Part shown: piece by piece, positions 1 to 64,000 of the stretch
How positions within the stretch are numbered: the first letter of the stretch is position 1
Layout: the number at the start of each line of letters is the position of its first letter
Assembly: GCF_004364155.1 (NCBI RefSeq)
Contig: NZ_SOAZ01000005.1
Span: 1-64,000, forward strand
Direction: 5' to 3'
Source of the DNA: Fonticella tunisiensis
GTDB taxonomy: Bacteria > Bacillota > Clostridia > Clostridiales > Caloramatoraceae
Length of the DNA: 64,000 nt
Program-made: the position numbers and the translations under genes
Notes under the pieces: generated by a model
The model's database searches: none
What the model was told of the DNA's origin: nothing
Seen by the model: the letters and a program-made list of their open reading frames with translations, nothing else

Positions 1-106
1 AGTAATTAAGATGGGCTTAAGGTTAAGTATGGGCTATCTTACCCTATTCAACATGATTTTTCACTAAGTGTTGCATTTAATATTGCAATTTAAGCATATA
101 ATTTAT

Positions 107-136
107 TTTACACAAATAGTGTTAAAATGCTATACT
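107..136 (+). promoter_or_regulatory. Candidate vegetative promoter for rqcH
   Basis: TTTACA at 107-112 and TATACT at 131-136 are separated by 18 bp, a reasonable sigma-A-type pair about 55 bp before the rqcH start. The rest of bases 1-192 is AT-rich with no gene that I can support. Confidence 0.4.
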
Positions 137-192
137 TTATTTTATGATATGATTTTAGTTCAACAAATGTAAAGAATAATGGAGGTTATAAT

Positions 193-1929
193 ATGCCCTT
201 TGATGGAATTTTTACAAGCAGTGTTGTAAAGGAACTATCATCCCTTGTGGATGGAAAGATTGATAAAATACATCAACCTTCCAAAGATGATATTATTATT
301 TTTATAAAAAAAGAACACAAAAACACTAAAATTCTTTTTTCTGCTAACCCTTCCTACCCTCGTGTTCATATAACAAGGATAAGCACTCAAAACCCTCCTG
401 TACCTCCTACTTTCTGCATGATATTAAGAAAGCATTTAACAGGCGGCAGAATAACTTATATAAGACAGGTGGATTTTGATAGAATCGTTGAATTTATAAT
501 TGAGGGAAAGGATGAACTGGGCTACCCGGTAGTTTATCGTTTAATTATCGAAATAATGGGTAAACACAGCAACATAATACTGCTAAATAATGAAAACATA
601 ATCATAGACTCAATAAAACATGTAGGAAGCAGTATAAGCAGATACAGGGAGGTACTTCCTGGAGTCAAATATATTCAACCTCCAACACAGGATAAAATTA
701 ACCCATTAACTATAACAAAAAACGATTTAGAAGAAATTTTTAACCGTAGTGGAGAAATTCCTTCCTTTAAAGTTTTTATAAACAGCTTCTTTGGTATAGG
801 AAAAGTCTTTTCATACCAAATATGCGGTGAGCTCAGCGTCAAAAAAATATGTGAGTTATCTGAGCAGGAAAGAGAAATGCTTATTTCTAATTTCTTCTAT
901 TATACTTCAAAAATTAAAAGCGGTGACTTTGATAACTTTATTTTCTATAGAAATTCTGATATGGTAGATTATTATGCCATGTCTCTTAAGGAATATAAGG
1001 ACCTTGAAAAAATTCATTTTGAATCGCCTGGCGAGCTGCTTGACACCTTCTACGGAAGCCGCGACCTTAGGGACAGGCTTAAGCAGAAATACAATGACGT
1101 TTTTAAAATTGTTACAGGCTTAATAGAAAAAAACATAAAAAAGATTCAGATTCATCGCTCAAAACTTGAGGAATGCAAAGATTTTGAAAAATGGAAGTTG
1201 TATGGAGATCTTATAATGGCAAATCAATATACAATAGTGCAGGGATCAGACGGAGTAATGCTCCAGAATTTCTATGATGAGTCCCTCTCAGAGGTTTTTG
1301 TTCCTCTTGATAAGGAGATTTCTCCTGTTGAAAATGCAAAAAAATATTATAAAAGATACTCCAAGGAAAAATCCACGGTACAAATAGTTTCAAAACAACT
1401 TGAAGAGAGCCTTGAAGAAAAGGATTACCTTGAGACAATACTCTTTAATCTTGAAAATGCTTCTGACATTGAAACTATAGAAGAAATAATAAATGAGCTT
1501 TCAGAGATGGGCTACATCAAAAAGAGAAGGAATGGAAAAAATCAGGGCAAAGCAGCACCACACCACTTCATCTCCAGCGATGGATTTGATATTTACGTTG
1601 GCAAAAACAACAAGCAAAACGACTATCTTACCACTAAATTTGCAATATCCAGCGATATATGGATGCACACTAAGAACATACCTGGATCCCATGTTATAAT
1701 AAAATCCAGAGCTGGTAAAGTTTCTGATACAGCACTCCTTGAAGGTGCCATACTGGCTGCCTACTTCAGCAAGGCAAAAAATTCTACAAACGTCCCGGTG
1801 GACTTTACAGAGCGCAAAAATGTAAAGAAGCCCTCAGGTGCAAAACCTGGAATGGTTATATATTATACAAATAGAACTATTTATGTTACTCCTGACGAGG
1901 AAAAAGTAAATAGAATAAAAAAAGTTTAA
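193..1929 (+). CDS. rqcH: Rqc2 homolog RqcH (NFACT protein, fibronectin-binding protein A family)
   Basis: Ribosome-associated quality control factor. In Bacillus subtilis the homolog binds obstructed 50S subunits and recruits tRNA-Ala to add C-terminal alanine tails to stalled nascent chains. The 578-residue protein has the family layout: an NFACT-N domain from residue 4, a central helical and coiled-coil part (about 260-440), and an NFACT-R domain near 460-560 containing the family motif DIWMHTKNIPGSH. The Asp96-Arg97 pair (in QVDFDR) fits the DR pair needed for tRNA binding in characterised homologs. The start has GGAGG 8 bases upstream. The gene is monocistronic and convergent with uraA, with a shared hairpin between them. 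The older name 'fibronectin-binding protein' reflects homology, not a demonstrated role here. Confidence 0.95.
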   Translation: MPFDGIFTSSVVKELSSLVDGKIDKIHQPSKDDIIIFIKKEHKNTKILFSANPSYPRVHITRISTQNPPVPPTFCMILRKHLTGGRITYIRQVDFDRIVEFIIEGKDELGYPVVYRLIIEIMGKHSNIILLNNENIIIDSIKHVGSSISRYREVLPGVKYIQPPTQDKINPLTITKNDLEEIFNRSGEIPSFKVFINSFFGIGKVFSYQICGELSVKKICELSEQEREMLISNFFYYTSKIKSGDFDNFIFYRNSDMVDYYAMSLKEYKDLEKIHFESPGELLDTFYGSRDLRDRLKQKYNDVFKIVTGLIEKNIKKIQIHRSKLEECKDFEKWKLYGDLIMANQYTIVQGSDGVMLQNFYDESLSEVFVPLDKEISPVENAKKYYKRYSKEKSTVQIVSKQLEESLEEKDYLETILFNLENASDIETIEEIINELSEMGYIKKRRNGKNQGKAAPHHFISSDGFDIYVGKNNKQNDYLTTKFAISSDIWMHTKNIPGSHVIIKSRAGKVSDTALLEGAILAAYFSKAKNSTNVPVDFTERKNVKKPSGAKPGMVIYYTNRTIYVTPDEEKVNRIKKV

Positions 1930-1960
1930 AAGGAGCTGTTGATTATTTCAACAGCTCCTT
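1930..1960. terminator. Bidirectional rho-independent terminator between rqcH and uraA
   Basis: A perfect 13-bp stem (AAGGAGCTGTTGA at 1930-1942 with its complement at 1948-1960) has a 5-nt loop. On the minus strand it is followed by an interrupted T-rich run, and on the plus strand by a weaker one. It sits between two convergent genes. Confidence 0.8.
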
Positions 1961-1989
1961 ATCATAGTTTATCGACGTATATAGCAATT

Positions 1990-3306
1990 TTATAAGCTCA
2001 ATTCCGTTTCTTCGTCTTTGCCTATTGCTATTTCTTCAACATCTTCCACCGCTGCATCTTCATCCCTAATACCTTCAGGCAGTATTAAATTTAATAGTAT
2101 TCCTACAAAGGTTGCCAGAGCCATACCTTCTACTGCAAAGTTTTCGGAGAAGTTTATTTTAGCCCCTCCAATTCCAAGTACAAGTATAACAGAGGATATT
2201 ATAAGGTTGCGTTTCTGGCTGAAATCTATTCCACTGTCCACAAGCATTCTCAATCCCGATGAGGCTATAACTCCAAACAGCATTATGCTTATTCCTCCCA
2301 TTACCGGGAAAGGTATGGTGCTGAGCACCGCTCCAACTTTTCCTATGAAGGACAGAAGTATTGCAATCACAGCTGCTCCTCCGATTACCCATACGCTATA
2401 TACCTTTGTAATGGCCATGACACCTATGTTTTCTCCATATGTTGTGTTAGGAGGTGCCCCTATTAATCCCGCAATGCTCGTTGCAAGGCCGTCACCAAGT
2501 ATTGATCTATGAAGCCCTGGTTTCTTTGTAAAATCCCTGCCGCAGACATTGTTTGTTACAAACACATGTCCAATATGCTCTGTTATAGTCACTATCGAAA
2601 CCGGCGCAATTGCGAGTATGGCAGGGAGTGAAAACTTCACTCCTGGAAATTTAGGTATTTCTAACCAGCTGGCCTGCTGTATAACCTTTACATCAACTAT
2701 GCCAAGTGCAAGGGACAGTATATATCCAGATACAAGGGCAATTAAAATTGGTATAACTGCGAGGAATCCTTTAAAGTACATGGAACCAAAAACTGCTACA
2801 GCCAGTGTAAACATTGATACCCATACTTCTCTGTTTTGAAGAATGCCCGCTGCTCCCTCTTTAGGAAGAAGTCCAGCCCAGTTTACAGCTGTACCTGCCA
2901 GTCCGAGCCCAATTACTATTACAACTGAGCCAACCACAACGGGAGGAAGAAGCTTATCAATCCACGACGTTCCGAATCGCTTAATTATATAGGCAAACAA
3001 CACATATACAAGCCCGGCTACTACTACGCCGCCCATTGCAGAATCAAGCCCCTGGCTTTTGGATACAAACAGCATTGGAGCTATAAAAGCAAAGGATGAT
3101 CCGACATATGCCGGGAGCTTTCCCTTTGTGCAGATTATATATATGAGAGTACCTATGCCGCTTCCAAGAAGTGCAAGTGATGGGTTCATACCCAGAAGGT
3201 TTGGAACAAGAATTGTTGCACCTACCATTGCAAAGAGGTGTTGAAGGCTTAGCGGTATAGTTTTTAGTATAGGAAGTCTTTCTTCAACGTCAACAAAATT
3301 TTTCAT
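1990..3306 (-). CDS. uraA: Uracil permease (NCS2 family)
   Basis: Nucleobase transporter importing uracil, probably by proton symport. The 438 residues are almost entirely hydrophobic helices, in line with the 14-segment NCS2 fold. Family substrate-site residues are visible: Glu243 and His247 in TEHIGHVF and Glu292 in TYGENIG, matching the Glu/His/Glu set of E. coli UraA. The C-terminal 25 residues are acidic and cytoplasmic. It lies directly downstream of pyrR, as in the B. subtilis pyr locus, and its leader carries a PyrR-type RNA site, so uptake is probably repressed by UMP. A xanthine permease is possible in this family, but the pyr context strongly favours uracil. Confidence 0.95.
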   Translation of the reverse strand: MKNFVDVEERLPILKTIPLSLQHLFAMVGATILVPNLLGMNPSLALLGSGIGTLIYIICTKGKLPAYVGSSFAFIAPMLFVSKSQGLDSAMGGVVVAGLVYVLFAYIIKRFGTSWIDKLLPPVVVGSVVIVIGLGLAGTAVNWAGLLPKEGAAGILQNREVWVSMFTLAVAVFGSMYFKGFLAVIPILIALVSGYILSLALGIVDVKVIQQASWLEIPKFPGVKFSLPAILAIAPVSIVTITEHIGHVFVTNNVCGRDFTKKPGLHRSILGDGLATSIAGLIGAPPNTTYGENIGVMAITKVYSVWVIGGAAVIAILLSFIGKVGAVLSTIPFPVMGGISIMLFGVIASSGLRMLVDSGIDFSQKRNLIISSVILVLGIGGAKINFSENFAVEGMALATFVGILLNLILPEGIRDEDAAVEDVEEIAIGKDEETELSL

Positions 3307-3312
3307 ACAAAA

Positions 3313-3383
3313 TCCCCCTTTTATATTGATTATTTGGTTCTTTGGGGGAGCAAATGCTCCCTTATTAGTCTCTCAGGACTAAT
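3313..3383 (-). promoter_or_regulatory. PyrR-type RNA leader of uraA with possible ribosome-site sequestration
   Basis: The leader RNA carries AGUCCUGAGAGACU (minus strand, 3380-3367), close to the PyrR-binding consensus, inside a 7-bp stem (3364-3370 with 3377-3383). Next comes GGGAGC-AUUU-GCUCCC (3361-3346), whose 3' arm runs into CC. The UCCCCC at 3349-3344 is exactly complementary to the GGGGGA of the uraA ribosome-binding site (3318-3313). No U-tract follows the hairpin. I infer two exclusive folds: one buries UCCCCC in the hairpin and frees the ribosome site, the other pairs it with that site. Control would then be translational. Confidence 0.6.
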
Positions 3384-3401
3384 TTAAAGGTTATCTCTGT
3401 A

Positions 3402-4063
<662 letters not shown>

Positions 4064-4113
4064 ATTTAAAGGTTATATTTAATATAACATATTAATCATA
4101 TATTTTCAATATA

Positions 4114-5031
4114 CTATCTATCAATTTTCCTTAGAAGTTCCTTAAAATACTCCGGAAGAGGTGCAGTAAATTCCATGTATTCCTTCGTTGCCGGATGTAT
4201 AAAACCAAGAACCGCTGCATGAAGTGCCTGACCTTTCAACTTATATTTTTGTTTTTTATATCCGTAAACGGGATCCCCTACAAGTGGGTGTCCTATATAT
4301 GCCATATGCACTCTTATTTGATGAGTGCGTCCTGTTTCTAACCTTGCCTCAATAAGAGTATTCTCTTTATATCTTTTTAAAACCTTATAGTGGGTTATTG
4401 CATGCCTTCCATTCTTTGTTACAACAGCCATCTTCTTTCTCTCAACAGGATGCCTCCCTATGGCGGCGCTTATTGTTCCACTATCATTTTTAATAATTCC
4501 TTCTGTAAGTGCCATGTAAACTCTCTTAACGGAATGCTCCTTTATCTGCTCGGAAAGGCTTCTGTGTGCCTCGTCGTTTTTTGCAACAACCAGAACTCCC
4601 GAGGTATCCTTATCTATTCTGTGTACGATACCTGGCCTTACTACGCCATTTATACTTGACAAGCTGGTACACCTTGCGAGAAGAGCATTAACCAAGGTTC
4701 CTGAATTGTTCCCTGCAGCAGGATGCACTACCATACCCTGGGGTTTATTCACTACTGCAATATAATCATCCTCGTACATTATCTCTATGTCTATGTCCTC
4801 AGGAACTACTTCAAGTTTTACGGGTTCCGGGATATCAACGCTTATTTCATCTCCGGGCTTAATTTTGTAATTGCTCTTGACTTTTTTATTCTTTAGCTTG
4901 ATTTTTTCATCATTTATTAACTTCTGAACCTGGGATCTTGAAAGGTCATTTAGTTTCTCACTTATATAAACGTCTATTCTCTTTCCGGAATCCTCTTCTT
5001 CAACTACGAACTTAAAGTTCTTTTCACTCAT
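4114..5031 (-). CDS. RluA/RluD-family 23S rRNA pseudouridine synthase
   Basis: Converts specific uridines of 23S rRNA to pseudouridine. The 305 residues comprise an N-terminal S4 RNA-binding domain (about 14-75) and the RluA catalytic domain. The signature HRIDKDTSG is at 137-145, so Asp140 is the catalytic aspartate. The length and S4 domain fit the RluD/YlyB subgroup rather than RluA. It starts 16 bp after lspA, as in the Bacillus lspA-ylyB-pyrR order. The exact target uridines cannot be read from sequence. Confidence 0.93.
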   Translation of the reverse strand: MSEKNFKFVVEEEDSGKRIDVYISEKLNDLSRSQVQKLINDEKIKLKNKKVKSNYKIKPGDEISVDIPEPVKLEVVPEDIDIEIMYEDDYIAVVNKPQGMVVHPAAGNNSGTLVNALLARCTSLSSINGVVRPGIVHRIDKDTSGVLVVAKNDEAHRSLSEQIKEHSVKRVYMALTEGIIKNDSGTISAAIGRHPVERKKMAVVTKNGRHAITHYKVLKRYKENTLIEARLETGRTHQIRVHMAYIGHPLVGDPVYGYKKQKYKLKGQALHAAVLGFIHPATKEYMEFTAPLPEYFKELLRKIDR

Positions 5032-5047
5032 TAAATATCACTCCTGA

Positions 5048-5494
5048 CTATTCTTCCCGGGCAAAGAGTATGTTTATTGCCAGCAATATGGTACCACAAA
5101 CAACACATATATCTGCAACATTGAAAACCGGCCAATCAAACATATCCTTAATATAGAAATGAATAAAGTCTGTAACATATCCAAGGGTTACTCTGTCTAT
5201 TAGGTTTCCTATTGCTCCAGCAGATATTAATATAAGGCTTATCCTCATCCATTTGTTTAGATCTTTGCTCTTTAAAAGATAATAAAGCATTAATACTATT
5301 ACAATAGCTGTTATTACAATTAGAAGAAACTTCATATTTTGAAAAAGTCCAAAGGCTGCTCCCCTGTTTTCTACATAGGTAAGTTCAAGATAGTCTTTAA
5401 AAACACTTATATTTTTGCCAGCAAGAGTGTTTTTAGCTATATATTTTGTTATCTGATCCAGCATCGCTATAATTAAAATAAATAATATATTCAT
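5048..5494 (-). CDS. lspA: Lipoprotein signal peptidase (signal peptidase II)
   Basis: Membrane aspartyl peptidase that removes signal peptides from diacylglyceryl-modified prolipoproteins. At 148 residues it has four predicted membrane helices and the family motifs: NRGAAFG (43-49), GNLIDR (96-101), and the catalytic dyad Asp109 (VTDF) and Asp128 (FNVAD). First gene of the lspA-rluD-pyrR-uraA run, with GGGGGGA upstream of the ATG. Confidence 0.96.
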   Translation of the reverse strand: MNILFILIIAMLDQITKYIAKNTLAGKNISVFKDYLELTYVENRGAAFGLFQNMKFLLIVITAIVIVLMLYYLLKSKDLNKWMRISLILISAGAIGNLIDRVTLGYVTDFIHFYIKDMFDWPVFNVADICVVCGTILLAINILFAREE

Positions 5495-5544
5495 GTTCTC
5501 CCCCCACTATTTTTAAATTAATTACTTATTAAATGATAAAACAA

Positions 5545-5564
5545 GACTTGCAATGATGCAAGTC
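5545..5564 (-). terminator. Terminator after the DksA-like gene
   Basis: GACTTGCA at 5545-5552 pairs with TGCAAGTC at 5557-5564 around a 4-nt loop. On the minus strand it is followed by TTGTTTTAT. It separates the DksA-like/DUF5665 pair from lspA. Confidence 0.75.
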
Positions 5565-5654
5565 CTTAATACAGCAGGCATACCTTGAGTTGAATACTTA
5601 ATATGGCTTATTCATTTCAAACCATAGAAATAAACATACCCATATCTTATAAAC

Positions 5655-6302
5655 TTAAGGCAGCTGATTTTTGTACTGCTGGTTACTTATTTTATCTGTA
5701 AACTCCACAATTCCTTCCTCCCCTTCGGGATCGCTGTCCGGAAATTCTTCATCATCCTGATCATCGAAATTCCTTATAATCCCACGTCTTTTCTCATACT
5801 TTGCAACATCCTGCCATGAATCCTCCATGTTGTATTCAACTTCATATTCATCCTCTTCAGTATAATCCCTAAAGGCTCTTCCAAAGGGAGGCAGTGTCTC
5901 TTCTTCGACAGGCCTGTCATATCTATATGTGTTGTAATCCGCTTTCTTTTCTTCACATTCAATACATGTAGTCGCATATGGCAGGAAGTTTAGCCTTTCC
6001 TCCGATATTTCCCTTCCGCACAGCTCACATATACCATATTTACCGCTTTCAATTCTATTAAGGGCGTTGTTTATCTGTTCAAGAATCGATTCTTCGTTAT
6101 TTAATAGGGCAAATCTTCTTACCTTATCATACATTTCTGTTCCTATGTCTCCCGAATGATTGTCGATCATGGAAAGTTCCTCAAGCTCATCCCTCTGGGA
6201 AAATCCCTGACCATGCTCCATTATACCTTCAATAGCCCTCTGTATTCTATTCCTTTCGTTTATGAGCCTTGCTTTATATATTTGTAGCTTATCTTTATCC
6301 AT
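5655..6302 (-). CDS. TraR/DksA-type C4 zinc-finger protein (YteA family)
   Basis: A 215-residue protein with an N-terminal helical region (about 1-88) and one C4 zinc finger: Cys92, Cys95, Cys113 and Cys116 in the pattern CxxC-x17-CxxC. The C-terminal 90 residues are very acidic, with many Glu and Asp. This is the layout of the Firmicute YteA group, whose role is not established. Relationship to E. coli DksA suggests, but does not show, action on RNA polymerase. It is 10 bp downstream of the DUF5665 gene and probably co-transcribed with it. Confidence 0.85.
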   Translation of the reverse strand: MDKDKLQIYKARLINERNRIQRAIEGIMEHGQGFSQRDELEELSMIDNHSGDIGTEMYDKVRRFALLNNEESILEQINNALNRIESGKYGICELCGREISEERLNFLPYATTCIECEEKKADYNTYRYDRPVEEETLPPFGRAFRDYTEEDEYEVEYNMEDSWQDVAKYEKRRGIIRNFDDQDDEEFPDSDPEGEEGIVEFTDKISNQQYKNQLP

Positions 6303-6312
6303 AATACCACCC

Positions 6313-6603
6313 CTATCTTATCTTTGTATTCAACTGTACCAGTTTTACTATCTCGGTTATAATTCCTCCAATTATAGGCAGGTTCAAAACAACGAGCCTC
6401 TGAAGCAGGTAAAGCACCAGGGCTCCCAGTATGGTAAAACCAACAGCAATTCCAAAACCTCTTGCAATCCCTGATATGAAGTTTAAAGCTATCATCCTGA
6501 CAGGGTTCTGCATAAGGTCTATGTAGTCGCCAAACTTTGCTCTTTCCAGCTGCGCTGCAACTGTCTGAAGAACCTTCCTGTATTCTTCACAATCACTTGC
6601 CAT
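6313..6603 (-). CDS. DUF5665 family small membrane protein
   Basis: A 96-residue protein of unknown function. The first 40 residues are mixed helical, followed by a long apolar stretch (about 43-72, rich in Gly, Ala, Leu and Ile) that should span the membrane once or as a hairpin, and an amphipathic tail. The pattern with PVRMIALNF before the membrane segment fits the DUF5665 family as I recall it. AGGTTTTATT precedes the ATG. It leads the two-gene unit with the DksA-like gene. Confidence 0.75.
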   Translation of the reverse strand: MASDCEEYRKVLQTVAAQLERAKFGDYIDLMQNPVRMIALNFISGIARGFGIAVGFTILGALVLYLLQRLVVLNLPIIGGIITEIVKLVQLNTKIR

Positions 6604-6704
6604 AATAAAACCTCCCAGTATATTTTGTGAAGTTATTCAAAAAAATATTTAAAATCAGCATTTTACCGAAATAATATTTATTTTAATAGGTTCTAAATAA
6701 ATAA

Positions 6705-6782
6705 GTGGCTGAGAAGCCTAAGTGCAATTCCTTTTGCTTTAGCTTTTATGCATTAAAGGAATTCACTTGATCTTTCAGCCAC
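6705..6782. repeat. Long interrupted inverted repeat downstream of aroF
   Basis: GTGGCTGA at 6705-6712 pairs with TCAGCCAC at 6775-6782, and an inner arm AAGTG-AATTCCTTT (about 6720-6734) pairs with AAAGGAATTCACTT (6755-6768). The hairpin is about 78 nt, starts 26 bp after the aroF stop and may be its terminator, although no long U-run follows. The outer stem word GTGGCTGA also forms the terminator stem after ldh. Confidence 0.6.
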
Positions 6783-6807
6783 CTCGAGTTTTAGAACTTC
6801 TTTAATA

Positions 6808-7605
6808 TCACTCCATATTCAGATATCTATGTAACCTTAAAACTTCCCTGTAAATTGATTTAAAGCCTTCAAAATCAACTGACTGGTTTCCATCGGAGAG
6901 AGCCTTCTCAGGTTCAGGATGAATTTCTATCATAAGACCATCTGCTCCTGCCGCTATAGCTGCAAGGCTCATGGGCTTTATAAGCTCCCTTCTACCTGTC
7001 CCATGGCTTGGATCAACTATTACCTTTAATTTCGTTTTCTGCTTTATTACAGGCACGCAGTTTAGATCCAAAGTGTTTCTGGTGTATGTTTCAAATGTTC
7101 TTATCCCTCTCTCACATAAAATGATGTCATCGTTTCCCTCCAGGGATATGTACTCGGCTGCACTTAGCCATTCCTCTATAGTAGCGGATAGTCCCCTCTT
7201 TAACAGCACTTTTTTGTTTAACCTTCCAACTTCCTTAAGAAGGGGATAGTTGTACATGTTTCTGGAACCTATTTGAACTATATCTGCAACTTCGCATATG
7301 CCTTCTATATCCCTTACATCCATTATCTCAGAAACTATTTTAACATCATATTTAAGCTTTACTTCCCTAAGTATTTCAAGCCCCTTATCACCAAGCCCCT
7401 GAAAACTATAGGGAGATGTCCTCGGCTTAAAGGCACCTCCCCTTATATAACTAATTCCCAGGCTCTTTAGAAATGCCACGGTACTGTCCATTACATCATA
7501 ATTTTCTACACTACATGGACCTGCAATTATCATTAAATCATTGTCAATCACAGTACCAGCCTCATCCCTATTTTTTAAAACTCTCTTTAGTTTCAACTCT
7601 ATCAC
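6808..7605 (-). CDS. aroF: 3-deoxy-7-phosphoheptulonate (DAHP) synthase, type I-beta
   Basis: First step of the shikimate pathway: phosphoenolpyruvate plus erythrose 4-phosphate gives DAHP. Recognisable core motifs are IAGPCSVEN (residues 27-35) and GGAFKPRTSPYSFQG (about 56-70), with VDPSHGTGRR late in the protein. At 265 residues it is essentially the bare barrel, lacking the N-terminal ACT-like or chorismate-mutase-like regulatory domains found in longer relatives. The GTG at 7605 follows the mtnN stop directly. A TTG at 7596 is also possible, with AGGTGAT placed 4 nt before it. Last gene of the aroB-mtnN-aroF unit. Confidence 0.93.
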   Translation of the reverse strand: MIELKLKRVLKNRDEAGTVIDNDLMIIAGPCSVENYDVMDSTVAFLKSLGISYIRGGAFKPRTSPYSFQGLGDKGLEILREVKLKYDVKIVSEIMDVRDIEGICEVADIVQIGSRNMYNYPLLKEVGRLNKKVLLKRGLSATIEEWLSAAEYISLEGNDDIILCERGIRTFETYTRNTLDLNCVPVIKQKTKLKVIVDPSHGTGRRELIKPMSLAAIAAGADGLMIEIHPEPEKALSDGNQSVDFEGFKSIYREVLRLHRYLNME

Positions 7606-8298
7606 CTACATATTTCTAATCATATTCTTTAGTATTCCTATGGAGTTGTGTATTGCCATGTTTTTAAATGTTTCATAGTCTATATGTGCACTTCCATCAG
7701 CCCTGTCGGATATGGATCTAATTACTACAAATGGGATTCCGTTAGCATAACATGTATGTCCAATTGCTGCTCCTTCCATTTCTACAGCATATGCACCAAA
7801 AATCTCTCTCAGCTTTTTAATTTTTATATGATCTGCAATAAACTGATCCCCTGAAACTATTCTTCCCCTGTATACTTTAAACCCATCCATTTGTGTAGCT
7901 GATGAAAAGGCTAGATCCACAAGCCTGCTGTCAGCCTTGAAAGAATAAACGTCCATTCTTGGCACCTGACCAATCCTATCGCCAAAGGCCGTAGTATCCA
8001 TGTCATGGTGTACAAGATCCGTTGATATTACAACATCTCCAGGATTAATTTCCTCATAAACCCCTCCGGCTATGCCTGTGTTTACAACTACATCAACATT
8101 GAAGTCATCAATTAGTATTTGTGTGCAAATAGCAGCATTAACCTTTCCTATGCCACTTCTTACAACAACAACTTCTTTATCAAGAAATTTTCCCATATAA
8201 AACTCCATGCCGGCCTTTTTCTCTATTCTTTCTAATTGCATGTGTTCCTTGATTTGAAAAATCTCTTCATCCATTGCTCCAATGATACCTATTATCAT
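7606..8298 (-). CDS. mtnN: 5'-methylthioadenosine/S-adenosylhomocysteine nucleosidase
   Basis: Cleaves adenine from methylthioadenosine and S-adenosylhomocysteine, recycling by-products of methylation and polyamine synthesis. The 230 residues match the family length. Active-site residues are in place: Glu12 (AMDEE), Glu175 (AVEMEGAA) and Asp198 (SDRADG), corresponding to Glu12, Glu174 and Asp197 of the E. coli enzyme. Its ATG overlaps the aroB stop by 4 nt, so it is translationally coupled inside an aromatic-biosynthesis unit. The window also encodes SpeH, a potential indirect source of methylthioadenosine through polyamine synthesis. Confidence 0.95.
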   Translation of the reverse strand: MIIGIIGAMDEEIFQIKEHMQLERIEKKAGMEFYMGKFLDKEVVVVRSGIGKVNAAICTQILIDDFNVDVVVNTGIAGGVYEEINPGDVVISTDLVHHDMDTTAFGDRIGQVPRMDVYSFKADSRLVDLAFSSATQMDGFKVYRGRIVSGDQFIADHIKIKKLREIFGAYAVEMEGAAIGHTCYANGIPFVVIRSISDRADGSAHIDYETFKNMAIHNSIGILKNMIRNM

Positions 8299-9368
8299 AA
8301 TTGCCTCCTTATTGCTTCTAAAATACTTTCTTTTATGATATTCTGCTTTATTTCCTTTAGTATTATAGCACTTCCTATTGTTTCCGGTAAAGAAAACTTG
8401 ATACCATCTGATATTTTTTTCTTATCTTTACTCATAAACTGCAAAAGCTCGTCTATATTTATTCCCTCAACGGCAGTTGGAAGTCCAAAGTATTTTATGA
8501 TGTTCGCAAGCCTTTTATATTCTATCTCACTTATATACCCCATCCTAAAGGCCATATAAGCTTCCAGATTCATACCCACGGCCACTGCCTCTCCATGGGA
8601 GAGCCTAAATTTATTTATACTTTCAATTCCATGGCCTATGGTATGTCCAAAATTAAGAACCTGCCTTAGCCCATGGTCATATTCATCCTTTTCAATCAGT
8701 TCTCCCTTTATTTTTACACACTGGTTTACAATGTGAAAAAGCTTATCCATCTCACGTTCCTTTATTCCTAATTTATTTTCTTCAACATAATGAAATAAAT
8801 TCTTATCACATGCAAATCCATATTTTATAACCTCAGCAAGGCCGCTTATATATTCTCTATCAGACAGCGTCTTTAAAAAATGAACATCTATATAAACAAG
8901 GAGAGGTTGGTAAAAGGTTCCTATTATGTTTTTAATGTTCATAAAATTAAAACCCGTTTTTCCTCCTATACTGCTGTCACACTGGGCTAATAGCGTTGTT
9001 GGTATATGTATGACGTTTAAACCTCTCATAAATGTAGAGGCTGCAAATCCTGATACGTCACCTACTACTCCACCTCCAATCGCTGCTATGGCAGTTTTCC
9101 TGTCAGCATTACATTTTATAAGTTCCCTGTATATATCAAGAATCAAATCAACGCTTTTGCTTTCTTCCCCCGGTTTAATCACCTTAATTCCAATTGTTCT
9201 ATTTCCAAGTTTATCTATAAAGCTTTTATGTAAATCAAATACGTTTTCATCTGTGATTATAAAGATTCTTTTTACCTTATGCCTCTCAAGAATAGGTCCT
9301 ATATTATCTCCTCCCGAGTTTATATAAACGTTATACTCACGGGATGCTCTAATCTTTACCTCACGCAT
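8295..9368 (-). CDS. aroB: 3-dehydroquinate synthase
   Basis: Second step of the shikimate pathway: NAD- and metal-dependent cyclisation of DAHP to 3-dehydroquinate. The 357 residues have the NAD-binding glycine-rich segment AIGGGVVGDVSGF (about 96-108), the motif IPTTLLAQCDSSIGGKTG that follows it, and the metal-ligand region RLSHGEAVAVGM. It heads the aroB-mtnN-aroF unit, so the gene order is opposite to the order of reactions. Confidence 0.96.
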   Translation of the reverse strand: MREVKIRASREYNVYINSGGDNIGPILERHKVKRIFIITDENVFDLHKSFIDKLGNRTIGIKVIKPGEESKSVDLILDIYRELIKCNADRKTAIAAIGGGVVGDVSGFAASTFMRGLNVIHIPTTLLAQCDSSIGGKTGFNFMNIKNIIGTFYQPLLVYIDVHFLKTLSDREYISGLAEVIKYGFACDKNLFHYVEENKLGIKEREMDKLFHIVNQCVKIKGELIEKDEYDHGLRQVLNFGHTIGHGIESINKFRLSHGEAVAVGMNLEAYMAFRMGYISEIEYKRLANIIKYFGLPTAVEGINIDELLQFMSKDKKKISDGIKFSLPETIGSAIILKEIKQNIIKESILEAIRRQL

Positions 9369-9437
9369 ATTCCTTTCTCCTTTAAAATACTAGATATTAT
9401 AATCATATTATATCAAATGATGCTATTTTTATATAAA

Positions 9438-9489
9438 TGAAATCATAAAACAGACTCTGGATTAACCTTGAGTCTGTTTTATGATTTCA
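9438..9489 (-). terminator. Strong terminator after divIVA
   Basis: A perfect 20-bp stem (9438-9457 with 9470-9489) with a 12-nt loop. On the minus strand the stem ends in TTTCATTTATAT. It lies between divIVA and aroB and should end the ylm-sepF-divIVA transcript. Confidence 0.85.
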
Positions 9490-9517
9490 TTAGTAGTATA
9501 TTAAAAAGTAATTATTC

Positions 9518-9991
9518 CTATTCTTCCACATTTCTTGAGGAAAGTTCAATTCCGGCTCTGTCAATAGCTTCTATTTGAGCTTCGAGGAGGGCCTTAAATC
9601 TTGATCTAAACATATTATACTCCTGTTTTAAAATTTCATTCTTTTTATTGATCTCAGCAGCACTGTTTTCTGCTTCCCTTATTATTTCTGCTGCCTTGTC
9701 CTTTGCATTCTTAATAATCATCTCCCCTTCTCTTCTGGAACTTTCCTTTGCCTGATCGGCAGCCGTCTGAGCCAGCAAGAGTGTGTTCTGAAGTGTGGAT
9801 TCCATGTTTGCGTAGTGTTCTATCTTCTCATTTAGAGAAGTTATTTTCTCCTTAAGTGTTATATTTTCTTTATATAGCTTTTCATAATCATCTAATATTT
9901 GTTCAAGGAACTCATCTACCTCATCCATATCATAACCTCTAAAAACCCTTTTAAATTCCTTGTTGCTTATTTCATTAGGTGTAATTGTCAT
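9518..9991 (-). CDS. divIVA: DivIVA-family polar/septal scaffold protein
   Basis: Coiled-coil protein that gathers at negatively curved membrane, at septa and poles, and recruits division or chromosome-anchoring partners. The first 20 residues carry the membrane-binding loop with Phe17-Arg18, at the same positions as in B. subtilis DivIVA, followed by GYDMDEVDEFL. Residues about 28-150 are heptad-rich coiled coil. GGAGGG precedes the ATG. It ends the HlyD-like/ylmE/sepF/ylmH/divIVA series, the usual Firmicute neighbourhood. Confidence 0.93.
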   Translation of the reverse strand: MTITPNEISNKEFKRVFRGYDMDEVDEFLEQILDDYEKLYKENITLKEKITSLNEKIEHYANMESTLQNTLLLAQTAADQAKESSRREGEMIIKNAKDKAAEIIREAENSAAEINKKNEILKQEYNMFRSRFKALLEAQIEAIDRAGIELSSRNVEE

Positions 9992-10002
9992 TCGTATCCC
10001 TC

Positions 10003-10764
10003 CTATATGTATTTATTTATTTGTAGAGTGATCCTATCCCTTTTTGTTTTTCCAAGAAGGCTTTCAAATTTATATCTTCCATAGCCTCTTATGGATATCA
10101 TATCCCCCTCTTTTATGTTTTTAGATGGTTCACATACTAAAGCATAGTTTACCTTAACTCCGCCACCCTTAATGGTGCCTGAGGCTTCAGCCCTTGACAT
10201 TCCAGTCACTCCGGCAACGATGCTATCAAGCCTTAGAGATGCTGCATTTACCACCATCTCCTTTAACTTCAAAGCCCTTTCCCTTAAATCATCAAAGGGT
10301 ATTTTTTGCAGCTTTACCCCGGTGTGCTTAATTTTATCGATATTAAAACAAATATAATCGCTTATATCCCTGTGCACAGCTATTTCTGCCCCATCCTCAT
10401 ATGTGTTTATGTCTCCTATTTTTTCCCTCTTTATACCAAGGGAAAGAATGCTGCCAAGGTAATCCCTGTGGCTGAGTTTCTCAAATTTAAAGTTTCCGGT
10501 AATTTTTATAAAATCCACAGGAAAATCTCCAAAATACTCATAGGGGCTTATAACCCCAACTGCCCTTTCAAAGTTCCCTTTTCCTCCAAAAAATCTACAA
10601 TATAGCCCTTCTGAGGAGCATATGTTTTTTACCAGCAGCTGTTCATCCGGGTTTAAAAAATCAGTAAATTCCTCACCCCAGGAACTTTTAACCCTGTTTA
10701 CTTTGTCTAATAGTCGAATAGCCTTTTCCCTATCTCCCTCAAAGTGCTCTATATAATAGTTCAT
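10003..10764 (-). CDS. YlmH-family S4-domain RNA-binding protein
   Basis: A 253-residue protein with an N-terminal YlmH domain (about 1-170) and a C-terminal S4 RNA-binding domain (about 180-245, with DSIVAGVTGMSRAEA then KGGGVKVNY). B. subtilis YlmH has been linked to ribosome-associated quality control; the division phenotype reported for some homologs is less clear. It is 11 bp upstream of divIVA. The presence of RqcH in the same window fits a quality-control role, but this is inference. Confidence 0.9.
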   Translation of the reverse strand: MNYYIEHFEGDREKAIRLLDKVNRVKSSWGEEFTDFLNPDEQLLVKNICSSEGLYCRFFGGKGNFERAVGVISPYEYFGDFPVDFIKITGNFKFEKLSHRDYLGSILSLGIKREKIGDINTYEDGAEIAVHRDISDYICFNIDKIKHTGVKLQKIPFDDLRERALKLKEMVVNAASLRLDSIVAGVTGMSRAEASGTIKGGGVKVNYALVCEPSKNIKEGDMISIRGYGRYKFESLLGKTKRDRITLQINKYI

Positions 10765-10835
10765 AAAATCACCTTATCCTTCGACTGCTTTTGTGTGGCA
10801 AAACAAGTTCCAGTAGAAAGCCCTTAAAGGCTCTA

Positions 10836-11294
10836 TTATTTATCCGAAAAGGAAAAGAAACCGCTTTTATTTAGCTCCTGTTTGAGTTCATTTGATATTT
10901 CTACGTTGTCGGGTGCAACAAGGTATATTGACTTGGCTATCTCCTGGAATGAACCGTTCAAGGCATAGCATGCCCCAACTATACAATCTATCATTCTCTG
11001 GGCAAGCCTTTGATCCACTTCGCTTATATTCATAACAACTATTTTTCTTGATTTCACTGCATCGACTATTTCCATAATATCCTGAAATTCACCAGGTCTT
11101 TTTAGAAGTACCCTTGGTACAGTAGTGGTTTTAATGCTCACAAGCTTGTTTCTCCTGCTGCTTATAATTTCAGGCTCCTGGTACTCTTCTTCTTTCTCCT
11201 GTTCATCCTCATTTTCAATAATTTCATCCTCTTCATCAACTATTCCTATAGCCCCCATAACCTTATTAAAGGGCTTTAAAAACTTACTTGACAT
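10836..11294 (-). CDS. sepF: Cell division protein SepF
   Basis: Membrane-binding FtsZ partner that forms arcs and rings at the septum and helps anchor or align FtsZ filaments. The 152 residues have an N-terminal amphipathic segment (KFLKPFNKVMGAIG), an acidic linker (about 19-45) and the SepF core (about 60-140, with VVMNISEVDQRLAQRMIDC). AGGAGGG lies upstream of the ATG. It sits between ylmE and ylmH; the usual YggT/YlmG membrane protein is absent from the 71-bp gap to ylmH. Confidence 0.95.
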   Translation of the reverse strand: MSSKFLKPFNKVMGAIGIVDEEDEIIENEDEQEKEEEYQEPEIISSRRNKLVSIKTTTVPRVLLKRPGEFQDIMEIVDAVKSRKIVVMNISEVDQRLAQRMIDCIVGACYALNGSFQEIAKSIYLVAPDNVEISNELKQELNKSGFFSFSDK

Positions 11295-11306
11295 AGCTAA
11301 ACCCTC

Positions 11307-11996
11307 CTATAAATAATTTCTCTGGCCAAATATTCCAGTGCCCACTCTGATAATATTGGCTCCTTCTTCTATGGCAATCTCAAAATCATTGGTCATTCCC
11401 ATAGACAGGTACTTTATATCGAAGTTCTTATATTTGTATTGTTTAAGATCATCAAATATCTTCTTTACCCTTCTGAAATAACCCCTTATCTCTGATTTAT
11501 TATCGGATGGAGGAGGAATTGTCATTATACCTGAAACCAGTATATTTTGATATTTTTCAAGTCCGGATATAAAGTTTTCTACATCCTCTTCGTATATACC
11601 CGACTTTGTTTCCTCTCTGCCGATGTTGATCTGGATTAAAACGGGCATAATTCTATTTATCTGCTTTGCCCTTTTATCTATCTCCTCTACAAGGCCTATT
11701 CTATCTAAAGAATGTATCATTTCAACCTTATCTATAATATACTTAACTTTGTTTGTTTGAAGGTGGCCAATAAAATGCCATTTTACATCCTGGATCTTAT
11801 CATATTTATCTAGAAGTTCCTGGACTTTGTTTTCCCCGAAAACCCTTAGGCCACACTCCTTTGCTTCATACATTTTCTCAAGGGACTGCATTTTGCTTAC
11901 TGCTACAAGCTCTATATCTTCTGGCTGCCTTCCTGCCCTCATGGCCGCCAGCTCGATCCTCTCTCTTACCCTTGATATATTGTTTGAAACGGACAT
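11307..11996 (-). CDS. YggS/YlmE family pyridoxal-phosphate homeostasis protein
   Basis: PLP-carrying protein of the PLPBP family; homologs influence vitamin B6 and amino/keto acid balance and show no clear enzymatic activity. I start at the ATG at 11996 because AGAGGTGG is 5 nt upstream; the in-frame GTG at 12005 falls inside that ribosome site. This gives 229 residues. The PLP-binding lysine is Lys35 in LVAVSKMQ, and MGMTNDFEIAIEEGA and RVGTGIFG follow the family pattern. Downstream sepF begins 12 bp later. Confidence 0.93.
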   Translation of the reverse strand: MSVSNNISRVRERIELAAMRAGRQPEDIELVAVSKMQSLEKMYEAKECGLRVFGENKVQELLDKYDKIQDVKWHFIGHLQTNKVKYIIDKVEMIHSLDRIGLVEEIDKRAKQINRIMPVLIQINIGREETKSGIYEEDVENFISGLEKYQNILVSGIMTIPPPSDNKSEIRGYFRRVKKIFDDLKQYKYKNFDIKYLSMGMTNDFEIAIEEGANIIRVGTGIFGQRNYL

Positions 11997-12008
11997 AAAA
12001 ACCACCTC

Positions 12009-12863
12009 TTAATTCACCTTTGTTCCATTTCTTATTCTTGAAGGATTTGTTATTATTTTATCATATTCCTTAAGTTCTTTTTTGGATGAATCCGCTGAAA
12101 CTACCACTGCCTTATCATTAATAGTTGAAAGCACCTTAACAGGCCTGAAATATGCATAACCGTTTACCTCTATGAAGACTCCCTTTTCTCCATTGTACTC
12201 CGACAATGCACTTAATGGAACAATTATACCATTATTCTTAGATTTTATTATATACCCAGAAAAGCCCCTGTGCAAATTTACAACGTCTAAATCGTTTTTA
12301 ATCTTCATTACGAGGAAGTCTCCTGATGAATTATTAAACTTATCAACTATATCAGCAGTATAATAAATATTATTTATGAGTATTTCCTTTGTCATGCCTT
12401 TTCTAAAGCTGTCAATGTTTTCAGGGCTTATGTAAGCACATATATACCATTCGCTATTATTTATAATTTTGATGCCGGATATTTGTGGTTTTTCTTTGAT
12501 TAATTTTTCAATATCCCTTACATCAACATTTTTAATGCTTTTTAAATCATACTTATTCTCAAATCCATCCAGTTTAAATGTTAATATTCCTGCTTCCGTT
12601 GAGTATATGCCTTCCGCTATTTCAACACCCTTGCTTATTTTCTCCCCATTTTTAAATTTAAACTTTATCCCCTTTGTATCCCCCTCACGAAGAACATATT
12701 CCTGTACGAAATACATTCCCTTAAATTCTACTTTATCCTCAAAAGTACCATACATTGCATCTACAGTTTTAACACCTGAATTAATGCTTATAATGAGTAT
12801 CAATACCATAAAAACGATTAAAAAGGATATAGTTGTCTTTCTACTGTTCTTTAGCTTATTCAT
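12009..12863 (-). CDS. HlyD-like membrane-anchored protein of the sepF locus
   Basis: A 284-residue protein with one N-terminal membrane helix (about 12-30) and the rest extracytoplasmic. The C-terminal part (about 195-280, with GIIVPLSAL, GVFIEVNG and VKVLSTINDKAVV) resembles the beta-barrel region of HlyD/RND adaptor proteins. No partner ABC transporter or efflux pump is adjacent. Similar genes sit before ylmE-sepF in other Clostridia, as I recall, which suggests an envelope or division role rather than export. GGAGGGAGAAT precedes the ATG. The function is unproven. Confidence 0.7.
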   Translation of the reverse strand: MNKLKNSRKTTISFLIVFMVLILIISINSGVKTVDAMYGTFEDKVEFKGMYFVQEYVLREGDTKGIKFKFKNGEKISKGVEIAEGIYSTEAGILTFKLDGFENKYDLKSIKNVDVRDIEKLIKEKPQISGIKIINNSEWYICAYISPENIDSFRKGMTKEILINNIYYTADIVDKFNNSSGDFLVMKIKNDLDVVNLHRGFSGYIIKSKNNGIIVPLSALSEYNGEKGVFIEVNGYAYFRPVKVLSTINDKAVVVSADSSKKELKEYDKIITNPSRIRNGTKVN

Positions 12864-12954
12864 ATTCTCCCTCCGGCTTTATATTGATAATATTCTTCAA
12901 AAAACAATAATTTCCTCCAAAAATCCATAAAATATTTCAAAATAACAACATAAA

Positions 12955-12982
12955 AAATACTCCAGGATTTCCCGGAGTATTT
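12955..12982 (-). terminator. Terminator after spoIVA
   Basis: AAATACTCC (12955-12963) pairs with GGAGTATTT (12974-12982). On the minus strand the stem ends in a run of Ts, giving a clean intrinsic terminator immediately after the spoIVA stop. Confidence 0.8.
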
Positions 12983-12983
12983 C

Positions 12984-14465
12984 TTATAATATTATACAGA
13001 TTAGGCCTCCATTTCCTTCGTTTATTATCTTTTGAAGTGTTCTCTGAAGCTTTTCCTGTATATCATCAGGCATCTTTGCAAGCTTGGTCTGAAGTCCTTC
13101 TTTAACAATATCCTCCAAGGTCTTACCAAACATGTTAAGCTGCCATACCTTCTGTGGATCCCTTTCAAACTCTTCAACAAGTGACTTTACAAGCTCTTCC
13201 CCCTGGCTTTCAGTACCAACTATAGGTGAAACCTCTGTTTCTACATTGGCTCTAATTATATGAAGTGAAGGTGCGCTTGCCCTCAGCTTTACTCCAAACC
13301 TATTGCCCTGCCTTACTATTTCCGGCTCCTCCATCTTAAGCTCATCCATCTGGGGAGGTACCATTCCATATCCTGTTTCCCTAACCTCCCTAAGTGCCTC
13401 TGCTACCTTGTCATATTCCCTCTTTGCAACGGTGAGCTCCTTCATAAGACTAAGAAGACCATGCTCTCCATTAATATCATACCCGCAAATCTCTCCAAGA
13501 ACATTAAAAAAAAGTCCGTCCTTTACATTCATGTCTATTATTGCCGTACCCTCTCCAAGCTTTATTTCATTTAGGTTTATATTTCCGACAAATTCATACT
13601 GCTTGTATCCAGCCACAGCTGGTTTTATATCCCTTATTTTGTTAAGCAATGGAGCAGAATTTTTTATTGCAACTATAAAATTCTTTTTAAGCCAGTGATC
13701 ATTATCAAGCACTTCAACCCAATCTGGAAGCTTAATTCCAACCTCTCTTATTGGGAATTCATAAAGCACCTTTTCCATTATGTTGTTGATGTCCTCAAGC
13801 TTCATATTAAGTGCGTCGATTATATATACAGGCACTGAGTATTTTTCCTCCATAATCTTTCTTAAATTAATTGTGTCAGGAGCATATGGATGAACTGTAT
13901 TAAGCAGTACGATAAAGGGCTTCTTTAAACTTTGAAGCTCGCCTATTACCCTTTCCTCTGCTTCAATATAGCCCTCCCTTGGTATATCAGTTATTGAGCC
14001 GTCCGTGGTTACAACAAGGCCTATTGTCGAATGATCGGTTATTACTTTTCTTGTTCCTATTTCAGCAGCCTTGATAAAAGGTATCTCTTCCTCGAACCAT
14101 GGTGTTTTTACCATTCTTGGCTGGTCGTTTTCAATATGGCCAGTCGCTCCATTAACCATATATCCAACGCAATCAACCAGTCTTACTCTCATTCTTGCAT
14201 TGTCATTGAGTTCTATTTCTACAGCCTCTTCATTTGGAATGAATTTAGGTTCCACTGTGGTTATAGTTCTACCTGAACCGCTCTGTGGAAGTGTATCCTT
14301 TGCTCTTTCCTTTTTATGGCTGTTGCTTATGTTAGGTATTACAAGCAATTCCATAAAACGCCTTATAAATGTTGACTTACCTGTCCTGACTGGTCCTACC
14401 ACTCCTACGTATATATCACCCTGCGTTCTCTCGGCTATGTCCTTATATATATCAAATTCCGCCAC
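12984..14465 (-). CDS. spoIVA: Stage IV sporulation protein A (spore coat scaffold ATPase)
   Basis: Polymerising ATPase that coats the outer forespore membrane and is the base layer for spore coat assembly; made in the mother cell, normally under SigE. I start at the GTG at 14465 with AAGGGGGGT upstream, giving 493 residues beginning (V)AEFDIYKDIAERT, the usual SpoIVA start. The longer in-frame ATG at 14555 would overlap the gpsA terminator and add 30 unrelated residues. The Walker A motif GPVRTGKS is at 24-31. The C-terminal region ends with a short hydrophobic tail, as in homologs. It lies alone between two terminators. Confidence 0.96.
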   Translation of the reverse strand: MAEFDIYKDIAERTQGDIYVGVVGPVRTGKSTFIRRFMELLVIPNISNSHKKERAKDTLPQSGSGRTITTVEPKFIPNEEAVEIELNDNARMRVRLVDCVGYMVNGATGHIENDQPRMVKTPWFEEEIPFIKAAEIGTRKVITDHSTIGLVVTTDGSITDIPREGYIEAEERVIGELQSLKKPFIVLLNTVHPYAPDTINLRKIMEEKYSVPVYIIDALNMKLEDINNIMEKVLYEFPIREVGIKLPDWVEVLDNDHWLKKNFIVAIKNSAPLLNKIRDIKPAVAGYKQYEFVGNINLNEIKLGEGTAIIDMNVKDGLFFNVLGEICGYDINGEHGLLSLMKELTVAKREYDKVAEALREVRETGYGMVPPQMDELKMEEPEIVRQGNRFGVKLRASAPSLHIIRANVETEVSPIVGTESQGEELVKSLVEEFERDPQKVWQLNMFGKTLEDIVKEGLQTKLAKMPDDIQEKLQRTLQKIINEGNGGLICIIL

Positions 14466-14533
14466 AGCCCTACCCCCCTTAACATATTTTATCTTGTACA
14501 TATATATTTTTTCATTCCCCTTTTTAGAACAAA

Positions 14534-14561
14534 AAAGATGTGGGTACATCACCACATCTTT
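14534..14561 (-). terminator. Terminator overlapping the 3' end of gpsA
   Basis: AAAGATGTGG (14534-14543) pairs with CCACATCTTT (14552-14561) and on the minus strand runs into T6. The upstream arm lies within the last codons of gpsA, so the stop codon falls inside the hairpin. Confidence 0.8.
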
Positions 14562-15565
14562 ACTGCTATTTCCTCTATTTCATGGGTTTTTGATCTAAGC
14601 ATTAAATCGGATACCGCATACCTTGGGTCCTTGCCTTCAAACAATATCCGATAAAGTTCGCTGGTTATAGGCATGTCAACGCCAAGCTTTTTAGCAAGTT
14701 CATATGTAGACCTTGTTGTATTTACTCCCTCAACCACCATCCTAATCTCAGCAAGGGCTTCCTCAAGTTTTTTCCCCTGTCCGAGGAGCATTCCTGCCCT
14801 TCTGTTTCGAGAATGTATACTGGTACATGTAACTATGAGATCACCTATTCCGGCCAAGCCTGCAAAGGTTAAATATTCAGCACCTAAGGCCTCACCAAGC
14901 CTTGCTATTTCCGCTATACCCCTTGTCATGAGTGCAGCCTTTGTATTATCTCCATAACCCAGCCCATCGGATATACCAGCCGCAATGGCAATTATATTCT
15001 TTACCGCCCCTCCTATTTCAACGCCAACCACATCTGGATTTGTATAAACTCTAAACTTTGGAGTTATAAATATATCCTGTATGCACTCAGCAGTTTCCCT
15101 TTCCTTTGAAGTAACAACCACCGCAGTTGGAATATCCCGGGACACTTCTTCCGCATGGCTGGGACCTGACAATACTGCAATGCGATTATCAGGAAAATAC
15201 TCTTCTATAACCTGTGACATGCGCTTTGAAGTCCCCACCTCAATTCCTTTAGCAAGGCTTACCAGAATCTGCTCACTACGTATCAATCCCCTAAGCTGTT
15301 CGCAGACTTTTCTGACAGCCTGAGAAGGCACTGCAATTACAATGATTTCGGCTTCCTTCACACACTCATCGATGGTATTAACACCATTTAAACCCGCTGG
15401 CAGCAACACTCCAGGGAGGTATCGTATATTTTCCCTAGTCTGGTTTATACTTTCTATTACTTCACTATTTCTATCCCATAGATTTACTTCATATCCTTTT
15501 TTCGAAAGAAGTACGCCAATTGCAGTCCCCCAACTTCCGGAACCCAGAACTCCTATTCTCATCAT
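14549..15565 (-). CDS. gpsA: NAD(P)-dependent glycerol-3-phosphate dehydrogenase
   Basis: Reduces dihydroxyacetone phosphate to sn-glycerol 3-phosphate for phospholipid synthesis. The 338 residues have the N-terminal dinucleotide-binding motif GSGSWGTA (8-15) and the conserved [12 protein letters not shown] segment carrying the catalytic lysine. Two ATG codons start the frame; either is possible. It follows der by 8 bp. The acyltransferase gene plsY often found between der and gpsA in Clostridia is not here. Confidence 0.96.
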
Positions 15566-15573
15566 ACCACTCC

Positions 15574-16893
15574 CTATCTGTCTTTTTTCTCTCTATAAAT
15601 AAATCTTATTGGCGTCCCCTCAAGGCCGAAATGCTGCCTGATCTGATTTTCAAGATAGCGCTCATAGGAAAAATGAACAATGTCCGTATAATTTACAAAC
15701 AATACAAAGGTTGGAGGTTTTGTTGAGGCCTGGGTTGCATAATATATCTTAAGAGCCTTGCCCTTTTCGATTGGAGGCTGCTTCATCAACACAGCTTCAC
15801 TTATAACTTCATTTAATGCACCGGTCCTGATTCTCATGGCATGTTGGTCTGCAACGTATTTAATTAACTCTATCATCCTCGATACTCTCTGTCCTGTTTT
15901 TGCTGATATAAATACTATTGGGGCATAGGATATAAAGGATAGATCCTTTCTTATTCTCTCGCTGTATTCATTCATCGTGTTAGTCTCTTTTTCTATAAGA
16001 TCCCATTTGTTAACGACAATAACGACACCCTTTCCTGCCTCATGTGCCAGCCCTGCTATCTTTTCATCCTGTTCCGTTACGCCTTCGGTTGCATCAATAA
16101 CTACGGCACATACATCTGCTCTCTCTATAGATGCAATGGCTCTAAGCACGCTGTATCTTTCAACCTCTTCCTTTACCTTGCTCTTCTTTCTTATACCAGC
16201 AGTGTCTATAAATAGAAATTTATCTCCACCAATTTCCACAAAACTATCTATTGAATCCCTTGTTGTTCCTGGAATATCGCTTACTATTGCTCTTTCCTCA
16301 CCCACAAGCCTGTTAAGAAGAGACGACTTTCCCGCATTCGGTTTTCCAATAATCGCCACTTTTATTTCTCCTTCATCTTCCGCTACACCCTCAAAGTCAT
16401 TAAAAAAGCTTACAATTTCATCAAGCATATCTCCAATGCCAAGACCCTGGGCTGCCGAAATGGATATTACATCTCCTATGCCCAGGTTGTAAAACTCATA
16501 TTTGTTATCCTCAAGGGATAAGTTATCAATTTTGTTGACCACAACAAGCACCGGTTTTTGAGTTTTTCTAAGCATATTTGCAACTTCGTAGTCAGCAGGA
16601 GTTATTCCCTCCTTACCGTCTACCATAAATACTATAACATCAGCCGTTTCTATAGCTATTTCCGCCTGACGCCTCATCTGTGAAAGTATCACATCTTCAC
16701 TTTCAGGTTCAATTCCACCTGTATCAACAAGGGTAAACTTTTTATTTAACCACTCCACCTCTGCATATATTCTATCCCTTGTAACTCCTGGGGTGTCTTC
16801 AACTATGGAAATCCTTCTGCCCGCAAGTTTGTTAAATAGCGTTGATTTCCCTACATTTGGACGTCCAACAATTGCCACTATCGGTTTGGACAT
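15574..16893 (-). CDS. der: Ribosome biogenesis GTPase Der (EngA)
   Basis: Double-GTPase that assists 50S subunit maturation. The 439 residues carry two G domains: the first P-loop GRPNVGKS at 10-17, with DTPG and NKID motifs, and the second P-loop GKPNAGKS at 183-190, with DTAG and NKWD. A KH-like C-terminal domain (about 355-439) follows. Its ATG overlaps the stop of the upstream DUF512 gene by one base (TAATG), so the two are translationally coupled. Confidence 0.97.
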
Positions 16894-18206
16894 TATACCA
16901 CCTCACCTATTATTTTTTCAACCAGATCATCTCCGGTATATTTGCATTTTACAATCTTTTTATCAAGATGTTTCTCAAGTTCTTTAAGAGATATATCATC
17001 AAGGAATATATCCTCATCTGCCTTTAACATGCTTGCCGGTATAAATACCGTACTCTCCTTAATCTTACCCCTTAGCTGGTCTATGATGTCCCCGGCGGTT
17101 ATCAGTCCCACAACGGTAATTTTTTCCCCAAAGAAATTATTAATTACTTTATATACGGAAATTTTAATGTTTAACTTTTTTTCTATTTTCCTTGAAATAT
17201 CAACAATGAAATTAAAGCTTGATGTCCCTGTTATAAATGCAAATTCCTTTCCATTCCCGTCTATATGTTTATCTTCTAAGTCCTCCATTATTCTTTCTTC
17301 AAAATATCTCATCATTCCTATTCCATCCTCAAGCTGTTCAAAATCCCCATAATGTTCATATGGGGGCATCTCCCTTTCTGCCATTAGATAAAATTCATCA
17401 GCAAGCCTTGCAAAGGGTTCTCCTGTTTCCCTTTCAAATCTATCCTGAAGGGGCTTTATAAGGTCAATTACATCCCCTGCAGTCCTACTATTAAATCCTT
17501 CAAGTCTTTGAAGCTTTTCTCTGTATCTTGTAATACCTACAGGAACAATTGCAACGTTGGATATCTGCGGATAAAAACCGTAGAGATCATTTAATGTGTT
17601 TACAAGTTCCTTTCCATCGTTAATTCCCGGACATAAAACTATTTGACAGTTCATGTTTATTCCATTTCTCGCAAGCCTTTCCAGCCTCTCCATTATATTG
17701 CCCGCTTTTTTATTGTTAAGCATTTTAACCCTTAGCTCCGGGTTAGTTGTATGAACTGAAACATTTATAGGGCTAATTCTATATTTTATTATCCTGTCTA
17801 TATCCTCATCCGTCATATTGGTGAGAGTAACGAAATTGCCCTGAAGGAAGGACATTCTTGAATCATCGTCCTTAAAATACAGACTTTCCCTCATTCCAGA
17901 AGGAAGCTGATCAATAAAACAAAAGAGGCATTTATTATGGCATCTTTTTGGTCCATCCATTATAGGATCGTGAAACTCTATTCCAAGATCCTCATCATAA
18001 GCCTTCTCTATTTCAATTTCCCACTCTTCTCCATCTGGCTTTCTGATTAGAAGCACAAGCTCCTCATCATTGGTTAAAAACCTATATTCTATTATATCCT
18101 GAACATCCATGTCATTTATTTTAAGCAGTACGTCGCCTTTTTCTATTCCCGCTTCTTCTGCAATGCTTCCATCAAGTACATTTTTTATAACTATTTCCTT
18201 CTTCAT
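16893..18206 (-). CDS. DUF512 family PDZ/radical-SAM-like iron-sulfur protein
   Basis: A 437-residue protein from the ATG at 18206 (GGAGTG 8 nt upstream; an upstream in-frame ATG at 18248 has no good ribosome site). It has an N-terminal PDZ-like segment (about 5-35), then a Cys89-x3-Cys93-x2-Cys96 cluster motif inside a radical-SAM-like barrel, and the C-terminal DUF512 region. The family is common in Clostridia and adjacent to der, but its substrate is unknown. The CxxxCxxC spacing suggests a 4Fe-4S cluster and S-adenosylmethionine chemistry; this is inference from family resemblance. Confidence 0.88.
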
Positions 18207-18281
18207 TCCATTCACTCCACTTATAATTTCATTTAGTAATAATATCATTTTAAAGAGTAAATATCAAGCCACACAAAAATA

Positions 18282-18303
18282 GGGGCAGCATGTAAACTGC
18301 CCC
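18282..18303 (-). terminator. Terminator after the sensor kinase gene
   Basis: GGGGCAG (18282-18288) pairs with CTGCCCC (18297-18303) around an 8-nt loop. On the minus strand it is followed by TATTTTTG. Confidence 0.82.
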
Positions 18304-18313
18304 GATGAATATG

Positions 18314-20047
18314 CTATTTTTTCAATAAGGGGAGGGTAATTATAAATGTAGTACCCTTGCCCGGTTTGCTCTTTACGTCTATTTTCCCATTGAAAAGCAT
18401 GACTACATGCTTTACAATAGCAAGACCTAGCCCTGTTCCCCCAAGCCTTCTCGATCTCGCCTTATCAACCCTGTAAAACCTTTCAAATAACCTTGGCAAA
18501 TGTTCCTCAGGTATACCAATGCCATTGTCGGAAACATAGATCTTTATACTTTCGTCTTCCTCTTTAAATTTTATATCTACCGTTCCACCATTATTAGTAT
18601 ACTTTATAGCATTGTCTACAAGATTTATCATCATCTGTTTAAACTTATCCCTGTCCCCTGAAATAAAAACATCATTATCTGGCTGATTGAACTTAAGTTC
18701 AATATTTTTATCCCTGGCTAAAGGAAGCATTATATAATAAACTTCTTCAATGGATTTTTTTATGTTTATTTTCTCAAAATTTATTGAAACATCCCTGTTT
18801 TCAAGCTCCGACAGGATAAGTATATCATTAATAAGCCTTGTGAGCCTTTCTGCTTCGATATTAATTATGTTGAGAAATTTCTCCTTTGTTGCTTTATCTT
18901 CAACATACATAAGCGTTTCAGCAAAACCCTTGATCGATGTCAGCGGCGTTTTAAGCTCATGGGAAACATTAGCAACAAAATCCGACCTCATCTTCTCCAG
19001 CATTTTAATTTTTGTAACATCCTGTATTACAAGCAAAACCCCCAGATTTCCAAAATGGTTGTCATAGTTTATAATCCTTTTGCTTTTAACACGCAATATT
19101 CTGTGGGAAGGATAGTTTATATTTATCTCGACATCCTCATCGGGAATAATTTTTATAAGCTTTTCCATGTCGTGATTTCTAACTACCTCAATGAAGTACT
19201 TCCCTGTAACATCTCCTTTTATGTCAAAAAGCTTTCTGGCCGATGGGTTGATTATAAGTATCTTTTCATTTTCATCCAATACCACTACACCATCATCCAT
19301 GCTCGTTAGTATTGATATAAGCTTATTTCTTTTATCCGACAGGTCAAGTATGGTTTCCTGAAGCCTTCCAGCCATAAGGTTAAATGCATGTCCAAGCTGA
19401 CCTATTTCATCCCTGGAGTTTATTTTTACCCTTTTCTCATATTGTCCAAGGGCTATTATGGTTGCAAGTCTGATAAGTTCCCTGATAGGCCTTATAAAAA
19501 TATCAAGATATATATAAACAAAAATCGATGATAAAATCCCACCTATTATTACCGTGATAATCACAAAATTCATATATCTAAACTGTAGCTTTTTTATATC
19601 GTCAAACGCCACTGACAATCTGAGGATATATTCTTCGCCATCGAAGGGAAATTTCAAAGCATAATAATACATTGTTTTATTTTCTGTTTCGCTTAGTCTA
19701 ACTGAAGTACCTTCTCCTTTTTCCCATGCCTGATGAATTTCAGGCCTGTTTAAATGATTTTTCATGCTTTGAACTAAACTGTCTGAATCACCAAGCACTC
19801 TTCCGTCATATGCAATAATAGTTGTTCTTTTTCCTGTTTTGTTCTTTATTTCCTTCGCCATAGCATCAAAGCTTTCTTTTTTTCCATTTGCTTTTATATA
19901 ATCTACAGCCAGTTTACTTTCAGATTTTAAATTGCTTTTTATATTTGCAAGTAAAAGGCTTTTAGTTACGTTATAGGCCAAAAATCCAGTACTTGATACT
20001 CCAAGAAGAAGGACCAGAACAAAGAATATAAAAAGTTTTTTTCTCAT
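18314..20047 (-). CDS. PhoR/PnpS-type membrane sensor histidine kinase
   Basis: 577 residues: first membrane helix about 5-27, an extracytoplasmic sensor region about 28-158, second helix about 160-181, HAMP (about 182-235), a PAS domain (about 240-345), a HisKA domain with the phospho-acceptor His363 in VSHELKTPLTS, and a HATPase domain with DNAIKYT, DNGIGIP and GGTGLGLAI boxes. The domain order is that of the PhoR/WalK group. It starts 13 bp after the response regulator gene and is surely its partner. The signal is unknown: phosphate limitation or wall stress are both plausible, and no pst or pho genes are nearby. Confidence 0.93.
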   Translation of the reverse strand: MRKKLFIFFVLVLLLGVSSTGFLAYNVTKSLLLANIKSNLKSESKLAVDYIKANGKKESFDAMAKEIKNKTGKRTTIIAYDGRVLGDSDSLVQSMKNHLNRPEIHQAWEKGEGTSVRLSETENKTMYYYALKFPFDGEEYILRLSVAFDDIKKLQFRYMNFVIITVIIGGILSSIFVYIYLDIFIRPIRELIRLATIIALGQYEKRVKINSRDEIGQLGHAFNLMAGRLQETILDLSDKRNKLISILTSMDDGVVVLDENEKILIINPSARKLFDIKGDVTGKYFIEVVRNHDMEKLIKIIPDEDVEININYPSHRILRVKSKRIINYDNHFGNLGVLLVIQDVTKIKMLEKMRSDFVANVSHELKTPLTSIKGFAETLMYVEDKATKEKFLNIINIEAERLTRLINDILILSELENRDVSINFEKINIKKSIEEVYYIMLPLARDKNIELKFNQPDNDVFISGDRDKFKQMMINLVDNAIKYTNNGGTVDIKFKEEDESIKIYVSDNGIGIPEEHLPRLFERFYRVDKARSRRLGGTGLGLAIVKHVVMLFNGKIDVKSKPGKGTTFIITLPLLKK

Positions 20048-20060
20048 TTAATCACCCTGA

Positions 20061-20750
20061 TTATTCCTTAAATTTATATCCTATGCCTCTCACAGTTTCA
20101 ATATATCTTGGGTTCTTGTCATCCTCTTCTATTTTCTTCCTTAAATGCCTTATATGAACATCAACTGTTCTTGTTTCACCATAATATTCATATCCCCATA
20201 CTTTATCGAGAAGGAAATCCCTTGTAAGAACCTTACCCTTATTTAAAACAAGAAGCTTTAGAAGTTCAAATTCTTTAAGGGTAAGTTCAAGGACATTACC
20301 TGATTTTGTAACCTCATGCCTATCCATATCAATTACTAAATCTCCAACATGTACTATTTTAGATTGATCCTCCTTTACATTTCTTCTAAGCACTGCCTTA
20401 ATTCTTGCAAGGAGTTCTCTTACTGAGAAGGGTTTAGTAATATAATCATCGGCTCCCAGTTCAAGGCCAAGTATTTTATCAAATTCCTCTCCCTTTGCAG
20501 TTAACATTATAATTGGCGTATTTTCCACGCTTTCATTCTTCTTTATTTCTTTACAAACATCAAACCCATCCATTTCAGGAAGCATAATATCAAGAAGTAT
20601 TAAATCGGGTTTTTTCTCAAGGGCCATCTCAAGCCCTTCCTTACCACTTAAAGCATAAAAAACCTTATAACCATTTGATTCAAGGTTGTATTTCAAAAGC
20701 TCTACTATATGAAATTCATCATCTATGATCAATATCTTTTCTCCTGCCAT
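20061..20750 (-). CDS. OmpR/PhoP-family response regulator
   Basis: 229 residues with a receiver domain (1-120; acidic pocket Asp11-Asp12, phospho-acceptor Asp54, and the conserved lysine in ITKPFSVREL) and a C-terminal winged-helix DNA-binding domain (about 130-228, ending YIETVRGIGYKF). It lies between pgeF (10 bp) and its kinase (13 bp), so the three are probably one transcript. PhoP/PhoB or WalR identity cannot be decided without targets. Confidence 0.94.
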   Translation of the reverse strand: MAGEKILIIDDEFHIVELLKYNLESNGYKVFYALSGKEGLEMALEKKPDLILLDIMLPEMDGFDVCKEIKKNESVENTPIIMLTAKGEEFDKILGLELGADDYITKPFSVRELLARIKAVLRRNVKEDQSKIVHVGDLVIDMDRHEVTKSGNVLELTLKEFELLKLLVLNKGKVLTRDFLLDKVWGYEYYGETRTVDVHIRHLRKKIEEDDKNPRYIETVRGIGYKFKE

Positions 20751-20760
20751 AATATACCTC

Positions 20761-21534
20761 CTATGTTATTTCGATAAAGGTTGCCATTCGCCCTGTGATT
20801 TTCCCATCCCTCCTATATGAGAAGAAATTATCCTCCATACATATGGTGCATAAGGGTTCGTGAATGATATTCCTAACTCCAAGATTTATAAGTTGTTTTT
20901 TATTCTCTTGCCATAAATCTACAAAATAGCTGCAGTTCCTTTTTTCAACAAAGGTGAATTTCTCTGCCACATCCTCTTTAACCTCAAAACAACATGGTCC
21001 AATTCCCGGTCCCACAACTGCCGTAATATATTCTGCCCTCGCTCCCAGGTTATCCATCATGTACCTAACTACCTTATCAACAATATGAAGATGGGTACCC
21101 TTCCAACCAGCATGGACTACAGCAGCTGCTCTCTTCAGTGAGTCCACAATTATTACTGGAATGCAATCAGCAGTCATAACCCCTATGGGTATGTTTTTAG
21201 AAGTAGTTATAAGGGCATCTCCGTCTTTTCCTATTATTTCTTTTCTATTGTCATCATTTACTATATAGAAGCAATCTCCATGAACCTGTCTCAGATATAC
21301 CATATTCTGACCATCCATATCTGCTGCTTCAAATATCCTGCTATAATTTTTATTTATATTTTCGTATTTATCTTCAGTGTATATCCCTAAATTTAGTGAA
21401 TCAAAGGGTACTTCGCTTACTCCTCCAATTCTAGTGCTGAAAAAGTGTTTTACAAAACCCAATCTCTCCAGGCTTCTACTTATATAGTACTTTACACCAT
21501 TATTCTGTTTTATCATGAAATCATTATTCTGCAC
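20761..21534 (-). CDS. pgeF: Peptidoglycan editing factor PgeF (multicopper polyphenol oxidase fold)
   Basis: YfiH/YlmD family; in E. coli it removes wrongly incorporated L-serine from UDP-MurNAc precursors, and other homologs act on purine nucleosides. The 257 residues carry the conserved metal and active-site motifs LRQVHGD, TADCIPVI, HAGWKG and GPGIGPCCFEV. A GTG start at 21534 has GGTGGTGAT upstream. In many Firmicutes this gene is near sepF/ylmE; here it is placed before a PhoP/PhoR pair, perhaps linking cell-wall quality to that system. Confidence 0.9.
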   Translation of the reverse strand: MQNNDFMIKQNNGVKYYISRSLERLGFVKHFFSTRIGGVSEVPFDSLNLGIYTEDKYENINKNYSRIFEAADMDGQNMVYLRQVHGDCFYIVNDDNRKEIIGKDGDALITTSKNIPIGVMTADCIPVIIVDSLKRAAAVVHAGWKGTHLHIVDKVVRYMMDNLGARAEYITAVVGPGIGPCCFEVKEDVAEKFTFVEKRNCSYFVDLWQENKKQLINLGVRNIIHEPLCTICMEDNFFSYRRDGKITGRMATFIEIT

Positions 21535-21644
21535 ATAATCACCACCAGGACATTTTATATCATTTCAATTATATCATAATGCTTTTTTACTGGTGTTAAC
21601 AGTAGTTTATTCTTTTAATCTATTTTTAACAATATAAAAAATAA

Positions 21645-21667
21645 AACCCCTGCTTGGGCAAAGGGGT
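21645..21667 (-). terminator. Terminator after nrdR
   Basis: ACCCCT at 21646-21651 pairs with AGGGGT at 21662-21667, and on the minus strand is followed by TTTATTTTTT. Confidence 0.7.
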
Positions 21668-21690
21668 ATAAAAGCAATGCTATAGGATTT

Positions 21691-22146
21691 TTATTTTTCC
21701 TTTAATATCTTTTGCAGCTCTTCCATAAATGTATTAATATCCTTAAACTGTCTGTAAACAGAAGCAAACCTTACATATGCTACATCATCGATTTCCTTAA
21801 GCTTTTGCATTACAAGTTCTCCTATAAAATGGCTTGAAACTTCCTGATCCATGGTATTGTATACCTGCTTTTCAATATCATCTACTATTTTCTCAATCTC
21901 ATTAATAGATACGGGCCTTTTTTCAAAGGATTTTAAAACCCCATTTAATATCTTTCTTTTATTAAACGGTTCCCTTGTCCCATCTTTTTTTATGACATAA
22001 ACAGGAATATCCTCTACCTTTTCATATGTAGTAAACCTTTTCTGGCATCTAAGGCATTCCCTGCGCCTTCTAATGGAAGCATTATCCTCGGTTGGCCTTG
22101 AATCCAAAACCTTTGTTTCATTGTGGCTACAAAAAGGACATTTCAT
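21691..22146 (-). CDS. nrdR: Transcriptional repressor NrdR
   Basis: Represses ribonucleotide reductase genes in response to ATP/dATP. I start at the ATG at 22146 (AGGAGAG upstream) so that the protein opens MKCPFC, giving 151 residues, the family norm; a longer frame reaches back to 22218. The N-terminal zinc ribbon has Cys3, Cys6, Cys31 and Cys34, followed by the RRRREC signature overlap and an ATP-cone domain (about 49-139). No nrd genes are in the window. Confidence 0.96.
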
Positions 22147-22250
22147 AATAAACTCTCCTATCAACTTTATCTCTGTTCGTATTATATAATTATACAAATT
22201 TTGTATGTATTTGTCCATGATAAAATCAAAGGAAATATAAACTGCAATCG

Positions 22251-22574
22251 TTATAATAACTTTTCATCATCCTCATTATTATTTAAAATATTATTAATTT
22301 CCTTAGAATTTCCATTTGATAAATCCACAAGAACTATATCCACGCCAAAAACTCTAATCTGATCCCATCTTATCTTTATTTCATCCTTTTTTTTAAATAT
22401 CGAAAAAAATCCCCCCTGTGGTGGTATGACAAGACTTTCTATACCATTCAACTCATCATCGAATATAATATCGCTTACAAATCCCAGCCTTTTGCCTTCA
22501 GAGATTTCTATAACTTCCATCTGTCTTAACTGAGTAAGGGTTATAACATTTTTTCCCAAGTATTTATCTCCCAT
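22251..22574 (-). CDS. YlmC/YmxH family sporulation protein (PRC-barrel)
   Basis: 107 residues forming a PRC-barrel-like beta domain (about 8-90: [44 protein letters not shown]). This is the YlmC/YmxH group annotated as sporulation-associated in Firmicutes; the molecular function is unknown. GGAGGTGAAACA precedes the ATG. It lies downstream of sigG and upstream of nrdR in the same direction, with sizable gaps on both sides. Confidence 0.82.
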
Positions 22575-22863
22575 TGTTTCACCTCCATCAATAAAATATA
22601 TGACGTGGACAACCTATATATGAACAAAAGTAAATTATAAAAAAGTAAATTAACTCGTTGCGCCGCTCTGAAAAGTTCAATGGAATAAAAGCAGAAAATA
22701 TCTGCAGAGCGCCAGAATAAATATAAAAGTTTCTCAGCTTATGTCTAGATTATCAATAAATATAGTAGCTGTTTTCGTAATCTTACTGTGAAATTTATTT
22801 CATGTGGAGCTAGTGAAACGATTTATTTATTATAAAAAATGATGGCTAAAAACCATCATTTTA
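22575..22863. other. 289-bp gap with nested inverted repeats between sigG and ylmC
   Basis: No coding region seen. CGCTCTG (22664-22670) pairs with CAGAGCG (22705-22711), and inside lies GCAGA (22691-22695) with TCTGC (22701-22705). The sequence AACTCGTTGCGC at 22652-22663 resembles the end of the dispersed repeat found at 58929-59089, but no full copy is present. The sigG terminator occupies the right end. Confidence 0.5.
22836..22862 (-). terminator. Terminator after sigG
   Basis: AAAATGATGG (22836-22845) pairs with CCATCATTTT (22853-22862). On the minus strand the stem ends in TTTTTTAT. It directly abuts the sigG stop codon. Confidence 0.82.
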
Positions 22864-23637
22864 CTAAATAAATTTTCTCATATGATTCAGTGCCGACTTT
22901 TCAAGCCTTGAAACCTGAGCCTGTGAAATACCGATTTCCTCTGCCACCTCCATTTGGGTTTTACCTTCAAAAAATCTAAGTGTAAGTATAAGCTTTTCAC
23001 GGCTGTTTAATTTCTGAAGTGCCTGCTTTATCGATATATTTTCAATCCAGCTGTCATCATGATTTTTATTATCGCTTATTTGATCCATAACAAATATTGC
23101 ATCGCCGCCATCATGATATATAGGTTCAAATAGCGATATTGGATCCTGAATGGCATCAAGTGCGAATACTACTTCTTCTCTGGGGATCTTCAGTTCCCTG
23201 GCTATTTCAGAAATATTTGGCTCCTTATTGTTTTTAGAGATAAGTTTGTCACGTACCTGAAGAGCCTTATAAGCTATATCCCTCAAAGATCTGCTTACCC
23301 TTATGGAATTGTTATCCCTCAAATACCTTCTTATTTCTCCTATAACCATGGGTACAGCATATGTTGAAAACCTCACATTCTGCGAAAGATCAAAATTATC
23401 TATTGCCTTTATTAATCCTATACATCCCACCTGAAAAAGGTCATCAACATTTTCTCCTCTATTGTTAAACCTCTGAATAACACTAAGTACAAGCCTTAAA
23501 TTTCCTTTTATAAACTTCTCCCTTGCTTCGTTGTCACCCTGCCTCATTTTGATAATAAGCTGCCTCATTTCTTCATTCTTTAAAACAGGTAATTTAGATG
23601 TATTAACGCCGCATATTTCTACTTTATTTGTTATCAT
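22864..23637 (-). CDS. sigG: Sporulation sigma factor SigG (late forespore)
   Basis: RNA polymerase sigma factor for late forespore genes. The 257 residues show the SigG N-terminus (NKVEICGVNTSKLPVLKNEE), which includes the segment known to bind anti-sigma factors, then region 2 (NLRLVLSVIQRF, DLFQVGCIGLIKAIDNFD), region 3 and region 4 (GISQAQVSRLEKSAL). This start distinguishes it from SigF. It lies directly downstream of spoIIGA-sigE, as in Bacillus and Clostridium, but has its own 144-bp upstream gap; I did not find a convincing SigF/SigG promoter there. Confidence 0.97.
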   Translation of the reverse strand: MITNKVEICGVNTSKLPVLKNEEMRQLIIKMRQGDNEAREKFIKGNLRLVLSVIQRFNNRGENVDDLFQVGCIGLIKAIDNFDLSQNVRFSTYAVPMVIGEIRRYLRDNNSIRVSRSLRDIAYKALQVRDKLISKNNKEPNISEIARELKIPREEVVFALDAIQDPISLFEPIYHDGGDAIFVMDQISDNKNHDDSWIENISIKQALQKLNSREKLILTLRFFEGKTQMEVAEEIGISQAQVSRLEKSALNHMRKFI

Positions 23638-23781
23638 AAGTCAGCTTCATCCCCTTCAGTGTTGTTGTATTTAGATTATTTCCGAAGGGAATTTCTTTTA
23701 TTCAATAAAAAAATCGGCATTTATTTCCATAATGAACTATAATATTTGGTTACAAGTGTTGTGTTAGTAAAAACAGATAAA

Positions 23782-24519
23782 CTAAATCATTCTGTTTATA
23801 TCGCGCCTTAAACGCTTTATAATTCTCTTTTCGAGCCTTGATATATATGACTGAGAAATGCCAAGGATATCAGCCACTTCCTTCTGTGTTCTTTCACCTC
23901 CGCCCTTAAGCCCAAAACGCAGCTCCATAATCTGTTTTTCTCTCGTACTAAGGCGTGACATGGCGCTTTTTAAAAGCTGCCTTTCAACCTCATCCTCAAT
24001 ACAATGATATATTAAATCATTATCCGTACCTAGTATATCCGAAAGAAGAAGCTCATTTCCATCCCAGTCAACATTTAAAGGCTCGTCGAAGGATATCTCT
24101 CCTCTCACCTTGCTGTTTCTTCTTAAATACATGAGTATTTCATTTTCGATACATCTTGATGCATAGGTAGCAAGCTTTATCTTTTTTGCAGGATTAAAAG
24201 TATTGACCGCCTTTATAAGTCCTATTGTACCTATGGATATTAAATCCTCAACGCTTATGCCCGTATTTTCGAACTTCTTGGCAATATACACTACAAGCCT
24301 CAGGTTCCTTTCAATAAGTACAGCCTTAACTTCCTCATTTCCTTCCCTTAGCTGTTCAACAAGCCTTTTTTCCTCTTCATTGCTCAGCGGGGGCGGCAGC
24401 GCTTCACTCCCTCCTATGTAGTAAACATCCTGCAAATTAAAAATCTTCCACTGAACGTACATCAATAAATACCTTATCTTATCTCTCAATACTCCTAGAA
24501 CCTTTATAAAGCCTGTCAA
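23782..24519 (-). CDS. sigE: Sporulation sigma factor SigE precursor (early mother cell)
   Basis: Made as an inactive precursor and cleaved by SpoIIGA after septation. The 245 residues start with an amphipathic pro-sequence of about 30 residues, then [15 protein letters not shown], which marks the cleavage neighbourhood seen in B. subtilis pro-SigE. Region 2 ([44 protein letters not shown]) and region 4 ([19 protein letters not shown]) are typical. The start is TTG at 24519 with a run of seven Gs upstream. It lies 11 bp after spoIIGA, forming the spoIIG operon. Confidence 0.97.
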
Positions 24520-24530
24520 ATGAACCCCCC

Positions 24531-25421
24531 CTATTTGACAATTTCCGGGTATGCCAGTGCCTGGTAATCCCCCTGATTTGATATTGGTTTATTATAAAGT
24601 GCTATTATTGCCCCCTGAATAATCCTGGTTCTGCTCTTATGCCTGACAATAACCGTATCAACCCTCACTCCCGTAAGCATTCCATTGTCAACTCCAAGTG
24701 CTCTGTATGGTATTATTCTAATCCTGGATTTCATGGTAGTTGATAGAATGGCATCATATATTGATGACGATTGCTGCTTCTTAAATAGAGCCTGTTTTAC
24801 ATCATCTGAAAAAATATCATACACTGAATTCATGTTCACAACAATCACAGGCTGATTAGTTAAAGGATCCCGCAGGGAATTTCCCGTATCAATTAATGCA
24901 GTTACATTACAGCATCTATCGTTCAATATTATTTGAAGCTCAACTTTATTTTTTTCCCTGCTATAATAATTCTCAAAATAATCAAATCCAATCTTAACCA
25001 AAATTATTGCAGCAATACTTCCACCAATTATATAGTTTGCAGGTATATCAATCATAAAGGTTCCGTTTGCCACTTCCAGTTGTTGATTTCCAAGATAAAA
25101 AAAACCAAATATTGTACCACCTACAATAAATGCCTCTATATAAAACATTATGAGTATTTTTATAAAATCCTTAATTCTGTAGGGCAAAAATGCTATAACA
25201 TTCATTATCATGGAAATAAGTAATTTCATAATCAACGAGTAGAAAATGTGTAAATCAGGAAAGAATATGACAAATACGTATAATGCCCCTGTCAGCGCTG
25301 CCACAGCCATTCTCCACCATTTAGCCTTACATTTACAAAAACGGTTTATAACATATAACAAAAGATAGTTCATAAAAAAATTTTCGAATATTAGTATATC
25401 AATATAAACAACCCTTCGCAT
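24531..25421 (-). CDS. spoIIGA: Sigma-E processing peptidase SpoIIGA
   Basis: Membrane aspartic protease that activates pro-SigE in response to the forespore signal SpoIIR. The 296 residues have an N-terminal half of about five membrane helices (residues 5-148) and a cytoplasmic protease half with the catalytic Asp178 in [12 protein letters not shown], corresponding to Asp183 in B. subtilis. GGAGGTGGGC precedes the ATG. First gene of the spoIIGA-sigE operon. Confidence 0.97.
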
Positions 25422-25459
25422 TTGCCCACCTCCGTAGCGTGGACAATTTTTATACTCTT

Positions 25460-25493
25460 ATTATAAGACCATTCAGCCGTAAAATTTGTCACT
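25460..25493 (-). promoter_or_regulatory. Candidate Spo0A-dependent spoIIG promoter with long spacer
   Basis: On the minus strand GTGACA (25492-25487) and TATAAT (25465-25460) are separated by 21 bp, longer than the normal 17. A 0A-box-like TTTGTCACT (25485-25493 on the plus strand, 7 of 9 to TTTGTCRAA) overlaps the -35 element. The B. subtilis spoIIG promoter has a 22-bp spacer and 0A boxes at the -35 region, so the architecture agrees. Confidence 0.5.
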
Positions 25494-25564
25494 TTATAAT
25501 TATATAAATATAAAAACTTTCCTCAAAATATTCTTAAAAAATTTATATTTCACCAAAAAATAAA

Positions 25565-25591
25565 GAAAGAGGGAGATTAAATCCCTCTTTC
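25565..25591 (-). terminator. Terminator after ftsZ
   Basis: GAAAGAGGGA (25565-25574) pairs perfectly with TCCCTCTTTC (25582-25591); the minus strand continues TTTATTTTTT. It separates ftsA-ftsZ from spoIIGA. Confidence 0.85.
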
Positions 25592-25594
25592 AAT

Positions 25595-26674
25595 CTATCT
25601 TCTATTCCTTTGATTTCTAAAAAATGGCGGTATATCGAGATCATCACTCTTTAAATCTATTACAGGTGAAGCTTCATGAGCACTTGACTCATCATTTTTT
25701 TTGACATTCTTTTCATCTTCGTGTTTTTCAAATCCTGTGGCAATAACAGTTATTCTTATGTCATCTCCCAACTCCTCATTAATTACTGCACCAAATATTA
25801 TGTTTGCATCAGGATCAGCAGCCTGTTTTACCTGATCAGCAGCTTCATTTACCTCAAACAGGGTAAGATTTGGGCCTCCTGTAATATTTAGAAGAACCCC
25901 GGTGGCTCCATTTATTGTTGTTTCAAGGAGAGGGCTTGAGATAGCCTGCTTTGCTGCATCAACTGCCCTGTTTTCACCCGTTGCTCTTCCGATACCCATA
26001 TGTGCTAACCCTCTATTGAGCATAATGGTTTTTACGTCAGCAAAGTCAAGATTTATGAGCCCCGGTATAGTTATAAGGTCAGATATACCCTGAACACCCT
26101 GCTTTAAAACATCGTCGGCTACCTTAAAAGCTTCTGTAATTGGTGTTTTCTTATCAACAACCTGGAGCAGCCTGTCATTTGGAATAGTTACAAGAGTATC
26201 AACCTTTTCCTTAAGCCTGTTAATTCCCTGCTCGGCATGAATCATTCTTTTTCTTCCTTCAAAAAGGAATGGTTTGGTGACTACACCAACAGTCAATATC
26301 CCCAATTCCTTCGCAATCTCAGCAACAACAGGCGCTGCTCCTGTTCCGGTTCCACCACCCATACCTGCTGTAATGAAAACAAGATCTGCTCCCTTAAGCG
26401 CCTGGGTAATTTCTTCCTTGCTTTCTTCTGCAGCTTTTTGTCCTATTTCAGGATTAGCACCTGCACCAAGTCCCCTGGTCAATTTATCTCCAATTTGAAT
26501 TTTCTGTCCTGCTTTGGATATGTATAATGCCTGTTTATCAGTATTAATAGATATAAATTCAACTCCTCTTAATCCCGATTCTATCATTCTGTTAACAGCA
26601 TTATTTCCACCGCCGCCTACTCCTACGACTTTTATTTGAGCCGTTTGATCGATATCAAATTCAAAGTCTAGCAC
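25595..26674 (-). CDS. ftsZ: Cell division GTPase FtsZ
   Basis: Tubulin-like GTPase that polymerises into the Z-ring. The 359 residues have the tubulin signature GGGTGTG at 106-112, the T7 loop NLDFADVKT, and a C-terminal linker (about 320-340) leading to the conserved tail [11 protein letters not shown], which binds FtsA and SepF. The start is GTG at 26674 with GGGGGT upstream; an ATG one base ahead is out of frame. It is 21 bp downstream of ftsA. Confidence 0.98.
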
Positions 26675-26695
26675 ATTAATACCCCCTTAAGTATT

Positions 26696-27955
26696 CTAGA
26701 AAAAATCTGCGAAAAATTCTCTTATTCTGTCCATTAAGCCTGGCCTGTGTTCTTCTTTCTCATCAGCTTCCCTATCTGCTGCAACCTCTCCACGTTCTAC
26801 AAGCTTTTTATTGTTTACTATGCTTGTCCTTTTCTGTTTCAAGGCATACATGGCAATTCCAGTTGCTGCAGAATAAATAGGATTGGCTACGCCTATATAG
26901 TTGGGATATCCAAATCGTATGGGTACATCAAAGTATGATTGAGCAACATCTTGAATACCCCTAATGTTAAATAGCCCTCCTCCTGTTATAACAATACCTG
27001 CAGCCAGGGATCCCAGCAAATTGTTGTTATGTAGCTCATTTTTAATAAGATAAAGCATCTCAGAAATTCTTGCATCAATTATTTCTGCAATTTCAACAAG
27101 ATGTATTTCTTTTTCTCCCCTGCCTGCAATATTGTTTATTTTTATTATATCATCATTTCGAACCATTTTAACAGATGCTGTACCATATTGTCTTTTGATT
27201 TTTTCAGCTTCCTGGGAAGATATTTTACATACTATAGATATATCATTAGTTATATGGTTACCTCCAACAGGTATGATCTTTGTTAAAACCAGTGAACCAT
27301 TCTTAAATACTGAAATATCTATAGTTTCAGCACCAACATCAACAAGTGCCACGCCCAGCTCTTTTTCATCATCGTTTAATATTACAGACGAAGTTCCAAG
27401 AGGTTCAACTATAATTCCATCAACGGCAAGCCCTGCACGCTGCACGCTTCTTATTATATTCTGAACAGTTGTACAGGAAGCAACTACAAGGTTTGCATCG
27501 ACTTCAAGCCTTACCCCAACCATTCCAACAGGGTCTCTTATTTCACCATAACCATCTACCACAAATTGCTCAGGTATAATGTCTATTATTTCCCTGTCGG
27601 CGGGTACAGCATATACCTTAGCTGCCTGCATAACCCTCGCTACGTCCTCTGAGGTTATCTCCCTGTCTTCCCTTGTAACAGCTATAACTCCCTTATTCTT
27701 ATATATAGTTGTATAACCCCCTGCAATATTTACAAATGCAGATTTTATCTCTCTATTGGACATGTGTTCGGCTTGTTTTACAGCACTTTGAATTGCATCA
27801 ACTGTCGAGTCTATATCAACTATAATTCCTTTTTTTACACCTTTGCACTCGGAGGTCCCCACACCTAAAACGTTAAACTGCTTTTTGTTAATTTCTGCGA
27901 CCAGTACGCATACCTTAGACGAACCAATATCCAGCGATACAACTATATTGTTCAT
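26696..27955 (-). CDS. ftsA: Cell division protein FtsA
   Basis: Actin-like ATPase that tethers FtsZ filaments to the membrane. The 419 residues begin with SLDIGSSKVCVLVAE (nucleotide-binding phosphate loop), include the SHS2/1C domain (about 85-165) and a second phosphate loop VALVDVGAETIDIS, and end with an amphipathic helix (GLMDRIREFFADFF) typical of the membrane-targeting sequence. GGGAGG precedes the ATG. It is separated by 294 bp from the upstream DUF881 gene and so probably has its own promoter. Confidence 0.97.
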   Translation of the reverse strand: MNNIVVSLDIGSSKVCVLVAEINKKQFNVLGVGTSECKGVKKGIIVDIDSTVDAIQSAVKQAEHMSNREIKSAFVNIAGGYTTIYKNKGVIAVTREDREITSEDVARVMQAAKVYAVPADREIIDIIPEQFVVDGYGEIRDPVGMVGVRLEVDANLVVASCTTVQNIIRSVQRAGLAVDGIIVEPLGTSSVILNDDEKELGVALVDVGAETIDISVFKNGSLVLTKIIPVGGNHITNDISIVCKISSQEAEKIKRQYGTASVKMVRNDDIIKINNIAGRGEKEIHLVEIAEIIDARISEMLYLIKNELHNNNLLGSLAAGIVITGGGLFNIRGIQDVAQSYFDVPIRFGYPNYIGVANPIYSAATGIAMYALKQKRTSIVNNKKLVERGEVAADREADEKEEHRPGLMDRIREFFADFF

Positions 27956-28176
27956 TTATAAATTAACCTCCCTATTGAATTAAAACTTTCCTTCATTAAA
28001 ATTATTCAACATAAAACTCGTTTTCCCTCTCTATTTACATAAAATTTTTCACAAAAAATTTTTCCAGCATTAGAACCGACTTTTCACCATATACTTTAGC
28101 TATAGAGTCATATAATCTACGTATCATTATAATGCATGTTCTTTAGGCTGTCGGTTTACTTACATAGAAAACGTTT

Positions 28177-28204
28177 ATAATAATATTTCGTTCATTTTTG
28201 ACAA
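28177..28204 (-). promoter_or_regulatory. Candidate promoter in the 294-bp gap upstream of ftsA
   Basis: On the minus strand TTGTCA (28204-28199) and TATTAT (28182-28177) are separated by 16 bp, a plausible sigma-A pair about 220 bp before the ftsA start. The 28000-28250 stretch contains no gene I can support. Confidence 0.35.
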
Positions 28205-28224
28205 AACTTTATCATATTTTAAAA

Positions 28225-28254
28225 AATAGTCAGTTCCACATCGAACTGACTATT
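28225..28254 (-). terminator. Terminator at the end of the dcw transcript (after the second DUF881 gene)
   Basis: AATAGTCAGTTC (28225-28236) pairs perfectly with GAACTGACTATT (28243-28254); the minus strand continues into TTTTTT. It overlaps the stop region of the DUF881 gene and should separate it from ftsA-ftsZ. Confidence 0.85.
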
Positions 28255-28990
28255 CTCCACTTTTGATTTTTTCAAGAATTTTAGATTCTGTATCAATGTT
28301 TGCAGCCTTCAGCTTTATATTATCTTTCTTCTCTATTCTTACGGGAAGTTCCCTGTCCTTCAAGATCTGATAATGGCTCTCCGGACTGTTCATCCCATTA
28401 TACAAAGTTTCCGGATTACCAATGGCCTCAATTTTGAATTCGGGTGTTATAACTTCTTCATGATCTCCGTATTCAAGGCTAATGATAGGTCCGGAACAAG
28501 TTATAGCCATACCACTTACATATCTAATTCCATTTATTGAAATGGCCTCAGCTCCCGCATTTATCAAATCCTGCACAACATACATTATATCAGTATTATG
28601 GACAAGATTATCTGCAAGCTGTCTGTCAAAGTCGTTAAAGTAATATGTCCTATCGTTCATATATATAACAATTCCTGGACCATTAGCTTCAGTGAGGCCA
28701 TATTTTGCCTTGAGTTCTGAAAATTCTTTTTTTAATGTATCATATATATCCTTATCCTTACTGCTGTTAATCTGGTAGTCCAGGAGCTTCTTATTCAATT
28801 CATCAAGATTTTTCTCAAGATTACTTATTTCATATTTAAGCTTATCCTGTTCAGCCTTCTTTTGCCTGTAATCAGAATAGCTTAAAATAGCTGTACGGCT
28901 TATTGATGTATTAATAAGGAATGAGGTTATAACAATGCCAGACAATATTCCTGAGAGCAGCAGAAGGATTTTTCCTTCATCTATTTTCAT
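28250..28990 (-). CDS. DUF881 family membrane protein (second copy, after sbp)
   Basis: 246 residues with one N-terminal membrane helix (about 8-28), a coiled coil (about 40-92) and an extracytoplasmic DUF881 domain (about 98-225, with GPGIVIYMND, DLINAGAEAISING and the INGIRYV/SGMAI core). It is related to YlxW/YlxX of the Bacillus division cluster. Its ATG overlaps the sbp stop by 4 nt. It is paralogous to the protein encoded at 29367-30065 but more diverged at the N-terminus. Function unknown; the neighbourhood suggests septum or wall work. Confidence 0.85.
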   Translation of the reverse strand: MKIDEGKILLLLSGILSGIVITSFLINTSISRTAILSYSDYRQKKAEQDKLKYEISNLEKNLDELNKKLLDYQINSSKDKDIYDTLKKEFSELKAKYGLTEANGPGIVIYMNDRTYYFNDFDRQLADNLVHNTDIMYVVQDLINAGAEAISINGIRYVSGMAITCSGPIISLEYGDHEEVITPEFKIEAIGNPETLYNGMNSPESHYQILKDRELPVRIEKKDNIKLKAANIDTESKILEKIKSGE

Positions 28991-29358
28991 AACTGCTCCT
29001 CCTTATGCTTTATCTTCTCTCTTCCCCTTTCAATAAGAAGCCTTCTGATTATAGCAAAATTATTAAAAAGCCTGCTTCCAAAAACTACTACGGCTGCAAG
29101 ATATATAGGCACATCAAGCCTGTCTCCAAGGTATGTTAATCCTGCAGCAAGTATTATATTTCCAAAAAATCCTGATACAAATATCTCTGTATCAAACTTC
29201 TTCTCTATTCCAGCCCTTACTCCCCCAAAAACTGAGTCAAGTGCGGCAAGTATAGCGACAGGTACATATGGAGCAAATATATTTGGTATGTTTACTTTAA
29301 GGAAAAGTCCTATAAATATTCCTATTAGAAGTCCAATCAATGGTATCAAAGGTATCAC
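28987..29358 (-). CDS. sbp: Small basic protein Sbp family (DUF1290)
   Basis: 123 residues with about three to four membrane helices (5-28, 34-56, 62-80 and 82-100) and a basic tail (RRLLIERGREKIKHKEE). The Sbp/DUF1290 family regularly lies between ylxX-type genes and ftsA in Firmicutes. Start is TTG at 29358 with AAGGTGAT upstream. It is flanked by two DUF881 genes. Function unknown. Confidence 0.85.
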   Translation of the reverse strand: MIPLIPLIGLLIGIFIGLFLKVNIPNIFAPYVPVAILAALDSVFGGVRAGIEKKFDTEIFVSGFFGNIILAAGLTYLGDRLDVPIYLAAVVVFGSRLFNNFAIIRRLLIERGREKIKHKEEQL

Positions 29359-29366
29359 CTTCTAAT

Positions 29367-30065
29367 CTATTTAATATATTTAGTTTCAAAGTTTTTACTA
29401 ATTCCAGGTATTTTAATATTTTTTTCCTTAGAAATCTTTACTTTTATCTGGCGCTCTTCAAGCTGGTCAATTACTCCTCCCGTAAGGTCAAGGGCAGCAT
29501 AGAGCACATCCGGGTTTCCTATTGCATAAATTTTGAATTCCTTGTACATATCGTATGGATTACCGTTTATCTTCATAGCTGCTCCGGCTGTTCTAATGGA
29601 GGTTCTTGCAACATATCTTTCTCCATTAATTGAAATGGCCTCTGCCTGTGCAGCATTTAATTCATTTATTATTGCAATTATATCATATTCATTTATGGGT
29701 ATTACATCATTTGTGTTTAATGCGTCTTGAATGCTTAACGTAATTGCTACCCCATCACCTTCGACTGGAGTCGTTCCAGCCAGCTTTCTTAGGTTATCAA
29801 CTTCTTCCTTAAGCAGGGCTACAGATGTACTTGAATTTGCAGCATTTTTTTCCAGTTCATCAACTTTCTTCTGAGCCTCTGCCACTTTCTTTTGAAGTTC
29901 ATCACGTTGCGCCGTAAGACCTTCAACCTCCTTCACAAGATCTTCAACTCTCTTGTTGCTCACAGATGCCTTAGGCGCGTTAACCGTTTTAAATTGAACA
30001 GCAATCATAAGTCCAAGCAGTATACATATAATTCCTAAGGATAATTGGAATTTTAATCTTTTCAT
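29367..30065 (-). CDS. DUF881 family membrane protein (first copy, after ftsQ)
   Basis: From the ATG at 30065 (AAGGGGTGAAATC upstream) the protein is 232 residues; a longer in-frame start at 30107 would overlap ftsQ. It has an N-terminal membrane helix (about 6-24), a coiled coil (about 40-90) and the DUF881 domain (about 95-215, with IIAIINELNAAQAEAISING). It begins 5 bp after the ftsQ stop. Function unknown, but consistently linked to division and wall genes. Confidence 0.86.
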   Translation of the reverse strand: MKRLKFQLSLGIICILLGLMIAVQFKTVNAPKASVSNKRVEDLVKEVEGLTAQRDELQKKVAEAQKKVDELEKNAANSSTSVALLKEEVDNLRKLAGTTPVEGDGVAITLSIQDALNTNDVIPINEYDIIAIINELNAAQAEAISINGERYVARTSIRTAGAAMKINGNPYDMYKEFKIYAIGNPDVLYAALDLTGGVIDQLEERQIKVKISKEKNIKIPGISKNFETKYIK

Positions 30066-30069
30066 GATT

Positions 30070-30828
30070 TCACCCCTTTCCCAGTTCTCTAAATACTGCA
30101 GTCCCATCGGAGGATATTTCTATGAATACTTTTTTACCTTTTACTTTATCATTGCTCAGGATTGCAATAGCAAATCCCAGCTTGTATTCAAGGTTTGTAC
30201 TGTCACCTATATCGATGGTCTGCATCTTATCCTTTGTAGTTAAAACAATTCTATATGGATCCTCTATATTGATGCTGTAAAACAACCCCCTGCACTCCTT
30301 ATAGTCTTGAATCGTAAGTACAGCCTTTAAAGCCCTCTCCTTAACTTCATCCCCCTTTACAACTGGCTCATTCACAGCATATTGTTCAACCTTTACACCT
30401 TCAATTAATGGCAGATTACCATCTGGAAATTTATTTACAATATGAACCATTTTGCCATCTTTGTCTACGTTAATAAAGGAATTGTTGTATTGCACAAGAC
30501 CTTTTATTTCCTTTTCCTTTATTTCAACGATTAATGTAGATGGCAGCCTTCGCCTTATAGCAACACTATCGACATAGGGATTCTGAAGCACATTCTTTTC
30601 AAGCTCCTTCTTATTGATCAAAAAAATATTTTCATTTTTTATATTAAGAAGAGCAAGAACCTCTTCCTTTGAAATGTAATTATTTTTTTCCACTACGATA
30701 TTGTTTATAATAAAATAACTGGACTTTAAAGCAAGGCTTACCATAATTCCAGCACATATTATTAATGCACTGAAGCCTATAAACCTTTTTCTTCTTTTAA
30801 GTCTTTTTTCCAGCTTTTTCTCAGGCAT
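30070..30828 (-). CDS. ftsQ: Cell division protein FtsQ/DivIB
   Basis: Bitopic division protein that stabilises the FtsL/FtsB-type complex. 252 residues: a basic cytoplasmic start (KKLEKRLKRRKR), one membrane helix (about 16-34), a POTRA domain (about 36-105, with YISKEEVLALL and NPYVDSVAIRRRLPSTLIVEIKEKE), then the FtsQ/DivIB beta domain. It is placed after murG, the Firmicute order. Confidence 0.94.
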   Translation of the reverse strand: MPEKKLEKRLKRRKRFIGFSALIICAGIMVSLALKSSYFIINNIVVEKNNYISKEEVLALLNIKNENIFLINKKELEKNVLQNPYVDSVAIRRRLPSTLIVEIKEKEIKGLVQYNNSFINVDKDGKMVHIVNKFPDGNLPLIEGVKVEQYAVNEPVVKGDEVKERALKAVLTIQDYKECRGLFYSINIEDPYRIVLTTKDKMQTIDIGDSTNLEYKLGFAIAILSNDKVKGKKVFIEISSDGTAVFRELGKG

Positions 30829-30918
30829 ATAATCAACCTCTTTTAATTATAAAATCCTACCCGTCTCTTGGTCAAATCCTCGAACTATAAAATTTTTACC
30901 AATTAAGAAATCATAATT

Positions 30919-30946
30919 CCCCTACGGCAATAATAAGCTGCAGGGG
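30919..30946 (-). terminator. Hairpin between murG and ftsQ
   Basis: CCCCT at 30919-30923 pairs with AGGGG at 30942-30946, with a partial inner GC/GC pairing. No U-tract follows on the minus strand, so it may be a weak terminator or a processing site in the 140-bp gap. Confidence 0.4.
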
Positions 30947-30968
30947 ATTGTTATTAACTTCATATGTA

Positions 30969-32072
30969 TCATTGCAACATACTTTTAATTATTTGATATA
31001 TATTATCTGCTGCATCGATCTTGGAAATTTTTTTGGAGTTCTCAGACATTTTATGGAGCATTTCTTTATTTTTTATAATACTTAAAACCTGATCTTTAAA
31101 TATATCATCCTTTAACTGGCTTTCCTTTATAACTATTGCCGCCCCATTTTCCTCCAGTGCCATTGCATTATATTCTTGATGATTGTTTGCAACATAGGGT
31201 GACGGAATTATAATTGCAGGAATTCCCATAGCTGTTATTTCAGATATAATCGTAGCGCCTGCCCTGCTTACTATTAAGTCACACGCACCTAATGCATCCT
31301 GCATATTATAAACATAGGGGACTACTTTAATGCCATCAAACTTTTTCAGGTTAATACCTTTCTTTTCAATCTGCATTATAACATCATCATATTGATTTTC
31401 TCCTGTAATAAAAAGAAGCTGTATCCCTTCTCTGTTTATATCCTCCAGTGCATCAACAACAGCATTATTGATGTTTCTTGCTCCTCTGCTGCCTCCAACA
31501 ACAAGTATCAATGGCCTGTTCATATCAAATCCCCAGTTTTCCCTGGCTTTTTGCTTGTTGGCTTTAAGCAGCTGGCTTCTTATAGGATTTCCTGTGTATA
31601 CAACCTTTCCCTTTGGAAAATATTGTTCTGCTTCTTTAAAAGTAATAGCAATTTTATTTACAAATCGTGCCAGAATTTTATTGGTTATGCCTGGAAAGGC
31701 ATTTTGTTCATGAATGAGCGTAGGTATCCCTTTAAGTGCAGCAGCAAGCACCACCGGACCACACACATATCCCCCAGTGCCTATTACAACATCAGGATTA
31801 TATTTTTTAATAAGCCTTCTGGCTTCTGCATATCCCTTAAATACCTTTACTATTGAACTGAAAGTTTTTAAGGAGAATTTTTTATTTAAACCCTCAACTT
31901 CTATTAAATCGATATTAAAACCTTCCTTTGGCACCAATTTCTTTTCCAGTCCATTATGACTTCCAATAAAATATATCCTTGAATCCTGTTCTTTTTCTTT
32001 TATCTTTCTTGCAATAGCAATTCCAGGATAAATGTGTCCTCCTGTGCCGCCACCTGAAATTATAACCTTCAT
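30969..32072 (-). CDS. murG: MurG: UDP-GlcNAc transferase making lipid II
   Basis: Adds N-acetylglucosamine to lipid I on the inner membrane face. The ATG at 32072 gives 367 residues opening MKVIISGGGTGGHIYPG, the family glycine-rich loop. Further motifs are TGGYVCGP and HEQNAFPG in the N-domain and LVVGGSRGARNIN and SRAGATIISE in the C-domain. It starts 1 bp after the ftsW stop, so an upstream in-frame start at 32087 would overlap ftsW and is less likely. Confidence 0.97.
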   Translation of the reverse strand: MKVIISGGGTGGHIYPGIAIARKIKEKEQDSRIYFIGSHNGLEKKLVPKEGFNIDLIEVEGLNKKFSLKTFSSIVKVFKGYAEARRLIKKYNPDVVIGTGGYVCGPVVLAAALKGIPTLIHEQNAFPGITNKILARFVNKIAITFKEAEQYFPKGKVVYTGNPIRSQLLKANKQKARENWGFDMNRPLILVVGGSRGARNINNAVVDALEDINREGIQLLFITGENQYDDVIMQIEKKGINLKKFDGIKVVPYVYNMQDALGACDLIVSRAGATIISEITAMGIPAIIIPSPYVANNHQEYNAMALEENGAAIVIKESQLKDDIFKDQVLSIIKNKEMLHKMSENSKKISKIDAADNIYQIIKSMLQ

Positions 32073-32073
32073 A

Positions 32074-33183
32074 CTACTCAACTCCATTTCTTATTGTGTG
32101 CCTTGAAATGTTTAAAAGTACTCCAAGGGATGCCATTGTAAACACCAGGGAAGAACCTCCGTAGCTTATAAGGGGAAGTGTAACCCCTGTTACAGGCATA
32201 AAGGAAGAAACTACAAGGAAGTTGATACTCGATTGAACGGCAATTAGTGTTGTAATTCCTGTTGCAAGGAGACTGCCAAACTTATCTTTACAGCTTAGTG
32301 CAATTTTCATTCCCCTCCATATCAGAAAAGCAAATAATAATATTATGATCAAAACTCCTATAAAACCAAGCTCCTCTCCGATAATAGCGAAAATAAAATC
32401 ATTCTGCGCCTCAGGTATATAATGAAATTTCTGTCTCGACTGTCCCAGCTTTACCCCAAAGAATCCTCCAGAACCCAGTGCATATAAAGACTGTATAGCC
32501 TGGTATCCATCTCCAAGGGGATCACTCCATGGGTTTAGAAAAGCTGTAACCCTCTGTAATCTATATGGAGCTATGGCTATTAAAACAACTGCACCAAGCA
32601 GCCCCACCATTAATAGCCCCGTTAAGTACTTAAGAGGTACTCCACCTGCAAATAAAAGGGCGAAGGCAGTTGCTAATATTATCATGGTGGTACTCATATT
32701 AGGTTCAAGTATTATAAGCGCAGCAAAAATCCCTGATATGAAAAGTACGGGCAATACACCATAAGTAAAGCTTTTTATTTTTTCCCCTTTTCTGGATATA
32801 TTATCAGAGAGATAAATTATAAGCATAAGCTTGGCTATTTCGGAGGGCTGTATACCCAGCCCTCCAACTCCAATCCATCTTCTTGCCCCGTTTAGTGGGG
32901 GCATAAATAAAACCACAACGAGAAGAACAATGGTAGCAGCCATTCCGAAAAAAATTAGCTTCTTGTTCTTTAGTTTAAAATAATCCACATTTGCCATAAC
33001 AATCATTGCAAACAGGCCGAAACCAGACCATACAAGCTGCCTTATTAAATGATACATAGTATTGTTATGCTTATAATAATCCTCAACCATACTTGCACTG
33101 AAAACCATGTTAATACCTATAGCAAGCAGAATAAGTATTGTTATAAAAAGCGGGAAATCAACCGGCCCCCTTTTTTTATTCAT
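32074..33183 (-). CDS. ftsW: SEDS peptidoglycan glycosyltransferase FtsW (SpoVE-like)
   Basis: Polymerises lipid II at the septum together with a class B PBP. 369 residues with about ten membrane helices and the SEDS motifs NGARRWI, GIQPSEIAKL, PNMSTTM and PEAQNDFIFA-EELG. B. subtilis SpoVE occupies the same cluster position and is spore-cortex specific. Here it is the only SEDS gene in the window, next to a SpoVD-type PBP, so it may serve either division or cortex synthesis. Confidence 0.95.
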   Translation of the reverse strand: MNKKRGPVDFPLFITILILLAIGINMVFSASMVEDYYKHNNTMYHLIRQLVWSGFGLFAMIVMANVDYFKLKNKKLIFFGMAATIVLLVVVLFMPPLNGARRWIGVGGLGIQPSEIAKLMLIIYLSDNISRKGEKIKSFTYGVLPVLFISGIFAALIILEPNMSTTMIILATAFALLFAGGVPLKYLTGLLMVGLLGAVVLIAIAPYRLQRVTAFLNPWSDPLGDGYQAIQSLYALGSGGFFGVKLGQSRQKFHYIPEAQNDFIFAIIGEELGFIGVLIIILLFAFLIWRGMKIALSCKDKFGSLLATGITTLIAVQSSINFLVVSSFMPVTGVTLPLISYGGSSLVFTMASLGVLLNISRHTIRNGVE

Positions 33184-33193
33184 GATTTACCTC

Positions 33194-34171
33194 CTAAAAA
33201 CTAATTGCTAAGAAACCTATAAGGCAAAATATCGCTGTTAATATGGAAAACCACGCCACCACCTTTGTTTCATGCCATCCTATCTGCTCAAAATGATGAT
33301 GAAGTGGACTCATTTTGAAAACTCTTTTTCCTGTAAGTTTAAAGGATGTGACCTGTATTATTACTGACAGGGTTTCCATCACGTATATTCCGCCAACTAT
33401 AACTACTATCAGGGGCATTTTTAATAATACGGCAATTGCTGAAATTGCACCTCCCAGGGCGAGGGAACCAGTATCTCCCATAAACACCTGAGCAGGATAG
33501 GAGTTATACTTTAAAAACCCTAGAAGGCTTCCAACAAGGGCTCCACAGAATATAGAAAGACTTCCTATGGATTCATTGTCAGTTCCAATCAAATAAGTAA
33601 CAACTGCAAAGAAAACGCCCACAATAAGCGTTATGCTTGAAGCTAGTCCATCAAGGCCATCGGTAAGGTTTACTGCATTGGTTGTTCCCACAATAAAAAA
33701 TATTATAAAAGGAATATACCATATTCCAAGGTCAAAATATACATCAGTAAAAGGTATATGAATAGTGCTTCCAATGTCTTTACTGTTATATGCAAAGTAT
33801 GCCAGTATAAATGCAAAGGTTATCTGCCCTATAAGTTTTTGATAGGCTCTTAAACCAAGATTTCTTCTTCTGACTATTTTTAAACCATCATCAAGAAGCC
33901 CAATAACTCCATAGCCTGCAGTTGTCAAAAGAACAACCCACAAAGTTCCTGTCATTTTACGCGATACAACCATAGTAGTAACGACAATGGCTATGATAAA
34001 CATTATTCCTCCCATAGTAGGTGTTCCTGCCTTTTTCATATGACTTTGAGGGCCCTCTTCCCTTATACTCTGACCAAATTTAAATCTTTTAAGTGTTGGT
34101 ATGGTAATAGGCCCCAAAAATATTACCACCAGAAAAGCACAAACCGTCGCCAATATAGTAATTTCCATCAT
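33194..34171 (-). CDS. mraY: MraY: phospho-MurNAc-pentapeptide transferase (lipid I synthesis)
   Basis: Transfers phospho-MurNAc-pentapeptide to undecaprenyl phosphate. 325 residues, about ten membrane helices, with the motifs MKKAGTPTMGG, GLLDDGLK (aspartate pair), NAVNLTDGLDGLA and the HHHFEQIGW segment. Its ATG overlaps the murF stop by 4 nt. The next gene is ftsW after 10 bp; murD, which often lies here, is missing. Confidence 0.97.
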   Translation of the reverse strand: MMEITILATVCAFLVVIFLGPITIPTLKRFKFGQSIREEGPQSHMKKAGTPTMGGIMFIIAIVVTTMVVSRKMTGTLWVVLLTTAGYGVIGLLDDGLKIVRRRNLGLRAYQKLIGQITFAFILAYFAYNSKDIGSTIHIPFTDVYFDLGIWYIPFIIFFIVGTTNAVNLTDGLDGLASSITLIVGVFFAVVTYLIGTDNESIGSLSIFCGALVGSLLGFLKYNSYPAQVFMGDTGSLALGGAISAIAVLLKMPLIVVIVGGIYVMETLSVIIQVTSFKLTGKRVFKMSPLHHHFEQIGWHETKVVAWFSILTAIFCLIGFLAISF

Positions 34172-35532
34172 ATTCCCCTCTTCCTCTGCGCAGTTAAAAA
34201 TTCAGTAATGTCTTCCATTTTCATCCCTCTAGAGGCCTTTATCAATATGACATCGTCTTTCTTTATTACTTTATTGAGCTCCTGTAATGCCTCTTCCTTT
34301 GTTTTAAAATAAATACCTTCAACTTCATTTATTGCCTCATCATAAATATATCTTGCGTCCTTTCCAATTGCAACAAAAAAACTACACCTTTCCCTCAAAT
34401 ATTTTCCCACGCTTCTGTGGGCTTCCTCAGAAAAATCTCCAAGCTCAAACATATCACCAAGTATTGCAACCCTTCTATTGTCTTTATAGGAAGCAAGAAC
34501 ATCAATTGCTGCCTTCATTGAATCGAGGTTTGCATTATAGCAGTCATTAATTATTTTTATATCTCCTGCATCGATAATCTCCATCCTGAGTTTCCCTGGC
34601 GAAAAGTTAAGAATTCCATTTTTTACTTCTTGGACGTCAAGTCCGTATATATCTGCCACAGCTATTGCTGCAAGGGCATTATACACATTATGAATTCCAG
34701 GAACTGAAGTTTTAAATATATGCACTTCTCCCCTGTATTTGCATGAAAACTCTATGCCCTTCTCTCCCATATCCTTAATATCAAAGGCATTGTAATCTCC
34801 ATTTCTTTTTGTTGAAAACTTTATCAGCCTGTATGTTGTTCCTGAAATCCCACTTAAAAGGTCATCATCCCCATTAACAATGAGTGTATTTTTATCAGTA
34901 AAAAAGGTTGCTATCTCCATCTTTGCTTTAAGTATGTTTTCCCTGCTGCCGAGGTTCTCGATATGAGCAGTCCCAATATTGGTTATAACTCCAATATTAG
35001 GACTTGCTATATATGCAAGCCTTTCAATTTCTTTAAACCTATTCATCCCAAGCTCAACTACACAAATTTCATGTTCCCTTTTAAGCCCAAACATAGTGCG
35101 TGGAAGCCCAATCTCATTGTTATAATTTTTCTCAGTCTTATGAACCCTGTACCTCTGGCTGAGGACTGAGTAGATCATCTCCTTGGTGCTTGTTTTTCCG
35201 GTACTTCCAGTTACTCCTATAACAGGAATATCAAATTTTTGTCTATAAAACTTTGCAATCTCCTGCATTGCAACCATTGTATCCTTTACAACAATTTGTG
35301 GACAGTTTCCCTCAACTTTTCTTGACACAAGAGCTGCAGCAGCACCTTTTTCGTATGCAGCATTTACAAATTCATTTCCATCAAAGTTGCTTCCAATCAA
35401 AGCTATAAACAAATCCCCTTTTTTTATATTTCGGCTGTCGGTAGATACCCCTGTAAAAACGATATTATCGTTATAGTTTACAGCCACTCCTTCAGTAATT
35501 GATATAACTTCTTTTATGCTTAGGTCTTCCAT
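34168..35532 (-). CDS. murF: MurF: D-alanyl-D-alanine-adding ligase
   Basis: ATP-dependent addition of D-Ala-D-Ala to UDP-MurNAc-tripeptide. 454 residues with the Mur ligase three-domain layout: P-loop VTGSTGKTSTKEM (about 109-121), central motif ELGMNRFKEI, NIGTAHIENLGS, and the C-terminal NDCYNANLDSMKAAI and LGDMFELG. It overlaps murE by one base (TAATG) and mraY by four, so all three are translationally coupled. Confidence 0.97.
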   Translation of the reverse strand: MEDLSIKEVISITEGVAVNYNDNIVFTGVSTDSRNIKKGDLFIALIGSNFDGNEFVNAAYEKGAAAALVSRKVEGNCPQIVVKDTMVAMQEIAKFYRQKFDIPVIGVTGSTGKTSTKEMIYSVLSQRYRVHKTEKNYNNEIGLPRTMFGLKREHEICVVELGMNRFKEIERLAYIASPNIGVITNIGTAHIENLGSRENILKAKMEIATFFTDKNTLIVNGDDDLLSGISGTTYRLIKFSTKRNGDYNAFDIKDMGEKGIEFSCKYRGEVHIFKTSVPGIHNVYNALAAIAVADIYGLDVQEVKNGILNFSPGKLRMEIIDAGDIKIINDCYNANLDSMKAAIDVLASYKDNRRVAILGDMFELGDFSEEAHRSVGKYLRERCSFFVAIGKDARYIYDEAINEVEGIYFKTKEEALQELNKVIKKDDVILIKASRGMKMEDITEFLTAQRKRGI

Positions 35533-36977
35533 TACAGCTCCTCCCCAAGAATGTTCATTACTATTTCCCTTTCATTAAAGTATATCGTTTTATCCTTTAA
35601 AATCTGATAAGTTTCATGCCCCTTTCCTGCAATAACTATTACATCTCCCTCTTTTGCATTATCTATTGCATATTTTATGGCCTGCTTTCTATCCTCTATT
35701 ATAACATAATTACATCCGGTAGCATTTATTCCTGGAATAATATCATTTATTATTGCCATTGGGTCTTCGGTTCTTGGATTATCTGATGTAACTACGCAAA
35801 AATCTGAAAGTTCCCCTGCAGCCTTTCCCATCTTGGGCCTCTTGCTCTTATCTCTGTCACCTCCGCATCCAAACACCGTTGTAAGCCTTCCCCTGGTGTA
35901 TTCCCTAGCTGTAGTCAGAATGTTTACTATACCATCAGGTGTATGTGCGTAATCTATTACTACCGTAAAACCTTTTTTTGAATTGATTTTCTCACTTCTT
36001 CCGGGCACAGATTTAAGGTTTTCAAGGCCTTTTTTTATAAAATCCATTGAGATATCCATGGCTATAGAGGCAGCTGCGCATCCCAGTGCGTTATATACGT
36101 TAAATTTACCTGGAAGGTGAAGCTTCACAGGCATACTTATTCCGTTATAGCACAGGTCAAAAACTGTTCCTTCACCAGAAATATTGATGTTCTTTGCAAT
36201 GACGTCTGCTTTTCTATCGATACCATAGGTTATTATTCTGGTATTTATAAGATCCGGTATTTTTCTTCCATACTCATCATCTATATTTACCACAGCAGTG
36301 TCACACTGTTTAAATAGCTTGAGCTTTGCATTGAAATAATTCTCCATAGTGCCATGGAAATCAAGATGGTCCTGAGTGAGATTGGTAAAAATACCTACGT
36401 TAAATTTAACTCCTTCTACCCTCTTAAGCTCGAGTGAATGTGATGAAACCTCCATAACACAAACTTCAATCGCATTTTTTTTCATTCTATAAAAGATATT
36501 ATGAAGATCCATTGATTCTGGAGTGGTTCTCTTTGCTTCTTCAACAACATCACCCATTATGTTATAAATAGTACCGAGAAGTCCGGCTTTTTTCCCGGAG
36601 GCTTCAAGAACCGATTTCATCATAAAGGTCAAAGTGGTTTTTCCATTTGTTCCCGTAATACCAATTATATCCATATACTCTGACGGACGTCCATAGAAAT
36701 TTGAGGACATCAAAGCCATGGCATTCCTGGTATCCCTTACTTTGATTTTCACGACTTTACCATTTACATTTACATCTTTGCTGATTACAAGGGCTGAAGC
36801 GCCATTGTCCACTGCTTTTTGGGCGTAAATATGCCCATCTGTTTTTGTTCCTTCAATACAGAAGAAAAGGCTTCCCTCAGTTATATCTGAGGTGTTATAG
36901 CACAAGGATTTTATATCTATATCCTCACCCACAATTTTAATATAGTCCACATTTTTTATAAGTTCTGATATTTTCAT
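35532..36977 (-). CDS. murE: MurE: UDP-MurNAc-tripeptide synthetase, meso-DAP type
   Basis: Adds the third stem-peptide residue. The 481 residues show the ATP loop ITGTNGKTTLTFM (about 106-118), the NLTQDHLDFHG motif and GCGGDRDKSKRPKMG. The specificity motif is DNPR at 399-402, the signature of the meso-diaminopimelate enzymes rather than the lysine type. This predicts meso-DAP peptidoglycan for the organism. Confidence 0.97.
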   Translation of the reverse strand: MKISELIKNVDYIKIVGEDIDIKSLCYNTSDITEGSLFFCIEGTKTDGHIYAQKAVDNGASALVISKDVNVNGKVVKIKVRDTRNAMALMSSNFYGRPSEYMDIIGITGTNGKTTLTFMMKSVLEASGKKAGLLGTIYNIMGDVVEEAKRTTPESMDLHNIFYRMKKNAIEVCVMEVSSHSLELKRVEGVKFNVGIFTNLTQDHLDFHGTMENYFNAKLKLFKQCDTAVVNIDDEYGRKIPDLINTRIITYGIDRKADVIAKNINISGEGTVFDLCYNGISMPVKLHLPGKFNVYNALGCAAASIAMDISMDFIKKGLENLKSVPGRSEKINSKKGFTVVIDYAHTPDGIVNILTTAREYTRGRLTTVFGCGGDRDKSKRPKMGKAAGELSDFCVVTSDNPRTEDPMAIINDIIPGINATGCNYVIIEDRKQAIKYAIDNAKEGDVIVIAGKGHETYQILKDKTIYFNEREIVMNILGEEL

Positions 36978-36996
36978 TCTTATTCCTCCTAATGTT

Positions 36997-37029
36997 TTAG
37001 CACAATATGGCTATGCCATATTGTGCTAA
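36997..37029. repeat. Perfect 14-bp stem-loop between spoVD and murE
   Basis: TTAGCACAATATGG at 36997-37010 pairs with CCATATTGTGCTAA at 37016-37029 around a 5-nt loop. No T-run follows on the minus strand, so it is more likely an RNA stability or processing element than a terminator inside the dcw operon. Confidence 0.6.
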
Positions 37030-37031
37030 TA

Positions 37032-39197
37032 TTATTCATCAGGCTGCTCCAATATTATTTTAACGGTGGTGTTTTTATCAACTTCCGTTCCTGGCTCCAC
37101 ATCCTGCGATACCCCTATTCCATCGCCATTAAAGGAAACTTTAAGACCCAGGGACGCAGCAAGTTCTGATATCTCTTTTCTTGTCATCTCTGTAAAATCA
37201 GGCACTACAACCTTTGTATTATCATTTTTAGAATTTCCAAGATATAAAACTACCTTTGAATTTTCATCCACTGACACGCCCGGCTTTGGACTCATATCAT
37301 ATACTATGCTGCCATTACCATCAGTTTCATAATTTAGCCTGATGTTTTTAAGAGTGCTTTCGGCTTCTTTGATGCCCATACCCCTAAGTTCCGGTAAAAC
37401 AACCTTATTTACATGCTTCTGTTCCTGGCCTGACGTATCAGGCTCCATATTCAGGTACTTAAACAAGTCCTCATATATGGATTTTGCAAGGGGTGCCGCA
37501 GTACTTCCCGAATAGTAATTTGATGGATCAGGTTCATCAATAGAAACGAAGAGCACCAGTTTCGGATCGCTTGCCGGAACCATAGAACCAAAGGATGAAA
37601 TATACTTTCCCTGAGCATATCTTCCATCAACAACTTTCTGGGCAGTTCCAGTCTTACCCGCTATATGATAACCTTCAATGTATGCTTTCTTTGCTCCCCC
37701 TTCAGATACAACACTTTCAAGTATTTCCCTCATATGCCTTGCAGTTTCGGCGGATATTACCTGCTTAACAATCTGGGGAGTAAACTCTTTTACAACTGAG
37801 GTATTTCCATTTTCATCAGTGTTAATGATTTTTTTCACCAGATGAGGCTGTACCATCTTGCCATCATTTGCAATTGTAGCTAAAACTGTTGCATACTGAA
37901 TACCCGTAACGGATATACCCTGACCAAAGGCCTGTGTTGCAAGTTCAACGGGTCCAACTTTATCTATGGACATTAAAATACCTTTTTCCTCTGCCGGATA
38001 GTCAATTCCAGTTTTCTGTCCAAGTCCAAATGAATTGAAATATTTATAGAGCTTTTCTTTACCAAGCCTCTCACCAAGCATCATGAATCCAACGTTACAT
38101 GAATTTTGAAGAATCTCTGGAAAGGTCTGAAGCCCATGCCCTGTTCTTTTCCAGCAATGTATTGTTCTATCCGCTACCTTATACGACCCGCTGCAAAAGA
38201 ATTTATCACTATCCTTTACTTCATTTTCCTCGATTGCAGCGGCTGCGGTAATAACCTTTAACACGGAACCGGGTTCAAAGCTTTCATTAATCATTCTGTT
38301 TCTCCACAGGGCTGTTGACTCCTCAACGGTGCCAACTACAGGGTTGTTTGGATCATAGTCCGGCTTATTTGCCATGGCTAGTATTTCACCTGTCTTTGGA
38401 TCCATAACAATAGCTGATGCCCTTTTTGCTTTATATTCGGCTAATCCTTTCTCAAGTGCCTTCTCAACAAAAAATTGGATTGTTTCGTCGATGGTTAAAA
38501 CAATATCGCTGCCGTTCTTTGGAGCTTCATAGTCTGAAATGGTATATGGCAGTTCCCTGTGGTATGGGTCCGTTTCCCCTCTAAATCTACCTGGAACACC
38601 TGCAAGATACTTATCATAATAACGTTCAAGCCCAGCCCTTCCTTTTCCGTCTATGTCAGTGCTGCCCAGAATGTGGGATGCAAGGTTGCCGTTTGGATAA
38701 TACCTTTTAGTATCCTCCGAAACAAGTATTCCAGGTAAATTTAAGTCCCTTATCTTGTTTCCCTGTTCCTTCTCTATTCTTCTGGCAAGGGTTATGGTTG
38801 ACATTGGCAGACCGCTTGGAAGGGTTTTATTTAGCTTGTTTAAAACTTCATCCTTTGTCACTCCAAGTATAGGTGCAATCTTCTCCGCCATCTCCTCCTT
38901 GGTTATCTTACCGTTCTTTTCAGCTTCGTTTATACTTTTTGTAAATGCCTCTACCCTCTCTACATTTCCACTGAGGGCAAGGGGATCCCCATTTCTATCC
39001 AATATCTTTCCTCTTTTTGCTGAAATTTTAATATCTTGAGTCCACTGCTCAACCGCTAGCTTTTGGAGCTCAGGGGACCAAACTATCTGTACCCATGCAT
39101 ATCTTCCAACTATCACCATTTGTACAACAAATATTATAAGTAGAAGTACAACAATCCTTCTTTTAACCGTTATAGTGGTTTTGTGCTGGAAGTTCAA
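37032..39197 (-). CDS. spoVD: Class B penicillin-binding transpeptidase with two PASTA domains (SpoVD/FtsI type)
   Basis: 721 residues: N-terminal membrane helix (about 13-32), a PBP dimer domain (about 55-215), the transpeptidase domain with Ser311-x2-Lys314 (SVLK), Ser366-Cys367-Asn368 (SCN) and Lys515-Thr-Gly (KTG), and two C-terminal PASTA repeats (about 595-655 and 660-721). Start is TTG at 39197 with AAGGGGGG upstream. B. subtilis has separate pbpB and spoVD at this locus, while many Clostridia have one. As the only class B PBP here, it may act in vegetative septation, in cortex formation, or both. Confidence 0.94.
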   Translation of the reverse strand: MNFQHKTTITVKRRIVVLLLIIFVVQMVIVGRYAWVQIVWSPELQKLAVEQWTQDIKISAKRGKILDRNGDPLALSGNVERVEAFTKSINEAEKNGKITKEEMAEKIAPILGVTKDEVLNKLNKTLPSGLPMSTITLARRIEKEQGNKIRDLNLPGILVSEDTKRYYPNGNLASHILGSTDIDGKGRAGLERYYDKYLAGVPGRFRGETDPYHRELPYTISDYEAPKNGSDIVLTIDETIQFFVEKALEKGLAEYKAKRASAIVMDPKTGEILAMANKPDYDPNNPVVGTVEESTALWRNRMINESFEPGSVLKVITAAAAIEENEVKDSDKFFCSGSYKVADRTIHCWKRTGHGLQTFPEILQNSCNVGFMMLGERLGKEKLYKYFNSFGLGQKTGIDYPAEEKGILMSIDKVGPVELATQAFGQGISVTGIQYATVLATIANDGKMVQPHLVKKIINTDENGNTSVVKEFTPQIVKQVISAETARHMREILESVVSEGGAKKAYIEGYHIAGKTGTAQKVVDGRYAQGKYISSFGSMVPASDPKLVLFVSIDEPDPSNYYSGSTAAPLAKSIYEDLFKYLNMEPDTSGQEQKHVNKVVLPELRGMGIKEAESTLKNIRLNYETDGNGSIVYDMSPKPGVSVDENSKVVLYLGNSKNDNTKVVVPDFTEMTRKEISELAASLGLKVSFNGDGIGVSQDVEPGTEVDKNTTVKIILEQPDE

Positions 39198-39210
39198 GCA
39201 AATACCCCCC

Positions 39211-39678
39211 TTAATTTAGTAGTCCTAGGAGCCTCTGAACAAACTGAAAAGCACTTTTCTTTTCATTATCATCAGGTAGAGTCAGGGGATTAACATCCAC
39301 ATAAACAATATCGCTGTTTTCCGGATAGACCATTTTATAATTATTAACAGCAACCTCTTGAACCGCTTTGATATTGTTTGATTCAGCTATGTCAACCTCT
39401 AAATTTTCGTTTTCCTTCTGAATCTTGCTTATTTCAGATTTAACAAAACGGATATTCCCCTGAAGATTTATTATAGCAGAAAACCTGGCAAGTGATAAAA
39501 ATGAAAATATACACACAACCCCTATCATTGACATAACTTTTAGCTTTTTCTTAGTGTTTTTCTTAGGCCTTCTGCTTGCCTTTTTCTTCTCCTTTTTGAC
39601 TATTTCCGGCTGCAGCTCGTAGGCTGTATTGCCATAAGTATAATTATACGATCTTTTTTCGTTTTTTACCATTACCAA
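39211..39678 (-). CDS. ftsL: Cell division protein FtsL (septum formation initiator-like)
   Basis: 155 residues: a basic cytoplasmic N-terminus (about 25-45 very Lys-rich), one membrane helix (about 48-66), and an extracytoplasmic heptad coiled coil (about 70-115). The start is TTG at 39678 with GGGGGTGA 7 nt upstream; an ATG two codons later is possible. Position between rsmH and spoVD and the topology identify it, although FtsL sequences are poorly conserved. Confidence 0.85.
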   Translation of the reverse strand: MVMVKNEKRSYNYTYGNTAYELQPEIVKKEKKKASRRPKKNTKKKLKVMSMIGVVCIFSFLSLARFSAIINLQGNIRFVKSEISKIQKENENLEVDIAESNNIKAVQEVAVNNYKMVYPENSDIVYVDVNPLTLPDDNEKKSAFQFVQRLLGLLN

Positions 39679-39707
39679 TATTATTCACCCCCACGTCCTG
39701 TTAGAAC

Positions 39708-40640
39708 TTATATTTTCTCAGCTATCCTCAGTTTAGCACTTCTTGATCTCGGATTCATTTCAACTTCTTCATCAGAAGGCACTATGGGCTTTTTTGTTAT
39801 AATCTTTACATCCGGTTCATTATTGCATACGCACACGGGAAAATTTGGCGGACAGGTACAGGGATTCTCTCTTTTCTTAAACACATTTTTAACAATCCTG
39901 TCCTCTAAAGAATGGAAGGTTATTATACATAATCTTCCATTTTTCTTTAAAACGTCAATACAGTCGTTAACAGCCTGTTCAAGCAGCTCTATTTCTCTAT
40001 TCACTTCTATTCTAATGGCCTGAAAAGTCCTTTTAGCCGGATGATGCCCTTCCCTTCTGGCTGAGGCAGGAATCGCTGCCTTAATCACATTGACAAGCTC
40101 ATATGTGGTTTCAATTGTTTTTTTGTTTCTTTCTCTAACAATGAAATCAGCAATTCTCCCTGCCCATTTTTCTTCCCCATATTCCTTTATTATTTTATAA
40201 AGCTCCTCCTTCGAATATCCATTAACAACATCCATGGCGCTTAACTGAGCCTCCATATTCATCCTCATATCAAGAGGTGCATCATGCATGTAGCTAAACC
40301 CTCTTTCAGGAGTATCAAGTTGATGAGATGACACACCAAGATCCAAAAGCATACCGTCAATGCCCTTAATACCCAGATTGCTAAGGATTTCTTTAATATT
40401 AGAAAAATTATTGTGTACAAATATCAAATTGTTATAATCTTTTAGCCTCTCCCTGGAAGCTTTTATAGCATTTTGATCCTGATCTATTCCTACCAGTAAG
40501 CCTGAACCGTTTAAGCGTTTTAATATCTCCGAAGAATGGCCTGCACCACCTAATGTACCGTCCACGTATATTCCATCTGGTTTTATATTAAGTCCTTCTA
40601 TGCATTCCTTTAACATAACTGATACATGTTTAAACTCCAT
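39708..40640 (-). CDS. rsmH: RsmH: 16S rRNA (cytosine-1402-N4) methyltransferase
   Basis: S-adenosylmethionine-dependent methylation of C1402 of 16S rRNA. From the ATG at 40640 (GAGGGTGA upstream) the protein has 310 residues; a GTG at 40649 lies inside that ribosome site. Motifs: [13 protein letters not shown] (SAM site), [19 protein letters not shown] and [15 protein letters not shown]. It is 17 bp downstream of mraZ. Confidence 0.96.
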
Positions 40641-40657
40641 ATGTTTCACCCTCTATT

Positions 40658-41086
40658 TTAAATACCAAGTTCGGACATTTTTTCAGCAATTTCATCGAAA
40701 TCGATATTTTGTTCATTGTATTCAGTCCACTTTTCTTTACTCCAAAGTTCAATTCTTGTTGAAACGCCTATACTTACTATTTCCTTCGTGATACCGGCAT
40801 ATTCAATTAGATTTTGAGGGATTAAAGCTCTGCCTTGCTTGTCTATTTCTATCTCAGCAGCACCCGAAAAAAAGAATCTCACAAAGGCTCTTGCATCCCT
40901 GTTGGTAAGTGGAAGCGCCTTCAGTTTTTCCTCAAGCTTTTTCCATTCATCCATAGGATAGACATAGAGGCATCCATCAAGTCCCTTTGTAATAACAAAT
41001 TTATTTCCCAGCCCTTCCCGAAACTTGGCTGGAATGATAATTCTGTTTTTGGAATCCAGTGCATGCTGATATTCACCTATAAACAT
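40658..41086 (-). CDS. mraZ: Transcriptional regulator MraZ
   Basis: First gene of the dcw cluster; a ring-forming DNA-binding protein with two SpoVT-AbrB-type domains. The 142 residues contain [24 protein letters not shown] (first domain, segments 1-24) and a second copy beginning [14 protein letters not shown]. In several bacteria MraZ represses its own operon through closely spaced GTG-containing repeats, and such repeats lie directly upstream here. Confidence 0.97.
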
Positions 41087-41094
41087 CCATATCC

Positions 41095-41131
41095 CTCACA
41101 AATCACTCCACTTTACTCCACTTTTCACCAC
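41095..41131 (-). promoter_or_regulatory. Putative MraZ operator upstream of mraZ
   Basis: On the minus strand the hexamer GTGGNG occurs three times at an exact 10-bp period (GTGGTG at 41131-41126, GTGGAG at 41121-41116 and 41111-41106), followed by a degenerate TGTGAG at 41100-41095. The array ends 9 bp before the mraZ ATG. Same-face short repeats next to mraZ are the known form of MraZ operators. Confidence 0.7.
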
Positions 41132-41298
41132 ATTTTATATAATTCTATATAAAAATAAAAAATCCTCCTTTAAAAATAAAAATAGCACGTATTTCTAACA
41201 AAGATATTAGATATACGCGCTGCTTAAAACACAGTCTGGCTTCAAATCCCATTAATATAACTTGTCCTGCTGGTTTTGGATTTAAAAGGCTCTACGAT

Positions 41299-41331
41299 AA
41301 AAAATAGGGACGGCTTTTCCTGACCATCCCT
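41299..41331 (-). terminator. Terminator after the Spo0E-like gene
   Basis: AGGGACGG (41306-41313) pairs with CCATCCCT (41324-41331, one G-U pair), and on the minus strand it is followed by TATTTTTTATCG. It lies 29 bp after the stop of the 49-residue gene, supporting that gene being transcribed alone. Confidence 0.75.
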
Positions 41332-41359
41332 ACGTATCGTAAATTCTATTATATCGTTT

Positions 41360-41509
41360 TTACATATTTCGTTTATACTCTTTGTTGTAATACTCAACTA
41401 TCAGCTCGTCAAGCTCCTGGCTAATCCTAAGGATCATTTCGCGGTCATTATGTGTTAAAAATTCATATAACAGACCCCTTAACATTTCAACCTTATCTAA
41501 CAGCAACAT
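41360..41509 (-). CDS. Spo0E-like aspartyl-phosphate phosphatase (49 residues)
   Basis: A short gene that is easy to miss. It encodes two helices with the family signature SQELDELIVEY (residues 30-40), matching the SxELDxLI(x)Y pattern of Spo0E/YnzD/YisI phosphatases, which remove phosphate from Spo0A and block sporulation. Acidic Asp34 and Glu35 are in the expected place. The ATG at 41509 has GGGTGGGTGAT just upstream. It has its own promoter (41558-41586) and terminator. It lies upstream of mraZ in the same orientation. Family membership is strong from the motif; the substrate is inferred. Confidence 0.85.
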   Translation of the reverse strand: MLLLDKVEMLRGLLYEFLTHNDREMILRISQELDELIVEYYNKEYKRNM

Positions 41510-41533
41510 AATATCACCCACCCGATAAAAATT

Positions 41534-41549
41534 GTGGTGAAAAGTGGGT
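41534..41549 (+). promoter_or_regulatory. MraZ-box-like pair at the spo0E-like promoter
   Basis: GTGGTG at 41534-41539 and GTGGGT at 41544-41549 have the same 10-bp period as the mraZ operator. The 14-mer GTGGTGAAAAGTGG (41534-41547) is identical to one in that operator (minus strand 41131-41118). It lies just downstream of the predicted -10 element of the spo0E-like gene, where a bound protein could block transcription. Confidence 0.5.
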
Positions 41550-41557
41550 ATAACATT

Positions 41558-41586
41558 ATATTACAACATATGTTATAAACTGTCAA
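41558..41586 (-). promoter_or_regulatory. Promoter of the spo0E-like gene
   Basis: On the minus strand a consensus TTGACA (41586-41581) and TAATAT (41563-41558) are separated by 17 bp. A near-perfect palindrome TTATAACATATGTTGTAA lies in the spacer and -10 region (about 41561-41578), which could be an operator. Confidence 0.6.
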
Positions 41587-41628
41587 TAATTATAAATATA
41601 TGTCTATGCTTCTAAAATTATGTTAATT

Positions 41629-41637
41629 ATCGACAAA
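41629..41637 (-). promoter_or_regulatory. Spo0A-box-like site 1
   Basis: The minus strand reads TTTGTCGAT, 8 of 9 to the B. subtilis 0A box TTTGTCRAA. It is about 43 bp upstream of the -35 element of the spo0E-like gene. Confidence 0.45.
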
Positions 41638-41712
41638 GAAAAACAATGCTTGATATCAACTTCTATTTCATTTATCTACACAAAAATTCTGTATTGTTAA
41701 ATATATCATAAT

Positions 41713-41721
41713 ATTGTCGAA
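41713..41721 (+). promoter_or_regulatory. Spo0A-box-like site 2
   Basis: ATTGTCGAA is 8 of 9 to the 0A box TTTGTCRAA and contains the intact core TGTCGAA. It is inverted relative to site 1 and 75 bp from it. Confidence 0.45.
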
Positions 41722-41928
41722 ATATTTGCTATATTCTTACTCGTTAAAACATGCTGCTAAACATCCTCATAAACCACATCCATATAATTGAAATTTCTTA
41801 AGTTAAATCAGAAAATGGGAGCTTAACAAAAGGTTTTATTCACCAATCTATAGCTGCTCCTCATCTTATACATTTCCATCCTAAAATTTAATACTCAAAA
41901 CTTTATATATAAGCTCCATGCGCTAAAC

Positions 41929-41957
41929 TTGCAGCCATATGAACTATGGTTTATAAT
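41929..41957 (+). promoter_or_regulatory. Promoter of ychF
   Basis: TTGCAG (41929-41934) and a consensus TATAAT (41952-41957) are separated by exactly 17 bp, about 30 bp before the ychF start. Confidence 0.6.
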
Positions 41958-41989
41958 TTATTTGATAATTACAGGAAAGGAAGATAAGA

Positions 41990-43087
41990 ATGAAATTAGG
42001 AATAGTTGGACTACCGAACGTTGGCAAAAGTACACTGTTTAATGCTATAACACAGGCAGGAGCCGAGTCTGCAAACTATCCTTTTTGTACTATAGAACCT
42101 AACGTTGGAGTTGTCGCAGTTCCGGACAGCCGCCTCGAAAAGCTTGCAGAGATGTATAAACCAAAAAAGGTAACCCCTGCAGTAGTTGAATTCTATGATA
42201 TTGCCGGGCTTGTAAAGGGTGCAAGCAAGGGTGAGGGCCTTGGGAATAAATTTCTTTCACATATCAGGGAAGTTGCTGCGATAGTTCATGTTGTTAGATG
42301 CTTTGAAGATACAAATATAGTCCATGTTGAAGGTTCCGTTGACCCAATAAGGGATATTGAGACAATCAATCTTGAGCTCATCCTTTCAGATATAGAAATA
42401 CTGGAGAGGAGAATCGATAAGGTAAGCAAATCAGCACGTTCAGGGGATAAGAAGGCAAAGGAGGAGCTCTCCTTTATGGAAAGGTTAAAGGTTCATCTTG
42501 AAGAAGGCAATCCAGCAAGAACCCTTGAAATGACCGATGATGAAAAAGAACTTATAAAACAGTACTTTCTCCTTACCTCAAAGCCCGTTTTATATGCAGC
42601 AAATGTATCCGAGGATGATGTAATAAACGGCTATGAAAATAACCCTTATGTAAAGATGGTAGAAGAATACGCAAAAAATGAAAATTCAGAAGTCATTCCG
42701 ATTTGTGCAAAACTTGAGGAGGAAATTTCTAAACTCGACGATGAAGAGAAAAAGGAATTTTTAAAGGATTATGGCCTCGATGAACCTGGGCTTAACAGAT
42801 TGATCAAAGCAAGCTACAGGCTTTTAGGACTCATTAGTTTCCTTACAGCGGGACCTGACGAAGTAAGGGCCTGGACTATTACTGAAGGGACAAAAGCTCC
42901 CCAGGCAGCTGGAAAAATACATTCGGACATTGAAAGAGGGTTTATTAGAGCAGAAGTTACATCATTTGAGGACCTGATTGCAGCCGGTTCAGAAACAGCC
43001 GCAAAGGAAAAGGGGCTTACAAGGCTTGAGGGTAAGGATTATGTAATGAGGGACGGAGACGTTGTTCTGTTTAGGTTTAACGTATAA
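41990..43087 (+). CDS. ychF: YchF/OLA1 family P-loop ATPase
   Basis: Obg-related protein that prefers ATP and binds ribosomes; linked to translation start and stress responses. 365 residues: P-loop GLPNVGKS at 7-14, an inserted coiled-coil arm (about 130-200) and a C-terminal TGS domain (about 280-365, with TAGPDEVRAWTI and DGDVVLFRFNV). GGAAAGGAAG is upstream of the ATG. One of few plus-strand genes, transcribed alone. Confidence 0.96.
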   Translation: MKLGIVGLPNVGKSTLFNAITQAGAESANYPFCTIEPNVGVVAVPDSRLEKLAEMYKPKKVTPAVVEFYDIAGLVKGASKGEGLGNKFLSHIREVAAIVHVVRCFEDTNIVHVEGSVDPIRDIETINLELILSDIEILERRIDKVSKSARSGDKKAKEELSFMERLKVHLEEGNPARTLEMTDDEKELIKQYFLLTSKPVLYAANVSEDDVINGYENNPYVKMVEEYAKNENSEVIPICAKLEEEISKLDDEEKKEFLKDYGLDEPGLNRLIKASYRLLGLISFLTAGPDEVRAWTITEGTKAPQAAGKIHSDIERGFIRAEVTSFEDLIAAGSETAAKEKGLTRLEGKDYVMRDGDVVLFRFNV

Positions 43088-43156
43088 GCAAACTGTGAAA
43101 AGGGTAAAATTTCTTCTGCATTTTTCACTTTGGATATATAAATATCTGGAAAGATT

Positions 43157-43202
43157 GTAATTTTAGCAGGTTTATATCGTAGATAAAACCTGCTAAAATT
43201 AC
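43157..43202. repeat. Perfect 17-bp stem-loop between ychF and the Lon-like gene
   Basis: GTAATTTTAGCAGGTTT (43157-43173) is the exact reverse complement of 43186-43202. It lies between two convergent genes and may end transcription from both sides, although neither side has a strong U-run. Confidence 0.65.
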
Positions 43203-43280
43203 GTGCAAACTTCATCATGATATTCAAAGAGATTTGTCCATGGTTAATTCGCTATATTTGAACGCATGCTGGTTACCTGT

Positions 43281-45647
43281 TTATTTTTTACCTCTTTCAT
43301 TAAATACGCTGTTATATTTCTGAAGCTTTGCCCTTATGGCTTCATCTACATAATCCATAGTGTTCTTTCTATTGCCCTTTCTGTACAAGTCCTGGCACAA
43401 TATTTCAAAGCAGTCATCGATAGTTTTTACTGCATAAACATGAAACAGTTTTTTGTCAACAGCCTCAAGCACTTCATCCTTTAGAACTAGTTCATCAATG
43501 TTGCTGTAGGGAATGATTACACCGTGGCTTCCATTTAATCCAAATATCCTGCATATTTCATAAAAGCCTTCAACCTTTTCAATCAACCCTCCTACCGGCT
43601 GTATTTCTCCCTTTTGATTAACGGAACCAGTTACCGCTATGCTCTGTTTTATTGGAATATCTCCAAGGCTTGACATAAGAGCTATAAGCTCAGCTGCCGA
43701 TGCGCTGTCACCATCTATCTCTCCATAGAGCTGCTCAAAGCAAATGCTTGCACTGAAGGAAAGAGGCATATTCTGGCCGAATCTTTCCCCTATATATCCT
43801 GACAGTATCATTATCCCCTTGCTGTGTATATTTCCGCTCATGTCGGTTTCTCTTTCAATGTTAATTACTCCATCCCTTCCTGCAAATGTGGTTACTGTTA
43901 TTCTATTCTGTTTCCCGAATGCAAAATCTCCATAATCTATTACAGACAAGCCGTTTATCTGTCCAATCCTGTACCCTGAAAGATTCACTATATATTTATT
44001 ATCCCTGTACATATCCAGTATTTTGTCTCTTATCATGCTGTGCCTTTTTTCCCGAAGCTCGATTGCACTTTTTACGTGGCTTCCGTCTATAAACCTGCTG
44101 TTTTCCCATTCTGCAATAGGTCCAGCCTGTTCAATTATATCAACAATCTCCTTCAGGGATGAATCAAAATGTTTTTTACTCTGAGACAGTCTTGCAGAGT
44201 ACCTTAGAAGCTCAATAACACCTTCCCGCGTTATTGGCAAAATTTCATTTTTAATACAGTAATTGCTTAAAAATCCCAGGAGCTTACCAATGTTATCGCT
44301 TGTGTTTTCTATTTCATCATCAAAATTAACCTTTATTTTAAATAACTCTTTAAAATCATCATCATAATTATAGAGAAGATAATATAGATAATTGCTCCCA
44401 TAAACTATAACCTTGATATCAAGTGGAATATCCTCAGGTTTAAGTGTAGCTAAAGGAATAATTTCAAACTGATTTTTTAGATTTTCAATGCTGATGTTTC
44501 TTGATCTCAGCGCTTTTTTTAATGCTTCCCATCCACGATACGTTTTTAGAAGCTGAAGAGCATCGATCACGAGGAAGCCTCCGTTGGCTCTGTGAAGACT
44601 TCCTGGTTTTATCATTGTAAAGTCGGTAACAAGAGTCCCGGATTTATTTTCATATTCCACTATTCCAAGAAGATTATGGTATTCCGGATTTTCTTCAAAA
44701 ACAACGGGAGCTCCCTTTAAACCCTTATTACAAACCATTATATTTACATAATATCTTTTAAAGAAATTCTCATCATATTTTTCATACTGATTTTCATAAT
44801 CCATAAAAGCATCTATATTATCTGTAATATCCTGCTCAACAGCATTTATATATTCGATAATCTTTTTATTATACCCATACTTGTCCTTTAAGTACTCTAT
44901 CTCCTTCTCCATCAGCATAATGGACATTTTATTATCAAGATTTTTAAGTTCATCAGCCATTTCCTTCTTTAAGGATTTTGTTTTTCTCATAGTTTCAAGG
45001 GCTAACAGCTTCAAATCGCTAGCAAGAAGATTTATCCTTTCCTTCTCCTCCTCTGAAAGTTCATTGTACTGTTTTTCACTCATCTCTTCTCCGTCCTTAA
45101 GCGGTATAAATGCAAAACCCTCCCCTGTGCTTTTAACATTAAAGCCCCTTTCCTTTGATTCATCAAAAAGCTTATCAGCAAGATGCAGTATCTCTTTTTG
45201 ATATTTATCTATAATACTGCTCCTTTCCCTTTCATAAAGTTCATCGGAAAATACCTTTGGCACTTTTTCAAAAAGGCTGTCAATAAAGTTTTCCAGGTCG
45301 TTTTTGAACTCCTCAGCCGTTCCTGCATGTAGTGATACTGCAAGGGGAGTAAAAGGATCGTTAAAATTGTATACATAACACCAATCATCGGGTACATTGT
45401 AATCCTTTGCATACTCCTTCAACTTATCCGCTATATAACTGCGTTTGCCAGTTCCCTTTCTTCCAGCTACAAAGATGTTATATCCAAACTTATTAATAAT
45501 CAATCCCATTTCAAGTGCTTTAACTGCCCTTTCCTGTCCAATGATATCATTGTAGGGCGCTATTTCAAGGGTTGATTCAAAGCTCTTATGAAGTTTTAAA
45601 TCGAATTTAAGATCTTCCAAAGTTAGCTCTCTATAATCCGACATCAT
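43281..45647 (-). CDS. Lon-like ATP-dependent serine protease (AAA_32/S16, LonC/LonB-type)
   Basis: 788 residues: Walker A GRKGTGKRS (62-70), a long coiled-coil insertion (about 120-300), a Walker B-like ANGGFLVIDALQLL, and a C-terminal S16 protease domain (about 560-770). The catalytic dyad is Ser648 in GDSASAAEL and Lys691 in GGLIEKVEGF. It is shaped like the AAA_32 branch (B. subtilis YlbL is different), not like classical LonA. Preceded by GGAGGG. Substrates are unknown. It stands alone, convergent with ychF. Confidence 0.9.
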   Translation of the reverse strand: MMSDYRELTLEDLKFDLKLHKSFESTLEIAPYNDIIGQERAVKALEMGLIINKFGYNIFVAGRKGTGKRSYIADKLKEYAKDYNVPDDWCYVYNFNDPFTPLAVSLHAGTAEEFKNDLENFIDSLFEKVPKVFSDELYERERSSIIDKYQKEILHLADKLFDESKERGFNVKSTGEGFAFIPLKDGEEMSEKQYNELSEEEKERINLLASDLKLLALETMRKTKSLKKEMADELKNLDNKMSIMLMEKEIEYLKDKYGYNKKIIEYINAVEQDITDNIDAFMDYENQYEKYDENFFKRYYVNIMVCNKGLKGAPVVFEENPEYHNLLGIVEYENKSGTLVTDFTMIKPGSLHRANGGFLVIDALQLLKTYRGWEALKKALRSRNISIENLKNQFEIIPLATLKPEDIPLDIKVIVYGSNYLYYLLYNYDDDFKELFKIKVNFDDEIENTSDNIGKLLGFLSNYCIKNEILPITREGVIELLRYSARLSQSKKHFDSSLKEIVDIIEQAGPIAEWENSRFIDGSHVKSAIELREKRHSMIRDKILDMYRDNKYIVNLSGYRIGQINGLSVIDYGDFAFGKQNRITVTTFAGRDGVINIERETDMSGNIHSKGIMILSGYIGERFGQNMPLSFSASICFEQLYGEIDGDSASAAELIALMSSLGDIPIKQSIAVTGSVNQKGEIQPVGGLIEKVEGFYEICRIFGLNGSHGVIIPYSNIDELVLKDEVLEAVDKKLFHVYAVKTIDDCFEILCQDLYRKGNRKNTMDYVDEAIRAKLQKYNSVFNERGKK

Positions 45648-45724
45648 ATCCCTCCTTTGCCTTAATATATAATATTCTGGCAGAGGGGTTTTAAATAATA
45701 TTTTTTCACCATCAGATAAAAAAA

Positions 45725-45748
45725 GCCTAAAACATCAAAGTTTTAGGC
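45725..45748 (-). terminator. Terminator after deoC
   Basis: GCCTAAAAC (45725-45733) pairs with GTTTTAGGC (45740-45748); the minus strand continues with T7. Confidence 0.87.
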
Positions 45749-45755
45749 ACTAAAA

Positions 45756-46439
45756 TTAATATGCTTTTCCCTCGCTGGATGCTGACACTCCTATAATCTT
45801 AAGTGATGAACTGGCACCGATTCTTGTAGCACCTGCTTCAATCATATTAACTGCATCCTCAAAGCTATGCACTCCTCCTGAAGCCTTCACTCCCATTTCA
45901 CTTCCTACGGTTTCCCTCATAAGCTTAACATCCTCAACCTTTGCCCCCCACTTGCTAAATCCTGTTGAGGTTTTTACAAAGTCAGCTCCCGCTTCCTTAG
46001 AAAGCCTGCATGCCATAACCTTCTCTTCATCGGTTAAAAGACAGGTTTCTATAATAACTTTAACAAGTGCCTTATCCTTAGCAGCCTCCACAACTGCCTC
46101 TATATCCTTCTTAACATAATCATATTCCCTGGCTTTAAGCATCCCTATATTAATAACCATGTCAACTTCCTTGGCCCCATCTTCAATAGCTTTTCTAGCT
46201 TCGAAGGCCTTAACCTCTGAAGGGGAAGCTCCTAGAGGAAAGCCTATTACAGTACAGGTCTTTACCTTTGAACCTTTAAGTTCCTCTGAAGCAAGCTTAA
46301 CATAGCATGGATTAATGCATACCGATGCAAAGCCATACTCCTTGGCTTCCCGGCATATTTTTTTTACGTCCTCAGGAGTTGTCTCAGGCTTTAAAATAGT
46401 ATGATCAATTATTGAGGCTACATATTCCCTGGTTATCAT
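45756..46439 (-). CDS. deoC: Deoxyribose-phosphate aldolase
   Basis: Splits 2-deoxyribose 5-phosphate into glyceraldehyde 3-phosphate and acetaldehyde in nucleoside breakdown. 227 residues with a class I aldolase barrel. The Schiff-base lysine is Lys156 in [10 protein letters not shown], with the conserved Asp93 (EVDMVIN) and a second lysine Lys127 (KALVKVIIE). AGGAGGAAT precedes the ATG. Transcribed alone. Confidence 0.95.
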
Positions 46440-46553
46440 ATTTTATTCCTCCTATTATTTTGATTTTCACTTAATATTTTAACCTATATTTGGCCTAATT
46501 GATAATTTTATTTTATATAATTTTTAGTCTTATAAGAACTATATCCTAAAATT

Positions 46554-46651
46554 AACTTGTTGTGACAGTTTGATCCTTCTAAGAGTGCTGCGATAAAAAA
46601 TATGTTTCATTCATTAATATAATTGCACAAGGAAGCTCTAATGCTCGAGTT
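46554..46651 (+). repeat. Partial copy of a small dispersed repeat (copy A)
   Basis: AACTTGTTGTGAC (from 46554) is followed 33 nt after its start by GCTGCGATAAAAAATATG and TTTCATTCA (46587-46613), then GCACAAGGAAGCTC. The same words with the same 33-nt spacing are found in copy B (minus strand from 59089). The second terminal arm of copy B is missing here. The right end reaches the 3' end of the hypB remnant. Confidence 0.6.
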
Positions 46652-47009
46652 GGGTGACAAGATTCTGTATTTTTTCATTTATATTGCCTTCAAGCCACTC
46701 CACCAATTCGTCAATACCAGTTTCCTTTGTTGAGGATACCCTGAACACCCTGATATTTGGGTTCATTTCCTTTGCAGTGTTTTCCAACCTAACATCGTCA
46801 AAATCGAAATATTTAATCATGTCATACTTATTTATTACTATGGACTCGGATGTTGTGAACATAAGGGGGTACTTCTCTAGCTTGTCATCTCCCTCGGGAA
46901 CACTTAAAATAGCCACCCTGATATCTTCCCCTATGTTAAATTCTGCAGGACATAGAGCTGCAACATAAATGATGTGTCCGTAATTACTATAAAAAAGTGA
47001 AGTAATCAT
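46638..47009 (-). pseudogene. hypB: Remnant of hypB (hydrogenase nickel-incorporation GTPase), C-terminal part only
   Basis: A 123-codon open frame whose residues about 19-110 (LCPAEFNIGEDIRVAILSV, EGDDKLEKYPLMF, VINKYDM, NPNIRVFRVSSTKETGIDE) match the C-terminal half of HypB, including the G4 NKxD motif as NKYD. The nickel-binding N-terminus and the P-loop are absent, and the junction (residues 1-18) is degenerate where the family has ENVGNLVCP. There is no ribosome-binding site before the ATG, and no hyp or hydrogenase genes are nearby. Most likely a decayed fragment. Confidence 0.75.
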
Positions 47010-47252
47010 AACAGCATAACTTAGTATAATAAATATTTAGGATAATCTATACCATAAATTAGTATTTTCTGTTATAATTATAGTGTGAATATTTCAAAAA
47101 TTAAAGACATATTAAGAAAAAATTATCATTATTCTTAAAAACGGTTTTATCAAAAAACTTCTTCGTGGAAATCATAATATATGATATAATTTACAATATA
47201 ATTGGAATTTTATATATTCATAAATAAAATATGTGGCAAAGGAGATAGTGTA

Positions 47253-47672
47253 ATGAGCTTTAGGGAGAAGTTATCACAAAAATATGCTGAGGCTTATTTA
47301 AAAAAATATGGAGATCGTTTAACGCAGGTTCAGGGGCACGTATTAAGCGTTAAAGTTACTACCAAAACTATATTGTGGATTTATCATATACTTAAGGCTG
47401 ATATAGTTGTAAAACCTGAAAGAAGCAAAGCAGTAGTTAGATGCCAGTATAAGAAAAATCAGTGGTTAAAAAAGCCAGTCTTTATGCAGTTAAATCAGGG
47501 TAACATGGTCATTGTTCAAGGGTTAAAACCAAAGAAAAATCAGAAATCAAAGGGCACTGCAAACGAAGCTATTCAAATTATAAACGTTAGAAACCTTACT
47601 ACCAAAAAGGATTTAATAGCCGTTGACCAGCAGGAAGTAAAACGCATTCAAAGGAGGCAGTTTATAAAATAA
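47253..47672 (+). CDS. Conserved hypothetical protein, 139 residues, basic, beta-rich
   Basis: Not assigned to a named family. I start at the ATG at 47253 (AAAGGAGATAGTGT upstream). The protein begins with a charged helix (MSFREKLSQKYAEAYLKKYG), then an extended beta-rich domain (about 20-115) with VQGHVLSVKV, ADIVVKPE, VRCQYKK and NMVIVQGLKPKK, and ends with NVRNLTTKKDLIAVDQ. It is strongly basic. The short-strand pattern with turns is compatible with an OB-like or other nucleic-acid-binding barrel, but this is only inference. It has its own terminator and is upstream of ldh. Confidence 0.8.
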   Translation: MSFREKLSQKYAEAYLKKYGDRLTQVQGHVLSVKVTTKTILWIYHILKADIVVKPERSKAVVRCQYKKNQWLKKPVFMQLNQGNMVIVQGLKPKKNQKSKGTANEAIQIINVRNLTTKKDLIAVDQQEVKRIQRRQFIK

Positions 47673-47696
47673 AGCATATGGATTTCCATATGCTTT
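47671..47696 (+). terminator. Terminator after the 139-residue unknown gene
   Basis: AAAGCATATGG (47671-47681) pairs with CCATATGCTTT (47686-47696) and is followed by ATTTTAT. It starts within the stop codon region. Confidence 0.75.
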
Positions 47697-47779
47697 ATTT
47701 TATATGCAAGTGTATTATAAAAAATTCTGTATTCGCGCACACTAAATATTAAAATAAGTCATTTGGGAGGTAATTTATA

Positions 47780-48715
47780 ATGAGCAAAGTCGCAATCGTA
47801 GGTTCTGGGTTTGTAGGCGCTACTTCTGCTTTTACACTTGCTGCAAGCGGTACAGTTACTGAAATAGTTCTAATAGATATTAACAGGAATAAAGCCATAG
47901 GAGATGCCCTGGACATAAGCCATGGAGTTCCACTAATGAGGCCTGTTGATGTTTACGCTGGCGACTACTCCGATGTAAAGGGATCGGATATTGTAATCAT
48001 AACCGCCGGAGCAAACCAAAAACCCGGTGAAACCAGACTCGATCTTGTCAAGAAAAATACGGCCATATTTAAGGAAATGATTCCAAAGCTTTTGTCAGTC
48101 AATGATAAGGCCCTATACCTAATAGTCACCAATCCCGTTGATGTACTTACCTATGTAACTCACAAAATATCAGGCCTTCCCTGGGGAAGGGTTCTAGGTT
48201 CCGGTACTGTCCTTGATAGTTCAAGGTTCAGATTTCTTCTCAGCAGGCACTGCGGTATTGATCCTAGAAACATCCATGGATACATTATAGGTGAGCATGG
48301 AGATTCCGAACTTGCCGCATGGAGTCTCACAAACGTAGCAGGAGTTCCATTTACGGAATACTGTACAATTTGTAAATCAAAATGCGATGCAAACTTCAGA
48401 AGAAAAGTAGTTGATGAAGTAAGAAATGCTGCTTATAAAATTATTGAGAACAAGGGAGCAACGTATTATGCAGTGGCCATGGCCGTAAGAAGAATTGTTG
48501 AGGCAATAACCCGCGATGAAAAGTCAATCCTTACGGTTTCTTCTCCTCTAAGTAACATATATGGGGTTTCAGATGTGGCTTTAAGCGTTCCTTCAATTGT
48601 GGGTAAAAACGGTGTTGAAAGTATATTGGAACTGCCACTGGACGATGATGAAATAAAAGCATTTCAGAAATCTGCAGAGATTATGGCCAATGTTATAAAG
48701 GAGCTTGATATATAG
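47780..48715 (+). CDS. ldh: L-lactate dehydrogenase
   Basis: Reduces pyruvate to L-lactate with NADH in fermentation. 311 residues: dinucleotide site VGSGFVGATSA (7-17), substrate-specificity loop GANQKPGETR (Gln before the Lys-Pro favours lactate over malate dehydrogenase), TNPVDVLT, DSSRFR and the catalytic histidine in GEHGDSE. A cysteine cluster in EYCTICKSKC (near 195) is not a usual feature. GGGAGG precedes the ATG. It has its own terminator; I saw no clear Rex operator directly upstream. Confidence 0.93.
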   Translation: MSKVAIVGSGFVGATSAFTLAASGTVTEIVLIDINRNKAIGDALDISHGVPLMRPVDVYAGDYSDVKGSDIVIITAGANQKPGETRLDLVKKNTAIFKEMIPKLLSVNDKALYLIVTNPVDVLTYVTHKISGLPWGRVLGSGTVLDSSRFRFLLSRHCGIDPRNIHGYIIGEHGDSELAAWSLTNVAGVPFTEYCTICKSKCDANFRRKVVDEVRNAAYKIIENKGATYYAVAMAVRRIVEAITRDEKSILTVSSPLSNIYGVSDVALSVPSIVGKNGVESILELPLDDDEIKAFQKSAEIMANVIKELDI

Positions 48716-48730
48716 AATTTTTAAAGTTCG

Positions 48731-48762
48731 TGGTGGCTGAAAATTTAATTTTTCAGCCACCA
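48731..48762. terminator. Bidirectional terminator between ldh and the P-type ATPase gene
   Basis: TGGTGGCTGAAAA (48731-48743) pairs perfectly with TTTTCAGCCACCA (48750-48762), loop of 6 nt, followed by TTTTAAAT on the plus strand. The two genes are convergent. Confidence 0.82.
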
Positions 48763-48777
48763 TTTTAAATATTCATT

Positions 48778-51432
48778 TTATTTACTGTACCATATAAGGC
48801 TGGATATCAGGGATATTGTGCCTGAAAATGCAAGAACTATTCCCCATTGTAAAAGGTTTAATCCTTGAGTATAGAATATGCTCTGCAGCCAGGGTATGTA
48901 AATTATCGTGATCAATAATATCATCGATGACAAAACTGCAGCAACAAGATAAATATTGGTAAAAAAGCCTATTTTAAATACAGAATGCCTCTCAGATCTG
49001 CACTCGAATACATGGAAAAGCTGCGACATTACAAGTGTAGCAAGTGCTACTGTTCTTGAAAGCCTCAAATTGCCCTCAAAATACACCAGTGTCATGGAAA
49101 ATGCTGCTATAGTACAAAGGCCTATTAAGCTTCCCCTTAAAATTATCTTTGCCCGGAGTCCATCTGAAAAAATGCTCTCGTCCTTTCTTCTTGGCCTTCT
49201 TGACATTACATCCTTTTCCCCCGGTTCAAGGCTTAATGCCATTGCAGGAAGTCCGTCAGTTGCAAGATTAACCAGCAGTATCTGTATAGGCAAAAGTGGT
49301 ATTGGAAGGCTCAAAAAAGATGAAATAAACATGGTAAGAACCTCGCCTATGTTACAGGACAGGAGATATCTTAAAAACTTTCTTATATTGTCATATATTA
49401 CCCTTCCTTCCCTAACCGCCGAAACTATCGTTGCAAAATTATCGTCAAGAAGTATCATGGATGATACTTCCTTTGTAACGTCAGTGCCTGAAATACCCAT
49501 TGCAATACCTATGTCAGCCTCTTTTATTGCAGGGGCGTCGTTTACCCCATCTCCGGTCATAGCAACTACCATGCCATTTTTCTTCAAAGCCCTAACAATT
49601 CTGTATTTGTGTGAGGGATTTACCCTTGCAAACACTCTTGCCCTATCTATAATCTTTTCCAGCATTGAATCATTCATCCTGTCAAGTTCCTCACCAGTTA
49701 TTACCATTCCGTCCTTATCAAGTATCTTTAATTCACTTGCAATTGCCCGGGCAGTCAGCTTGTGATCCCCGGTAATCATAACAGGGATAATTCCTGCAAG
49801 CCTGCATTCTATAACTGAATCCCTTACTTCTTCCCTCGGCGGGTCTATCATTCCAACAAGGCCGAGGAACACAAGATCGTCTTCTCCTGTATTAACATTA
49901 CTTGAATCCATTTCTTTATAGGCGACAGCTAAAACTCTTAAAGCAGATTCGGCCATTCTATTGTTTGCATATGTAATTTTTTGTCTAATACTGCTTGAAA
50001 GTGAGGTTTCCTCTCCGTTCTCCAGATAACTTTTACATTTATTTAAAACTCTTTCAGGAGCACCCTTCACAAATAGGTATCTCCTTCTATCATAGCCGCA
50101 AAGTACCGACATCATTTTTCTCTCTGAGTCAAAGGGATTCTCCTTTATTACCCTGTATTTTCTAAGAAGCTCTCCTCTATAAATTCCTGACTTTGCTCCC
50201 ATAATAAGAAGAGATATCTCCGTTGGATCTCCCGAATATTGGCTATTGCTATTTCCTATGAATACCACCTTTCTATCCTCTTCAGGTATTGAAGAATTAT
50301 TGCATATAACGCTTGCCTCTATGAGCATCCTCAGTTCTTTAATATTTCTAACGTTAACCCTTGATCCATTGCAGATGATATCCCCCTTTGTTGAATAACC
50401 ATCTCCTGTAACGTCACAATTCCTGTCAACTATGTAAATTTTCTTTACGGTCATCTTGTTCTGTGTAAGGGTTCCTGTTTTGTCAGAACAAATAACATTT
50501 GTACAGCCAAGGGTTTCAACTGCTGGAAGTTTTCTTACAAGGGCATTTCTCTTCATCATTCTTTGAACTCCAAGTGCAAGGGATACAGTAACTATTGCAG
50601 GAAGTCCCTCCGGTATAGCTGCAACTGCAAGGCTAACCCCTATTAGAAACATTTTATAGGCATCCTCTCCTCTGATTATTCCTGTAACAGTTACAATTCC
50701 ACAAATGATAATACATCCGTAAACCAGTATTTCCCCCAGTTTATCCAACTTATTTTGAAGAGGCGTCCTTCCTGTTTCAATATTTTGAAGCATTCCTGCT
50801 ATTTTGCCCATCTCGGTATTCATTCCAACAGCGATAACCCTCGCTCTTCCTCGTCCCCTGACAATGCTGCATCCCATATAAAGCATATTTTCACCTGAAG
50901 GAAATTCTATACCCTTAAATATCTTCTTCTCAACGGGGATTGATTCACCTGTAAGAATCGATTCATCGGCGTTCACATCATCCCCCTTTATAAGTACACA
51001 ATCAGCTGGTATTCTATCCCCTGCCTCAAGTTCTATAATGTCTCCAATAACAAGCTCCCTTGCTTTAATTGTTATAAGCTTGCCATCCCTTATAACCTTT
51101 GCCGTTGGTGCAGCAAGCTCCTTTAATGCCTCAAGTGACCTTTCAGTTTTGTATTCCTGAATAAATCCAAGCACTGCGTTTAAAACAATTATAATAAGTA
51201 TTGTAACAGCATCAGCCTTCTCTCCCATAAAACCTGAAATGGCCGTTGCAGCCATAAGTACCCATGTCATAAAATCGCCGAATTGAGATAAAAAGATCTT
51301 AAACGGAGACATCTTTTCCCTTCTTATAAGTTCGTTATATCCATGTTTCTCAAGCCTTTTCTTCGCTTCTCTCTGGGTTAATCCATAATCACTATCTATT
51401 CTTTCTCCTGTGTTTATATTTACTACCCTCAC
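48778..51432 (-). CDS. Calcium-translocating P-type ATPase (P2A)
   Basis: 884 residues from the GTG at 51432 (AGGAGG 9 nt upstream; the in-frame TTG and ATG ahead of it overlap the ribosome site). P-ATPase layout: actuator TGES, phosphorylation DKTGTLTQNKMTV, nucleotide-binding KGAPE, hinge GDGVNDAPA, and about ten membrane helices. Calcium-site residues as in SERCA: Glu in AAIPEGLPAIV (helix 4), Asn and Glu in CNIGEVL (helix 5), and Asn-x2-Thr-Asp in NLATDGLPA (helix 6). This supports Ca2+ export; Mn2+ cannot be excluded. Confidence 0.92.
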   Translation of the reverse strand: MRVVNINTGERIDSDYGLTQREAKKRLEKHGYNELIRREKMSPFKIFLSQFGDFMTWVLMAATAISGFMGEKADAVTILIIIVLNAVLGFIQEYKTERSLEALKELAAPTAKVIRDGKLITIKARELVIGDIIELEAGDRIPADCVLIKGDDVNADESILTGESIPVEKKIFKGIEFPSGENMLYMGCSIVRGRGRARVIAVGMNTEMGKIAGMLQNIETGRTPLQNKLDKLGEILVYGCIIICGIVTVTGIIRGEDAYKMFLIGVSLAVAAIPEGLPAIVTVSLALGVQRMMKRNALVRKLPAVETLGCTNVICSDKTGTLTQNKMTVKKIYIVDRNCDVTGDGYSTKGDIICNGSRVNVRNIKELRMLIEASVICNNSSIPEEDRKVVFIGNSNSQYSGDPTEISLLIMGAKSGIYRGELLRKYRVIKENPFDSERKMMSVLCGYDRRRYLFVKGAPERVLNKCKSYLENGEETSLSSSIRQKITYANNRMAESALRVLAVAYKEMDSSNVNTGEDDLVFLGLVGMIDPPREEVRDSVIECRLAGIIPVMITGDHKLTARAIASELKILDKDGMVITGEELDRMNDSMLEKIIDRARVFARVNPSHKYRIVRALKKNGMVVAMTGDGVNDAPAIKEADIGIAMGISGTDVTKEVSSMILLDDNFATIVSAVREGRVIYDNIRKFLRYLLSCNIGEVLTMFISSFLSLPIPLLPIQILLVNLATDGLPAMALSLEPGEKDVMSRRPRRKDESIFSDGLRAKIILRGSLIGLCTIAAFSMTLVYFEGNLRLSRTVALATLVMSQLFHVFECRSERHSVFKIGFFTNIYLVAAVLSSMILLITIIYIPWLQSIFYTQGLNLLQWGIVLAFSGTISLISSLIWYSK

Positions 51433-51634
51433 ATATACCATCCTCCTCAATTAAACCTATAACTATTTATATTTAAAACCTGATTTAAGTATCACTTTAA
51501 TGATTAAAATAAATGTTTTTAAATTCATAGCCAGGTTATACTAAAAGTGTGAACTCACTTTTTTCCATTAAATCATTTACTTTTTTATCATTTTATATAT
51601 AATAATTAAAGTAATCTATTTAGGAGGTGAAAAT

Positions 51635-53266
51635 ATGCCGGACGTTATATACATAACAGGCCATAAAAATCCTGATACCGATTCCATTTGCTCAGCAATC
51701 GCCTACGCAGAGCTTAAGAAAAAGCTCGGACATAATGCTGTAGCTGCCAGACTTGGCGATATTAATAGAGAGACAGAATTCATACTTAATTATTTTGGTG
51801 TTCCTGCACCTGAATACCTTCCTACAGTAAAAACTCAGGTGAGCGATTTGAACATCGACAACGTTATTCCAGTGTCACCTGATGTATCCATAAAAACAGC
51901 ATGGATGCTCATGAAGAAAAACAACATAAAAACTCTTCCAGTTGTGGATGAAAACGAAAGACTTATTGGAATAGTTACCCCTTCAGACATAACAAACAAA
52001 TACATGGATGCACTCGAAAACAACATTATTGCTGCAAGTAAAACTCCCCTTAGAAACATAGTTGAAACCCTTAATGCAAAGATCGTTTGCGGCAGCCAGA
52101 AGGATTTTAAAACAAGCGGGAAGGTAGTTGTTGCTGCGCTGACTCCTGAACAATCAAAATCCTTTATCGATAAAGGTGATATTGTAATAACGGGAAACAG
52201 AACTGACAGCCAGCTTATAGCAATAGAATCAGGGGCAAACCTAATAATTGTAACCGGAGGATGCGAAGTAGAAAAGGAAGTTATAGAGGCTGCAAAAAAA
52301 GCAAATTGCATATTGATGATAACCCCAAATGATACTTTTTCAACTTCAAGGCTTATAAACCAGAGCATACCTGTTGAGTACGTCATGACGACGGAAAACA
52401 TAATAAGCTTTAACTTGGACGATTTTGTAGATGAAATAAAGGATAAGATGCTTCAAACCAGGTACAGAAACTACTGCGTTGTTGATGAAAACAATAGAGT
52501 AAAGGGGCTTGTTTCAAGATATCACCTTATTTCCCAGAGAAAGAAAAAGGTTATACTTATGGATCATAATGAACGCGGTCAATCAGTTCATGGCATAGAT
52601 GAAGCCGAAATACTTGAAATAATTGACCATCACAGGATAGCTGATATTCAGACCGGCAGGCCTATATACTTCAGAAATGAACCTGTTGGAAGCACTTCAA
52701 CGATTGTTGCAAATATATATTTTGAAAACGGTGTAAGGCCTACTAAAAGCATAGCTGGAATACTTTGTGCAGCAATACTCTCTGATACTTTAAAGTTTAA
52801 GTCTCCAACATGTACATTCATTGACAAAATGACAGCTGAAAGGCTTGCTGAAATTGCAGGAATTGACATAGACAGCTTTGCTCTTGAAATGTTCAAGGCA
52901 GGTTCTTCCCTCACTGGAAGGACTCCTGAGGAAATATTCTATCAGGATTTTAAGGACTTTAGCCTTGGAAAATATAAAATAGGAATCGGACAGGTAAGCA
53001 CCATGGATACGGACAGCATAACAAGCGTTAAGGAAGAATTGCTTAAATATATGGAGAAGGTTTATAAAGATAAAAACTACAACCTTGTGATAATAATGCT
53101 TACAGACATCATAAAGGAAGGCTCTGAGCTTCTATTCGTTGGTGAGGATAGGGAACTCATAGCCAGGGCGTTTAATGTAGAACCCGGTGAAAACTCTGTT
53201 TACCTGCCTGGCGTTGTCTCAAGGAAGAAACAGGTCGTTCCACCACTATCTGCAGCAATACAGTAA
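51635..53266 (+). CDS. Regulated family II inorganic pyrophosphatase (DHH-CBS-DRTGG-CBS)
   Basis: Manganese/cobalt-dependent hydrolysis of pyrophosphate. 543 residues: catalytic DHH half with metal ligands His10, Asp14 and Asp16 (HKNPDTDS), CBS domain 1 (about 66-127), a DRTGG domain (about 140-245), CBS domain 2 (about 246-303), then the second part of the DHH domain with DHH at 331-333 and a DHHA2 domain (about 420-543). Clostridial relatives are inhibited by AMP/ADP and activated by ATP and Ap4A through these inserted domains. AGGAGGTG precedes the ATG. Confidence 0.94.
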   Translation: MPDVIYITGHKNPDTDSICSAIAYAELKKKLGHNAVAARLGDINRETEFILNYFGVPAPEYLPTVKTQVSDLNIDNVIPVSPDVSIKTAWMLMKKNNIKTLPVVDENERLIGIVTPSDITNKYMDALENNIIAASKTPLRNIVETLNAKIVCGSQKDFKTSGKVVVAALTPEQSKSFIDKGDIVITGNRTDSQLIAIESGANLIIVTGGCEVEKEVIEAAKKANCILMITPNDTFSTSRLINQSIPVEYVMTTENIISFNLDDFVDEIKDKMLQTRYRNYCVVDENNRVKGLVSRYHLISQRKKKVILMDHNERGQSVHGIDEAEILEIIDHHRIADIQTGRPIYFRNEPVGSTSTIVANIYFENGVRPTKSIAGILCAAILSDTLKFKSPTCTFIDKMTAERLAEIAGIDIDSFALEMFKAGSSLTGRTPEEIFYQDFKDFSLGKYKIGIGQVSTMDTDSITSVKEELLKYMEKVYKDKNYNLVIIMLTDIIKEGSELLFVGEDRELIARAFNVEPGENSVYLPGVVSRKKQVVPPLSAAIQ

Positions 53267-53274
53267 ATTACAAT

Positions 53275-53316
53275 AAATGCTCTATAAAATTCATTCATGA
53301 ATTTTATAGAGCATTT
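53275..53316 (+). terminator. Terminator after the pyrophosphatase gene
   Basis: A 20-bp inverted repeat (53275-53294 with 53297-53316) with outer stem AAATGCTC, followed by ATATTATATTT. Convergent with speH. Confidence 0.75.
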
Positions 53317-53334
53317 ATATTATATTTATGTATA

Positions 53335-53368
53335 AAAAATGGGTCCTAAATAATTAGGGCCGCATTTT
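53335..53368 (-). terminator. Terminator after speH
   Basis: AAAATGGGTCCTAA (53336-53349) pairs with TTAGGGCCGCATTTT (53354-53368) with small mismatches; on the minus strand it is followed by T6. Confidence 0.7.
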
Positions 53369-53377
53369 CGTTATCCT

Positions 53378-53758
53378 TTACAGGTTTGAAACCTTTACTG
53401 ACACAGGCTGGTCAAAGAGTCCCCTTTTAACTTCGGTGGCTGTTATATGCTTTGCTTTAAACTTTTCAGTTAAATAGTTGCATGCATCCCATGGATTTAT
53501 CCTGTCTCCGCATGTAAATACATCCACAGCAGCATAACCCAGCTCCGGCCATGTGTGTATAGTAAGATGTGATTCCGATATAACCACAACACCACTTACT
53601 CCCTGAGGGCTAAACTTATGAAATGCTACCTCCCTAATTTCAGCCCCTGCGGCCAAGGCTGAATCCACCATTATCTTTTTAATAAGTTCGCTATCATCCA
53701 AAATAGCTGGATCGCATCCATATATCTCCGCTAAAATATGACGACCCAATGCGTTCAT
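53378..53758 (-). CDS. speH: S-adenosylmethionine decarboxylase proenzyme (class 1B)
   Basis: Makes decarboxylated S-adenosylmethionine for spermidine synthesis. It self-cleaves at Glu62-Ser63 within VISESHLTIHTWPE, so Ser63 becomes the pyruvoyl group. His68 and Cys83 are the expected catalytic partners. From the ATG at 53758 the length is 126 residues, identical to B. subtilis SpeH; an in-frame TTG at 53770 touches the AGGAGG. No speE or speA is nearby. Confidence 0.95.
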   Translation of the reverse strand: MNALGRHILAEIYGCDPAILDDSELIKKIMVDSALAAGAEIREVAFHKFSPQGVSGVVVISESHLTIHTWPELGYAAVDVFTCGDRINPWDACNYLTEKFKAKHITATEVKRGLFDQPVSVKVSNL

Positions 53759-53967
53759 TCCGACTCTCAACCTCCTTTTTCAAAATTTCAATATATAAAT
53801 TTTATCAAAATGAACCAAAAAGTCAATATAAATTATAGAAATCAATTGTTAAATGAAATTATAAACATAATTTATCAATATTTCTCTTTAAATCTCTGTA
53901 TTTTACATCGATTTATAATCTTGTCCATTATCTCTATATACAACTTATAAATAGAACGAAAATAAAT

Positions 53968-54007
53968 AATAGGTAGATCATAATAAAATAATATGTATCT
54001 ACCTATT
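53968..54007 (-). terminator. Terminator after the ispH-S1 gene
   Basis: AATAGGTAGAT (53968-53978) pairs with ATCTACCTATT (53997-54007). On the minus strand ATTTATTTT follows. Confidence 0.7.
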
Positions 54008-54030
54008 ATAAGTTAATTGTCTAATTGCTA

Positions 54031-55965
54031 TTATTCTATATCTTTAAGAGTAAGTCCTATTCTCCTTGATTCCTTGTCGATCATTAATATTTTGGCTTTA
54101 ACAATCTGGCCTGCCTTTACAACCTCCTGGGGTCTGTTAATTCTCCTGTCAGCCATGTTGGATATGTGTATAAGTCCATCTACACCTTCTGCCAGCTCAA
54201 CAAAGGCTCCAAAATCTGCAAACCTTACAACCTTTCCTTCCACTATGTCACCTTCATTGTGACTTAAAGCGAATTCTTCCCAGGGCTCTTTTTTCAGCCT
54301 CTTTAAGCTTCCTGTAGCCTTAAGTTCTTCTTTATCAATCCTAATTAGAAGGATTTCGATTTCATCCCCTTCCTTGACAAAATCCTGAATCTTATTTACC
54401 CTTCTCCAGGAAATCTCGGAAATTGGTACAAACACATCCACATACCCTATATTCACAAATGCCCCTGAATCAATAATTGATTTTACCTTCCCCTTTACAA
54501 CCTGGCCGTATTCAAGATTGTCAAAAGTCTCCTTAATCTTTCTTTCCCTTTCTTGCTTCATAAGTTCCCTTCTTGAAACTACTATTTCAATGCCGTTTCT
54601 GCTTTCCACTACGTCAGCTATCTGGGCCTTAAGCTTTTTACCTATATAGGACTCACTATCTTCATCCCTTGAGATTCCTGAGAGTGATAAAGGCATAAAC
54701 GCTCTGATGGAATTGTAAACGCAATCAAATCCACCCTTGTTCACTCCTTTTATAGCAACCTCAATTACTTTGCCGCTTTCCTTATATTCTTTGAGAGAAT
54801 TGATAAGCTCCTCTTCCTCAATAGACTTTCTGCTGAGAACTACATTTCCCTCACCATCGTTCATCCTAATAACTTCAACCTTTATTATATCGCCTTCATT
54901 GAACTTTTCTCTGAGATTTATTTCTTCATTGGAAGCTTCTTCAGAAGGTAGTATTCCATCGGACTTATATCCTATATCCACGTAAACTTCCTTATCCGTA
55001 ACAAGTATAACTCTACCCTCTACCTCCATACCCGGATGGATTTTCTTAAACTCAAGAGAATAATCACCCATCATATCCTTATCGTTGTCCTTTAGAACTT
55101 CCTTAGATGACACCTTTTCATTTTCCACATCTATTTCTTTTATCTTGTCCACGACGTTCTGTATTATATAATCCGGTGTAGACGCCCCAGCAGTAATTCC
55201 TACCTTTTTAGCACCCTTTACAAGGCTCAAATCCAGTTCCTCAGCAGTTTCAATAAATATTGTATTATCGCAGTTGGACTTTGATATTTCAAACAGCTTT
55301 CTTGTATTTGAACTCTCCTTGCCTCCAACTACTATCATTACGTCGACCTGCTTCGAGAGCTCCATGGTTTCCTTCTGCCTGAGTTCTGTTGCATTGCATA
55401 TTGTATTTATAATGAGCATTTCCCTTGCCATTCTCACAAGCCTGCATATTATAGAATACCATTTTTCTTCATTAAATGTGGTCTGAGAAACAACACATAT
55501 CCTATGAAGTTTTGAGTCTATTTTATTTATATCTTCCTCACCATTTATTATGACTGCTTTTTCATCACACCATCCATTAATCCCTTTAACCTCAGGATGG
55601 GAAGGATCACCTATTATTACAATTTTATAACCTGCTTTTGACTTTTCTTCAACCACCTTATGTATATGTTTTACATAGGGACAGGTAGCGTCTATTATCT
55701 CAGACCCCCTTGCAGCAAGCTCCTCATATTCCTTTTTGGGCACGCCATGGGATCTTATTATTATTTTGTCTCCCTCTTTAACTTCATCGATATCATCCTT
55801 TACATCCACTCCCTTTGATTTCAAATTCTCAACAACCTGCCTATTGTGTATTATAGGTCCGTAGGTATAAACTCCTCTGCCCTCCTCTGCAACCCTTTCA
55901 GCCTTATCTATTGCATTTTGAACTCCAAAGCAAAAACCTGCATTTTTTGCTATAAGTATTTCCAT
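54031..55965 (-). CDS. ispH: IspH (HMBPP reductase) fused to four ribosomal protein S1-type domains
   Basis: 644 residues. The N-terminal part (1-280) is the 4Fe-4S enzyme making IPP and DMAPP in the MEP pathway: cluster cysteines Cys12 (GFCFGV), Cys95 (DATCPYV) and Cys190 (NTICNAT), with His40, His73, His123 and Glu125 for substrate. The C-terminal part (about 300-644) has four S1 RNA-binding domains; the last two are the best conserved (GAFVNIGYVDVFVPISE and GAFVELAEGVDGLIHIS). Such fusions are known in Clostridia. It overlaps plsC by one base and belongs to cmk-plsC-ispH. Confidence 0.95.
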   Translation of the reverse strand: MEILIAKNAGFCFGVQNAIDKAERVAEEGRGVYTYGPIIHNRQVVENLKSKGVDVKDDIDEVKEGDKIIIRSHGVPKKEYEELAARGSEIIDATCPYVKHIHKVVEEKSKAGYKIVIIGDPSHPEVKGINGWCDEKAVIINGEEDINKIDSKLHRICVVSQTTFNEEKWYSIICRLVRMAREMLIINTICNATELRQKETMELSKQVDVMIVVGGKESSNTRKLFEISKSNCDNTIFIETAEELDLSLVKGAKKVGITAGASTPDYIIQNVVDKIKEIDVENEKVSSKEVLKDNDKDMMGDYSLEFKKIHPGMEVEGRVILVTDKEVYVDIGYKSDGILPSEEASNEEINLREKFNEGDIIKVEVIRMNDGEGNVVLSRKSIEEEELINSLKEYKESGKVIEVAIKGVNKGGFDCVYNSIRAFMPLSLSGISRDEDSESYIGKKLKAQIADVVESRNGIEIVVSRRELMKQERERKIKETFDNLEYGQVVKGKVKSIIDSGAFVNIGYVDVFVPISEISWRRVNKIQDFVKEGDEIEILLIRIDKEELKATGSLKRLKKEPWEEFALSHNEGDIVEGKVVRFADFGAFVELAEGVDGLIHISNMADRRINRPQEVVKAGQIVKAKILMIDKESRRIGLTLKDIE

Positions 55966-56552
55966 CAGGAAATTCCCTCCTTTAGCTTTTTAATTTCTTC
56001 CATAACCTTCTGGCTTATTTCTGTATATTCCTCATTTGTCAATTTTGTACCCTTGTACTGGCTGAAGTCTATAGGCTCTCCGAAAATAACTTTCATCCTT
56101 GTAAAGGGTTTAAAATTACCTGAAATATAAACCGGAATTATAGGCTTTGAGGATTTAATTGAAAAGACTGCAACCCCGGGATTAGCTTTTCCAAAGGCTC
56201 CTCCCTTAATTCTGGTCCCTTCAGGGAATAGCCCTACCAACTGCTTGTCCCTTAAAATTTTCAGCGTCGTCTTTACAGCGTTTAAATCTGCCTCCCCTCT
56301 CTTTACCGGAAACATTCCAAGCTTATATAAAAGAAACCTTAATACAGGATTCTTAAATGCTTCATATTTAGTCATAAATCTTATCTGCTTTGGCAGTACT
56401 ATAGCTACCAAAAAAGGGTCAAGGTTTGAAAAGTGGTTAGGGCATATAAGAGCGCCATCGTCTTCTGGAACATTTTCAAGACCTACAACATCTATTCTGT
56501 AAATCAGATGAAAAATTGCTGATACCAAGGCCTTAGCAAAATTATAAAACAT
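55965..56552 (-). CDS. plsC: 1-acyl-sn-glycerol-3-phosphate acyltransferase
   Basis: Makes phosphatidic acid from lysophosphatidic acid. 195 residues with the acyltransferase motif His40-x4-Asp45 (NHFSNLD) and the substrate-binding EGTR at 110-113. One N-terminal membrane-associated helix. It overlaps the 3' end of cmk by 11 nt and the ispH start by one base, so the three are translationally linked. Confidence 0.94.
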   Translation of the reverse strand: MFYNFAKALVSAIFHLIYRIDVVGLENVPEDDGALICPNHFSNLDPFLVAIVLPKQIRFMTKYEAFKNPVLRFLLYKLGMFPVKRGEADLNAVKTTLKILRDKQLVGLFPEGTRIKGGAFGKANPGVAVFSIKSSKPIIPVYISGNFKPFTRMKVIFGEPIDFSQYKGTKLTNEEYTEISQKVMEEIKKLKEGIS

Positions 56553-57219
56553 TACTTTTCCCCCCTATATTACCCACCAGGCGTATAATCTCCTGGACCA
56601 CCTGTTCTATACTTTTACCTGTCGTATCAACAAGTACAGCATCCTCTGCCTTACAGAGCGGATTAATCTCCCTGGACATGTCGTATTTATCCCTATTTTC
56701 AATTTCCCTGCAAATATCTTCAAGAGTTACCTCCAGTCCCTTTTCCTTAAGCTCTTTGTATCTTCTATTTCCTCTTTCCCTGACAGATGCTGTAAGGTAA
56801 ACTTTTAAATTAGCTTCATCCCTGAGAACATTTGTACCAATATCCCTGCCGTCCATGATAACGCTTTTAGTGGATGCCATTTTTCTTTGAATCTCAACCA
56901 GCTTTTCCCTTACAAGTGGCATTGCCGCAACTTCTGAAACCCTTGAGCTTATATAGGGCATTCTGATCTCCTCCGACACATCCTCACCGTCCAGGTAAAC
57001 CTTGCCCTCAGAAAGGTTAATATCAATTTTGCTTAAAATATCCTTTATAGAAGCCTCATCATCGAAGTCAACATTACTTCTTAATAGTTTTAAAGTAACA
57101 GCCCTGTACATAGCCCCTGTATCAATATATTCTATATTAAGCCTCTTCGCAATTGCTTTAGATATTGTACTTTTACCGGCTCCTGCAGGTCCATCTACGG
57201 CTATAACGAGTCTATTCAT
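56542..57219 (-). CDS. cmk: Cytidylate kinase
   Basis: Phosphorylates CMP and dCMP. 225 residues with the P-loop GPAGAGKS at 10-17, the YIDTGAMYRA motif (31-40) and DGRDIGTNV. GGAGGTAAACG precedes the ATG. First gene of the cmk-plsC-ispH/S1 unit found in many Firmicutes. Confidence 0.96.
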   Translation of the reverse strand: MNRLVIAVDGPAGAGKSTISKAIAKRLNIEYIDTGAMYRAVTLKLLRSNVDFDDEASIKDILSKIDINLSEGKVYLDGEDVSEEIRMPYISSRVSEVAAMPLVREKLVEIQRKMASTKSVIMDGRDIGTNVLRDEANLKVYLTASVRERGNRRYKELKEKGLEVTLEDICREIENRDKYDMSREINPLCKAEDAVLVDTTGKSIEQVVQEIIRLVGNIGGKSNVL

Positions 57220-57264
57220 CGTTTACCTCCTCAAAAGTTTATAATAATATATTCAATATTTTTT

Positions 57265-57627
57265 TTAAAATTCCTCCATAAGATCAGGCCTTAAACTAAC
57301 TGCTTTTTTTAGATAAATATGCTTAACGTCACTTTGATTTTTATCTCCATTCACAAGGAGCATTACCCTTATGCATTTCTCCAGGCTGTTTTCAACGTAC
57401 ATTTCCTGAAGGCACATTATTCCAGCTTTTGTTATTCCAATATTCCTGGCACCAACTGCAGGATACGCAGAGCATAAATCCTTTGTACATGTGAATATCA
57501 CTGAAATTATGTCGCCTATGCTTATTCCATTACTATTTATTATCTTAAGGAGAAGTTCTTCGCTGGATTTTATTATCTCCTCCTTTTCATCCCTGTCAAC
57601 TGTGATTGCACCCCTAATAGAAAACAT
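57265..57627 (-). CDS. aroH: Chorismate mutase, AroH class
   Basis: Converts chorismate to prephenate for phenylalanine and tyrosine synthesis. 120 residues of the trimeric AroH fold. Catalytic residues by comparison with B. subtilis: Arg5 (SIRGA), Glu75 (CLQEM), Arg87 (CIRVML) and Tyr105 (HIYLKKAV). GGAGGGTGATATT precedes the ATG. It is 12 bp after the flavoprotein gene and before cmk, an arrangement also seen in other Clostridia, as I recall. Confidence 0.93.
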   Translation of the reverse strand: MFSIRGAITVDRDEKEEIIKSSEELLLKIINSNGISIGDIISVIFTCTKDLCSAYPAVGARNIGITKAGIMCLQEMYVENSLEKCIRVMLLVNGDKNQSDVKHIYLKKAVSLRPDLMEEF

Positions 57628-57639
57628 AATATCACCCTC

Positions 57640-58863
57640 CTAGCAGCTTATTCCTGCACAGTAGCCTGTTGAAAAGGCTATCTGCAGGTTAAATCCACCT
57701 GTTAGTCCATCTACATCAAGAAGTTCCCCCGTTATATAAAGCCCATTGATTATTTTTGATTCCATGGTCGAAGGGTCTACTTCCTTCACATTTACTCCTC
57801 CCCTTGTGACAATAGCTTCGCTAATCGGACGTGTTCCTGTCACAGTTAATCTGAATTGCTTGAGAAGCTTTACAAGTCCAATCCTTTCCTCCTTCGTAAT
57901 AGAGTTTACTGACTTCTCAGATGGTATGCCACTTAATTTTATAACAACTGGTATAAGTTTTTTAGGCAAAAGCTCATCCAGTGAATTCTTAAACTGTTTG
58001 TTCTTAAATTTCTCAAAATCCCTTAATATTCTATTATCGAGCTCACCTTCACTTAGAGCCGGTTTAAGATCTATATATATATCAACCTCTCCTGGAAGGT
58101 AGTCAACGACCTTTCTACTTGAGGATAAAACAATAGGTCCCGATATTCCAAAATGTGTGAAGAGCATTTCTCCAAAATCTCTGTATATGGTTTTGTTTTT
58201 GTACTTCACCGTGAGTTCAACATTTTTTAGCGATAATCCCATCAATTCCCTTACCCATTCTTCCCTGGTTACAAGAGGTATTAGAGAGGGCTTTATCTCC
58301 GTAATTTTATGCCCAAGTTTACTTGCAAAAACATACCCATCGCCGCTTGAGCCTGTAGCAGGATATGACTTTCCACCAGTTGCAAGGATCACAACGTCAC
58401 ATTTAATAAATCTTCCGCTATCCACTTCAACGCCTTCTATATGCCCATTAGAAGCCCTAACATCTGTAACCTTTGTATTAAGCAATACCTCTACATTGTT
58501 TTCCTTAAGATATCTTTCAAAACATTTTATTATGTCGCTTGATTTGTCAGACTGGGGAAAAACTCTACCTCCTCTTTCAACTTTTAGTTTTACTCCCTTT
58601 CTTTCAATCATATCCATTAAATCATAGTTGGAAAATGTGTACAGAGAGCTGTACATGAAGGCTCCATTGCCGGGGATATTTTTAATTATCTCTTCAATGT
58701 CTTTGTTTGTGGTTAAATTGCATCTCCCTTTACCTGTTATAAAGAGTTTCTTTCCCAGCCTGTCATTTTTTTCTATCAAAGTTACTCTATGACCTTTTTC
58801 TCCTGCCTTAATCGCAGCCATCATTCCCGCAGGGCCTCCCCCTACTACAACCACTTTTTTCAT
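57640..58863 (-). CDS. NAD(P)/FAD-dependent oxidoreductase, HI0933/BaiN family
   Basis: 407 residues with the N-terminal dinucleotide motif VVVGGGPAGMMAA (5-17), a GRCNLTTN motif, ATGGKSYPATGSSGDGY in the middle, and the C-terminal FAD-contact VDGLTGGFNLQIAFSTG. The family includes BaiN of bile-acid-transforming Clostridia, but most members are of unknown substrate. GGAGGACAG precedes the ATG. It heads a run with aroH. Confidence 0.9.
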   Translation of the reverse strand: MKKVVVVGGGPAGMMAAIKAGEKGHRVTLIEKNDRLGKKLFITGKGRCNLTTNKDIEEIIKNIPGNGAFMYSSLYTFSNYDLMDMIERKGVKLKVERGGRVFPQSDKSSDIIKCFERYLKENNVEVLLNTKVTDVRASNGHIEGVEVDSGRFIKCDVVILATGGKSYPATGSSGDGYVFASKLGHKITEIKPSLIPLVTREEWVRELMGLSLKNVELTVKYKNKTIYRDFGEMLFTHFGISGPIVLSSSRKVVDYLPGEVDIYIDLKPALSEGELDNRILRDFEKFKNKQFKNSLDELLPKKLIPVVIKLSGIPSEKSVNSITKEERIGLVKLLKQFRLTVTGTRPISEAIVTRGGVNVKEVDPSTMESKIINGLYITGELLDVDGLTGGFNLQIAFSTGYCAGISC

Positions 58864-58928
58864 CTTCTGTCCTCCTTAAAGCTTATGTCACATGTATTAT
58901 TTGCTTATTCAAAGATATTAAGCAATAT

Positions 58929-59089
58929 AATCCGTTGTACCAGTTCAGGGGCTGAGAGTCGATAAAAAATATATGAAATTCATATTTTTCAAATTCCGAG
59001 CCTTGGAACTTCTTTGCTAAGCGTGCTGGTGAATGAAATATATTTTTTATCGCAGCAACCATCTGTAAATTTATCTAGCACAACGAGTT
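58929..59089. repeat. MITE-like element with terminal inverted repeats (copy B)
   Basis: A 161-bp element. The ends AATCCGTTGTACCAG (left, 58929) and, reading the other strand, AACTCGTTGTGCTAG (right, 59089) are imperfect inverted repeats (11 of 15). Next inside on both sides is CGATAAAAAATATAT, then TTCA. The flanks carry a direct repeat AATAT at 58924-58928 and 59090-59094, as expected for a target duplication. It has no coding capacity. The right arm matches copy A at 46554 with the same 33-nt spacing. Confidence 0.6.
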
Positions 59090-59177
59090 AATATATCATT
59101 TTTCTTATTTTATGTATATTTTTAGGCCCTATTCCCGTCACCCTTTCTCCATGCCGTATCAAATAAATCTTATACAT
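59088..59177 (-). CDS. Doubtful short ORF (29 residues), maybe truncated
   Basis: MYKIYLIRHGER begins the ORF, preceded by AAGGATTAAA. The start recalls the LIRHGE signature of histidine phosphatases, but the rest does not follow that family. The stop codon lies exactly at the right end of repeat copy B, so the frame may have been cut by the insertion. It could equally be chance. Confidence 0.2.
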   Translation of the reverse strand: MYKIYLIRHGERVTGIGPKNIHKIRKMIY

Positions 59178-59247
59178 TTTAATCCTTCGTAGATTCCCAA
59201 AGCTTAGTACCATAAATACAATATCATAAAAGAGGCAAAAAAAGAAG

Positions 59248-59264
59248 AAGCCCGTGAGGGGCTT
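59248..59264 (-). terminator. Terminator after gdhA
   Basis: AAGCCC (59248-59253) pairs with GGGCTT (59259-59264) around a 5-nt loop; on the minus strand it continues with CTTCTTTTTTT. Confidence 0.75.
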
Positions 59265-59268
59265 TCTA

Positions 59269-60633
59269 TTAATAATTACCCTGTGAATGCATTGCGTCAG
59301 CAACCTTTAAGAATCCTGCTATATTTGCACCGGCAACGAGGTTGTGACCAAACCCATATTCCTCAGCAGCTTTTATTGCATTCCTATATATATTTACCAC
59401 AATCTCATGAAGCCTCCTATCAACTTCCTCCTCACTCCATGATAATCTCATACTGTTTTGCGCCATTTCAAGGGCTGATACTGCAACTCCTCCTGCATTT
59501 GCAGCCTTCGAAGGTCCAACAATCACTCCATTCGATTGGAGGTATTCAATCGCCTCGTTTGTGCATGGCATGTTTGAACCCTCGCAAACAAACTTAACTC
59601 CATTTGCAACTATCTTTTTAGCGTCTTCAAGATGTATTTCATTCTGAGTGGCACATGGTATTACAACGTCAACCTTAACACCCCATGGCTTTTGCCCGGG
59701 GAAAAACTCCACGCCATACTTATCAGCATAGTCCTGCACCCTATCCCTTCCTGACGAACGCATTACACGCAGGTAATCAATCTTCTCTCCTGATATTCCA
59801 TCTGGGTCATAAACGTATCCATCAGGACCTGATACAGTTACTACCTTTCCTCCAAGCTGGGTAATCTTTTTGGCTGTACTCCAGGTTACATTGCCAAATC
59901 CTGAAAGGGCAATAGTTTTACCTTCAAAGCTTGTGCCTTCGTGCTTGAGTATTTCATTACAAAAGTAGGCTATTCCAAAGCCGGTAGCTTCAAGCCTTAC
60001 CAAACTTCCACCATATGATAAACCTTTTCCTGTTAATACTCCGTTTTCGAAGGCACCTTTAATTCTTCTATACTGACCATAGAGGTATCCAATTTCCCTC
60101 TGGCCAACTCCAATATCCCCTGCAGGAACGTCAATATCTGGTCCTATATGCCTGTACAGCTCAATCATAAAGCTCTGACAGAATCTCATTACTTCTCCAT
60201 CCGATTTTCCTCTCGGATCAAAATCAGAACCGCCCTTGCCTCCGCCTATGGGAAGTCCCGTAAGTGCATTTTTTAATATCTGCTCAAAGCCAAGAAATTT
60301 AATTATACCTATATATACTGAAGGATGAAACCTGAGTCCTCCTTTGTAAGGTCCTATAGCACCATTGAACTGTACCCTAAATCCGCGGTTAACCTGCACA
60401 TTACCGTTATCATCAACCCATGGAACCTTGAACATTATTTGCCTTTCTGGTTCCACAAATCTCTCCAGTAGATTCTCATCTATATATTCCGGATGCTTTT
60501 CAAACACTGGTGCAAGTGACTTTAAAACTTCTTCTACGGCCTGTATGAATTCAGGTTCATAAGGATTTCTCTTCTTTACCTTTTCAATGACCTCTTCAAT
60601 ATAGGCCGATGGGTTTGGTCTTACCTTTGCCAT
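59269..60633 (-). CDS. gdhA: NADP-type glutamate dehydrogenase
   Basis: Interconverts glutamate and 2-oxoglutarate plus ammonia. 454 residues from the ATG at 60633 (six Gs upstream); a longer frame to 60699 has no ribosome site. Motifs: PYKGGLRFHPSV, the catalytic-lysine segment PIGGGKGGSDFDPRGKSD, VPAGDIGVGQREIGY and the nucleotide site SGFGNVTWS. The length and insertions fit the hexameric 450-residue class usually NADP-linked, although clostridial members of this class can be NAD-linked. Confidence 0.93.
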   Translation of the reverse strand: MAKVRPNPSAYIEEVIEKVKKRNPYEPEFIQAVEEVLKSLAPVFEKHPEYIDENLLERFVEPERQIMFKVPWVDDNGNVQVNRGFRVQFNGAIGPYKGGLRFHPSVYIGIIKFLGFEQILKNALTGLPIGGGKGGSDFDPRGKSDGEVMRFCQSFMIELYRHIGPDIDVPAGDIGVGQREIGYLYGQYRRIKGAFENGVLTGKGLSYGGSLVRLEATGFGIAYFCNEILKHEGTSFEGKTIALSGFGNVTWSTAKKITQLGGKVVTVSGPDGYVYDPDGISGEKIDYLRVMRSSGRDRVQDYADKYGVEFFPGQKPWGVKVDVVIPCATQNEIHLEDAKKIVANGVKFVCEGSNMPCTNEAIEYLQSNGVIVGPSKAANAGGVAVSALEMAQNSMRLSWSEEEVDRRLHEIVVNIYRNAIKAAEEYGFGHNLVAGANIAGFLKVADAMHSQGNY

Positions 60634-60683
60634 TATATACCCCCCTAAATAAAAGAGATTGAAATATACTATATACAATTTAA

Positions 60684-60701
60684 TTGTGAAATATTTCATT
60701 C
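60684..60701 (-). promoter_or_regulatory. Rex-like palindrome upstream of gdhA
   Basis: TTGTGAAATATTTCATTC at 60684-60701 has a perfect left half of the Rex operator TTGTGAAnnnnTTCACAA and a partly matching right half. It lies 51 bp before the gdhA start. A second similar half site (TATTCACACAATA) is at 60788-60800. Candidate redox control; no rex gene is in the window. Confidence 0.35.
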
Positions 60702-60866
60702 ATATTTTCAATCATAAAAGCCCCCATATTTTCAGGATTTTATTCAATTATTTAGTGCTATCCTCCATTTTTTCTTTATTTTCTGTCTATTCACACAATA
60801 GACCTATTTATTATATGAATAAAAAACATAAATCCTTTTCTTTGCAATACATCATTCATTCAGAAT

Positions 60867-60913
60867 AAAGAGGATCTTAAACGAATGTATTCATTCATCT
60901 TAAGATCCTCTTT
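60867..60913 (-). terminator. Terminator after the RpiR-family gene
   Basis: AAAGAGGATCTTAA (60867-60880) is the exact complement of TTAAGATCCTCTTT (60900-60913), with a 19-nt loop that can fold further. On the minus strand ATTCTG follows, so no strong U-run. Confidence 0.65.
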
Positions 60914-60916
60914 GAA

Positions 60917-61801
60917 TTACTCCATATTTTTATCCTTTGGATTGTAAGTATAGACGTGATATTCTTCCCATATACCTTCAAGGGCCTTAAAGGTTTCATA
61001 TATCTTTTCCTTTTCCCTCATTCCTACAGCTACTATAAGGGCATTAATTACACTAAGCGGTGCAACAAGAGAATCTACAAAGGAGGCCATGTTGCTCTGA
61101 GCAATGAGGGTATGATCAGCATATGAAGCAAGGGGTGACAGAAGACTGTCAGTTATGGCAACCACTTCTGCATTTTTGCTCTTTACAAACTTAAGGGCTT
61201 CAATTGTCCTTATAGAGTATCTCGGGAAACCAATACCTATAACCACATCTCCTTCCCCAACTCTTAAAAGCTGTTCAAATATATCGCTAACGCCCGTAGA
61301 AACAACTCTAACATTATCCAAAATGAGGTTCAAATAAAAACCTAAAAATTCAGCAAGAGTCTGTGAACTTCTAAGGCCAATAATATATATCCTTTTAGCA
61401 TTGAAAATAGCCTTTACAACGTCGTCAAAGGCATTGTTATTTATTTTTTCAAGAGTTGCCCTTATATTTTCCATATCTGCCTTGAGTACACTTTTTAGTG
61501 CATTATCCTCGCTTATATAATCGCTTGAAATCTCTATTCTTTGAACCGAGGTAAGCTTGGTTTTAATAAGTTCCTGAAGCGCCTTCTGAAGTGTTGGATA
61601 CCCACTGAATCCCAATTCATTTGCAAACCTTACAACCGTAGACTCACTGACACCTACAGTAACTCCAAGCTTTGCAGCTGTCATAAATGCGGCTTTGTCA
61701 TAGTGTTTAAGAATGTATTCAGCAATCAGCTTTTGTCCCTTGCTGAGCCTTGGAAATTTCATCTGAATAAGCCTCATCAAATCCTGCTTTTTTTCTTCCA
61801 T
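60917..61801 (-). CDS. RpiR/MurR-family transcriptional regulator
   Basis: 294 residues from the ATG at 61801. An N-terminal HTH_6 domain (about 1-77, with VTVGVSESTVVRFANELGFSGYPTLQ) and a C-terminal SIS sugar-phosphate-binding domain (about 120-260, with IYIIGLRSSQTLAEF and VVIGIGFPRYSIRTIEALKF, here broken into segments). It starts 19 bp after the korC stop and so is probably co-transcribed with the kor genes. The ligand is not evident; family members sense sugar phosphates, but this context suggests amino or keto acid metabolism. Confidence 0.9.
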   Translation of the reverse strand: MEEKKQDLMRLIQMKFPRLSKGQKLIAEYILKHYDKAAFMTAAKLGVTVGVSESTVVRFANELGFSGYPTLQKALQELIKTKLTSVQRIEISSDYISEDNALKSVLKADMENIRATLEKINNNAFDDVVKAIFNAKRIYIIGLRSSQTLAEFLGFYLNLILDNVRVVSTGVSDIFEQLLRVGEGDVVIGIGFPRYSIRTIEALKFVKSKNAEVVAITDSLLSPLASYADHTLIAQSNMASFVDSLVAPLSVINALIVAVGMREKEKIYETFKALEGIWEEYHVYTYNPKDKNME

Positions 61802-61820
61802 AGCACATCCCACATCCTTT

Positions 61821-62348
61821 TCATAAGCTTTTTAATAAACTATAGCCCGCGTTATAGGCAGAATAATTTACATCAAATGTATTCGGCGGAACATTCTTTT
61901 CAATTGCTTTTCTAATCCCTTCCTGACTTAATATGCCAGTCAGTGAATTCATAATCCCAATTGCTATCATGTTAATCGTCATGGGCCTATTTAAAACCTT
62001 ATAGGCATATTCTATCATTCCATAGCTTTTACAGCCTGCTACATTTCCTACATCAATGCTTTTGTCGACTATTATGATAGAACTGGCATCCGAGTATTTT
62101 AAATACCTGTTAAAGGCCTCCTGGCTAAGGGATACAAATATATCAGCCTTCTGTACCTTTGGATAGTATATTTCGCTGTCTGAAATTATTATATCAGATC
62201 TACTTGCCCCCCCTCTAGATTCGGGACCATAGTTTTGACACTGTATTACATGGTAGCCATCATAAACAGCAGCTTCACCAATAATTATCCCTGCAAGCAT
62301 TATTCCCTGTCCCCCTGTCCCCCCGATTATAACCTGTTTTTTAAACAC
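61821..62348 (-). CDS. korC: 2-oxoacid:ferredoxin oxidoreductase, gamma subunit
   Basis: 175 residues with the gamma-domain glycine loop VIIGGTGGQGIMLAG near the N-terminus and YGPESRGGASRSD, both typical of KorC/VorC. I chose the GTG at 62348 (GAGGGAGA upstream), which overlaps the korB stop by 8 nt. Longer starts would lie deeper in korB. Coenzyme-A-dependent oxidative decarboxylation needs this subunit together with KorA and KorB. Confidence 0.92.
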   Translation of the reverse strand: MFKKQVIIGGTGGQGIMLAGIIIGEAAVYDGYHVIQCQNYGPESRGGASRSDIIISDSEIYYPKVQKADIFVSLSQEAFNRYLKYSDASSIIIVDKSIDVGNVAGCKSYGMIEYAYKVLNRPMTINMIAIGIMNSLTGILSQEGIRKAIEKNVPPNTFDVNYSAYNAGYSLLKSL

Positions 62349-63135
62349 TAATGTCTCCCTCATTTGATAGGAGCTTGATGTATTCACTTACAAATTCCGG
62401 TTCCTTTTCATCTCTGAAAACCCCTATTTTGGTCTTTCCGTCATCCGAAAAGGAAGTAGAATTCTTTAAAAGCCTCATCATATCGGCAGGCTCCGGTGTT
62501 TTGTTTCTTCTTCCAAATTGGATGGGACAGGGTGTTAATATCTCAACTATGGAAAATCCCTTATTTTTAAAGGCCCCCTCTATCAAACCTATTAAATGTT
62601 TGTAATGAAAAACTGTTCCTCTTGCAACGTATGTTGCTCCAGCGTTTTCAGAGAGCTTGCATATGTCAAATTGTCTCTCTACTGTGCCCTGCCTTGAGGT
62701 TGAAGTTCTTGCGTTTCTTGGAGTGGTAGGAGAATATTGGCCTCCTGTCATACCATAAATATTGTTATTGAATACTAAAACGTTTATATCTATATTTCTT
62801 CTGCATCCATGTATTAGATGATTTCCTCCTATCGCAGTACAGTCACCATCTCCTGTTATTACTATTACATTAAGCTCAGGGTTTGCAAGTTTTATTCCAG
62901 TTGCAAAGGCTATCGCTCTCCCATGAGTTGTATGTAACGAGTCGAAATTTAAGTAACCCGAAGCTCTTGAGGAGCATCCTATTCCAGAAACTATGCATAT
63001 CTTATCTTTGTCCATTGTAGAATTATCAATAGCTTCAACAGCAGCCCCAAGGGCAATGCCATTTCCACATCCAGGACACCATATATGAGGCAGCTGATCC
63101 ATTTTAAAATACTTATTAAGAAGTTCAATACGCAT
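62341..63135 (-). CDS. korB: 2-oxoacid:ferredoxin oxidoreductase, beta subunit (TPP-binding)
   Basis: 264 residues. Cluster motif Cys20-x2-Cys23 (WCPGCGNG), and the thiamine-diphosphate motif beginning GDGDCTAIGGNHLIHGCRRN with the ending VFNNNIYGMTGGQYSPTTP. These are closest to 2-oxoglutarate or branched-chain KorB/VorB rather than pyruvate PorB. One base separates it from korA. Confidence 0.94.
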   Translation of the reverse strand: MRIELLNKYFKMDQLPHIWCPGCGNGIALGAAVEAIDNSTMDKDKICIVSGIGCSSRASGYLNFDSLHTTHGRAIAFATGIKLANPELNVIVITGDGDCTAIGGNHLIHGCRRNIDINVLVFNNNIYGMTGGQYSPTTPRNARTSTSRQGTVERQFDICKLSENAGATYVARGTVFHYKHLIGLIEGAFKNKGFSIVEILTPCPIQFGRRNKTPEPADMMRLLKNSTSFSDDGKTKIGVFRDEKEPEFVSEYIKLLSNEGDISV

Positions 63136-63136
63136 C

Positions 63137-64000
63137 TTACCCCCTCCTTAGACACTTAATTATTTCAGTAGGGGTAATAAGCTCTCCACTATACTTGTTT
63201 ATGCCCAATACCTCACATCTCCCAAATACAATCCTTTGAACCTCAAGTATCATTTGCCCGGTATTTAGCTCTGGTACATATATTCTTTCTATTCTATTTT
63301 TTTGTATAAGAGAAAGAAGTTCTTTGTCAGGAAATGGCCATATAGTATATGGTATGAACAGTCCTATGCTGTCGTCATTTATCTGGCATATAACATCCTT
63401 GCATACTCTGGCCACCGAGCCAAAGGCTATTATAAGCGTCCTGCATCTTTCTGTTTTAAACTTTTCATAAATTACAATATCATCTCTGCTTTTCTCAAGC
63501 TTATAATGAAGCCTTCTAATCAGTTTTTCAGCCTCTTCAGAGCTGTTTGTAGGATGGCCTGTCTCGTCATGTACAAGCCCCGTAACATGGAACCTGTAAC
63601 CCTTTCCAAACTCCCCCATTGGGGGAACTCCATCTTCATCGGCGGCATAGGGTTTATGGTTCTCCCTTGTTAAGGGTCTTTTTCTATCCCATATTTCCAC
63701 ATCATTTTCTATAACAACGCTTTCTCTCATGTGCGCGTTTACTTCATCAAGAAGAAGTATCACAGGAATTCTATACCTTTCAGAATAATTGAAAGCTTTA
63801 ATAGTCATATAATATATGTCCTTTACGGTGGATGGGGCAATTACAATTACTGGGTGATCTCCGTGTGTTCCCCACCTGCTTTGCATTACATCTCCCTGGG
63901 AAACACATGTAGGAAGCCCGGTACTTGGCCCACCTCTCATAACATCCACAACAACACAGGGTATCTCAGTCATGGATGCATATCCTATATTTTCCTGCTT
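63137..64000 (-). CDS. korA: 2-oxoacid:ferredoxin oxidoreductase, alpha subunit (C-terminal part, cut by the window edge)
   Basis: The frame is open to the last base (nine codons before an internal ATG at 63973), so the true start is beyond the window. The visible 287 residues cover the region from KQENIGYASMTEIP, VVDVMRGGPSTGLPT and QGDVMQSRWGTHGDHPV through the transketolase-like C-terminal domain. These match KorA-type alpha subunits. Substrate (2-oxoglutarate or branched-chain oxoacid) is undecided; gdhA nearby favours 2-oxoglutarate. A small ferredoxin subunit gene may lie further upstream. Confidence 0.92.
   Translation of the reverse strand, partial: KQENIGYASMTEIPCVVVDVMRGGPSTGLPTCVSQGDVMQSRWGTHGDHPVIVIAPSTVKDIYYMTIKAFNYSERYRIPVILLLDEVNAHMRESVVIENDVEIWDRKRPLTRENHKPYAADEDGVPPMGEFGKGYRFHVTGLVHDETGHPTNSSEEAEKLIRRLHYKLEKSRDDIVIYEKFKTERCRTLIIAFGSVARVCKDVICQINDDSIGLFIPYTIWPFPDKELLSLIQKNRIERIYVPELNTGQMILEVQRIVFGRCEVLGINKYSGELITPTEIIKCLRRG

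Follow-up and report, generated by a model that had tools for sequence, protein, structure and literature searches.

MraZ, the regulator of the division and cell-wall cluster, is nearly universal in bacteria, and to our knowledge few of its targets are known outside its own operon. The locus described here raises the question of whether a sporulation gene belongs among them. Upstream of mraZ in Fonticella tunisiensis lies a small spo0E-like gene, and a preliminary description of the 64,000-nucleotide stretch that contains both genes (the window) had drawn attention to a 14-bp word shared by the mraZ operator array and the region just downstream of the -10 element of the spo0E-like gene. Two 8-of-9 matches to the Spo0A box farther upstream led it to propose joint control of that gene by MraZ and Spo0A. 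It had overlooked that the spo0E copy is inverted, that the outer box is complementary to the Shine-Dalgarno sequence and that mraZ has a sigma-H-type promoter.

The 49-aa open reading frame matches the SpoOE-like family PF09388 at 33.6 bits in a Pfam search with a cut-off of 23, and residues S30, L33 and D34 of the SxxLD motif are invariant or nearly so across the mraZ-linked Spo0E set. By family match and motif, the product qualifies as a Spo0E family member and a putative Spo0A~P phosphatase. The gene for its presumed substrate, spo0A, is present in 17 of 17 genomes tested and lies 61 kb away on the same contig in F. tunisiensis. The TTGACA of the spo0E promoter occupies a nearly constant position in all 12 spo0E leaders compared, and an intrinsic terminator stands between spo0E and mraZ, which are therefore probably transcribed separately (Table 1). 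A second spo0E-like gene (G000:C5:102443-102586, + strand; locus L151), outside the window and 61 kb from mraZ, converges on spo0A (102852-103634, - strand); its upstream region shows neither a MraZ-type site nor a leader hairpin.

Table 1. Features of the spo0E-mraZ region in window coordinates.
Feature	Coordinates	Strand	Basis or remark
mraZ, 142 aa, division/cell-wall cluster regulator	40658..41086	-	Pfam PF02381; NCBIfam TIGR00242, 175 bits
mraZ operator, three boxes of 10-bp period (GTGGTGAAAA GTGGAGTAAA GTGGAGTGAT)	41102..41131	-	
Sigma-H-type promoter of mraZ, AGGATTT-N14-GAAT	41142..41166	-	Constant-spacing pattern across clostridial mraZ promoters
Intrinsic terminator 3' of the spo0E-like gene	41304..41333	-	
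spo0E-like gene, 49 aa	41360..41509	-	Pfam PF09388; ATG at 41509; motif region RISQELDELIVEYY
Shine-Dalgarno region GGGTGGGTGAT	41513..41523	-	GTGGGT at 41521-41516 pairs with 41549-41544
Two-box MraZ-type site, GTGGTGAAAA-GTGG	41534..41547	+	Exact match to mraZ operator boxes 1-2; mRNA strand reads CCACTTTTCACCAC
Predicted hairpin 5' arm ACCCAC, overlapping the outer MraZ box	41544..41549	-	Folds; co-variation with its own Shine-Dalgarno sequence
Sigma-A-type promoter of the spo0E-like gene, TTGACA-17-TAATAT	41558..41586	-	Consensus scan

The word GTGGTGAAAAGTGG has two exact copies in the window, at 41118-41131 (-) and 41534-41547 (+), where shuffling predicts 0.00, and these are the only two in the whole 3.1-Mb genome (genome-wide site counts were made by pattern searches). 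The first of them makes up boxes 1-2 of the mraZ operator. The preliminary description was right about both copies. At spo0E, the word lies between the -10 element and the start codon and begins about 10 nt past the -10. It runs against the direction of transcription and so is inverted with respect to the mraZ copy, and no divergent promoter that would place it in a mraZ-like orientation was recognised by eye in this leader or in related ones. A profile of 20 positions was built from 199 consecutive box pairs of 101 clostridial mraZ operators, with a consensus of about AAGTGGTKTAAAGTGGWG and a 10-bp period. Box pairs of this period occur in 101 of 101 clostridial mraZ loci, which average two consecutive pairs, i.e., about three boxes. 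On this profile, the spo0E site ranks third in the window at 14.7 bits, after two mraZ pairs (30.6 and 27.0) and ahead of the next match at 8.0. The deviation of its outer flank from the MraZ consensus, apparently an accommodation to a leader hairpin, puts it below the 5th percentile of mraZ pairs (20.8 bits).

Rules for MraZ boxes were taken from papers citing the primary E. coli and Mollicutes site studies. GTG-core direct repeats with a 10-bp period are present at spo0E (GTGGTGAAAA-GTGG), as they are in 8 of 10 leaders of the family, and they cover the transcription start just past the -10, as MraZ operators do. PMC7761207 describes this placement for the MraZ repeats of Burkholderia and E. 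coli. The end of the -10 element is separated from the first core by 9-13 nt at spo0E across the family and by 8-13 nt, with a mode of 10, at mraZ; these matching distances indicate that the two sites share a position relative to the promoter, with the orientation reversed. Box number differs, with only two at spo0E and three or more at mraZ, a number that is usual and not proven necessary. Hence, the spo0E site is classed as an operator variant and not as a standard operator. Mycoplasma gallisepticum MraZ binds a two-repeat site, (GTGTTAN5)2, in vitro about as strongly as its own site (PMC5282649), and by analogy two boxes may be enough for MraZ. Against an operator at spo0E, that two-repeat site showed no MraZ effect in vivo (PMC5282649).

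The family of F. tunisiensis includes Caloramator and Fervidicella (mraZ 85-89% identical). A spo0E gene is linked to mraZ in 10 of the 16 family genomes with a mraZ locus (directly upstream in G000, G001, G003, G006, G008, G010, G011, G013, G015 and G016) and in two sister-family genomes. Scanning 600 bp upstream of each mraZ array with the box-pair profile placed an inverted pair at the spo0E leader in 8 of these 10 family genomes, with scores of 26.0, 21.1 (four genomes of one genus), 21.0, 14.7 (F. tunisiensis) and 12.2 bits. The same scan gave nothing above 0 bits in six family genomes without linked spo0E (pair in 0/6). The MraZ-type site is therefore kept upstream of the same gene in related genera and missing where the mraZ-linked gene is missing. 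None of 433,526 background positions reached 10 bits, and at each of the 8 positive loci none of 400 shuffles reached the observed score; a chance origin of the pair is excluded. As four of the 8 positive genomes represent one genus, the independent lineages with the pair number about four.

The site is also nearly unique. In 17 family genomes, the strict pattern GTGGTNNAAAGTGG matches only mraZ, spo0E and one site inside the V/A-type ATPase gene of F. tunisiensis. Some 35 spo0E-like loci unlinked to mraZ lack the site, and no close inverted pair of strict matches was seen outside the Caloramator family among 291 class-wide genomes. Two one-mismatch matches considered as other MraZ targets in the F. 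tunisiensis genome (C1:134020 and C23:1965; by eye, the hosts are a MazF/NdoA-like ORF and a V/A-type ATPase subunit) were rejected, being inside coding sequence and unconserved. Nine pair-like matches in the distant genome G293 were likewise set aside: six are apparent 23S rRNA copies, two lie in ORFs and one resembles a multi-box array. Conservation, position and near-uniqueness together suggest that the element is a two-box MraZ operator over the transcription start that represses spo0E, a reading to which we assign a probability of roughly 0.6.

Since the 14 bp match the local mraZ operator exactly in several genomes, the spo0E site could also be a functionless remnant left by an old inverted duplication of that operator. 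The 14 bp are 88% identical pairwise among seven representatives, yet the flanks are unrelated and saturated (37-47%), and the word persists over genera whose mraZ-linked Spo0E proteins share 31-51% identity. Moreover, the two copies differ from each other in G011 and G016, so they have not been kept alike by recent copying. A remnant is very improbable on these grounds. Sequence further upstream differs between genera, which indicates that the element travels with spo0E. In a further scenario, one MraZ ring would bridge the two inverted sites around spo0E, and the resulting DNA loop would silence both promoters. Published descriptions of MraZ as an octameric ring (PMC7761207, PMC5282649) speak for this, and every site-positive genome has paired inverted sites; the spacings of 289-297, about 316 and 416 bp share no common helical phase, and we give looping very little credence.

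The gene order itself extends beyond the site. Spo0E-like ORFs also lie directly upstream of mraZ in two more distant loci, L129 (about -426 to -225 from mraZ) and L141 (-374 to -194), both in MAGs outside the order, and their leaders carry no box. Hence, the spo0E-mraZ adjacency may be older than the box. No spo0E-like ORF was found upstream of mraZ in the Clostridiaceae loci examined. In Caloramator australicus RC3 (G010; L039 / L066), the mraZ-linked spo0E is apparently frameshifted near its start, with homology resuming in another frame, which reflects either an error in the sequence or a recent loss; the leader and its box pair remain intact.

On the mRNA strand, the outer box reads as CCAC plus a flank complementary to the Shine-Dalgarno sequence. 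Arm and ribosome site change together between genera, from ACCCAC/GTGGGT in the window to ATCACCAC/GTGGTGAT in Caloramator and AACCTCC/GGAGGGGTT in a third genus. Pairing of the outer arm with its own Shine-Dalgarno sequence gives -9.8, -11.0 and -12.5 kcal/mol in the three genera, against -3 to -9 with swapped partners, and over five representatives 4 of 120 permutations are as good as the own pairing. The 5' arm thus co-varies with the ribosome site as in a sequestering hairpin, with Fervidicella (G003) as the exception. This pattern is modest evidence that points to selection at the RNA level. Predicted folds place all or part of the ribosome site in paired structure in 11 of 12 leaders, and the leader RNA probably hides its own ribosome site and so damps spo0E translation.

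Such pairing might be the sole function of the element. CACC-rich leader copies would then base-pair with the Shine-Dalgarno sequence to keep spo0E translation low, with release possibly by heat or a trans-acting factor, and the likeness to an operator would be a by-product, since an inverted GTGGTG box is automatically anti-Shine-Dalgarno. The paired ribosome sites and the co-variation agree with this, as do the sister family, which keeps the pairing and not the 10-bp spacing, and the fixed distance of 36-38 nt from the outer core to the start codon. An RNA element alone does not account for a conserved inner box within the loop of the hairpin, for the TTT found between the cores across the family, for the 10-bp period and the match to the mraZ array, or for the location beside mraZ. 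Fold energies do not exceed those of shuffles in several leaders, including that of F. tunisiensis; z ranges from -3.1 to +0.1 over the leaders and is -0.5 in F. tunisiensis, or +0.95 in another fold, z being a weak measure for short leaders. Fervidicella has the best box pair of all (26 bits) and no outer hairpin. Genera g1 and g2 share the same inner box, TTCACCACAA, and the g2 Shine-Dalgarno sequence no longer pairs with it (-3.4 kcal/mol). Because the inner box is constant where pairing is impossible, the MraZ operator is favoured over a hairpin alone, which we regard as rather unlikely.

Variants of the site also count against an operator alone. G013 has a 1-base insertion between the cores and keeps the hairpin; the sister family, with core distances of 9 and 8 bp, has retained the Shine-Dalgarno pairing. 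Caloramator fervidus (G006, L043) keeps the mraZ-linked spo0E and a GGTGGTG ribosome site, whereas its box pair and its pairing arm are gone, which makes it a natural null variant. Alongside these shifts and losses, the MraZ operator reading must accommodate a box number of two, an inverted orientation and one of the weaker sites in F. tunisiensis itself. A composite element fits best, as Fervidicella and the constant inner box oppose RNA-only function, and G013 and the sister family oppose DNA-only function.

The Spo0A half of the preliminary proposal fared differently from the MraZ half, which is supported by conservation of the site upstream of the same gene. Joint control would have phosphorylated Spo0A bound upstream of the spo0E promoter at the two 8-of-9 matches, ATTGTCGAA at 41713-41721 (+) and TTTGTCGAT at 41629-41637 (-), and both matches are indeed present. 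They occur at chance frequency: the window holds 18 such matches where 15.4 +/- 4.1 are expected, and the 7-mer TGTCGAA occurs 3 times against 3.1 expected. None of the other eleven orthologous leaders has an equivalent pair, and the recurrent TGACAAA matches in several of them are the -35 TTGACA. Being neither beyond chance nor conserved, the Spo0A boxes at spo0E were dropped, and joint control by both regulators is highly unlikely.

The mraZ promoter offers another connection to sporulation. By a strict pattern, 66 of the 101 clostridial mraZ loci (L035-L144 included) carry AGGAWW and GAAT at constant spacing immediately before the box array. We take this to be a sigma-H promoter on the basis of the B. 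subtilis consensus; such a promoter would tie the division and cell-wall cluster to a sporulation sigma factor. In the mechanism that we propose, MraZ from the neighbouring gene would bind the two GTG cores 10 bp apart and block sigma-A transcription of spo0E, much as it represses its own operon. Since Spo0E proteins take phosphate off Spo0A~P, a rise in MraZ would lower Spo0E and leave more of Spo0A active. Given the sigma-H-type promoter, the start of sporulation, with sigma-H followed by mraZ and the division and cell-wall cluster, would lift the brake on Spo0A, while MraZ would limit its own operon. At the RNA level, the outer box would form the 5' arm of the hairpin over the ribosome-binding site, so that spo0E would probably be damped at translation as well. 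The site, its conservation, geometry and near-uniqueness, and the co-variation of the hairpin are observed here, and we infer MraZ binding, repression and the effect on Spo0A.

Published work provides a setting for this scheme. Null mutants of spo0E in C. difficile form more spores (PMC11115286), C. beijerinckii mraZ is reported to be strongly transcribed at the spore-cortex stage (PMC6362236), and the division and cell-wall cluster of sporulating Firmicutes encodes sporulation-specific synthases (PMC10693644). Together with the sigma-H-type mraZ promoter, these observations make it plausible that MraZ repression of spo0E is a feed-forward step into sporulation. The full proposal is tentative: one element would act at two levels, through transcriptional repression by MraZ and an RNA that hides its ribosome site, and a division-cluster repressor itself under sigma-H would directly free Spo0A, in a loop peculiar to this lineage that would couple the timing of spore commitment to the state of the division genes.

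The type of site is known; its target, its inversion and its overlap with an RNA hairpin are new to us. MraZ and Spo0E are not mentioned together in the literature searched, which is weak evidence as most subscription journals lay outside its scope, and the MraZ passages of PMC6362236 and PMC10693644 contain no MraZ-Spo0E link. The site has been retained across four genera of Clostridia while the gene changed by half, which suggests that division control is wired directly to the sporulation decision. If true, a MraZ site on a Spo0A-phosphatase gene would be a compact and testable link from the division cycle to that decision in Clostridia, and the natural variants (intact, shifted and lost) are ready-made comparisons.

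Several known systems share parts of this arrangement. Like the Spo0E phosphatases of Bacillus and C. difficile (PMC11115286), the product belongs to PF09388, carries the SxxLD motif and would act as a brake on Spo0A; no MraZ link was found for those proteins in the literature searched. The mraZ operators of E. coli, Mollicutes, Burkholderia and Clostridia have the same GTG-core direct repeats of 10-bp period past the -10 and over the start, and the spo0E site adjoins mraZ. It differs from them in having two boxes in place of three or more, in its inversion and in its position before a sporulation phosphatase gene outside the cluster operon. The HsdC site (GTGTTAN5)2 similarly comprises two GTG repeats about one helical turn apart that overlap a promoter, with an 11-bp period and another regulator in vivo (PMC5282649). 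As in leader hairpins that sequester the Shine-Dalgarno sequence, a 5' arm complementary to the ribosome site co-varies with it between genera; unlike in those hairpins, the arm of the spo0E leader doubles as part of an apparent protein operator.
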